Origin: Pseudanabaena sp.
GTDB lineage: Bacteria > Cyanobacteriota > Cyanobacteriia > Pseudanabaenales > Pseudanabaenaceae
Length of the DNA stretch: 32,940 nt
Direction of reading: 5' to 3'
Assembly (NCBI GenBank): GCA_003249035.1
Contig: QBMK01000039.1
Location: forward strand, 1-32,940
In this document: positions 1 to 32,940 of the stretch, piece by piece
How the letters are laid out: each line of letters starts with the position of its first letter
Position numbering within the stretch: position 1 is the first letter of the stretch
Translations under genes and position numbers: made by a program
The notes under the pieces: model-generated
What the model saw: only the letters and a program-made list of their open reading frames with translations
Database searches by the model: none
What the model was told of the DNA's origin: nothing

Positions 1-65
1 AAAGCGTTGTTTAGCACTTAGAGAGGCTGTTTTTAACTTGTTTTGAGACGGTTTTTGATAGGTAG

Positions 66-487
66 CAACTTGGGTTAATTACGATTTGTGCAGTGATGAG
101 TGGAGCCGATGATTTCGTAGCGATCGCCAAATATGTCAAAGCGAAACAAGAATGGTTGAAGACATTCTTGGAATTAGCAAATGGAATACCATCAGTAGAT
201 CTTACTTTTCCCGTTATCTTTTTGTTCTAGCATAACCGCCAACATTCATAACTCTACAAGCCTTATTCCACCGTTGCAAATTGTCATTAAGCAATCATTA
301 CTGCAAATGCAACTAATCTCAAAATCTTTGCCTAGAAAGCATTTCAGAGATGACGTGAAAAGTAAGATCAGTAGATACATTCGAGAGATTGTTTTCGAGA
401 CTGAAGCCAGAAGAACTACAAAAAAGATTCATTAACTGGATGGAAGTAGTCCATAGTTCTAAAGCATCGTTGTGCTTATCTCAATGA
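66..487 (+). pseudogene. ISAs1-family transposase, N-terminal relic
   Basis: Reading codons from 66 to 200 and resuming at 377 gives one continuous frame that resembles the start of ISAs1 (H-repeat) transposases. The first part contains ICAVMSGADDFVAIAKY and KAKQEWLKTFLELANGIPS. The second part contains VDTFERLFSRLKPEEL and INWMEVVHS. The frame is blocked upstream by TAG at 63-65 and ends at TGA 485-487, so the DDE catalytic part is missing. The two parts are separated by a 166-bp insertion plus one target-duplication copy; removing these restores the frame exactly. The family call is from remembered family patterns. From 488 to 681 I see nothing coding. Confidence 0.75.
201..366. mobile_element. 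MITE-like element, 166 bp, with 10-bp TSD
   Basis: The element begins CTTACTTTTC (201-210) and ends GAAAAGTAAG (357-366), perfect 10-bp terminal inverted repeats; extending to 14 bp gives a single mismatch. It is flanked by identical 10-bp copies of ATCAGTAGAT at 191-200 and 367-376, a target-site duplication. It has no coding capacity, so it would need a transposase in trans. A 10-bp duplication would fit the IS4 family (10-13 bp is usual there), but the family is inference. It sits inside the ISAs1 transposase relic. Confidence 0.8.
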
Positions 488-681
488 TTATTGTTATTCT
501 TCTAAGTATATTTACTCAGTTCCTAATTGAGATGCTCTCGATCCTGGTTTGGCTTATCTTCTTGTTTTACGACTTTTCACGCTACTACCATTACCGCTAA
601 TAATTCATAACACTAACTGGATTTTGAGTCTCGGCGATCGCAAAGTAGTAAACTAGCATTACTAGCCAAAAAGTATATTTC

Positions 682-1584
682 ATGACTGATTCGCCAGATT
701 TACGCAGCCCTAAATTAAAAATGCCAGATATTTCTAGCAGTCATGCAGAGCGAAAAAGTTGGACTGAAGTAGTTAATGACTATGCGGGGAAAGATTTAGG
801 CGAAAGGAAAACTTGGTATAGCTCAGTTGCCGATGCATATAATCGTGTGAGACCGCGCTATCCATCAGAAATTATTGATCGCACGATTCAACTTGCTCAA
901 TTGCCTCCACAAGCAAAGATTCTCGAAATAGGTTGTGGTCCCGCGATCGCAACAGTAAGCTTTGCGAGACTTGGTTATTCGCTATTGAGTCTAGAACCAA
1001 ATCGTGAAGCAGTAGAGCTAGCTAAACAAAACTGTGCAGCATATCCTCAAGTCGAGATTCAAAATTTAGCCTTTGAGGAATGGGAATTAGAACGTGATCG
1101 CTTTGATATAGTCCTAGCAGCGACATCTTGGCATTGGATCGATCCTGCGATCGCCTATGAAAAGTCGGCGGCAGCTTTGAAAGCAAAAGGTTCTCTCATT
1201 TTGTTATGGAACACCCCACCCCAACTAGACGATCAAACCTATCAATTAGTAGATGAAGTTTATCAGACTCTGGCACCTTCCATTCCTTTTTATGCCAGAC
1301 ATGAAGGTAGAAAAACTCATAAAGCAGATTTCCTCAAATTCAGTCAAATCATTATTGAGTCTGGGTATTTTGATAATCTCAGCTATGACTCCTCCATTCA
1401 TCAAGTTGTCTACAGCCTTGATGACTATCTGTCACTTTTGAGTACGCTTTCGCCATACATCGCACTAACAGAAGAAACTAGATTTAAACTCTTTACAAAT
1501 TTGAGAGAAGTGTTACATAGTAATCGAGGCGATCACCTAAACCTATCTTTTATTTCGGCTTTTCATGTTGCCCATAAAATATAA
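682..1584 (+). CDS. class I SAM-dependent methyltransferase
   Basis: A 300-residue protein with a Rossmann-type methyltransferase fold. Motif I is ILEIGCGPAIATVSFARLG at about residues 80-98, followed by the acidic ribose-binding position in LLSLEPNREA and the post-motif segment FDIVLAATSWHWIDP at about 139-153, typical of the UbiE/Methyltransf_11 group. The substrate cannot be told from sequence. The first about 60 residues lie before the domain and contain YSSVADAYNRVRPRYP, the usual pre-motif of this group. It is transcribed alone. The upstream region is the IS/MITE relic, and the next gene is convergent. It could methylate a small molecule or a lipid; no partner gene nearby narrows this. 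Confidence 0.85.
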   Translation: MTDSPDLRSPKLKMPDISSSHAERKSWTEVVNDYAGKDLGERKTWYSSVADAYNRVRPRYPSEIIDRTIQLAQLPPQAKILEIGCGPAIATVSFARLGYSLLSLEPNREAVELAKQNCAAYPQVEIQNLAFEEWELERDRFDIVLAATSWHWIDPAIAYEKSAAALKAKGSLILLWNTPPQLDDQTYQLVDEVYQTLAPSIPFYARHEGRKTHKADFLKFSQIIIESGYFDNLSYDSSIHQVVYSLDDYLSLLSTLSPYIALTEETRFKLFTNLREVLHSNRGDHLNLSFISAFHVAHKI

Positions 1585-1697
1585 GCAGTGTTAGGGAAAT
1601 CATATCAATTACTAACAAAGCGCTAAATGCTTAGTCTGTGAATCCAAGAGACACAATCTCGATTGATTCCCCTCCACGAGGCATCTGTCGAGTCTAT

Positions 1698-2186
1698 TTA
1701 TTTTGAGTTCATCGACTTAGGCAAAGGCACAAGTGGCTCTTCCATCGCAATCAAGATTGGCTCTTGTTTTACTTGAGCAGGCGCCTTAATACTGTTTGAA
1801 ACTGGGCTAAATTGTGGAGAGGAATTGAAGGTAAACATCGAACCGAATACTCCAACCACAGCCGCAACAGATACACCAATACCTGCTAATTTCCATTTCC
1901 GACGCTGCGATCGCTTATCAATCTCATTAAAGACACGATTAATCATCACATCCGTCTCTGTTTTTACAGATGAATGCGCAGGCACAGGCACTGGTAAATC
2001 AATTAGTAATTGACGCAGTTTGAGTTGTTGTTGATAGAGGCGACGGAAATCAACATCATCGGACAACCATTGCTCGACAAGTTGCTCTTCAGACTCAGTT
2101 ACTTCGCCATCTATATATGCGCTGAGTAACTCAAAGCGCTCTTCTGGGATAATCATAGAACTATTAAAAATTTGGTTAGCACTCAT
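1698..2186 (-). CDS. anti-sigma factor, single-pass membrane protein
   Basis: A 162-residue protein immediately downstream of the ECF sigma gene (19 bp gap), likely co-transcribed with it. Residues about 14-60 (ERFELLSAYIDGEVTESEEQ) match the N-terminal anti-sigma domain of cyanobacterial regulators, but the HxxxCxxC zinc ligands of ZAS proteins are absent. One hydrophobic segment at about residues 99-123 (KLAGIGVSVAAVVGVFGSMF) is a membrane anchor. The C-terminal 40 residues, rich in Pro and Ser, would then be periplasmic or lumenal. Role inferred from gene order and domain: sequesters the adjacent sigma factor until a signal releases it. Synechocystis has a comparable pair (sigG and slr1546). 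Confidence 0.8.
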   Translation of the reverse strand: MSANQIFNSSMIIPEERFELLSAYIDGEVTESEEQLVEQWLSDDVDFRRLYQQQLKLRQLLIDLPVPVPAHSSVKTETDVMINRVFNEIDKRSQRRKWKLAGIGVSVAAVVGVFGSMFTFNSSPQFSPVSNSIKAPAQVKQEPILIAMEEPLVPLPKSMNSK

Positions 2187-2205
2187 AACTTAAATACTCC
2201 CCTCG

Positions 2206-2865
2206 TTACATATTAGACAAATAGGGTTGTAGTTGCGCTTGTAACTTCAATCTTGCTCTAGCTATACGTGATTTTACAGTACCAAGCGATACACCTGTTA
2301 ATTCAGAAATTTCTTCATAGGATAAACCTTGGATTTCTCTTAACACTATAGTTTCACGGAAGCTAGAAGGTAAATCTTGAATAGCTTTACGAAGTTGTTC
2401 ATAAAACTCCTGCGTTGACATGTTGTCTATCGGACTAGGGGCAGCGCTAGGCAAGTCCCATGTCATCTCATCACCATCGCCAGACATAAATGGTGCATCG
2501 AGTGAAACTGAACCACCAACTCGTTTACGCTTACGCAACTCGTCATAAAACAGGTTGGTAGCGATCCGACTCAGCCAACCGCGAAATTTTTCGGGTTCTT
2601 GCAAGCGTTTGATATTGCGATAAACACGCAGCCATACTTCTTGGGCTAGATCAGCGCGATCTTGCCAATCAGGAGCGAGTTTGTACAAAACTTGATCGAC
2701 ATAGGATTGATTTCGTCGCATAAGTTCTGCAAACGCAGACCTGCTGGTTTGCGCTTCGGTTTGGCACAATTGTACTAGTTCAACGATGGGGAGCTTATCA
2801 ACAGACACGGAGTTAGAGGGCGCGTACCCTCCGATGCTGGTTGACCAAGATAGGCTATAACTCAT
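2206..2865 (-). CDS. sigG: ECF (group 3) RNA polymerase sigma factor, SigG-like
   Basis: A protein of about 219 residues with the sigma-70 region 2 (DLAQEVWLRVYRNIKRL, then FRGWLSRIATNLFYDELRKR) and region 4 (LPSSFRETIVLREIQGLSYE, then ISELTGVSLGTVKSRIARAR helix-turn-helix). There is no region 1 or 3, so it is an ECF sigma. The ATG at 2865-2863 is chosen; it is preceded by AGGAG with a 10-nt spacer, and the TTG one codon upstream is the alternative. The gene lies just upstream of its likely anti-sigma. ECF factors of this type direct envelope or oxidative-stress promoters. SigG as the specific name rests on the pairing and overall similarity recalled from Synechocystis, so treat the symbol as tentative. 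Confidence 0.85.
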   Translation of the reverse strand: MSYSLSWSTSIGGYAPSNSVSVDKLPIVELVQLCQTEAQTSRSAFAELMRRNQSYVDQVLYKLAPDWQDRADLAQEVWLRVYRNIKRLQEPEKFRGWLSRIATNLFYDELRKRKRVGGSVSLDAPFMSGDGDEMTWDLPSAAPSPIDNMSTQEFYEQLRKAIQDLPSSFRETIVLREIQGLSYEEISELTGVSLGTVKSRIARARLKLQAQLQPYLSNM

Positions 2866-3020
2866 CAATTACTCGCTCCTACTGGACTTGAATCTGCACA
2901 TTACTTAAAAAGTCTGTGTACTTATGTTCAAGGTTTAGGACGAAGAATAGAAAAAGTTTGTTCCTACCAAAATAGAGCTTTATTTGATACTTAGCACTTT
3001 GCCGCATTAATAAACCCATA

Positions 3021-3065
3021 GATTTGTTGGGAAAGTCTTACTAAGCAATACTTTCCCAACAAATC
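3021..3065. repeat. intergenic hairpin, 16-bp stem
   Basis: GATTTGTTGGGAAAGT (3021-3036) pairs perfectly with its complement at 3050-3065 around a 13-nt loop. It lies in the 352-bp gap between the divergent sigma gene and the small membrane-protein gene, so it is not downstream of any gene and is not a simple terminator. It may be a regulatory structure in either leader or a dispersed repeat. I see nothing else in the rest of the gap. Confidence 0.6.
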
Positions 3066-3217
3066 CGTCTCTATAAGAGCAAAATACTGTAGGTTTTACC
3101 TAAATACCGAAGATTAAAGATATTTCAAGAGGGATAATAGCAGTTAGTTTGAGTGTTTTTTCTAATACATAGATTTCCTTAGATTTTTTTACTTAATTTT
3201 TTATTGGGGCTTAGTTT

Positions 3218-3361
3218 ATGCAGCGATCGCAATGGATATCAGTTTTTACAGGCATTGTCGCCGTAATCTTAGGTGTGGGCTATTTAATTTTGGTGCAGGT
3301 ACTCGATTGGCGCGGCGGTGAGATGTTGCCTGCTCCTGTCGATTTGTCCTTTCTTTTTTAA
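3218..3361 (+). CDS. small single-pass membrane protein, 47 aa
   Basis: ATG at 3218 opens a 47-codon frame ending in TAA 3359-3361. The protein begins MQRSQWISVF and has one hydrophobic helix at about residues 8-27 (SVFTGIVAVILGVGYLILVQ). A conserved-looking tail, LDWRGGEMLPAPVDLS, follows. Short proteins with this pattern (basic start, one helix, DxRGEM-PAP tail) occur widely in cyanobacteria as I recall, usually annotated hypothetical. The function is unknown. It precedes the Rrf2 gene by 89 bp in the same direction, with two hairpins in the gap. The frame is short enough to be missed by automatic calling. Confidence 0.7.
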   Translation: MQRSQWISVFTGIVAVILGVGYLILVQVLDWRGGEMLPAPVDLSFLF

Positions 3362-3363
3362 TA

Positions 3364-3446
3364 TTCGTAGAGCGCGGCGCTCTCTAACTTCGTAGATTTA
3401 ATATATTTAGAGGGAGGCGCAAAGCGCCTCCCTCTAAATTCGTAGG
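3364..3446. repeat. TTCGTAG-bounded double hairpin repeat
   Basis: Three copies of TTCGTAG (3364-3370, 3389-3395, 3440-3446) bound two inverted repeats. The first is AGAGCGC/GCGCTCT at 3369-3383. The second is a perfect 15-bp stem, 3406-3420 with 3424-3438, closed by AAA. The array ends five bases before the Rrf2 start codon, so the second stem would lie directly over the Rrf2 ribosome-binding region if transcribed through. It resembles a REP-like dispersed element. Confidence 0.6.
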
Positions 3447-3450
3447 TTTT

Positions 3451-3894
3451 ATGAAACTAACCAGAAAAGGTCATTACAGTGTGAAAGCGATGCTCGATCT
3501 GGTGGTTTGGGCAAAACGCAACCCAGCATCTGTTCGCGAAATTAGCGATCGCCAATCCATCCCTGCGCCTTATCTAGAAAAAATTTTAATTGCACTGCGT
3601 CAAGCGGATTTAGTCGAGTCAGTTCGTGGTGTGCAAGGGGGATATAAACTAAAGCGATCGCCTAAAGACATATCTCTGGGTGAAATATTGTCAGCAGTGG
3701 GCGAAGATACCTATCCCTTGCCTAGACTAAAGCCACAGGAAAAACTTGCCTCTGATTGGGTAACATTTGCGCTTTGGCAAAGACTCGATCGGAAGCTTAA
3801 GGATGCTCTTTATAGTATTTGTTTGGAAGACTTATATTACGATGCCCGCAGTTGGCAAGCATCCCAAGGACAAAGCGCAGGATTTATTGTTTAG
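3451..3894 (+). CDS. Rrf2-family transcriptional regulator
   Basis: A 147-residue protein starting [20 protein letters not shown], the standard Rrf2 opening. The winged helix-turn-helix follows at about residues 28-70 ([19 protein letters not shown], then [16 protein letters not shown]). Many Rrf2 proteins (IscR, NsrR, RirA) bind an Fe-S cluster through three clustered cysteines. Here only one Cys is visible (ICLEDL, near residue 124), so the three-Cys cluster site is absent. Synechocystis Slr0846, a regulator of this family, affects photosystem genes; orthology is possible but not shown. The last 11 bases overlap the 3' end of ribH on the other strand. A strong hairpin sits just before the start codon. 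Confidence 0.88.
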
Positions 3895-4369
3895 CGCGAA
3901 TTTGGCGCATCAGGTTAGCCATCTCGATCGCACCCATGCCAAACTCCCAACCCTTATTACCTTTAATCCCAGCCCGTTCGAGAGCTTGCTGCATGGTGTC
4001 AGTGGTCAATACCCCAAAAATAATCGGTACACCAGTCTGAAAAGAGGTTGCGGCTACACCTTTAGAAACCTCATTAGCCACATAGTCAAAATGCGGAGTG
4101 TCCCCACGAATGACTGCTCCTAGGCAAATGATTGCGTCATAACGTCCCGAAGTGGCTAATTCTTTGGCGACCATCGATATCTCAAGGCTACCTGGAACCC
4201 AAGCGTAATCAACTTGGCTACCAGTTTCAGAGACATCAATGCCATGACGCAATAGTGAATCTTGACAGCCTTGGAGGAGCTTACCGACGATCAGGTCATT
4301 AAATCGCGCTACCACGATCGCAAAGCGCAAACTATCTGTATTGGTAAAGCTACCTGCAAAAACAGTCAT
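3884..4369 (-). CDS. ribH: 6,7-dimethyl-8-ribityllumazine synthase
   Basis: A 161-residue enzyme of riboflavin biosynthesis. It condenses 5-amino-6-ribitylaminouracil with 3,4-dihydroxy-2-butanone 4-phosphate; RibH forms icosahedral or pentameric shells. Visible motifs are the N-terminal [28 protein letters not shown] at about 59-66, [20 protein letters not shown] (the catalytic His is in this segment) and [20 protein letters not shown]. The length is normal for the family. Its final 11 bases are shared with the end of the convergent Rrf2 gene (stop codons interleaved in 3884-3894). psbZ lies upstream on the same strand, with a hairpin between. psbZ and ribH are also neighbours in Synechocystis (sll1281, sll1282) as I recall. 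Confidence 0.96.
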
Positions 4370-4411
4370 AGAGTTAATTTATAGCGATTTTTAAATGATT
4401 AAGAAAAGGAA

Positions 4412-4453
4412 AAGTTTCTAAAAGCACTATTTTAGTAAAGCTTTTAGAAACTT
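4412..4453 (-). terminator. hairpin downstream of psbZ
   Basis: AAGTTTCTAAAAGC (4412-4425) pairs with 4440-4453 over a 14-nt loop. It lies 23 bp beyond the psbZ stop and 42 bp before the ribH start. On the minus strand it is followed by TTTTCCTTTTC, so it may attenuate or terminate between psbZ and ribH. Confidence 0.6.
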
Positions 4454-4475
4454 GTTTAGGTTTTATTAGCTATAT

Positions 4476-4664
4476 CTAAGCTACAAAAGCGTTCAAAATG
4501 CCAATGACAATTACGAATGCTAACCAAATTAGAGAGCCAAGAAATAAAAGTGGCTTTGTTTGGTTCCAAGAGCTAGGGGATGCGTATGCGACAGGTACAC
4601 CTATCACCAAAACGAAGGAAAACAATACAAAAGCTGCCAATAAAAGTTGGAATAGAATAGTCAC
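4476..4664 (-). CDS. psbZ: photosystem II protein PsbZ (Ycf9)
   Basis: A 62-residue protein with two membrane helices, at about residues 3-25 ([20 protein letters not shown]) and 38-60 ([20 protein letters not shown]). The joining segment [16 protein letters not shown] is the hallmark of PsbZ. It sits in the thylakoid membrane at the PSII periphery and helps stabilise PSII-antenna association. Length and both ends match the family. It may be read together with ribH downstream, although a hairpin intervenes, and lies downstream of the phosphatase gene on the same strand. Confidence 0.95.
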
Positions 4665-4749
4665 TTTATTTAAACTCCGAATACTAAATCAAAATGTTAA
4701 AACAAATCCTTTACACCAAATTAGCAGAAAATGCGTCTCTCTTCAGTTT

Positions 4750-4780
4750 GAGGTAAATGACGCAAAAGCGTCTTTACCTC
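4750..4780 (-). terminator. hairpin after the histidine-phosphatase gene
   Basis: GAGGTAAA-T-GACGC (4750-4763, one bulged T) pairs with GCGTCTTTACCTC (4768-4780) across a 4-nt loop, 9 bp beyond the stop codon at 4790. There is no clear U tract on the minus strand, so it may be a 3'-end stabiliser rather than an efficient terminator. Confidence 0.5.
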
Positions 4781-4789
4781 AATTGTATT

Positions 4790-6136
4790 TTAAAGAGCAC
4801 CTGCGGCGGTGCGATCGAGAACGCCTTCAGATAGATGCGTAGTAATATTCCCAGATTGCAAAACTGGAAAACCTTTTGCCCCTTGAGGATAATCGATCAC
4901 GCTCACTCCACCATTTCCTTGCTTAAAGACCCAAAATTGCGCAGGGGTAAAGCCAAATAATAGACAGAGAATTGCTTTGTTTACAGCATCATGGGCGACA
5001 ACAAGGGCAGTTTCACCAGCAGGCACTGAATCGACAATTTTTTGCCAAACGATCGCCACCCGATCCCAAACCTGCTGTAAATTCTCGCCCTCAGGCATTT
5101 GCACAGTTTCTGGTTGAGCTTGCCAGAGAGCTAACTGACCTGCAAACTCAGCTTCGATTTCATGTTCAAATTTTCCTTCCCACAAGCCATGGGAAATTTC
5201 TTTGAGTTCATCAAATAGCTCCAGCTTAATCTGGGAATGCTTACTTAAAATTTCTATAGCAGTGTCTTTAGGACGCAACATTGGGCTGCTAAAGGCTTTA
5301 TCGATTTTAACTTTTGCGAGAAATTCACTTGCTCGTCTAGCCTGAGCATGACCATTGTTATTAAGCGGCACATCAATTTGTCCTTGAAAACGTTTTTGGC
5401 GATTCCACTCGGTTTCTCCGTGACGGACTAGCAATAAACGTGGTCCATTATGATTTTTCTTGACAGGAGGTAGTGGTGAACCTGAAATATCCTCAAGATG
5501 ACTGGCAAGATTGAGGGATTCAAGTTGAACACCGTCAGCGATGCTTGCACCTTGAAAATTAAGGATACTAATAGCGCAGTTAACTTGCTGAATATTGTGA
5601 TAAAGCCTAACGGGAATACCGATCGCTGAACAAATTAAAGCGCGATTAATACCACTATGCCCCACAAGCAAAATCGTTTTACCTTGATGTTTAGGTAAAA
5701 TCTCTGCCCATAAAGCCTTGGCTTGTTCAAATAAGTCGAGAATTGGGTAGCGATCGCCCAACTGAAACTTTTCAGGCTCGTTTTGCCAGAGATAATATTT
5801 CTCAGGGAACTGCTCTTTAACTTCATGAGAAATCATCGATTCCCACTCGCTAAGATCGATTTCTAACAGACCATCCGTTGCAACTAACTCTGGCGGATTA
5901 AAATTTTCAGACAAAATGAGTCTGGCAGTATGCTGAGCGCGGACTAAAGGACTAGCATAGGCAGAATCAATACTTAGGTTTGCCAGAGCTTTTCCTGCGA
6001 GCTTAGCTTGCTGATTGCCCTTGTCGGTCAAGACAGACTGCAATTCTGGGCGATCGTAATTACCCCTTCCTTGGATTTTGCTTAAGATGTTGAAATTACT
6101 CTCACCGTGACGGACGATAACTACTCGCGTACTCAG
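4790..6136 (-). CDS. tandem two-domain histidine phosphatase (phosphoglycerate mutase family)
   Basis: The protein is about 448 residues if it starts at CTG 6136-6134. Two phosphoglycerate-mutase-like domains follow each other, each with the phosphohistidine motif RHGE. The first is at about residues 9-12 (RVVIVRHGESNFN) with a second catalytic His in LLVGHSGIN near 160. The second is at about 238-241 (LLLVRHGETEWN) with LVVAHDAVN near the C terminus. The only conventional start in the frame, TTG at 6043, would remove the first RHGE. Between the in-frame TAA upstream and that motif there is no ATG, GTG or TTG, but CTG follows GAGGGTAAGG, a good ribosome-binding site. The substrate is unknown; cyanobacterial members are often annotated phosphoglycerate mutase without proof. 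Confidence 0.85.
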   Translation of the reverse strand: MSTRVVIVRHGESNFNILSKIQGRGNYDRPELQSVLTDKGNQQAKLAGKALANLSIDSAYASPLVRAQHTARLILSENFNPPELVATDGLLEIDLSEWESMISHEVKEQFPEKYYLWQNEPEKFQLGDRYPILDLFEQAKALWAEILPKHQGKTILLVGHSGINRALICSAIGIPVRLYHNIQQVNCAISILNFQGASIADGVQLESLNLASHLEDISGSPLPPVKKNHNGPRLLLVRHGETEWNRQKRFQGQIDVPLNNNGHAQARRASEFLAKVKIDKAFSSPMLRPKDTAIEILSKHSQIKLELFDELKEISHGLWEGKFEHEIEAEFAGQLALWQAQPETVQMPEGENLQQVWDRVAIVWQKIVDSVPAGETALVVAHDAVNKAILCLLFGFTPAQFWVFKQGNGGVSVIDYPQGAKGFPVLQSGNITTHLSEGVLDRTAAGAL

Positions 6137-6599
6137 AACCTTACCCTCATTTTTTTACTTTGAAGTTAGTGATACGGCTTGTGCCGTATCACTAACATGG
6201 CTATCAATATTAAAACACTATTAAGAAATAGTTACGCTCAAAGCTGCGCTATAATACTACGATAGGCTTAAGCTGGCATCTAGCTAAAACGCATCTAGCT
6301 GCTAGTTAAGCGATCGAGCTTACAAACCATAATCATAAACTTGAATCATCAAGTACGCTGTTTTACTTACAGGCTGAATGCTGTAGGCAAATGGTGTAAG
6401 CACCTTTTAGATAGTCTAATAAACGTCAGTCTAAGAAATAACTTAATTCTTTTAACGAAACCCCACCAATTTTCCATACAAAGCAATATGCCTCTTTATC
6501 GTGATGTCAGAGTAGACACAGCGACTAATTACTAGCTTCGGTACATAGCTAAGTAACAGGTTGACGATAGAGTCAGGTTGCAATCGAAATTTTTTCTTG
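6137..6599. other. intergenic region between the phosphatase gene and the rne leader
   Basis: No coding sequence is convincing here. A perfect 14-bp stem with a 4-nt loop lies at 6165-6196, just upstream of the phosphatase start. A consensus TATAAT occurs at 6250-6255 on the plus strand with no clear -35, a possible distal promoter for rne. A 10-bp direct repeat GCATCTAGCT is at 6276-6285 and 6291-6300. The short open frame at 6341-6535 has no recognisable protein features. Confidence 0.5.
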
Positions 6600-6879
6600 T
6601 TTTCGTTATTGGTGTTTTATGTTGTGAAGCCCCTATTAAGACTTTATGAGTCTGTTTATGATAAGTAGGCGCAATTAAATATAAAAGCCCAAAACCTGTG
6701 CCACCTGCGCAGCGGGCAGTCCAAGTTTTGACTCTAAGTTTTTAATTACGCCAACTTACTTAATAAAGGGTTTGAAAGATATTTTTTTTAATATTTTTTA
6801 TATGAAGTTTAGAAAAAATGTTTTTCAGATAGGTTCTTAGGCTGGCTCTTTTGAATCGAAGAAATTCTGAGGAAATTGA
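6600..6879 (+). promoter_or_regulatory. AU-rich rne 5' leader, candidate autoregulatory region
   Basis: Upstream of rne, 6778-6835 is almost entirely A and T on the plus strand, with runs of T such as ATATTTTTTTTAATATTTTT. Single-stranded AU-rich leader RNA is the preferred RNase E cleavage target, and rne autoregulates through its 5' UTR in E. coli and, as I recall, in Synechocystis. A structured GC-rich segment lies at 6686-6724, with a small stem CCTGC-GCA-GCGGG enclosed by weaker pairing of AAAACCT and AAGTTTT. The regulatory role is inference from position and composition. Confidence 0.45.
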
Positions 6880-9153
6880 ATGCCAAAGCAAATAATAATT
6901 GCCGAGCAGTATCGAATTGCTGCTGTATTTAGCGAAGATCAAATTGAAGAAATTGTTGTTGCCGCAGGAACTCACCAAGTTGGGGATGTTTACTTGGGCG
7001 TTGTCGAAAATGTTTTAACCAGCATTGATGCTGCGTTTGTAAATATTGGTGACGGCGATCGCAATGGCTTTATTCACATTACTGACCTCGGCCCCTTAAA
7101 AATGCGGCGATCGTCTGGCTCGATCAGCGATCTAGTCGTACCGCAACAGCGCGTGCTAGTGCAGGTAATGAAAGAGCCAACAGGAAATAAAGGTCCCCGA
7201 TTGACGGGAAATATCTCCTTGCCAGGTCGCTATGTAGTGCTACTACCCTTTGGTCGTGGCGTAAACCTGTCCCGTCGCATTCGCAGCGAGGCTGAGCGTA
7301 ATCGTCTGCGTGCTCTTGCCATTTTGGTTAAGCCTGCGGGTATGGGTGTTTTGGTGCGGACTGAGGCGGACGGCATGCCTGAGGAGCAGATTATTGAAGA
7401 TCTCGATAATTTGCAACGCCAGTGGGAAGGCATCCAGCAAGATGTCGCCACTACGCGCCAGCCAACATTGCTAGATCGCGAGCGAGATTTTGTCCAACGG
7501 GTATTGCGCGACCTGTATAGCACTGAAGTTAATCGGATCGTTACCGATACTAGTGACGGGCTGCGCCGCATTAAACAGCATTTACTAGGTTGGGCTGACG
7601 GCAAAATTCCTAGCGGTTTGATGTTGGATCACCATCGTGAACGCACGCCTATCTTAGAATATTTTCGTGTTAATGCTGGCATCCGTGAAGCTCTCAAGCC
7701 TAGAGTCGATCTACCTAGTGGCGGCTACATTATTATTGAGCCAACTGAAGCCTTAACCGTAATTGATGTTAACTCTGGCTCTTTTACGAAGTCGCAAACT
7801 TCTCGCGAGACGGTGTTATGGACAAACTGCGAAGCTGCGGTGGAGATTGCCCGTCAAGTTCGTCTGCGAAATATTGCTGGCGTAATTGTGGTGGACTTCA
7901 TTGATATGGACACTCGCCGCGATCAATTGCAACTACTTGAACATTTTAATAAAGCTTTGCGATCGGACAAATCTCGTCCTCAAATTGCACAGCTTACTGA
8001 ATTGGGGCTAGTGGAGCTGACTCGTAAACGCCAAGGTCAGAGCATTTATGAATTGTTTGGTCGTCCTTGCTCTACCTGTGGTGGCTTAGGACACTTAATG
8101 CATTTACCAGGGGAAGCCGCAGGACAGCCTGTTGATGCGACATCTCGGACCTGGGAATCGAAGCAATCCAATCAGCTTGATTTTACCTCTGAGTACGAAG
8201 ATGGGGATTCTGACTTGGGCGGTGGGCTAGAGCCTAATTTGGTAAACCATCCTAGCTATCAAGAGCGCGGAAATCTGCGTAGACGCGGTAAACGCGCCAT
8301 GCTCAATAAAGATTCGCGTGAGTCGCGTGAGCCAGAAAAAGTTGCACCAATGGATGTGCGATCGCGCTTTGAACCCCGCGTTGAACCATTAATTGAGCCA
8401 CGGTTTGAGCCACGCATTGAACGTGAAATTGTCGTCGATCGATCTGTTCCAGCTAAATTGTCTTTGCCTAGCATTGCTAGCAATATTCCTGCAACTAAGG
8501 CAATCGCTGAGCCGAGCGAAGAATTGGTTGAAATAGTAGATGCTGCTTTACCTGTAGTTTCTGCTGAGAATTTACCTGAGCGTCCTAATAAACGAGAAAT
8601 CCGCACCAAGGTCATTGAACCACCAGAGTTAATTGTGGTGGAGATGACTGAAGAAGAGCAAGATATCTATTCACTAATCGGACTTTCTCCTTTGGTATTG
8701 ATCGATCGGGAGGTTAAAGATCCTCGCAATGTAATTGTGACGGTTGCGCTACCTGGTCAAGCTCCCAAGATCGCTAATAATATGGGCAATCTGCGATCAA
8801 ATTCAGAATCAAATAGTGAGTCAAGAGCAGAATCAGGGTTTGACTCGACCGGCGAAACAAATATTGCGGCTGAGCCAGAAGAAGACGTAGCAGAAATATT
8901 GGCTGAGTCAGAAATCACCGAATTACCACCTGATGAAGTAGCCACAAGCATTCCAATGATTAGCACTGGAAAAGTGAATGGCACTTCTAACGGAGTGATT
9001 TTGAGAGTAAACCGGGCACAGCCACTTGAGTCATCAGATACGGATGAAAATCCTGATCTAAGAGATGAGTTAGCAGAGACATCCAAACAGTTTGTCCCCA
9101 TCCAATCGCCTGAAGCTTCACGTCGCAAGCGATCTTCAGCATCACAACTCTAG
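6880..9153 (+). CDS. rne: ribonuclease E/G
   Basis: A 757-residue endoribonuclease that initiates mRNA decay and processes RNA. The catalytic half occupies about residues 1-415. It has an S1 RNA-binding segment (VGDVYLGVVENVLTSIDAAF, about 36-55, and FIHITDL), the DNase I-like domain with metal-binding aspartates in TVIDVNSGSF and VVDFIDMDTRRDQ, and the Zn-link CSTCGG at about 403-408. The C-terminal half is acidic, of low complexity and rich in Glu/Pro, with an R/E/P-rich stretch near 480-520. It ends in SRRKRSSASQL, which matches the arginine-rich tail reported to bind PNPase in cyanobacterial RNase E. In many cyanobacteria rnhB follows rne; here a terminator follows and petC is next. Confidence 0.96.
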   Translation: MPKQIIIAEQYRIAAVFSEDQIEEIVVAAGTHQVGDVYLGVVENVLTSIDAAFVNIGDGDRNGFIHITDLGPLKMRRSSGSISDLVVPQQRVLVQVMKEPTGNKGPRLTGNISLPGRYVVLLPFGRGVNLSRRIRSEAERNRLRALAILVKPAGMGVLVRTEADGMPEEQIIEDLDNLQRQWEGIQQDVATTRQPTLLDRERDFVQRVLRDLYSTEVNRIVTDTSDGLRRIKQHLLGWADGKIPSGLMLDHHRERTPILEYFRVNAGIREALKPRVDLPSGGYIIIEPTEALTVIDVNSGSFTKSQTSRETVLWTNCEAAVEIARQVRLRNIAGVIVVDFIDMDTRRDQLQLLEHFNKALRSDKSRPQIAQLTELGLVELTRKRQGQSIYELFGRPCSTCGGLGHLMHLPGEAAGQPVDATSRTWESKQSNQLDFTSEYEDGDSDLGGGLEPNLVNHPSYQERGNLRRRGKRAMLNKDSRESREPEKVAPMDVRSRFEPRVEPLIEPRFEPRIEREIVVDRSVPAKLSLPSIASNIPATKAIAEPSEELVEIVDAALPVVSAENLPERPNKREIRTKVIEPPELIVVEMTEEEQDIYSLIGLSPLVLIDREVKDPRNVIVTVALPGQAPKIANNMGNLRSNSESNSESRAESGFDSTGETNIAAEPEEDVAEILAESEITELPPDEVATSIPMISTGKVNGTSNGVILRVNRAQPLESSDTDENPDLRDELAETSKQFVPIQSPEASRRKRSSASQL

Positions 9154-9184
9154 AAAAAAGGCGGCGCAATGCGCCGCCTTTTTT
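9154..9184 (+). terminator. rne intrinsic terminator
   Basis: A6 GGCGGCGC (9154-9167) pairs perfectly with GCGCCGCC T6 (9171-9184), loop AAT, starting at the base after the rne stop codon. The stem is GC-rich and followed by a T-rich run, and its symmetry allows function in both directions. The following 287 bp to petC contain no gene and must hold the petC promoter. Confidence 0.85.
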
Positions 9185-9471
9185 GTTTTAAAAGAAAAGA
9201 TCTAGTTCTAGATTTTTAAGATCGATAGCATCAAAAAAAGTAAAAATGGGTGTATGGCTGATTGAGAAAAGGTTTTAAGCCCAACTTACCCCTCTTTTAG
9301 CTCAAATCACTTAAACAGAGAAGCCGTCAAGCTGAAATAAAATTCTCTCAAATTACGGTGCTTAACATTTCGTTGCAAAACAACTAGAGAGATGTCCAAA
9401 GATTGTCGATATCATGGTAAGAAGCGATATATAAAACGTAATATTTCTCAGCAAAATCCTTAGTCAAATTT

Positions 9472-10011
9472 ATGAGTCAAGCTTCTACATCCGCCGATGT
9501 CCCTAGCATGGGTCGTCGCCAGTTTATGAACTTAATTTTAGGGGGGGCTGCGGCAGTAACCACCCTTGGTGCGGCTGTGCCTTTTCTAGCCTATTTTGTG
9601 CCTCCTTCTCGTGGTGGTACTGGTGGTGGTGTTGCCGCTAAAGATGCACTTGGTAATGATGTGGTTGCTTCGGCTTTCTTAGCTAGTCATCAAGCAGGCG
9701 ATCGCGTACTTGCCCAAGGGCTCAAAGGCGACCCCACTTATATTGTCGTTACCGACAACAAGGAAATTGCTTCTTATGGACTAAATGCAGTTTGTACTCA
9801 CCTTGGTTGCGTTGTACCTTGGAATGTTGCCGAAAACAAATTTATGTGTCCTTGCCATGGATCTCAGTACAACGCTGAAGGTAAAGTTGTACGTGGTCCT
9901 GCACCACTATCTCTCGCTCTTGCCCATGCCACAGTCTCCGATGATGTTGTGCAATTTAGCACTTGGACAGAAACTGACTTCCGCACCAACGAAGAGCCTT
10001 GGTGGTCTTAA
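9472..10011 (+). CDS. petC: cytochrome b6f Rieske iron-sulfur subunit
   Basis: A 179-residue protein carrying electrons from plastoquinol to cytochrome f in the thylakoid b6f complex. The N terminus has a twin-arginine motif ([10 protein letters not shown]) and an uncleaved hydrophobic anchor at about residues 22-43. A Gly-rich hinge ([11 protein letters not shown]) follows, then the 2Fe-2S domain with both cluster motifs, CTHLGC at about 109-114 and CPCHGS at about 127-132, and the conserved GPAP (GPAPLSLA). The length is typical. It is the first gene of petC-petA; 86 bp with a strong hairpin separate it from petA. Confidence 0.97.
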
Positions 10012-10019
10012 AATAAAGG

Positions 10020-10058
10020 GTTTAGGATAGACGGCGCTCCGCGCCGTCTATCCTAAAC
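10020..10058 (+). repeat. petC-petA intercistronic hairpin
   Basis: A perfect 18-bp stem (10020-10037 with 10041-10058) closed by TCC, lying 8 bp after the petC stop. No T-run follows (ATATCC), so it is more likely an RNA-stabilising or processing structure, or a REP-like repeat, than a terminator. Its GGCGC-TCC-GCGCC tip resembles the other GC-rich hairpins in this window (3406-3438, 9154-9184). Confidence 0.7.
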
Positions 10059-10097
10059 ATATCCAAATTGGTCTTTGAAATACATTTGAACTTATAC

Positions 10098-11081
10098 ATG
10101 AAAAAAGCTTTGTTCCGTGCCAACCGTTTGATTGTGGGAGTCAGTTTATGCATCCTCACAAGTTTAACTTTACTATTTGGGCTGAATACTGAGTCTGCTC
10201 AGGCCTATCCTTATTTTGCCCAAGAAGCATACAAAAATCCTCGTGAAGCCACTGGCCGTATCGTTTGTGCTAACTGTCACCTAGCCCAAAAGGGAATTGA
10301 GTTAGAACTACCTCAAGCAGTACTTCCCGACACTGTATTTGAAGCTGTTGTCAAACTCCCATACGACCATACAAAACTACAAGTAAGTGCTGATGGCAGC
10401 AAAACAGGCTTGAATGTTGGTGCAGTTTTAGTATTACCTGAAGGTTTCAAAATTGCTCCTGAAGAACGCTTGTCTGAAGAGCTTAAGGAGAAAGTTAAGG
10501 ATACATATTACCAACCCTACAGCGATACCCAAGAAAATATCGTTCTAGTTGGGCCAGTATCTGGTGATGATTATTCGGAAATCGTTTTCCCTGTTCTTGC
10601 ACCTGATCCGGCTAAAGATAAGAACATTCATTTCTTGAAATATTCGGTAAGTGCTGGTGGAAACCGTGGTCGTGGACAGGTTTATCCTACTGGTGAAAAG
10701 AGCAATAACAATGAATACAACTCTTCAGTGTCTGGTCTAGTTACCCAAATTAGCCCGATCGCACCAAATGAAGATGAAGGTATCTACGGTGGTTATGAAA
10801 TCTCAATCCAAACTACCGATGGTAGCGTTGCCGTTGAAAAGGTTCCTGCTGGTGCATCACTGGTTGTAGAGCCTGGTAGTGATGTAAAGGTTGGTTCTCC
10901 GCTAACTACAAATCCTAATGTCGGTGGTTTTGGTCAACATGATGGCGAAATCGTCCTTCAAGATCCTCGCCGCATTCAGTGGTTGTTAGCATTCTTTGCT
11001 TCTGTAATCGTTACCCAAATTTTGTTGGTACTGAAGAAGAAGCAAGTAGAAAAAGTCCAAGCTGCGGAAATGAATTTCTAA
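10098..11081 (+). CDS. petA: cytochrome f
   Basis: A 327-residue c-type cytochrome of the b6f complex, receiving electrons from the Rieske protein and passing them to plastocyanin or cytochrome c6. ATG 10098 is chosen: it gives [20 protein letters not shown], a normal signal peptide ending ESAQA. The mature protein then starts at YPYFAQEAY, whose Tyr1 amino group is the axial haem ligand in this family. The upstream TTG at 10068 would only add non-conserved residues. The haem motif CANCH lies about 21 residues into the mature protein. A C-terminal membrane anchor ([20 protein letters not shown]) precedes [15 protein letters not shown]. The length is normal. Second gene of petCA. Confidence 0.97.
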
Positions 11082-11098
11082 AAGCTCCTTGTTATAAC

Positions 11099-11137
11099 AA
11101 ACAAAAAGAAGCACGCTTTGGGTGCTTCTTTTTGTTT
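11099..11137. terminator. bidirectional terminator between petA and frr
   Basis: A perfect 16-bp stem, AAACAAAAAGAAGCAC (11099-11114) with 11122-11137, over a 7-nt loop. A-rich on one side and T-rich on the other, it provides a U tract in both directions and fills the gap between the convergent petA and frr genes (17 bp after the petA stop, abutting the frr stop). Confidence 0.85.
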
Positions 11138-11686
11138 TTAGATTGTGGAAATTTCTTTTTCTTTTTCGGCTGTAACCTTGTCGATATTTTTAACGAACTT
11201 ATCCGTTAACTTATCTACCTGTTCTTGTTGGCTTTTAGACTCATCTTCAGAAATTTCTTTTGCCTTTTCTAGCTTCCGCAATGAGTCGATCGCATCACGC
11301 CGCACATTACGGACTGCGACCTTGCCCTCTTCAGCAAGTTTAGAAACCATTTTTACCAACTCCTTACGGCGATCGGTAGTTAATGGCGGAATATTTAGAC
11401 GAATACTGCTGCCGTCATTGTTTGGGGTTAGTCCGATATCCGACTCAGAAATTGCCTTCTCAATTGCTCGCATAGTACTGCGATCGAAAGGCTGAATCAT
11501 TAAGGTCGTGGCATCAGGCGAAGATATATTTGCTAACGCCTTAAGATGCGTCTCCGCACCATAATATTCCACTGTAATCCGATCTAATAGCGAAGCATTA
11601 GCTCGTCCCGTTCGCACACTATTAAAATTGTGCTGGGTCGCTTCTACAGCTTTCTGCATTCGCGCCTCAACATCAGTTAATTTCAC
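11138..11686 (-). CDS. frr: ribosome recycling factor
   Basis: A 182-residue RRF, which with EF-G splits post-termination ribosomes. The start is taken as GTG 11686-11684, giving [20 protein letters not shown] as the N terminus. This start has GGAGG five bases upstream, fits the family length (about 182-185) and the usual RRF start. A longer frame upstream would only add unconserved residues overlapping pyrH. Family signatures are [17 protein letters not shown] near residues 21-37, [17 protein letters not shown] near 112-128 and the C-terminal helix ending [11 protein letters not shown]. It overlaps the end of pyrH by 14 bp, so the two are probably translationally coupled. Confidence 0.95.
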
Positions 11687-12428
11687 AAGAGCCTCCAACA
11701 TAAGTACCGATCGATTCTCCCATGATGACGCGACGAATGTTACCTGTAATACCAAGATCGAACACAATAATTGGGATGCCATTTTCTTTGCATAGAGCAA
11801 AGGCTGTTGCGTCCATCACTCTTAGATCGTTAATCAAAGCATGGTCAAAACTGACAGATTTAAAGCGCTTTGCGTCAGGATTTTTCTTCGGATCGCTATC
11901 ATAAATACCATCGACTTTTGTTGCCTTCAGGATCACCTCAGCATCAATTTCTGCGCCACGCAAAGCTGCTGTCGTATCAGTGGTGAAATAGGGGTTGCCT
12001 GAGCCTGCCCCAAAAATAACCACCCGATTGTTTTCAAGGTGGCGAATGGCACGACGGCGGATATATGGTTCAGCGATCTCCTGCATGGCGATCGCTGACA
12101 TCACTCTTGTCTGGATCGGTTCCTCTAAATGCTCAAAAGCATCTTGCAAAGTCAGTGCATTCATCACAGTAGCGATCATGCCAATATAATCAGCTGTGGC
12201 TCGATCCATACCTTTGTCAGCACCATTAATACCGCGAAAAATGTTGCCGCCACCAACAACGATCGCAACCTCAATACCATCTTTAACAATTTGAGCTACT
12301 TGCAAAGCAATATCTTGGACAACTTCAGGATCGATACCAAAACTACGATCGCCCATGAGCGCTTCGCCACTAAGTTTTAATAAAATGCGTTTATATTTTG
12401 GGGTTTCAGGTTTTGTAGTTGCGTTCAT
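11673..12428 (-). CDS. pyrH: UMP kinase (uridylate kinase)
   Basis: A 251-residue amino-acid-kinase-family enzyme phosphorylating UMP to UDP with ATP. Motifs are [15 protein letters not shown] at about 12-26, [10 protein letters not shown] at about 58-67, the UMP-binding [10 protein letters not shown] and [20 protein letters not shown], and [16 protein letters not shown]. This hexameric, GTP-regulated bacterial type differs from eukaryotic UMP-CMP kinases. The pyrH-frr order is conserved in bacteria. Its 3' end encodes both the frr ribosome-binding site (GGAGG) and the frr GTG start. The C terminus is GGSCEIN. Confidence 0.97.
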
Positions 12429-12552
12429 GTTCCATTCCTAACTGAATTATTTTTTAGTGCGATCGCTTTTTATTGTTTTCTCTCTCTAGACAAGACGTAC
12501 CTACATACCATTACAGTTACTACGGTAAATGGCTTAGCTCTTACTAACTGGT

Positions 12553-13449
12553 CTAATCCGTCACATACTCTGGATTGCGATCGGCTTGATGCTCAACTAG
12601 TTGCAGAGATGCATTGGAGAAATCTGTACAATTCAAATTTGCACCATTTAGATTCGTTCTTAGTAAAAAAGCACCTTTAAAACTAGCTTTATAGCAATTG
12701 GATTTACTAAGATTTGTGCCTTCTAAACATGCTCTACCAAGTTGAGCATCAACCAGAAACGCACCATTAAGATCGGCATCTTTTAGATCGGCATCATTAA
12801 GATTGACATTGCTTAGATTTGCTCCACTCAGATCGGCTTTAGCCAATAATGCATCACTGAGATTGGCTGCATATAAATTCGCATGAGAAAGATCAGATGC
12901 AGAAAGATTTGCATGGCTAAGATTAGCTTCACTAAAGCTTGCCCCACTTAAGTTAGCGCCTTCAAGGTTTGCTCCGTTTAAGTTTGCCCCATCTAAGTTT
13001 GCTCCTTTTAAAAATGCTTCTGCGAGATTTGCTCCCTCTAGATTGGCTCCGACTAGAGACACACAACTTAAATTGGCTCTCGTCAAGTTAGAGTTGGCAA
13101 GACTCACCGCATTGAGATTTGCGCCAGTTAGGTCAGTATCCCTTAGACTAGTCCGTTCCAGCCTAGCACCATGCAAATCAGCCTTAATCAGACTAGCACC
13201 ATTTAGATCCGCCTCACAGAGATTTGCCTCGCTTAGACTAGCGCGGTATAAGACAGTAGAATTTAGCTTTGCTCCATATAAATTTGCTTCATTTAAAGTG
13301 GCGCAGGATAGATTAGCTTCGCTCAAATTGGCATTAGCCAGATTGATTGAGGTCAAACCCACACCACTAAAATCTTCACGGCTGAGATCGGTATCACTAA
13401 AATCTCGAAAGCCTTGGTTATAGCGATCGACTAATTCTCTAGCTTTCAT
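12553..13449 (-). CDS. pentapeptide-repeat protein, 298 aa
   Basis: After a short N-terminal helix (MKARELVDRYNQGFRDFSDT), almost the whole protein is consecutive A(N/D)LxX pentapeptides such as LSEANLSCATLNEANLYGAK. These would fold as one right-handed quadrilateral beta-helix of roughly a dozen coils. There is no signal peptide, membrane helix or fused catalytic domain. The N-terminal helix resembles the cap seen in many cyanobacterial members. The biochemical role is unknown; the family ranges from gyrase mimics to structural proteins. The gene lies 75 bp downstream of a paralogue in the same direction and probably arose with it by duplication. Confidence 0.93.
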   Translation of the reverse strand: MKARELVDRYNQGFRDFSDTDLSREDFSGVGLTSINLANANLSEANLSCATLNEANLYGAKLNSTVLYRASLSEANLCEADLNGASLIKADLHGARLERTSLRDTDLTGANLNAVSLANSNLTRANLSCVSLVGANLEGANLAEAFLKGANLDGANLNGANLEGANLSGASFSEANLSHANLSASDLSHANLYAANLSDALLAKADLSGANLSNVNLNDADLKDADLNGAFLVDAQLGRACLEGTNLSKSNCYKASFKGAFLLRTNLNGANLNCTDFSNASLQLVEHQADRNPEYVTD

Positions 13450-13524
13450 TACTCTTTCACACCATTTGTTTGTTTGCTTTTTAGGAAGTACTCAAAGCGA
13501 AGTTATAAAAAAATCTGAAAAATG

Positions 13525-14727
13525 CTATTTGTCCGTTGGCAAAATTGCCCCTGTCATATTTGCGCCATCTAAATTAGTCCATAACATGAAAGCCCCTCTC
13601 AAGTTTGTCCATAACATAAAAGCTCCTTTCAAGTTTGCGCCTGTTAGGCTAGCTCTAGAAAGATTGGCTCGATTGAGGTTAGCGTGATTTAAGCTAGCTC
13701 CATTTAAGACAGCTTCGTCAAGATTTGCACCTGTTAGATTTGCCTCGTTCAAAATTGCATTATGTAAATTTGTACGAATTAGGTAAGCGCCACGTAGATC
13801 GACATTGCTCAGATCTGCTCCACTTAAGTTTGCGCCCATCAAATTTGCACCGCTCAAATTGGCTCCACTCAAATTGGCATTGGACAGATTTACGCCGTTA
13901 AGATTTGCGCCACTGAGGTTAGATTTCATTAAAAATGCGCCCGTCATATTTGTCCAACTCAAGTCTGCTTCGGACAGGTTAGCTTCGTTTAAATTGGCCC
14001 AACTCAGATCGGACCCAACTAAATTTGCTTTTTCTAAGTTTGCACCTAGTAAATTTGACCAGCCCAAGTTAGCGCGGCTGAGTGAACCACCACTTAAATT
14101 TGTCTCAACAAGATCAACAGCATTGAGATTTGCCTCATTTAAAATTGCCCCACAAAGATCGGCTCCATGTAACTCTGCGCCTGTGAGGTTGGCTGCCGTG
14201 AGATCGACATTCATTAGACAGGCTTGACTAAGATTTGCCCCACTGAGATTTGCCTTGATCATCAATGCGCCCGTAAAGTCAGAGTCACTAAGATCAGCTC
14301 CCAATAAATTGGACTCTATAAAAAATGTGCCATTAAATTTTGCTCTACTAAGATTCGCGCCGTTGAGACATGCTCCTGTAAGGGTGGCAAGACTGAGATC
14401 GACGTTGATTAATGATGCACCTGTTAAATTAGCCGAGTTGAGATTGGCGGCAACTAGATAAGCTTCATTAAGGCATGCTCGTTGAAGATCCGCTTTGATT
14501 AGCAAAGCGGAGGTGAGATTTGCTTCAGCTAAATTGGCTTCGACCAGATTGGCTCTGGTTAAGTCAGCTCCATGAAGAAATGCGCCTGTGAGGTTTGCTT
14601 TAGAGAGTACCGCATCTGCAAGTTTGGCGTTGCTGAGATTAACGCGCTTAAGATCTGCTCCCTTAAGGTTGATTCCTTCTAGGTTTGATTTGGTAAGATT
14701 TGCTTTGGTAAAGTCAGTAAGATTCAC
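13525..14727 (-). CDS. pentapeptide-repeat protein, 400 aa
   Basis: The 400 residues are A(N/D)LxX pentapeptides from the first residues (MNLTDFTKANLTKSNLEGIN) to within about 10 residues of the end, with no N-terminal cap like that of its neighbour. It would form an unusually long uninterrupted beta-helix, around 19 coils at 20 residues each. A near-exact internal duplication is visible at the C terminus, where GAFMLWTNL occurs twice ten residues apart. No signal peptide or membrane segment. First of the two-gene pair; function unknown. The codon-level regularity also produces long open frames on the opposite strand, which are artefacts. Confidence 0.93.
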   Translation of the reverse strand: MNLTDFTKANLTKSNLEGINLKGADLKRVNLSNAKLADAVLSKANLTGAFLHGADLTRANLVEANLAEANLTSALLIKADLQRACLNEAYLVAANLNSANLTGASLINVDLSLATLTGACLNGANLSRAKFNGTFFIESNLLGADLSDSDFTGALMIKANLSGANLSQACLMNVDLTAANLTGAELHGADLCGAILNEANLNAVDLVETNLSGGSLSRANLGWSNLLGANLEKANLVGSDLSWANLNEANLSEADLSWTNMTGAFLMKSNLSGANLNGVNLSNANLSGANLSGANLMGANLSGADLSNVDLRGAYLIRTNLHNAILNEANLTGANLDEAVLNGASLNHANLNRANLSRASLTGANLKGAFMLWTNLRGAFMLWTNLDGANMTGAILPTDK

Positions 14728-14884
14728 GCCTGCCTCGTTTTGATTCGTTGTACTCGTTACAGCTCAAGAAGACTTCTAGACATATTCTTAAATGAATATG
14801 CGAGCGTTCTTTTCGTTCTCCTTGATTTGGCTTGACAAGATGGCTGCGTCTCAATATCTAGGAAGTAGCGACGCAAAGCGCCGT

Positions 14885-14965
14885 GCTTTATAACTTCTTC
14901 AAATAGAATATCCTTATAAAGTATGGCGCTGTGGGCGTTGCTTTATAACTTCTATAAATAGAATA
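14885..14965. repeat. 26-bp direct repeat upstream of cobA
   Basis: GCTTTATAACTTCT-NN-AAATAGAATA occurs at 14885-14910 and 14940-14965, 55 bp apart and differing at two central positions. It lies in the 303-bp gap between the divergent pentapeptide gene and cobA, 66 bp before the cobA start. It could be paired operator sites or a small tandem-duplication scar. Nothing else clear is visible in the gap. Confidence 0.55.
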
Positions 14966-15030
14966 CATGAGGAAAATGAAGATGCGATCGCCTTGCAATA
15001 TTTGGCTTAGATACTAGGGTTTGATGACGA

Positions 15031-15807
15031 ATGACAAATACAGATTTACAACAAGTTATTAAGCCTGCCTCAGATCGAGTTTTAGGTAAGGTTTATTTAG
15101 TTGGTGCGGGACCTGGTGATGCGGGATTGATGACGCTCAAGGGCAAAGCATTATTAGAAACTTGTGATGTTGTACTTTACGATGCTCTAGTTAGTGATGA
15201 AATCCTTGCCATGACTAATCCGATCGCGGAGAAAATTCATGCAGGAAAGCGGCGCGGTAACCATTCGTTATTGCAAGAGGAGACTACGCAGTTATTGATC
15301 GAGAAGGCGAAAGAGCAGGCAATCGTTGTGAGGTTGAAAGGGGGCGATCCGTTTATCTTTGGGCGTGGAGGTGAAGAGCTTGCTGATTTGAGATCGGCAG
15401 GAATTGCGGTTGAGATTGTCCCAGGAATTACCTCAGGGATTGCTGCACCAGCCTATGCGGGGATTCCACTTACTCATCGCGATTTTAGTTCGTCGGTAAT
15501 TTTTGTAACTGGGCATGAGTCAGCAGGAAAATATCGACCACAGATTAATTGGACAGCGATCGCTCAAGCCGCTGAAACAATCGTTGTATACATGGGATTA
15601 CATAATTTAGGTGAAATTGTCCCCAAGGTAATCGCGGCGGGATTACCTGAATCTACACCTGTAGCTTTAATTCGCCAAGGAACACGAGCCGATCAGGCAG
15701 AATTAATCGGCTGTTTGGGTAATATTGTTAAACTTGTGCAAGAAAGCAACTTTGCTCCGCCTGCGATCGCCGTCATTGGTAATATCGTAAACTTTCGAAA
15801 TATTTAA
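15031..15807 (+). CDS. cobA: uroporphyrinogen-III C-methyltransferase
   Basis: A 258-residue enzyme that uses SAM to methylate uroporphyrinogen III at C2 and C7, giving precorrin-2 for sirohaem and cobalamin. Signatures are GKVYLVGAGPGDAGLMTLKG at about residues 19-38, VVLYDALVS near 49-57, RLKGGDPFIFGRGGEE near 100-115, and VPGITSGIAAPAYAGIPLTHR near 129-149. There is no fused CysG dehydrogenase/chelatase or HemD domain. The gene is followed 52 bp later by the HepT-like gene, in the same direction. Confidence 0.95.
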   Translation: MTNTDLQQVIKPASDRVLGKVYLVGAGPGDAGLMTLKGKALLETCDVVLYDALVSDEILAMTNPIAEKIHAGKRRGNHSLLQEETTQLLIEKAKEQAIVVRLKGGDPFIFGRGGEELADLRSAGIAVEIVPGITSGIAAPAYAGIPLTHRDFSSSVIFVTGHESAGKYRPQINWTAIAQAAETIVVYMGLHNLGEIVPKVIAAGLPESTPVALIRQGTRADQAELIGCLGNIVKLVQESNFAPPAIAVIGNIVNFRNI

Positions 15808-15859
15808 GCAGGCTAGGCTTCACAAGGCTTTCTAATTCTCAATATATGGAAAAAAGCTA

Positions 15860-16237
15860 ATGAATATAAGTAAAGTGAGTATTCCTAGTGAAATCGATAA
15901 TAATCATCGACTGGAAGCTCAAATACAAGACATTTTAGAAGCGATGACTGCCACTGAGTCATTTGTGTCGGGGATAGATTTTATGCAGTTTAGTTGCGAT
16001 CAAAAAACAATTTTTGCTGTAGAAAGGGCAATCAGTCTCATCGGTGCAACAGCGAAGCGATTGCCGATTAGTTTTACGGATCAGTATCCTCAAATTAATT
16101 GGAGACGTTTGACAAGTGTGGGAGATAGCTTGATGTTTGGCTATTTAGAGGTGGATCTCAATACTTTGTGGGAGTTGACTCAACAAGACGTGCCTTTTAT
16201 CAAAGACTTAATGCGAAAAGCGATCGCCACCTTATAA
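15860..16237 (+). CDS. degenerate HepT-like (DUF86) protein, solitary
   Basis: A 125-residue helical protein aligning with HepT RNase toxins: an early helix with DILEAMTATESFVSGIDF, then AVERAISLIGATAKRLPISF, then PQINWRRLTSVGDSLMFGYL, EVDLNTLWE. In active HepT the last block contains R-x4-H-x-Y. Here the Arg position is Gly88 and the His position is Phe93; only Tyr95 remains. The cognate MntA nucleotidyltransferase, normally adjacent, is absent: cobA is upstream and the next gene is a nuclease 414 bp away. So this is probably not an active toxin. It could be a leftover, an antitoxin-like homologue or a repurposed binding protein. The fold assignment is from remembered family patterns. Confidence 0.75.
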   Translation: MNISKVSIPSEIDNNHRLEAQIQDILEAMTATESFVSGIDFMQFSCDQKTIFAVERAISLIGATAKRLPISFTDQYPQINWRRLTSVGDSLMFGYLEVDLNTLWELTQQDVPFIKDLMRKAIATL

Positions 16238-16651
16238 ACAGCACCCCAATACAAGCTAAGAGCTTATTAAGACTCACACAAATAAAATGTAAACTTCTTT
16301 CTTCCTGTTTGACAAGGATTTTTGGGGGGAACTTTCTCTACAACTTTTGTTGAGATTTTAATATTGAGAACCAAACTTTCAACTTTAAGGAAGAAGCAGG
16401 AGAACAACTCACAGCCCATGAGGAGCAGTCTGAACATTACGCGATCATCAAACTGAAGTATTTAAACAGTGTTCCTTGAAATAATGGACACGATCAAGGA
16501 GATCGCTCTAGATGTTGCATAATTCAGCGCTTTGCGACCAAACCCAAACCAAGAAATTTTTTGCAAGTGTTGCAAAGCAACACTTGCAAAAAATTTCTTA
16601 TGGTTCGTTTCACCGATAATTGCTGTAACTAATCTATAAGCCTTTTCTCTT
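16238..16651. other. 414-bp intergenic region with a 23-bp hairpin
   Basis: 16551-16573 pairs perfectly with 16577-16599 over an AAA loop, a stem containing GCAAGTGTTGC. It is 52 bp upstream of the DUF790 start and followed by TATGG rather than a T-run, so it is unlikely to terminate transcription. The rest of the gap shows no credible gene, only a short open frame without protein character. Confidence 0.6.
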
Positions 16652-17866
16652 ATGCTGCCTAGCGAACTCCTGATGCATCGACTGAATGGCGAAACCGTCG
16701 TTCCTAAAAGATTAAAAGTAGATCAGAAGCATCAAGCGATCGCAATAGAACTAATCGCAATTTTTGAGAATGCTAAGGGCGGGACACAGAGCGAACTCGA
16801 TCGCCTATTGCAAGAACTTGAAGGCGACACCCCAGATTATCGGGTAAAGCGGGGATTGGCGCATATTCTCAAGTCCAGTTTCAGCACTTTTGAAATCGTA
16901 AGTCCGCTGGAACCTCAAGAATTACGCCGCCGTATTTTTGAATTGTCGGCTCAAGTTATACCTAGTCAGCAAGCTACAAAGCAAACCCTTACAGAACTTG
17001 CCGATAGCCTGACTGAAGAACTTAAGCGTGAAGTCTTACCTTCGCAAATTACAACGGGGCTTTATGCCGATCTGATGGAGAATCGGATTCTGACACAATT
17101 TGAAAGTCCAACACCTGAAGATCTCATCCATCGTTATAATCTTTCGCAAGTTCAGGGGATTTTCTATCGTGCAAGTCAAATGACTCTAAAAGTCCATCGC
17201 AACGATCCTGGGGAATATAAGCTGCTATTCCGTTATCTCAAGCTATTTCAACTAATGTCTTATATCGAAGGCGATGTCGATTATGGATTTACGATTACTG
17301 TAGATGGGGCGACGAGTTTGTTTGGCACGAGTACCCGTTACGGACTTGCGATCGCAAAGCTTCTTCCTGCCCTACTTCATGTAACCAAATGGAGCCTCAA
17401 CGCCACCCTCGTTGAAAAAGATACTTATTCAAAACAAAAGCGTACAGGTTTATTTACTCTCGATTCTGATTGTGGCTTAGTCAGCCATTATCCTGCTGGC
17501 AAAATGTATGACAGTGCGATCGAGTCATCGTTTGCAGAACGTTGGGCAGAACTAAAAACTGAGTGGAAGTTAGAAAGAGAAGTAGATTTAATTCCCATTC
17601 CTGGGAGTGTGATGATTCCTGATTTTCGATTAGTGCATCCCGATGGACGTACTTATTTATTAGAGATCGTTGGCTATTGGCGACCTGAGTATTTACGCAA
17701 GAAATTTTCGCAGGTGAGACAAGCTAATTGTGAGAATTTGATTTTGGCGATTTCTGAACGCCTGAATCTGGAGAAGGCGGGTGTAAAAGTAAGCGATACT
17801 CCTGCGCTGACAGTTTGGTTTAAGGATAAACTTTCGCCCAAAGTAGTTTTACAAGCGATCGAATAG
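16652..17866 (+). CDS. DUF790 / Bax1-like nuclease
   Basis: A 404-residue protein starting MLPSELLMHRLNGETVVPKR, the usual DUF790 opening. The C-terminal region has a PD-(D/E)xK-like arrangement: MIPDFRLVHPDGRTYLLEIV (Asp about 326, Glu about 338), then GYWRPEYLRKK. Archaeal Bax1, of the same family, is an endonuclease partnered with XPB helicase in nucleotide excision repair. No helicase is in this window, so a partner would be elsewhere. The central part (FGTSTRYGLAIAKLLPALL) is the conserved family core. Its stop codon TAG (17864-17866) coincides with the left edge of a 442-bp tandem duplication. Function in cyanobacteria is inferred, not shown. Confidence 0.82.
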   Translation: MLPSELLMHRLNGETVVPKRLKVDQKHQAIAIELIAIFENAKGGTQSELDRLLQELEGDTPDYRVKRGLAHILKSSFSTFEIVSPLEPQELRRRIFELSAQVIPSQQATKQTLTELADSLTEELKREVLPSQITTGLYADLMENRILTQFESPTPEDLIHRYNLSQVQGIFYRASQMTLKVHRNDPGEYKLLFRYLKLFQLMSYIEGDVDYGFTITVDGATSLFGTSTRYGLAIAKLLPALLHVTKWSLNATLVEKDTYSKQKRTGLFTLDSDCGLVSHYPAGKMYDSAIESSFAERWAELKTEWKLEREVDLIPIPGSVMIPDFRLVHPDGRTYLLEIVGYWRPEYLRKKFSQVRQANCENLILAISERLNLEKAGVKVSDTPALTVWFKDKLSPKVVLQAIE

Positions 17867-17868
17867 AA

Positions 17869-17922
17869 TGCCCCATATACCTTAGTGGCAATTCATGAAT
17901 TGCCACTAAGGTATATGGGGCA
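17869..17922. repeat. perfect 54-bp palindrome, copy 1
   Basis: TGCCCCATATACC starts a sequence that equals its own reverse complement over 54 bp, centred on ATTCATGAAT with no loop. It begins two bases after the DUF790 stop. Between convergent genes it could act as a bidirectional transcription barrier, though it lacks a T-run, or it could be a mobile palindromic repeat. Confidence 0.85.
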
Positions 17923-17939
17923 AAGCGATGTACGGAAAA

Positions 17940-18304
17940 CTAAGGATTGCAATAGGAGCAGTACATCGGATCAGCAGTTTGCACTTCATCTGGGAATAGA
18001 ACTTCTTGCTGAAACTGACAGCGATCGCAACGATAGATATGAGCGCGAGTAACTTGAGTGGGTAAGCCGCACAGTTCACATGGCAAACCCTTCCGTCTTT
18101 CTACGACATCGAAATCCACAAAACCGCAATTTGGACAGAGTTGCTGCAACTTACGTACTAAATCTTCAGTGGCTTTAGCAATATTATTCATGCGAGTTGG
18201 ATTGTAGAGCGATCGCATATCTGTTTCAATATGGATTTGTGATGATTGTTTTAGTAACTCATTGACAGATTCTTTGAGTAAATCTTCTGAAGTAATTCCT
18301 TTGT
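17940..18304 (-). pseudogene. duplicated 3' fragment of the DUF6671 gene
   Basis: This is an identical copy of the last third of the DUF6671 gene, cut at the duplication junction. Upstream in frame it runs into the second palindrome and a TAA, with no start codon between. Only an internal ATG (18218) could give a 92-residue product, which would consist of the zinc-ribbon-like C terminus (CPNCGF, CELCGL, CDRCQF, CSYC). Probably not functional. Confidence 0.8.
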
Positions 18305-18310
18305 ATAGAA

Positions 18311-18364
18311 TGCCCCATATACCTTAGTGGCAATTCATGAATTGCCACTAAGGTATATGGGGCA
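18311..18364. repeat. perfect 54-bp palindrome, copy 2
   Basis: Identical to the copy at 17869-17922, carried by the second duplication unit. It lies 17 bp beyond the stop of the intact DUF6671 gene, so in the presumed ancestral arrangement a single palindrome separated that gene from DUF790. Confidence 0.85.
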
Positions 18365-18381
18365 AAGCGATGTACGGAAAA

Positions 18382-19299
18382 CTAAGGATTGCAATAGGAG
18401 CAGTACATCGGATCAGCAGTTTGCACTTCATCTGGGAATAGAACTTCTTGCTGAAACTGACAGCGATCGCAACGATAGATATGAGCGCGAGTAACTTGAG
18501 TGGGTAAGCCGCACAGTTCACATGGCAAACCCTTCCGTCTTTCTACGACATCGAAATCCACAAAACCGCAATTTGGACAGAGTTGCTGCAACTTACGTAC
18601 TAAATCTTCAGTGGCTTTAGCAATATTATTCATGCGAGTTGGATTGTAGAGCGATCGCATATCTGTTTCAATATGGATTTGTGATGATTGTTTTAGTAAC
18701 TCATTGACAGATTCTTTGAGTAAATCTTCTGAAGTAATTCCTTTGTAAATAGCCTCTTTTGCAGAGGTCTTGGAATCTTGCATCAGCACGATCGCATGAT
18801 CGGGAAAGCCAATTTTTAGCGCAAAATCATAGGCTTGGTCATAGCTAGAAATTTCTTGATGGCGAAAGTTCGTATCAGTGGAGAGAAATTCGCCGTAAAC
18901 AGAGAAGTTATGCTTTTGATCCAGTAAAAAAACAATTTCGCGATTGTAAGGGATACTTAGCATTGGATGCGGGAAAAAGCTGCCTTCACTAGCGATCGCT
19001 AGATCAGCGTCAATTAGTTCTAAAGCTTTTTCGGCTTTGAGTTTTGCAGTTTCAACTTGATTAGCAGGGCGATCAATATCGCGGGTAAATGTGCCGAACA
19101 AGTCACTATCAAAATCTTGAGGGACTGTAATTCTAACGCCTAAGGATGTTTGTAATATTGGCGCGATCGCTAATTCCTTGCGATGCATTGTGGCGATCAC
19201 CACTAGGCGATCGCGAAAGTCGATTCTATGGTCTATTGGATTCCCTTGTTCCCCTCTCCCACTGGGAGAGGGGATAGAAGCATTACTCGTCATGGGCAA
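18382..19299 (-). CDS. DUF6671 family protein with C-terminal zinc-ribbon-like cysteines
   Basis: A 305-residue protein. The DUF6671 core begins near residue 29 (RDRLVVIATMHRKELAIAPI) and runs through DADLAIASEGSFFPHPMLSI and REIVFLLDQ. The C-terminal 65 residues hold eight cysteines in four CxxC pairs (CPNC, CELC, CDRC, CSYC), likely binding two zinc ions. The function is unknown. The first about 25 residues (PSPSGRGEQG) are encoded by a G/C-rich inverted repeat at 19251-19273, so the annotated start may include repeat-derived sequence; a later GTG (MVIATMHRKE) is the alternative. The start overlaps the end of cmpD by 17 bp on the same strand, so it may be read with the cmp cluster. Confidence 0.8.
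   Translation of the reverse strand: MPMTSNASIPSPSGRGEQGNPIDHRIDFRDRLVVIATMHRKELAIAPILQTSLGVRITVPQDFDSDLFGTFTRDIDRPANQVETAKLKAEKALELIDADLAIASEGSFFPHPMLSIPYNREIVFLLDQKHNFSVYGEFLSTDTNFRHQEISSYDQAYDFALKIGFPDHAIVLMQDSKTSAKEAIYKGITSEDLLKESVNELLKQSSQIHIETDMRSLYNPTRMNNIAKATEDLVRKLQQLCPNCGFVDFDVVERRKGLPCELCGLPTQVTRAHIYRCDRCQFQQEVLFPDEVQTADPMYCSYCNP
19251..19273. repeat. REP-like inverted repeat inside the DUF6671 5' end
   Basis: CCCCTCTCCCA (19251-19261) pairs with TGGGAGAGGGG (19263-19273) around one base. Sequences like this are a common dispersed repeat in cyanobacteria. Here it is in frame and would be translated as part of the N terminus of the DUF6671 protein, just after the cmpD stop. Confidence 0.6.
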
Positions 19300-20120
19300 A
19301 TCGGTTATACAAGAAGTCGAGAGCCGTATTTCTCAGATCGTAGTATAAAGGATCTTCCATGATTTGAGCGCGATCGCGTGGACGGGCAAAGGGAATCGTT
19401 AAAACTTCACCAATATGTGCAGCGGGACCATTGGTCATCATTACAAGGCGATCGGCTAAGAATAAAGCCTCATCAATATCGTGAGTGATCATCAATACCG
19501 TACAGCGATGTTCTGTCCAGATTTGGAGAAGCTCTTCTTGTAGTTCCTCTTTTGTAATCGCATCCAAAAGCACCAAAGGGTTCATCAAGGATCAACACTT
19601 CAGGACGGATAGACAAGGCTCTAGCGATCGATACGCGCTGTTTCATCCCGCCTGAAATTTGAGGTGGCTTTTTCTCGGCAGATTCACTCAATCCGACCAT
19701 CGCGAGGTGATGGCGGACAATATCATTTTTCTCGCTTTTCGAGAGGTTGGGATTAACTGAATCCACCGCCAGCATGACGTTTTCATATACTGTTAGCCAA
19801 GGCAAGAGTGCATAACCTTGGAATACGACCATGCGATCGGGCCCTGGCTTGGTGATCAGTTTTCCATTAAGGATGACTTCGCCAATAGATGGTTTTGAGA
19901 AACCACCAACCATGTTTAACAATGTAGATTTACCGCAGCCAGAGTGACCAATTAGGCACATAAATTCGCCTTCTTGGATATTCAGATTTACATCCTCTAG
20001 AACAACATATTGTCCGTTATTAGGTGTAGGGTAAATTTTGGAAACATTTTCAATGCGAAGGAATGATTCTTGAGGGGGGATTGTCGCGCTAGAGCTTTGA
20101 TTCAGAATTGTTTGTGTCAT
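19283..20120 (-). pseudogene. cmpD: bicarbonate transporter ATPase CmpD, one-base frameshift
   Basis: An ABC ATPase gene broken by a single extra base. The 5' part encodes the Walker A motif GHSGCGKST, the Q-loop and the signature ISGGMKQRVSIARA, up to LILDEPFGA. The 3' part continues in the other frame with DAITKEELQEELLQIWTEHR and the switch His in MITHDIDEAL. The extra base lies in the A4 run at 19566-19569 (T4 on the coding strand, where T3 would restore GALDAITKEE). Corrected, the protein is about 278 residues, the family's normal size. All motifs are otherwise intact, which suggests a sequencing error or a very recent mutation. Start ATG 20120. CmpD partners CmpC at the CmpB membrane subunit. 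Confidence 0.85.
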
Positions 20121-20200
20121 TGTTCTTTTTGATTTTGTTCTTAAAGTTTTAGATCTAGATCTCCCCAAGCTCTCCTTTGTAAAGGCGGGAGAATTAATTG

Positions 20201-20249
20201 TTAATTCTAATCCCCTTCAAAAAGGGGACTTGAAGGGGATTAGAATTAA
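20201..20249 (-). repeat. cmpC-cmpD hairpin, 20-bp stem
   Basis: 20201-20220 pairs perfectly with 20230-20249 over a 9-nt loop. The stem contains TCCCCTTCAA and includes the cmpC stop codon (20246-20248). It resembles the dispersed CCCCTT-A-rich-AAGGGG repeats common in cyanobacteria, and may tune cmpD expression relative to cmpC. Confidence 0.7.
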
Positions 20250-22246
20250 GCAACCATTCGGATTGAGTCCATCGGAATCTCTGCCATCGTGATATTATGC
20301 TTAATTTCTAGATGATTGAGATAATCAATCGGATCTTCAGCATTAAAGGGGATATCGTCAAACAATTGAATCGCATTACGGCTGTAGGTGATATCAGTCA
20401 AACCTAGCTCACGAGCTGCCGTACTATAAATGCCGACCCGACAAGTTTTCTCTAGAACCTCTACCCAGTTGCGAGGGAAAGGAACATCACCCCAACGCGC
20501 CATCTGCGTAATATGCCAGAGATGCTCAGAACGACTTGGACGGTTTACCCCAGCACCGAAAAACTGATGGTGCGCAGGTTCGCGCATAGGAGAGTCTAGC
20601 GCACAAGTTACATCATTAGGATTGCCCAGATGAATATAATTAATATTGGTGCTGACATATTCGCGACGCGATAGGATCAGGCGAATCTCATCCGCATTAT
20701 TTGGATCTGCGCAGTACATACAAGCTTCTAGAAGAGCCTTGACAAGTGCAATGTGAGTATTGGGATACGCATTTGCCCAATCTTCGCGCACACCGAGAAC
20801 CTTACCAGGATGTCCGTTCCAGATTTCTAAATCAGTGGCAACTGTGAAGCCAATATTTTCCATCGCAGCACGGAAGTTCCAAGGTTCGCCAACACAGAAC
20901 CCATCAATACTGCCAGCTTTGAGGTCAACCACCATTTGCGCTGGTGGAATCGTTTTGAGCTGTACATCGCGATCTGGATCGATACCGCCTGCGGCTAGCC
21001 AGTAACGCAATAACAGATTATGCATCGAAGATGGATGGACTACACCCATACGGTGAGTACGATCGCGTGTATTCTGAAGCAGTTCCTTAAAATCAGTGAG
21101 GGTGTAAATCCCACGGTCGTAAAAATGCTTATCAAGAGTAATCGCATTACCATTGCGGGTCATGGTTAACGCCGTTACGATCGGTTTGCTAGCAGAACCA
21201 GAACCACCAAGGGTCATCCACATTGGCAATCCTGAAGGCATTTGGGCTGCGTCGAGATAGCCACCTGCAATACCATCGACAATTCCGCGCCAACTGGTTT
21301 CGCGCACTAGAGATACTTCGTCAAGCCCATGTTTTTGAAAGAATCCTTTTTCTTTGGCGATCGCGATTGGCGCACAGGCGGTTAAAGGAACAAAACCGAT
21401 TTCTAGGTTCACCTTTTCTAAGCCGTGACGTGCAACTGTAGCAACAGTTCGCGCATTTATTTTTTTAACGCGCTTCTGTTGGTTTAAGAAATAGATGATT
21501 TCGCTGCGTAAGCTGTAGTAACTAGGATGCTTAACTGCTTCTAGTCTTTGACGAGGACGAGGAATATCAACCTCTAAAATGCCGCCAATTTTCGAGGCAG
21601 GACCATTGGTAAGCATAACAATGCGATCGCTTAGCAATACGGCTTCATCTACATCATGAGTGACCATTACCGCTGTAACTTCGTCTTCATTACAAATCTG
21701 CATTAATTTCTCTTGCAGATTGCCACGAGTCAGCGCATCCAAAGCTCCAAACGGCTCATCTAGTAGCAGAAGTTTAGGACGAACAGCAAGAGCACGAGCG
21801 ATCGCAACTCGTTGTTTCATTCCACCTGAAAGTTGAGTGGGTGGCTTATCAATCGCATGACTTAGACCGACCATATTCACATAACGCTCGATCAAGTCGT
21901 GCCGTTCACCCTTGGGCAAATGCGAAAGAACTTCATCTACGGCTAAACCGACATTTTCGCGAACTGACATCCAAGGCAATAGCGAATAGTTCTGAAAAAC
22001 CACCATGCGATCTGGTCCTGGACGGGATACGCGCTCATCTTCGAGCATGACGATGCCGCCAGTGGGCAAGTCTAATCCAGCGATCATATTCAGTAAGGTG
22101 GATTTCCCACAGCCAGAGTGACCGATGAGGGAAATAAATTCACCTTTTCTAATATTTAAATCAATTCCTTTGAGGGCAATATATTCTTTGCCACCACCCA
22201 AAGGAAAAGTTCTCCCTACTTGATCGATTGAAACAAAACTGCTCAT
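20246..22246 (-). CDS. cmpC: bicarbonate transporter ATPase-sensor fusion CmpC
   Basis: A 666-residue protein with two parts. Residues about 1-255 are an ABC ATPase: GHSGCGKSTLL (Walker A), LSGGMKQRVAIARAL (signature), LLLLDEPFGALDALT (Walker B) and MVTHDVDEA (switch His). Residues about 275-666 are a CmpA/NrtA-like solute-binding domain without signal peptide, hence cytoplasmic. It contains EIGFVPLTACAPIAIAKEKG and GEPWNFRAAMENIGF. This fusion is unique to the CmpC/NrtC group, where the extra domain senses substrate and inhibits transport (shown for NrtC). At the ligand-loop position it has HPGK, unlike the HPEE of the CmpA here. The size fits CmpC. Gaps on both sides contain inverted repeats. 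Confidence 0.92.
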   Translation of the reverse strand: MSSFVSIDQVGRTFPLGGGKEYIALKGIDLNIRKGEFISLIGHSGCGKSTLLNMIAGLDLPTGGIVMLEDERVSRPGPDRMVVFQNYSLLPWMSVRENVGLAVDEVLSHLPKGERHDLIERYVNMVGLSHAIDKPPTQLSGGMKQRVAIARALAVRPKLLLLDEPFGALDALTRGNLQEKLMQICNEDEVTAVMVTHDVDEAVLLSDRIVMLTNGPASKIGGILEVDIPRPRQRLEAVKHPSYYSLRSEIIYFLNQQKRVKKINARTVATVARHGLEKVNLEIGFVPLTACAPIAIAKEKGFFQKHGLDEVSLVRETSWRGIVDGIAGGYLDAAQMPSGLPMWMTLGGSGSASKPIVTALTMTRNGNAITLDKHFYDRGIYTLTDFKELLQNTRDRTHRMGVVHPSSMHNLLLRYWLAAGGIDPDRDVQLKTIPPAQMVVDLKAGSIDGFCVGEPWNFRAAMENIGFTVATDLEIWNGHPGKVLGVREDWANAYPNTHIALVKALLEACMYCADPNNADEIRLILSRREYVSTNINYIHLGNPNDVTCALDSPMREPAHHQFFGAGVNRPSRSEHLWHITQMARWGDVPFPRNWVEVLEKTCRVGIYSTAARELGLTDITYSRNAIQLFDDIPFNAEDPIDYLNHLEIKHNITMAEIPMDSIRMVA

Positions 22247-22299
22247 TTTAAAATTCTCCTTTAATAAAGTATCAATCTACTGATGGCGCTAGGTGCTAA

Positions 22300-22383
22300 A
22301 GATCCCCCTCAATCCCCCTTAAAAAGGGGGAAGAGGAAATTAAATTAATGCTCCCCCCTTAAAAAGGGGGGCTGGGGGGATCT
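22300..22383. repeat. 84-bp nested inverted-repeat element between cmpB and cmpC
   Basis: The ends AGATCCCCC (22300-22308) and GGGGGATCT (22375-22383) are complementary. Inside are two CCCCCTTAAAAAGGGGG-type hairpins, near 22314-22330 and 22353-22371. The layout is that of a small dispersed palindromic repeat or MITE. It lies in the cmpB-cmpC gap and would fold strongly in the operon mRNA. Confidence 0.75.
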
Positions 22384-22442
22384 ATAACCTGAAACGCAGA
22401 CAGATAAATTTGTGTGTACAAGGTGGATTAACGGGTATCTAT

Positions 22443-23279
22443 TTACTTCTGTTCTTCAGGCACAATCAATGTCTGAATCCATCCAATCGTACGGTCAAGT
22501 ATCAAGCCGACAGCACCGATATAAACGAGAGCCAAGATAACTTCGCCTACCCTGCCATCTGTATATGCATTCCAAATAAAGAAGCCAATACCAACGATGC
22601 CTGACATGATGATTTCTGCGGCGATAATCGCAAGCCAAGCAAGACCAATAGAAATGCGAAGCCCAGTGAAGATATATGGGAGCGCTGAAGGAATCAAAAT
22701 CTTAAAGAAATACTTTTGGCGAGAAAGTTGTAATACTCGTGAAACGTTGCGATAGTCTTGAGGAATTTGCTTTACGCCGACGGCTGTGTTCAGCAAAATT
22801 GGCCATACAGCAGTAATAAAAATAACAAACAATGCTGCTGGTTCATTTTGACGAAGAGCTGCCAAAGCGATCGGAACCCATGCCAAAGGGGGAACTGTAC
22901 GCAAAAATTGAAACAGTGGATCGAGAGCTTTGTCAATTACTGGAGTTGTCCCCACTAAAATCCCCATCCCAACGCCCACGATCGCTGCTAGCGAGTAACC
23001 TTTAGCGACACGCTCAAAGCTAGCTAGTGTTTGCCAGAATAGTCCTTTGTCAGTGCCACCGCGATCATAGAAGGGATAGAGTAAAAGAGTTCGAGTCGAT
23101 TTTTCGGACCAAATATCCCATGGCCCAGGCAATTTGACTAAACCGATGCTTGAAAGAATTTGCCATAATATGAGAAATCCTAAAATTCCTATGATTGGCA
23201 ATACCCAATTCTGAGCATTTTTTTGCCAAAACTTAGAGAGGGCATTTGATGAATTGCGACTACCGACACTTGCTGCCAT
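22443..23279 (-). CDS. cmpB: bicarbonate transporter permease CmpB
   Basis: A 278-residue inner-membrane permease of the BPD_transp_1 class. Hydrophobic segments include WVLPIIGILGFLILWQILSS near 26-45, YSLAAIVGVGMGILVG near 95-110, and FVIFITAVWPILLNTAVGV near 150-168. The coupling EAA-like loop IAAEIIMSGIVGIGFFIWNA near 220-239 contacts the ATPases. CmpB, with CmpC and CmpD, forms the import channel fed by CmpA. By sequence alone NrtB would also fit; the carbonic anhydrase and porin in the cluster favour bicarbonate. Confidence 0.9.
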   Translation of the reverse strand: MAASVGSRNSSNALSKFWQKNAQNWVLPIIGILGFLILWQILSSIGLVKLPGPWDIWSEKSTRTLLLYPFYDRGGTDKGLFWQTLASFERVAKGYSLAAIVGVGMGILVGTTPVIDKALDPLFQFLRTVPPLAWVPIALAALRQNEPAALFVIFITAVWPILLNTAVGVKQIPQDYRNVSRVLQLSRQKYFFKILIPSALPYIFTGLRISIGLAWLAIIAAEIIMSGIVGIGFFIWNAYTDGRVGEVILALVYIGAVGLILDRTIGWIQTLIVPEEQK

Positions 23280-23456
23280 ATACTTTCCGATCCTAATTTG
23301 TAATATATTGCTGAAAATTTTTGTTGGCTACCTCGGTTTATAAGTTGTTGGAGACAGCTTATAAACCATAAAACATTTTATAACGTTATCGAGTTTTTTT
23401 CGTTGTCCATATAAAACACGAAACCTAACAATGCTCATTATAAAAATTGACTTTGA

Positions 23457-23515
23457 AAAACCCAATTTTATTTTTTTCACCGCCTTAGTTGATGAAAAAA
23501 ATAAAATTGGGTTTT
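23457..23515 (-). terminator. porin-cmpB hairpin, 23-bp stem
   Basis: 23457-23479 pairs perfectly with 23493-23515 over a 13-nt loop; each arm contains an A/T-rich run. It begins 37 bp after the porin stop and lies 178 bp before cmpB. It could partially terminate transcription, making porin mRNA more abundant than cmpBCD mRNA, or protect a processed 3' end. Confidence 0.65.
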
Positions 23516-23551
23516 AGTTAGAACAAATGAAGAGACTCACCACAAGACATC

Positions 23552-25345
23552 TTAGAATGTGAATGTTGTGCGAATTACACCTACAGTTGCGGTAGGTGCG
23601 TTATTGATACCTTCAGGATTAAAAACGAAATATACTCCTGGGGTAACGCTGATATTTTTAGACACCTTAAAATTGAAATAACCTTCCAATTGATAAGGAG
23701 TTGCTGTAAACCCAACTGGAATTGTGGCAAGCCCTCCTGCAGAACTACGTGCAAGAGGTTGTCCAAAAATAATGCCAGCAGAGTTTCCTTCTTGGAAAAC
23801 ATCGCTAAAATTGAATCCTGTCATCCAACTCGTAAAGGTAGTTGAAGCATTAATACCAGTAAGATTTGCAAAGACCCAAGCGCCCGATACATTAAAGGCA
23901 ATCTTGGGAGCAATTCGCCAAGTCAAAGTTGCACCTATTGAATTTAGCTGGATGGGGTTAGTTAGTGCAGTTCCAATTCCATTAGTTGGATTAACAGCAA
24001 TTGCATTAATATCGGCTCCAGCCAATCCAGTTCCCAAAAGGTTGAACTGGTGATAGCTGTTCGCGTAATTCAGCCCAATATCAAGAGTTGGTGTTGGCTT
24101 GAGGGTTAATTGCGCTGCAATAACACTACTGCCGCCAAAGAAACCAGCGCCAAGCGGTGTAGCTGGGAAGGGTTGATTACTGGGAATTGCTGGGCTAACA
24201 CTTCCATACAAAGCGCGGAAGTCAACAGTATCGGAAGGAGTCCAGATAAAACCAACAGCTGCGGCTAAACCAGAGCCAGATGTGCCACCAGATACGCGGA
24301 CAGCGGCATTTAAGCCTTGTCCAAAGCGAGAGATTGAGCCTTGTCCTTCATTTGCAAAAGGACTGATCGCAGGAAATGCATCTGTGACTTCTGCACTAGG
24401 TCCTGCAAACATCGTGAATTTCTCTGCTACTGGAAAGATGTACAGCAGCTTATAGAGATTTACAGAATTCGCAGGAACAGCGCTGAGGTTGGTGGGATTA
24501 ACTCCGGGGAACTGTGGCTCGTAACCAAGTCGCACATTACTAGCACTTAATGCACCTAATCCGGGAGTGGTGTATCCCAATGTACCTTGGATACTGTTTG
24601 CACCGCCAAGAAGATTATAAGCTTGCAAACCAGTGATCAGTAAATCTTTGCCAGTAAAGCTCGTCAACAAATTTAGTCGAACTCTATAATTCATGACAAT
24701 ATTGGTATTAGTGCCACCATTAGGATTAGCACCTGTACCTCCGACAAAACCGGTAATTGCTTCACCAGTGAGTTTAGTTGTGGTTGAAAATTGTTGAGCC
24801 TCAAGCCTAGCGGTTTTGGCTTCAAGGGCATCAACACGACCACGCAAAATCGCAAGTTCTGCAGCAAACTCTTCTTGAAGTTTTTGCAAAGTCGCAAAAT
24901 CTTCCTTACTTACTTTGTCTGCTAGACCAGCAGAAATAATCTCGTTGATTTTGTCGAGACAGGCATTTAAGCCAGCCGCAAACTCATAGCGTGTGGTTGC
25001 TTGCTTCCCTCGAAATGTACTGTCAGGAAATCCCGCAATACAACCATATCGCTCAACGAGAGACTGCAAAGCCGTAAAAGCCCAATCAGTGGGGCGCACA
25101 TCTGATAGTTGGGAAACAGAAGTGACATTTTGAGCAACGGAGCTAGTTTGATTGGAATTGCCAGCATTGATGGTGTCGCGTTGAATATCCGCAAATAGTT
25201 GGGAAGTATTGGTAGCCTCTGACCGCGCAGTATTTTTGCTAGAAGTAGAATCAGATGTCTGCGCAGATACAGCGAGAGTTCCCAAAGATAGTGGCAAGCC
25301 TAGTAAAACTAAAGCAAGACTTGCATTCGCATAATTTTTTAGCAT
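23552..25345 (-). CDS. SLH-domain OprB-type outer-membrane porin
   Basis: A 597-residue cyanobacterial porin. It has a signal peptide (SLALVLLGLPLSLGTLAVSA, cleavage near AQT), then an SLH domain at about residues 78-135 (LSDVRPTDWAFTALQSLVER, RYEFAAGLNACLDKINEI) that anchors it to the cell wall. A coiled coil at about 150-185 (FATLQKLQEEFAAELAILRG) follows, then a beta-barrel of the carbohydrate-selective/iron-uptake porin family ending in Phe (VIRTTFTF). Its place between the carbonic anhydrase and cmpB suggests it admits bicarbonate or other anions. Synechocystis also has a porin gene (slr0042) inside the cmp cluster. Selectivity cannot be read from sequence. Confidence 0.92.
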   Translation of the reverse strand: MLKNYANASLALVLLGLPLSLGTLAVSAQTSDSTSSKNTARSEATNTSQLFADIQRDTINAGNSNQTSSVAQNVTSVSQLSDVRPTDWAFTALQSLVERYGCIAGFPDSTFRGKQATTRYEFAAGLNACLDKINEIISAGLADKVSKEDFATLQKLQEEFAAELAILRGRVDALEAKTARLEAQQFSTTTKLTGEAITGFVGGTGANPNGGTNTNIVMNYRVRLNLLTSFTGKDLLITGLQAYNLLGGANSIQGTLGYTTPGLGALSASNVRLGYEPQFPGVNPTNLSAVPANSVNLYKLLYIFPVAEKFTMFAGPSAEVTDAFPAISPFANEGQGSISRFGQGLNAAVRVSGGTSGSGLAAAVGFIWTPSDTVDFRALYGSVSPAIPSNQPFPATPLGAGFFGGSSVIAAQLTLKPTPTLDIGLNYANSYHQFNLLGTGLAGADINAIAVNPTNGIGTALTNPIQLNSIGATLTWRIAPKIAFNVSGAWVFANLTGINASTTFTSWMTGFNFSDVFQEGNSAGIIFGQPLARSSAGGLATIPVGFTATPYQLEGYFNFKVSKNISVTPGVYFVFNPEGINNAPTATVGVIRTTFTF

Positions 25346-25392
25346 CTTAATATAGTCCTCACAAAGATCTTAAATTGTTGTTTGTTGATTTT

Positions 25393-25441
25393 ATAAAGCC
25401 TGATTTTGGCTTGATTTCGCAAAGCCAAAATCAGGCTTTAT
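25393..25441 (-). repeat. ecaB-porin hairpin, 20-bp stem
   Basis: ATAAAGCCTGATTTTGGCTT (25393-25412) pairs perfectly with 25422-25441 over a 9-nt loop. It lies in the 178-bp gap between the carbonic anhydrase stop and the porin start. There is no T-run immediately after it on the minus strand beyond TTTTATAA-type sequence, so an intercistronic structure is as likely as a terminator. Confidence 0.65.
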
Positions 25442-25523
25442 GAAATTAGTGAAGTTTTAGGTTTATTGATTTTTAGAATCAAAGCTCCATAGAACTAGGA
25501 GAGAATAGATTTTTCAAAATCAA

Positions 25524-26342
25524 TTAGCTAAGGAGAGTGACTTTCCCAGATGAGATACTGTAGTAAGCTGGAATGATTTTAAGGTTGCCCTGAGCAACAA
25601 GCTTAGACAAGATTGAAGACTTTGCCAGAGAGGCAGCCTGAATTTTTGCATTGGCTTTAATAGTTTCCTCAACATCATTGGCAACCTTCCCAACTCCCTC
25701 TTTCTTTACCTTTGCCTGAATCTGCTCGACACTGGGAGAAAGATAAGGAACAAGTGAAGGTATCGCTCCAAGATCCTTTAGGTCTATATTAGGCTCATCT
25801 AAACGACCCATTGCAGTGACGACTGCACCACAGGATTGATGTCCCAACACTAAAATCACCTTAGATCCTAGTACTAAGGTACCAAATTCAAGGCTACCGA
25901 TCGCTTCAGGGGTAGCGATATTACCAGCTAGGCGGCAGACAAAACAATCGCCAATACCTTGATCAAATACAGTCTCTACGGGAACTCGCGAGTCAGCACA
26001 ACCTAGAAATGCCGCAAAGGGAAACTGTCCAGAACTAGTCTGAATGACCCTATCTTTAGTGGCGCGAGGATGAGCTGTTTTCCCTTCAGTAAAACGTTGA
26101 TTCCCATCCATAATGATTTTCAGGGCTTGATCTGGGGTTAGATCCTTTGCCTCAGGACGCTTCTCAATTGCAACTGGAACCTCGGCGGTAGGAGGGTTTG
26201 TCGCAGTAGGTGAAGCAGCTGCGGGATTACTAGAAGTAGCAGTCTTTGGGGTACAAGCAACAGTAGCAGCATAGCCAACGCCAGCAGCACCTAGAGCTTT
26301 GATCAGGTTACGGCGACCTAAGAAACCAGTAATACGATCCAT
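25524..26342 (-). CDS. ecaB: exported beta-class carbonic anhydrase, EcaB-like
   Basis: A 272-residue beta-carbonic anhydrase interconverting CO2 and bicarbonate. Zinc-site residues are visible: Cys115, Asp117 and Arg119 in FLGCADSRVPVE, and His168 and Cys171 in LVLGHQSCGAVV. The N terminus has a twin arginine (GRRNLIKALG), a hydrophobic stretch, and Cys30 in AATVAC, a weak lipobox, followed by a Pro/Ala/Thr-rich linker. So it is probably exported through Tat and may be lipid-anchored. Synechocystis EcaB (slr0051), encoded near cmp, is a comparable protein. Placed between cmpA and the porin, it probably supplies bicarbonate at the periplasmic face of the transporter. Confidence 0.88.
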   Translation of the reverse strand: MDRITGFLGRRNLIKALGAAGVGYAATVACTPKTATSSNPAAASPTATNPPTAEVPVAIEKRPEAKDLTPDQALKIIMDGNQRFTEGKTAHPRATKDRVIQTSSGQFPFAAFLGCADSRVPVETVFDQGIGDCFVCRLAGNIATPEAIGSLEFGTLVLGSKVILVLGHQSCGAVVTAMGRLDEPNIDLKDLGAIPSLVPYLSPSVEQIQAKVKKEGVGKVANDVEETIKANAKIQAASLAKSSILSKLVAQGNLKIIPAYYSISSGKVTLLS

Positions 26343-26506
26343 TAAAAAAAGCCTCCAAAATAGTTTTTACTAGAACTCCATATATGGCTGTATTCCCCAG
26401 CGTTTCCACCGGAGAATTGGCTTTATCCCATGCAAGTAGATAAATCTTGATAGGAAAATTAAAGTTGAAAGAAAAAAAGGATAGAAATGTTCAAATCATA
26501 ATATTC

Positions 26507-26553
26507 AAATCATTTAAGGAACAGAACATAATTTTTTATTCCTTAAATGATTT
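26507..26553 (-). repeat. cmpA-ecaB hairpin, 15-bp stem
   Basis: AAATCATTTAAGGAA (26507-26521) pairs perfectly with 26539-26553 over a 17-nt loop, 28 bp after the cmpA stop. It could partially terminate so that CmpA, needed in excess, is expressed more than the downstream genes. Confidence 0.65.
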
Positions 26554-26581
26554 CGCAGTTGAACGTTAGAGAGATTTCAAG

Positions 26582-27940
26582 TTATATACTCTTAATCTTG
26601 AGACTATCAAGATAGGCTTGAGGATTTTCTGGATCAAACTTCACACCATCAAAGAATTCTTCAATGCCGCGAGAAGTACTAGTTGGGATGTCAGCAGCAG
26701 GAATACCTGCTTCCTTCGCAGCCTCTATCCACAAATCTTGTCGGTTGACTTTTTTGATCATGTCCTTGGCTGTAGCTAAAGTTTCTTTCGGCAAGAAGCC
26801 CCAACGCACACTTTCCGTCAAGAACCATAGATCGTGGCTTTGGTATGGATAGGAAACACTACCTTTTGCATCCTTCCAATACAGAACTGCCATACTCTTA
26901 TCATCAATCTTGCGACCATCACCCATGTCATATTTGCCCATGATCGTGCTTTCAAGAATTTCCTTAGGAACGTTGAAATACTCCCTAGTAGAAACTATAT
27001 CTACAAGTTCTTTACGATTATCAAAGTTGTCGCACCATTGTTGCGCTTCCATGACTGCCTTGAGCATAGCTTTGGTAGCTATGGGATTTTTATCTACCCA
27101 ATCTGCCCGCACTGCTAAATACTCTTCAGGGTGAGCTTTCCAAATTTCGGGAGTCAACGCAGCAATAAACCCAATATTTTCCTTCACAAGTCTATAAGAC
27201 CAAGGATCTCCCGTACTGAAAGCATCCATTGTCCCTGATTTCAGGTTAGCAACAGTTTGAGCTGTAGGTACCGTCAGCAATTCAACGTCACTATCAGGAT
27301 TAACTCCATTCGCGGCAAGCCAGTAACGGATCCAAAATTCTTGGTTAGCCTTGGGGAAAGTGTAGGCAGCCTTAAATGTACTACCTCCAGACTTCAGTTT
27401 GTCAAAGAAAGCCTTGTCCACCTTCAGTCCTACACCCTGACCTTTATGCTTCCCTGCGACCGCAATGCCATTGCCTTGAGTATTCAACTGGAGCAGAACA
27501 TACATGGGGACTTTCTGCTTGTCGGTAATGATACCTTCGGAGAGCAAATAGGGCATGGGCATCTGCCACTGACCACCATCAATCCCACCTCCTGATGCGC
27601 CGATTTTGACACTGTCTCTGGCTGCACCCCAGCTCGCTTGTTTAGCTAACTCGACATCAGTCATGCCATACTTAGCAAAAAATCCTTTCTCTTTAGCAAT
27701 GATTAGAGGTGCGGATTCAACAATAGGTATAAAGCCAAGTTTAACCTTAGTGACTTCAGGTTTCTGTTGGGGTGAAAGATTAGCTTGTGCAGCAGGTGTT
27801 GAAGCAGTAGTTGGTGAAGAAGCTTTTGGTGCATCTTCGGGTGGATTACCACATGCTTTGAGAAGGACGGAACCTAGAGCTGTTGCTCCTGCCGTAGCAA
27901 TAAACCGCCGACGAGAAATGTTTTTGTCGAAATCAGACAT
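26582..27940 (-). CDS. cmpA: bicarbonate-binding lipoprotein CmpA
   Basis: A 452-residue periplasmic solute-binding protein, the length of Synechocystis CmpA as I recall. The N terminus has a twin-arginine motif ([10 protein letters not shown]) and a lipobox LKAC with Cys30, so it is a lipoprotein. A Pro/Thr/Ala linker to residue about 60 precedes the domain ([20 protein letters not shown]). Ligand-side motifs include [14 protein letters not shown] near 117-130, [17 protein letters not shown] near 242-258, and HPEE at 270-273. In structures, CmpA has Glu270 where NrtA has Lys269; the HPEE here fits that Glu (alignment from memory). First gene of the cluster, divergent from ndhB. NrtA is the alternative. 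Confidence 0.88.
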
Positions 27941-28411
27941 AAATTTTAAGCCTCACAAAAATATGGATAAATAAAGCGAAAATTCATTAAAGGAATTTAT
28001 GCAAGTAAGCGCAAAACAAGAAGTTTATTACGGTTTGGATTGATTAAAGATTGATTGTTTGCTATTGATATCTTAGAGTCAAGTCTTGATAGAGTAAAGT
28101 CTATTATTCTTATAATATCAATAGTATTTAATCTATTAACAGATTGATGCAAGTCACTAATCTGTTACTTAATTTAATTAAAGTCTTGCATAAGGATTTG
28201 ATAAACATCTCCGACTATAATCTCCATATTTAGCTGTTTTGGGGGTGCTATAGACGAGAAAGAAACAAAACTTTATTGGGATTGAGTTTTTGGGTTTCAA
28301 ATTAAAATCTGGTGATTTGAAAGCCGATATATTTTAGGATAGGGAGACAAGAAATTAGAGCAACTCAAGTTTTGCTATACAATTGCCTTAGCAACAATAC
28401 ATGAATTAAGT
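27941..28411. promoter_or_regulatory. divergent cmpA/ndhB promoter region with a candidate CmpR site
   Basis: This 471-bp A/T-rich gap separates two divergent genes. At 28165-28177, TTACTTAATTTAA fits the TTA-N7-TAA pattern described for the LysR-type activator CmpR. Such a loose motif is expected by chance in A/T-rich DNA, so this is only a candidate. No gene or strong hairpin is visible. Confidence 0.3.
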
Positions 28412-29965
28412 ATGGATACAGCAAGTCTCAATGCTCTACTCAATAGTGGCGCGATTTTGCCAGAACTAATCGTCATTGGGACATTGGTACTCGTGCTAAT
28501 CGTCGATCTAATTGCTTCAGGACGAAAGTCAGCAAGAGTTCTACCCTATATTGCGATCGCTGGTTTAGTTGCCTCCACAGCTTCCCTCGTTTGGCAATGG
28601 ACAAGCTTAGAAAACCCGATCGCGTTTTTGGGTAGCTTTAATAGTGACAAACTCAGCATTATTTTTCGCGGCATCATTGCCCTCTCGGCTCTTTTAACGA
28701 TCCTAGTCTCGGTGCGTTATTTAGAGCAGTCGGGCGTAGTAGTGGGCGAATATCTGGTGATTTTACTCAGTGCTACCTTGGGCGGTATGTTCCTGACTGG
28801 TGCTGATGAAATGGTGATGGTATTTGTCTCCCTTGAAACCCTTAGTATTTCTTCCTACTTGCTCTCAGGCTACACCAAGCGAGATCCTCGTTCCAACGAA
28901 GCCGCACTTAAATATTTATTAGTTGGTGCGGCAAGTTCTGCGATTTTTCTATACGGGATGTCGTTGCTGTACGGACTATCGGGCGGTGAAACTTCACTAG
29001 CTGCGATCGCCTCTAAGATTACCGTTAGCAACACCGCACTGATTATCTCGATGGTGTTTGTGATTGCGGGAGTTTCATTCAAGCTCTCAGCAGTTCCTTT
29101 CCACCAATGGACTCCCGACGTATATGAAGGTTCACCAACTCCTGTAGTTGCCTTTTTATCAATCGGCTCAAAAGTGGCTGGTTTTGGACTTGCCCTCAGA
29201 TTTTTAATTACCGTTTTTCCACTTGCTTCGCTGCAATGGCACTACGTGTTTGTCGTATTGACAATTTTGAGCATAGTCTTGGGCAACGTCGTTGCGATCG
29301 CTCAAACTAGCATTAAGCGGATGCTTGCATATTCTTCCATTGGTCAAGCAGGATTTGTGATGCTCGGCATGGCGATCGACTCCGAAGCGGGTTACGCCAG
29401 CATGATTTTTTACTTGATCTTGTATCTATTCATGAACATGGGTGCTTTTGCCTGTGTGATTCTGTTTTCTTCTCGGACGGGAACTGACCAAATCAGTGAA
29501 TACAGTGGACTCTATCAAAAAGATCCTCTACTCACCTTGGCTCTAAGCGTTTGCTTACTTTCCCTCGGTGGTATTCCGCCTCTCGCAGGTTTCTTTGGTA
29601 AGCTCTACATTTTCTGGGCTGGTTGGCAAGCTCATGCTTACGGCTTGGTATTGCTAGCTCTAGTCATGAGCGTTGTTTCTCTCTATTACTACATCCGAGT
29701 CGTCAAGATGATGGTAGTTAAAGAGCCTCAAGAAATGTCAGAGTCAGTTCGCAACTATCCTGAAATCACATGGACTCAGGTAGGTATGAAGCCTTTACAA
29801 GCAGCGCTCGTATTTACCCTCATATTTACCGTGATCGCAGGTATTGCGTCTAACCCTCTCTTCTCACTATCCAATCAAGCCGTAAAAGAAACCAAGTTTC
29901 TCCAAGCTAAAGCTCCTAATGCTAAATCAGTTGCAGTATTACAAAACTCTGTATCTCTGCATTAG
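28412..29965 (+). CDS. ndhB: NAD(P)H-quinone oxidoreductase subunit 2 (NdhB)
   Basis: A 517-residue polytopic subunit of the thylakoid NDH-1 complex, used for respiration, cyclic electron flow and CO2 uptake. It is hydrophobic throughout, with about 14 predicted helices. Proton-channel family motifs are present: [20 protein letters not shown] near 141-160, [20 protein letters not shown] near 227-246, [20 protein letters not shown] near 302-321, and [20 protein letters not shown] near 388-407. Length and ends match cyanobacterial NdhB. The gene stands alone, followed by a clear terminator. It is shared by all NDH-1 forms, including the CO2-uptake ones, so its place opposite cmpA may be functional or chance. 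Confidence 0.97.
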
Positions 29966-29994
29966 CAAATTAGAAATGAGTTTAGATTTGTATC

Positions 29995-30019
29995 AAAAGG
30001 GAGCCAAGTGCTCCCTTTT
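29995..30019 (+). terminator. ndhB intrinsic terminator
   Basis: AAAAGGGAGC (29995-30004) pairs with GCTCCCTTTT (30010-30019) across CAAGT, followed by TTGTTTTG, 30 bp after the ndhB stop. The following stretch to 30246 has no gene; it contains one copy of a 31-bp dispersed repeat (30185-30215). Confidence 0.85.
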
Positions 30020-30184
30020 TTGTTTTGACATGAGAATTGTGTAATATCAAATCACAAGAGAGAATCGAGAGATAAAGCTTTCAGTATAGAAGTTCTACCA
30101 ACAATGGAAACGATCGCAGTTGTATCAATTTCAAATGTTTCTATATTTAGCAGAATAATTACTTCATGTTAAATAGCGATCGCT

Positions 30185-30215
30185 CCATCATTCAAATCAC
30201 TAAACAGCGATCGCC
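30185..30215. repeat. 31-bp dispersed repeat, copy 1
   Basis: CCATCATTCAAATCACTAAA plus the HIP1-containing end CAGCGATCGCC recurs at 31899-31929 with a single difference (CTA against CCA). The copies flank the toxin-antitoxin patch. A further shorter HIP1-flanked match follows at 30205-30215. The repeats might mark insertion boundaries or serve as recombination sites. Confidence 0.6.
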
Positions 30216-30246
30216 GATTCACCAAAAACAAAAATAATGCGATCTC

Positions 30247-30592
30247 CTAAGTTACATCTGATTCTGGATCTTCACCAATTGTTTGCTGGTATGCGTGGCG
30301 AATATGAAGAATGAGAACTGTTGAAATATCTTGTACTTCCAAAATAGTGAAAATTACTCGATATGAGTTACGTCCCTGACCGTACAGCAATTGGCGGATT
30401 TCTTGGCTAAAGTGCTCATTCTCTCTTGCCAATGGACAACGCTTAGGCATTTGAGATAAAGATGCGATCGCCTCTAATAATCCTGCATACCATTGATTGA
30501 CTTTTTGTCGGAGAAGAGATTTGAGATAGGCGTAAAAATGATTTATCCGCTTCAGCTTCAGCAATACTTGAGATTTCGATGCGGTAGTTCAT
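30247..30592 (-). pseudogene. RelE/ParE-type toxin, one-base frameshift
   Basis: Translation from ATG 30592 gives MNYRIEISSIAEAEADKSFL and on to LSQISSPTK, a normal toxin start. The rest of the protein lies in another frame: VNQWYAGLLEAIASLSQMPK, RCPLARENEHFS, RQLLYGQGRNSYRVIFTILE and LILHIRHAYQQT, typical of RelE/ParE toxins of cyanobacteria. The switch is at the T5 run 30502-30506 (A5 on the coding strand); A4 would give SPTKVNQWYAGL. The ATG overlaps the antitoxin TGA as ATGA, the usual coupling. An internal start at 30564 could give a 105-residue product with an odd N terminus. So it is either inactivated or a sequencing error. A fresh loss-of-function with the antitoxin intact would be expected to be tolerated. 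Confidence 0.82.
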
Positions 30593-30843
30593 GAATTGGC
30601 TGGCAGATTGTACTTGTGGCGTTGTTCTTCAGCAAAGTCTTGAAAAGATCGATATCGTCCTGCCTCAAAGTCATCTAGTCCTGTTTGAATACCCTTAATA
30701 GCTTCCTCTGAGTCTTTTTCTTCCCAATCTAAAATACTCGCCAATAATTCAGATGCAATAAAATTAACGTCTTGACCTTGTTTTGCAGCTCTACTATGGA
30801 GCAATGCTTCTAATTTGGGATTAAGGGTAACAACTATTGACAT
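30589..30843 (-). CDS. RelE/ParE-cognate antitoxin
   Basis: An 84-residue protein upstream of and overlapping the toxin by four bases. The N terminus MSIVVTLNPKLEALLHSRAA, KQGQDVNFIASELLASIL looks like a short ribbon-helix-helix DNA-binding segment, as in antitoxins that repress their own operon. The acidic C terminus (GIQTGLDDFEAGRYRSFQDF, AEEQRHKYNLPAN) is the part expected to wrap and neutralise the toxin. No symbol is warranted. If the toxin frameshift is real, this antitoxin is now an orphan. Confidence 0.8.
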   Translation of the reverse strand: MSIVVTLNPKLEALLHSRAAKQGQDVNFIASELLASILDWEEKDSEEAIKGIQTGLDDFEAGRYRSFQDFAEEQRHKYNLPANS

Positions 30844-30938
30844 AGAAAGCCTCTTCTAGCACAAAGTTTCTAGAGTAATTATAGCTTTAGAAAATTAATC
30901 TCAGCGATCGCCTATTTATCAAATTATTCAGCACAGCT

Positions 30939-31217
30939 TTATGCTGACTGCTGTTTTTTACTGTTCTCTATGTATTCGCGTAAAACACTATTAATCAAAG
31001 TTTTATACTGATCTCCTTGATTCTGAAACCATTGTTTTACATCGGGATCTAGTTGAACTAAGTTTTGAGCTTGATCCACGGGAATGCGTAAAGTTGCACG
31101 TTCAAAAAATTCATCTGTTAGCGGTGGGATATCTGAGTAGTCAATATCCTTATCTGACATTGCCTTCAATGCTGTCCAGTTAGTATGAGAGGTACTGTTC
31201 AAATTTTCTCTGTTCAT
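30939..31217 (-). CDS. brnA: BrnA-family antitoxin
   Basis: A 92-residue protein following brnT with a 38-bp overlap. The core DIDYSDIPPLTDEFFERATL near residues 25-44 and the C-terminal helix-turn region (LDPDVKQWFQNQGDQYKTLI, NSVLREYIENSK) match BrnA antitoxins, which bind operator DNA and BrnT through a ribbon-helix-helix. An internal ATG (MSDKDIDYSD, residue 20) is an alternative start that would shorten the overlap. Toxin-first order is standard for brnTA. Confidence 0.88.
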   Translation of the reverse strand: MNRENLNSTSHTNWTALKAMSDKDIDYSDIPPLTDEFFERATLRIPVDQAQNLVQLDPDVKQWFQNQGDQYKTLINSVLREYIENSKKQQSA

Positions 31218-31458
31218 GACGGTTGGCTCTTCTTGCAGAAATGATTCGGATGATGTTGTTTTTACGTTCTGTCCAGACTACTACCGCTATTCCAAGACCG
31301 AGAAAACCGATCCCAAACCAGCGATCTTCGCCATAATCAAAGCGATCGTCTAGTTCTATCAGCATTTCACCATCAAACATTGAGGGGACATCTGCAAAGT
31401 CAATTTCGTGCTTGCGAATGTTTTCAAGATTTTTTGTTTCGTCCCACTCAAACTGCAT
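31180..31458 (-). CDS. brnT: BrnT-family ribonuclease toxin
   Basis: A 92-residue protein of the BrnT family, a RelE-like RNase toxin. Family motifs are FEWDETKNLENIRKHEIDFA at the N terminus, then DYGEDRWFGIGFLGLGIAVV, VVWTERKNNIIRIISARRAN, and RHEQRKFEQYL. The RIISARRA block carries residues important for activity in characterised BrnT. No disruption is visible, so with brnA it forms an intact module, unlike the neighbouring RelE/ParE pair. Confidence 0.9.
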   Translation of the reverse strand: MQFEWDETKNLENIRKHEIDFADVPSMFDGEMLIELDDRFDYGEDRWFGIGFLGLGIAVVVWTERKNNIIRIISARRANRHEQRKFEQYLSY

Positions 31459-31498
31459 GAAGGTTATAGCTAATCAAACTAATTGCTCTCATTATCAC

Positions 31499-31618
31499 CT
31501 ATTCATCTAAGCCAACTGTTTCAACTATCCGATCGCCTTGCTGTAATGTCAGTGGAACTCTTGGAAGGCTATCAAATTCGTTTTGATTTGGGCTACTGGT
31601 GGAGTACTTGAATCTCAT
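31499..31618 (-). pseudogene. truncated clan AA aspartic protease
   Basis: A 39-residue frame (ATG 31618, TAG 31501-31499) that starts three bases after the preceding small gene. It reads MRFKYSTSSPNQNEFDSLPR, VPLTLQQGDRIVETVGL, then DE and stop. This is the N-terminal part of cyanobacterial retroviral-type aspartic proteases, in which the next residues would be the catalytic VDSGA. It is cut just before the active site, so it is inactive. The family match is from remembered sequences. Confidence 0.65.
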
Positions 31619-31621
31619 AAG

Positions 31622-31837
31622 TTATTGATGAGTTGTGTCTGTTTGTTTGAGGGCTTCCATTAAGATTGCGCCAGCATCAAACATATCGTAAGGGGTCGGC
31701 AGGTCATAGGTTTTAAATGGTTCGATTGGTGCAATATCTTCGGCAGTATCTAAGTCTTCTACCAGAACACGAATTAGTTTGAGCTTTTCGATCACAGTAA
31801 GTCGTCGTGCTGCTGAAATTACTTCGGCTAATGTCAT
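31622..31837 (-). CDS. small antitoxin-like protein, 71 aa
   Basis: A 71-residue protein: MTLAEVISAARRLTVIEKLK, LIRVLVEDLDTAEDIAPIEP, then FKTYDLPTPYDMFDAGAILM. The first part resembles short addiction-module proteins (helix with LxxxDKLxLIRxLxEDL), but no toxin is adjacent. It is followed after three bases by the truncated aspartic protease, and I recall the same pairing with an intact protease in other cyanobacteria. Function unknown; a substrate, regulator or inhibitor of that protease is possible. Confidence 0.65.
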   Translation of the reverse strand: MTLAEVISAARRLTVIEKLKLIRVLVEDLDTAEDIAPIEPFKTYDLPTPYDMFDAGAILMEALKQTDTTHQ

Positions 31838-31898
31838 GTTAGTCTCTCCATAATCTGAGATCTTGTGCTTCTAGCTTACTCGATCAAATGCAATCGTC

Positions 31899-31929
31899 CC
31901 ATCATTCAAATCACCAAACAGCGATCGCC
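31899..31929. repeat. 31-bp dispersed repeat, copy 2
   Basis: Second copy of the repeat at 30185-30215 (one mismatch). Its right end runs directly into the second aspartic-protease relic. Confidence 0.6.
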
Positions 31930-32000
31930 TTGCTGTAATGTCAATAGAATTCTTAGGAGACTCCAAACTCTTTCTGAATGGGTCTAGTGGTGGAAATGTT
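31923..32000 (-). pseudogene. second, decayed copy of the aspartic-protease 5' end
   Basis: The plus-strand sequence from GATCGCCTTGCTGTAATGTC onward aligns with 31531-31610, the coding region of the first protease relic. The first 21 bases are identical, then scattered substitutions and at least one indel break the frame. It is an older relic of the same gene family. The rest of the gap from 32000 to 32253 shows nothing recognisable. Confidence 0.6.
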
Positions 32001-32253
32001 GCAATAAATAGAGTAGTGCATAAAGTAGTCGTAATATGTCTATATTATTTTGGAAGATAAGTAAGAGCAACAAACCCATTGCTACACTAATGATGATTGA
32101 TAATTTGGACACTTTTAGCTACCTTCGATACTATATTTTTCTACCTCAACGAGTTTGAGTATTTCGATGCTAGACTCGACCGATCTAGTCAAGTTAGATG
32201 CTGTTTTTCTCTGACTATTTAAGTAATTCTATTTTAGTTTTTTCATCCTTAAT

Positions 32254-32838
32254 TTATGATGTTGCAACAAATTCCAACTTTAATTGCAAACCAAAACGAT
32301 CAGCAACATCTTGGAAGTATTGTTGAGACATCTCACGTGTTTTATCTAACGTTCTCTGTTCATACATCTTAGTCGCTTTATCAATACGAGACTTGATATA
32401 TTCTTCAACATCAGCTTTTTGTCCTTTCTCATCTAATGGATTGTAATTAGGATCGTTGGTCTTGACGAATGCAGTAAACCTATCTTCCCCAACTATCTTT
32501 GGTTGAGGGAGTTTTACTAGCAAGACTCGCTGATTATTTTCTGTGATTACCTTAATGTCAGCATCTTTTAGCGAATATCCATAAAAATACGTCTTAATGT
32601 CATTTCGGATATAAAAATTATCTTTTGCGAGAAAGAGTAAGGGATTCTTTTTTTGAAAATTGACATAGTTAATGCTATAGCTTGCTTCTAAAGTTGCAAA
32701 AGAAGAAATATCTTGGCTGATTTTTGTTAAGATTTTCTGATCGACTTCCTTTTGTTCTTGCTCTGGAGAATGAAAATTACATCCTTGTATAAGCAAAATA
32801 TTTGCACTAAACAGAACAAGGCAATTTATCCACTTCAT
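32254..32838 (-). CDS. lipoprotein, possibly DUF4230-like
   Basis: A 194-residue protein with a lipoprotein signal peptide (LVLFSANILLIQGC; lipobox IQGC with Cys20), so it is attached to a membrane on the periplasmic side. The body contains LEASYSINYVNFQKKNPLLF and a beta-rich segment (NNQRVLLVKLPQPKIVGEDR) that recalls DUF4230 proteins, then a charged helical C terminus (RIDKATKMYEQRTLDKTREM). The match is loose and the function is unknown. It stands alone near the end of the window; 32839-32940 holds nothing recognisable. Confidence 0.7.
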   Translation of the reverse strand: MKWINCLVLFSANILLIQGCNFHSPEQEQKEVDQKILTKISQDISSFATLEASYSINYVNFQKKNPLLFLAKDNFYIRNDIKTYFYGYSLKDADIKVITENNQRVLLVKLPQPKIVGEDRFTAFVKTNDPNYNPLDEKGQKADVEEYIKSRIDKATKMYEQRTLDKTREMSQQYFQDVADRFGLQLKLEFVATS

Positions 32839-32940
32839 AATGGTTTTGACAAAAAATTATCGTGCTAATTGATTAATGTGATGTTAGGAGATTTCTGGCA
32901 AAGAACTTACCCAAGACTTTAAAATATTCTTGTTGTACCA

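What the first reader, a model, noticed from the sequence alone, without database searches (positions are those of the whole stretch)
15860..16237. Solitary HepT-like protein without the RNase motif or MntA partner
The R-x4-H-x-Y site of HepT is changed to Gly and Phe at the Arg and His positions, while the Tyr that MntA modifies and the surrounding fold are kept. No nucleotidyltransferase is adjacent. An intact reading frame despite lost catalysis suggests a new role, for example binding another MntA-like enzyme, rather than simple decay.
Basis: partly seen in the sequence, partly recalled or inferred. Interest (0 to 1): 0.6.

Follow-up and report, generated by a model that had tools for sequence, protein, structure and literature searches.

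The report
Domesticated dead HepT toxin in cyanobacteria
A bacterial RNA-cutting toxin gene has lost its cutting site and its antitoxin partner, yet a family of cyanobacteria keeps it intact under strong selection, so it very probably does a different, still unknown job.

Summary
ORF 15860-16237 is a HepT-like protein (PF01934, E 1.2e-15) in which Arg and His of R-x4-H-x-Y are Gly88 and Phe93. It is not decay. Open orthologues sit in 31 of 38 genomes of the window's family (24 of 26 in the genus); among the other 350 genomes scanned the best hit scores 115 bits, against 180 for the weakest orthologue. Gly88 is invariant in 29 distinct sequences while all four Gly codons are used; median dN/dS is 0.095. 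Helix-2 acids at positions 59 and 63 are also gone in 29 of 29, so the predicted RNase cleft is stripped. An MntA-type gene lies within 700 bp in 0 of 31 loci, against 37 of 39 canonical relatives. The tree needs one change. The guess that it binds another MntA is not supported: the Tyr is Val in 3 of 7 out-of-genus orthologues, and the one MNT whose partner is broken is not conserved with it. Best reading: a toxin domesticated once into a non-catalytic binding or regulatory protein; its target is unknown. Inactive, partnerless HEPN proteins are a known kind; this clade-fixed form is a new variant.

The parts
15860..16237 (+). hepT-like gene, 125 aa, catalytic motif lost (the finding)
   Evidence: ORF; PF01934 E 1.2e-15; AlphaFold model pLDDT 88; VIA-align Z 11.9 to a HEPN toxin
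16121..16144 (+). former R-x4-H-x-Y site, residues 88-95 = GDSLMFGY (Gly88 for Arg, Phe93 for His, Tyr95 kept)
   Evidence: alignment; codon table
16034..16048 (+). helix-2 acidic positions lost: residue 59 (Glu in 31 of 36 canonical rows; Gly or Ser in 29 of 29 variants) and residue 63 (Glu in 36 of 36; Ala or Met in 29 of 29)
16022..16024 (+). residue 55, Glu in 29 of 29 variants and in 0 of 36 canonical rows: newly fixed, about two helical turns before residue 63
15031..15807 (+). tetrapyrrole methylase, called cobA here (gene name by inference); upstream neighbour in the window and in 23 of 23 other genus loci, not found in the 7 loci of other genera; 52 bp before the hepT-like gene
   Evidence: Pfam PF00590; synteny; gaps

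Best explanation
A HepT RNase toxin lost its active site and its MntA antitoxin, once, in the line leading to most of the window's family (Pseudanabaenaceae), and was then kept as a single chromosomal gene with a new, non-catalytic role. SHOWN by computation: HepT family, fold closest to HepT, loss of the motif residues and of two helix-2 acids in every orthologue read, absence of an adjacent MntA, one change on the tree, purifying selection, conserved place inside the genus. INFERRED: that the change was a loss (the canonical motif is the widespread state) and that RNase activity is gone. INFERRED, weaker: the protein is still a helical homodimer, as HEPN toxins are, and acts by binding through the emptied cleft or the newly conserved residues (Gln21, Glu55, Phe72, Gly94), to RNA or to a protein, in the manner of the HEPN-family repressor MtlR, a homodimer that works through protein binding. 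The target is unknown.
For: Orthologues in 31 of 38 family genomes, lowest 180 bits against 115 for the next hit. Motif and helix-2 acids switched in 29 of 29 distinct variants; fold residues F35, F44, A53, W81, W104 shared by all 29 and by 36 of 36 canonical rows. MntA-type frame adjacent in 0 of 31 variant loci and 37 of 39 canonical loci. One change on the ML tree, also with 16 switch columns removed (support 100/99 and 99/95). Median dN/dS 0.095 over 166 of 276 pairs; no internal stops in 24 sequences. In the two genus genomes without it, no credible remnant lies within 1.5 kb of cobA. It is the only PF01934 protein at E up to 1e-5 in 6 of 22 genus genomes. Precedents: HEPN domains that lack the conserved residues are predicted to act as binding domains (PMC3710099, passages); MtlR-HPr complex (PMC6763467, abstract and outline).
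Against: No direct evidence of binding or of a target. Neighbours differ between genera, so context names no pathway. In a Legionella HEPN, R and H of the motif were dispensable and a helix-2 Gln/Glu Mg site did the cutting (PMC11586414, passages), so loss of R and H alone does not prove inactivity; the invariant Glu55 could be a moved acid. PMC3710099 also reports that motif-less HEPN proteins scored as toxins in a genome-scale screen (passages). dN/dS is higher than for the two neighbour genes compared (0.065 and 0.036), and median dS of 1.25 makes it rough. Dimerisation was not modelled. 7 of 38 family genomes lack the gene, so some species do without it.
Confidence: 0.62

Rival explanations
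1. It still is an RNase, with a moved active site: the invariant Glu55 on helix 2, with Asp89 and the conserved Arg56 and Arg67, forms a metal or acid-base site, as helix-2 Gln/Glu do in a Legionella HEPN.
For: Glu55 in 29 of 29 variants and 0 of 36 canonical rows; Asp89 in 28 and Glu in 1 of 29; Arg56 and Arg67 in 29 of 29. The Legionella work shows that the motif can be dispensable (PMC11586414, passages).
Against: The two acids that canonical relatives carry on helix 2 (59, 63) are both gone. A free RNase toxin without antitoxin, kept in 31 genomes, would be expected to harm the cell unless its target is narrow. The residue match to the Legionella site was not tested.
Confidence: 0.12
2. 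It remains a substrate or partner of an MntA-like nucleotidyltransferase encoded elsewhere.
For: Tyr95 kept in 24 of 24 genus members and 4 of 7 others. Four MNT genes exist in the genome; one has a HEPN partner with an in-frame stop.
Against: Tyr is Val in three orthologues of two genera (L084, L085, L086). Three of four MNTs have their own intact HEPN neighbour. The MNT with the broken partner is found at 82% identity or more in only 6 of 22 genus genomes, including G001, which lacks the variant. Conservation of the other three MNTs across the genus was not tested.
Confidence: 0.08
3. It poisons or buffers active HepT toxins by forming mixed dimers with them (a dominant-negative antitoxin).
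For: 16 of 22 genus genomes have more than one PF01934 match or only other copies, and this genome has a HepT-like_2 (PF20797) toxin of another family. HEPN toxins are dimers (PMC11586414, passages).
Against: It is kept as the only PF01934 protein at E up to 1e-5 in 6 of 22 genus genomes (G000, G003, G004, G008, G009, G014). The 39 canonical relatives read are only 31-44% identical to it.
Confidence: 0.06
4. A recently inactivated, decaying toxin gene that happens to be open.
For: The catalytic residues are lost and the partner is gone.
Against: The same variant is fixed in 31 genomes, with median dN/dS 0.095 and no stops.
Confidence: 0.02

Closest known systems
HepT of the HepT/MntA (HEPN-MNT, type VII) toxin-antitoxin system, Shewanella oneidensis SO_3166 (PMC7641770, passages; structures 5yep, 6m6u)
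   Same: HEPN fold (VIA-align Z 11.4-11.8); Tyr of the motif in 26 of 29 distinct variants
   Different: Arg and His of R-x4-H-x-Y gone, no MntA beside it, single-copy chromosomal gene of one cyanobacterial family; 11-12% identity
HEPN toxin of Aphanizomenon flos-aquae, structures 7ae2/7ae6/7ae8/7ae9 (organism as given for 7AE2, there as A. flos-aquae, in PMC11586414; genus name recalled)
   Same: Best structural match, Z 11.9 over 112 residues
   Different: 12% identity; the structure titles name R102, H107 and Y109, that is the motif, and an MNT partner
Bacillus subtilis YutE (1ylm)
   Same: DUF86 member by PMC3710099 (passages); in the yutD-yutE-yutF operon, in which no MNT is named (PMC5132288, passages); Z 8.6
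   Different: Operon with a HAD 5'-nucleotidase; whether it keeps the R-x4-H motif was not checked here
MtlR, repressor of the mannitol operon
   Same: In PMC3710099 a HEPN family in which a large fraction lost the motif and which acts without known enzyme activity (passages)
   Different: A different family with a known operon and partner (HPr, PMC6763467 abstract); no MtlR match for our protein in Pfam at E up to 0.1

Membership tests
Pfam PF01934 HepT-like | Profile match over the curated cut-off | tested here: met
   57.7 bits against 23.5, E 1.2e-15, profile 1-119 of 120
HepT toxin of HepT/MntA | HEPN helical fold as in solved HepT | tested here: met
   Model pLDDT 88, pTM 0.78; first eight VIA-align rows are HepT/HEPN toxins, Z 10.9-11.9, first unrelated row 8.7. 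Caution: the tool warns that Z under about 13 can be common among helical bundles, and Foldseek E-values were weak (best 0.077)
HepT toxin of HepT/MntA | R-x4-H RNase motif | tested here: not met
   Gly88 in 29 of 29 distinct variants; position 93 Phe in 24, Tyr in 5
HepT toxin of HepT/MntA | Adjacent MntA with GSx10DxD | tested here: not met
   0 of 31 variant loci, 37 of 39 canonical loci, same strand, within 700 bp
HepT toxin of HepT/MntA | Tyr that receives AMP from MntA | tested here: inconclusive
   Tyr95 present in the window and in 26 of 29 distinct variants, Val in 3; modification not testable
HepT toxin of HepT/MntA | RNase activity and toxicity, neutralised by the partner | not testable with these tools
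   needs bench work
MtlR | Profile match to the MtlR family | tested here: not met
   Only PF01934 reported at E up to 0.1; MtlR is used as a model of action, not of membership

The most novel reading that the evidence does not exclude
A HepT toxin has been turned, once, into a core non-catalytic regulator of a cyanobacterial family: the emptied RNase cleft, with the newly fixed Glu55, Gly88, aromatic 93 and Gly94, is a binding site for a specific RNA, nucleotide or protein that controls a house-keeping process.
Probability: 0.3. Interest if true: 0.6.

Novelty: new variant of a known kind. Interest (0 to 1): 0.42.

Why it matters
Toxin-antitoxin genes are often said to be raw material for cellular regulators. 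Here the loss of the RNase site, the loss of MntA and the later selection can be seen together in one clade, set against 39 canonical relatives, which makes the idea directly testable in culturable cyanobacteria. It also warns that a ribonuclease or toxin label taken from the family profile alone would probably be wrong for this gene in the 31 genomes seen here.

Tried and rejected
Conserved operon partner: cobA is upstream in 24 of 24 genus loci (23, plus the window), but the gap is 5-57 bp in 18 and 110-933 bp in 6, and in the seven loci of other genera the neighbours are different genes. A role in siroheme or nitrate assimilation is therefore not claimed. The DUF790 gene that follows in the window was found in none of the other 30 loci examined (some are cut by contig ends).

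Orphan MntA elsewhere in the genome: four MNT genes; see rivals. Mobile carriage: plasmid records match only below 60% identity, best-listed 37% (1,373 records); the viral-contig scan confirmed no relative (33 stretches matched a peptide pattern, none passed tblastn; the scan is pattern-based, so distant relatives could be missed). The phage collection was not searched.

Remnants in G001 and G006: in the loci held (1.5 kb on each side of the cobA match) only chance-level matches (E 0.44 to 4.6) were seen; two lie inside cobA itself, and one is a 9-column match in G001 on the opposite strand (E 4.6) that I take as chance.

Foldseek alone gave no E-value under 0.001. A PDB sequence search with the single protein gave nothing meaningful; a 21-row profile found the Shewanella HepT at E 0.0008, on its C-terminal third only.

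dN/dS for the neighbouring RRF gene was thrown out: the reading used holds stop codons in 9 of 22 relatives and its values make no sense. Of 276 pairs for the hepT-like gene, only the 166 with dS between 0.1 and 1.5 entered the median; 29 were saturated.

Rows dropped before the tree and column counts: two variants identical to others (L064, L078) and three canonical rows under 90 aa (L050, L123, L133), leaving 29 and 36 of 70.

Motif check outside the clade: the 39 canonical loci are among the best-scoring ones, chosen by me from the lists, not a random draw; five of them lie in the window's own family. Lower-scoring and unlisted hits were not read, so other inactive HepTs may exist elsewhere.

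Literature: 'HepT-like'+'Pseudanabaena' and 'DUF86'+'cyanobacteria'+'solitary' returned 0 papers in the held library; one search was too broad to help. This is not proof that nothing is in print. Papers: PMC7641770, PMC3710099, PMC11586414, PMC4963859 and PMC5132288 were seen as passages; PMC6763467 and PMC5845740 as abstract and outline. PMC4963859 lists a stand-alone DUF86 (slr7032) in Synechocystis; not followed up.

After the request to check the report I added.

Full report
What is there. The window lies in a cyanobacterium of the genus Pseudanabaena or very near it: the nearest named records that encode the gene are Pseudanabaena sp. UWO311, lw0831 and others, 9 loci, 79-88% identical. 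ORF 15860-16237 codes for 125 residues and matches PF01934 HepT-like at E 1.2e-15; NCBIfam gave only two matches far below their cut-offs and PADLOC none. It is the only PF01934 protein over the cut-off in this genome; two partial matches at E 0.08 and 0.25 lie elsewhere. A ColabFold model from ten close sequences has pLDDT 88 and pTM 0.78, with main helices 10-35, 48-65, 81-92 and 100-124. VIA-align lists eight HepT/HEPN toxin entries first (Z 11.9 down to 10.9), then an unrelated row at 8.7 and YutE at 8.6. The tool warns that such Z values can be common for helical bundles, so the sequence match carries the family claim.

The motif. In canonical relatives the site reads for example R-D-K-L-I-H-x-Y; here it reads G-D-S-L-M-F-G-Y. 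In 29 distinct orthologues Gly88 is invariant and position 93 is Phe (24) or Tyr (5); in 36 canonical rows position 88 is Arg (35) or Lys (1) and 93 is His (36). Two helix-2 positions change with it: residue 63 is Glu in 36 of 36 canonical rows and Ala (28) or Met (1) in variants; residue 59 is Glu in 31 of 36 and Gly or Ser in 29 of 29. Anantharaman et al. (PMC3710099, passages; author name recalled) describe a helix-2 acid (E-x3-[KR]) close to the motif as part of the predicted active site; that residue 63 is that acid is my inference from its place and spacing. So the cleft is stripped, not just nicked. In return Glu55 (29 of 29, against 0 of 36) and Phe72 (29 of 29, against 2 of 36) became fixed and Gln21 and Gly94 nearly so (28 of 29 each).

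The Tyr. It is kept in 24 of 24 genus members and in 4 of 7 orthologues from other genera; in L084, L085 and L086 it is Val. 'Tyr kept' is true for the window and the genus, not for the whole clade.

Distribution. With a 29-row profile, 388 genomes of the class were searched. The 31 variant genes, one per genome, score 180-233 bits and all lie in the window's family; the next hit has 115 bits. They occur in 24 of 26 genus genomes and 7 of 12 other family genomes, and none has a stop inside. Several lie on contigs of 3.7-4.9 Mb, that is on the chromosome. In the two genus genomes without it, G001 and G006, the cobA gene is present and no credible remnant lies within 1.5 kb. Of the best hits outside the clade I read 39 loci: 19 and 20. 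The 20 all carry R-x4-H-x-Y; of the 36 canonical rows counted, one (L056) has Lys for Arg.

No antitoxin. A reading frame of 60 to 320 aa with the strict pattern GSx10DxD, same strand, within 700 bp, is found in 37 of 39 canonical loci and 0 of 31 variant loci. The two canonical misses are L123, whose hepT frame has stops, and L126, where the gene match begins 76 bp from the contig end.

Origin and selection. On an ML tree of 65 proteins the variant needs one change (support 100/99, all 200 bootstrap trees); with 16 motif and switch columns removed it still needs one (99/95). The count does not depend on the root; that the change was a loss is inferred from the wide spread of the canonical motif. 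The stem is long when the tree is rooted on L061 (1.21 and 0.66 changes per column; the two trees use different alignments), and both runs warn of long branches among canonical rows. Within the genus, median dN/dS is 0.095 (166 of 276 pairs, highest 0.33), against 0.065 for cobA and 0.036 for a pentapeptide-repeat gene; no sequence of 24 has an internal stop. Median dS of 1.25 makes these values rough. This is the pattern of a changed and then conserved protein, somewhat less constrained than its neighbours.

Context. In all 24 genus loci the gene follows cobA (and the window), by 5-57 bp in 18 and 110-933 bp in 6. In the seven loci of other genera the neighbours are other genes: a PLD-like gene upstream in L088 and L089 (54% identical) and an SLH/L,D-transpeptidase gene downstream in L084 and L089 (63% identical). 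I saw no neighbour common to the clade, which argues against an operon-bound function and against a new toxin-antitoxin pair.

Rivals tested. The genome has four MNT genes. Three sit beside an intact HEPN gene of another Pfam family, PF05168 twice and HepT-like_2 PF20797 once; the fourth sits beside a PF05168-like gene with an in-frame stop. That fourth MNT is present at 82% identity or more in 6 of 22 genus genomes, the window's own included, and one of them, G001, lacks the variant. A mixed-dimer inhibitor of active HepTs is unlikely as its main role, because in 6 of 22 genus genomes it is the only PF01934 protein, though a PF20797 toxin exists in this genome.

How it most likely works. It is best read as a domesticated toxin that no longer cuts RNA but keeps the HepT scaffold and acts by binding. 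The nearest working model is MtlR, a HEPN-family repressor said to have lost the motif in a large fraction of members (PMC3710099, passages), whose E. coli form is a homodimer that binds HPr (PMC6763467, abstract and outline). The binding step and the partner are inference. An important caution comes from Legionella, where R and H of the motif could be mutated with negligible effect on RNase activity and a helix-2 Gln/Glu metal site was needed (PMC11586414, passages; that Glu47 is on helix 2 is my inference from its nearness to Gln44). The loss of both helix-2 acids here makes activity less likely, but the new invariant Glu55 keeps that rival open.

Novelty. HEPN domains without the motif are known (the PF08780/DUF86 group was given as 83% conserved, PMC3710099), so the kind is known. 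The clade-wide fixed, partnerless form in Pseudanabaenaceae did not turn up in two narrow searches of the held library.

Noticed in passing
window 17863-18162 and 18305-18604: Perfect direct repeat (300 nt reported, spacing 442) holding a 54-nt perfect palindrome; it duplicates the 3' end of the DUF6671 gene (18382-19299), leaving a 92-aa fragment ORF 17940-18218. Could be a real tandem duplication or an assembly effect.
   Followed up: partly
window 16551-16599: Perfect inverted repeat with 23-nt arms and a 3-nt loop just downstream of the gene; its core (up to 3 mismatches) occurs at 7 other places in the genome and the reversed control at none, so it looks like a dispersed palindromic element.
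   Followed up: partly
G000 C17:21658-21984 (L095): MNT gene whose adjacent HEPN partner carries an in-frame TAG, i.e. an apparently partnerless antitoxin in the same genome.
   Followed up: partly
window 16652-17866: DUF790 gene with partial similarity to archaeal endonuclease Bax1 models (below their cut-offs) next to the hepT-like gene; not found in the other 30 loci examined.
   Followed up: no
window 12553-14727: Two adjacent pentapeptide-repeat genes upstream of cobA (the first was scanned in Pfam); both have close relatives in 21 of 23 other genus loci (86-95% identity for the second).
   Followed up: no
L084, L088, L089: Orthologues in other genera share different neighbours: a PLD-like gene upstream (L088, L089) and an SLH plus L,D-transpeptidase gene downstream (L084, L089), perhaps the ancestral setting.
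   Followed up: partly
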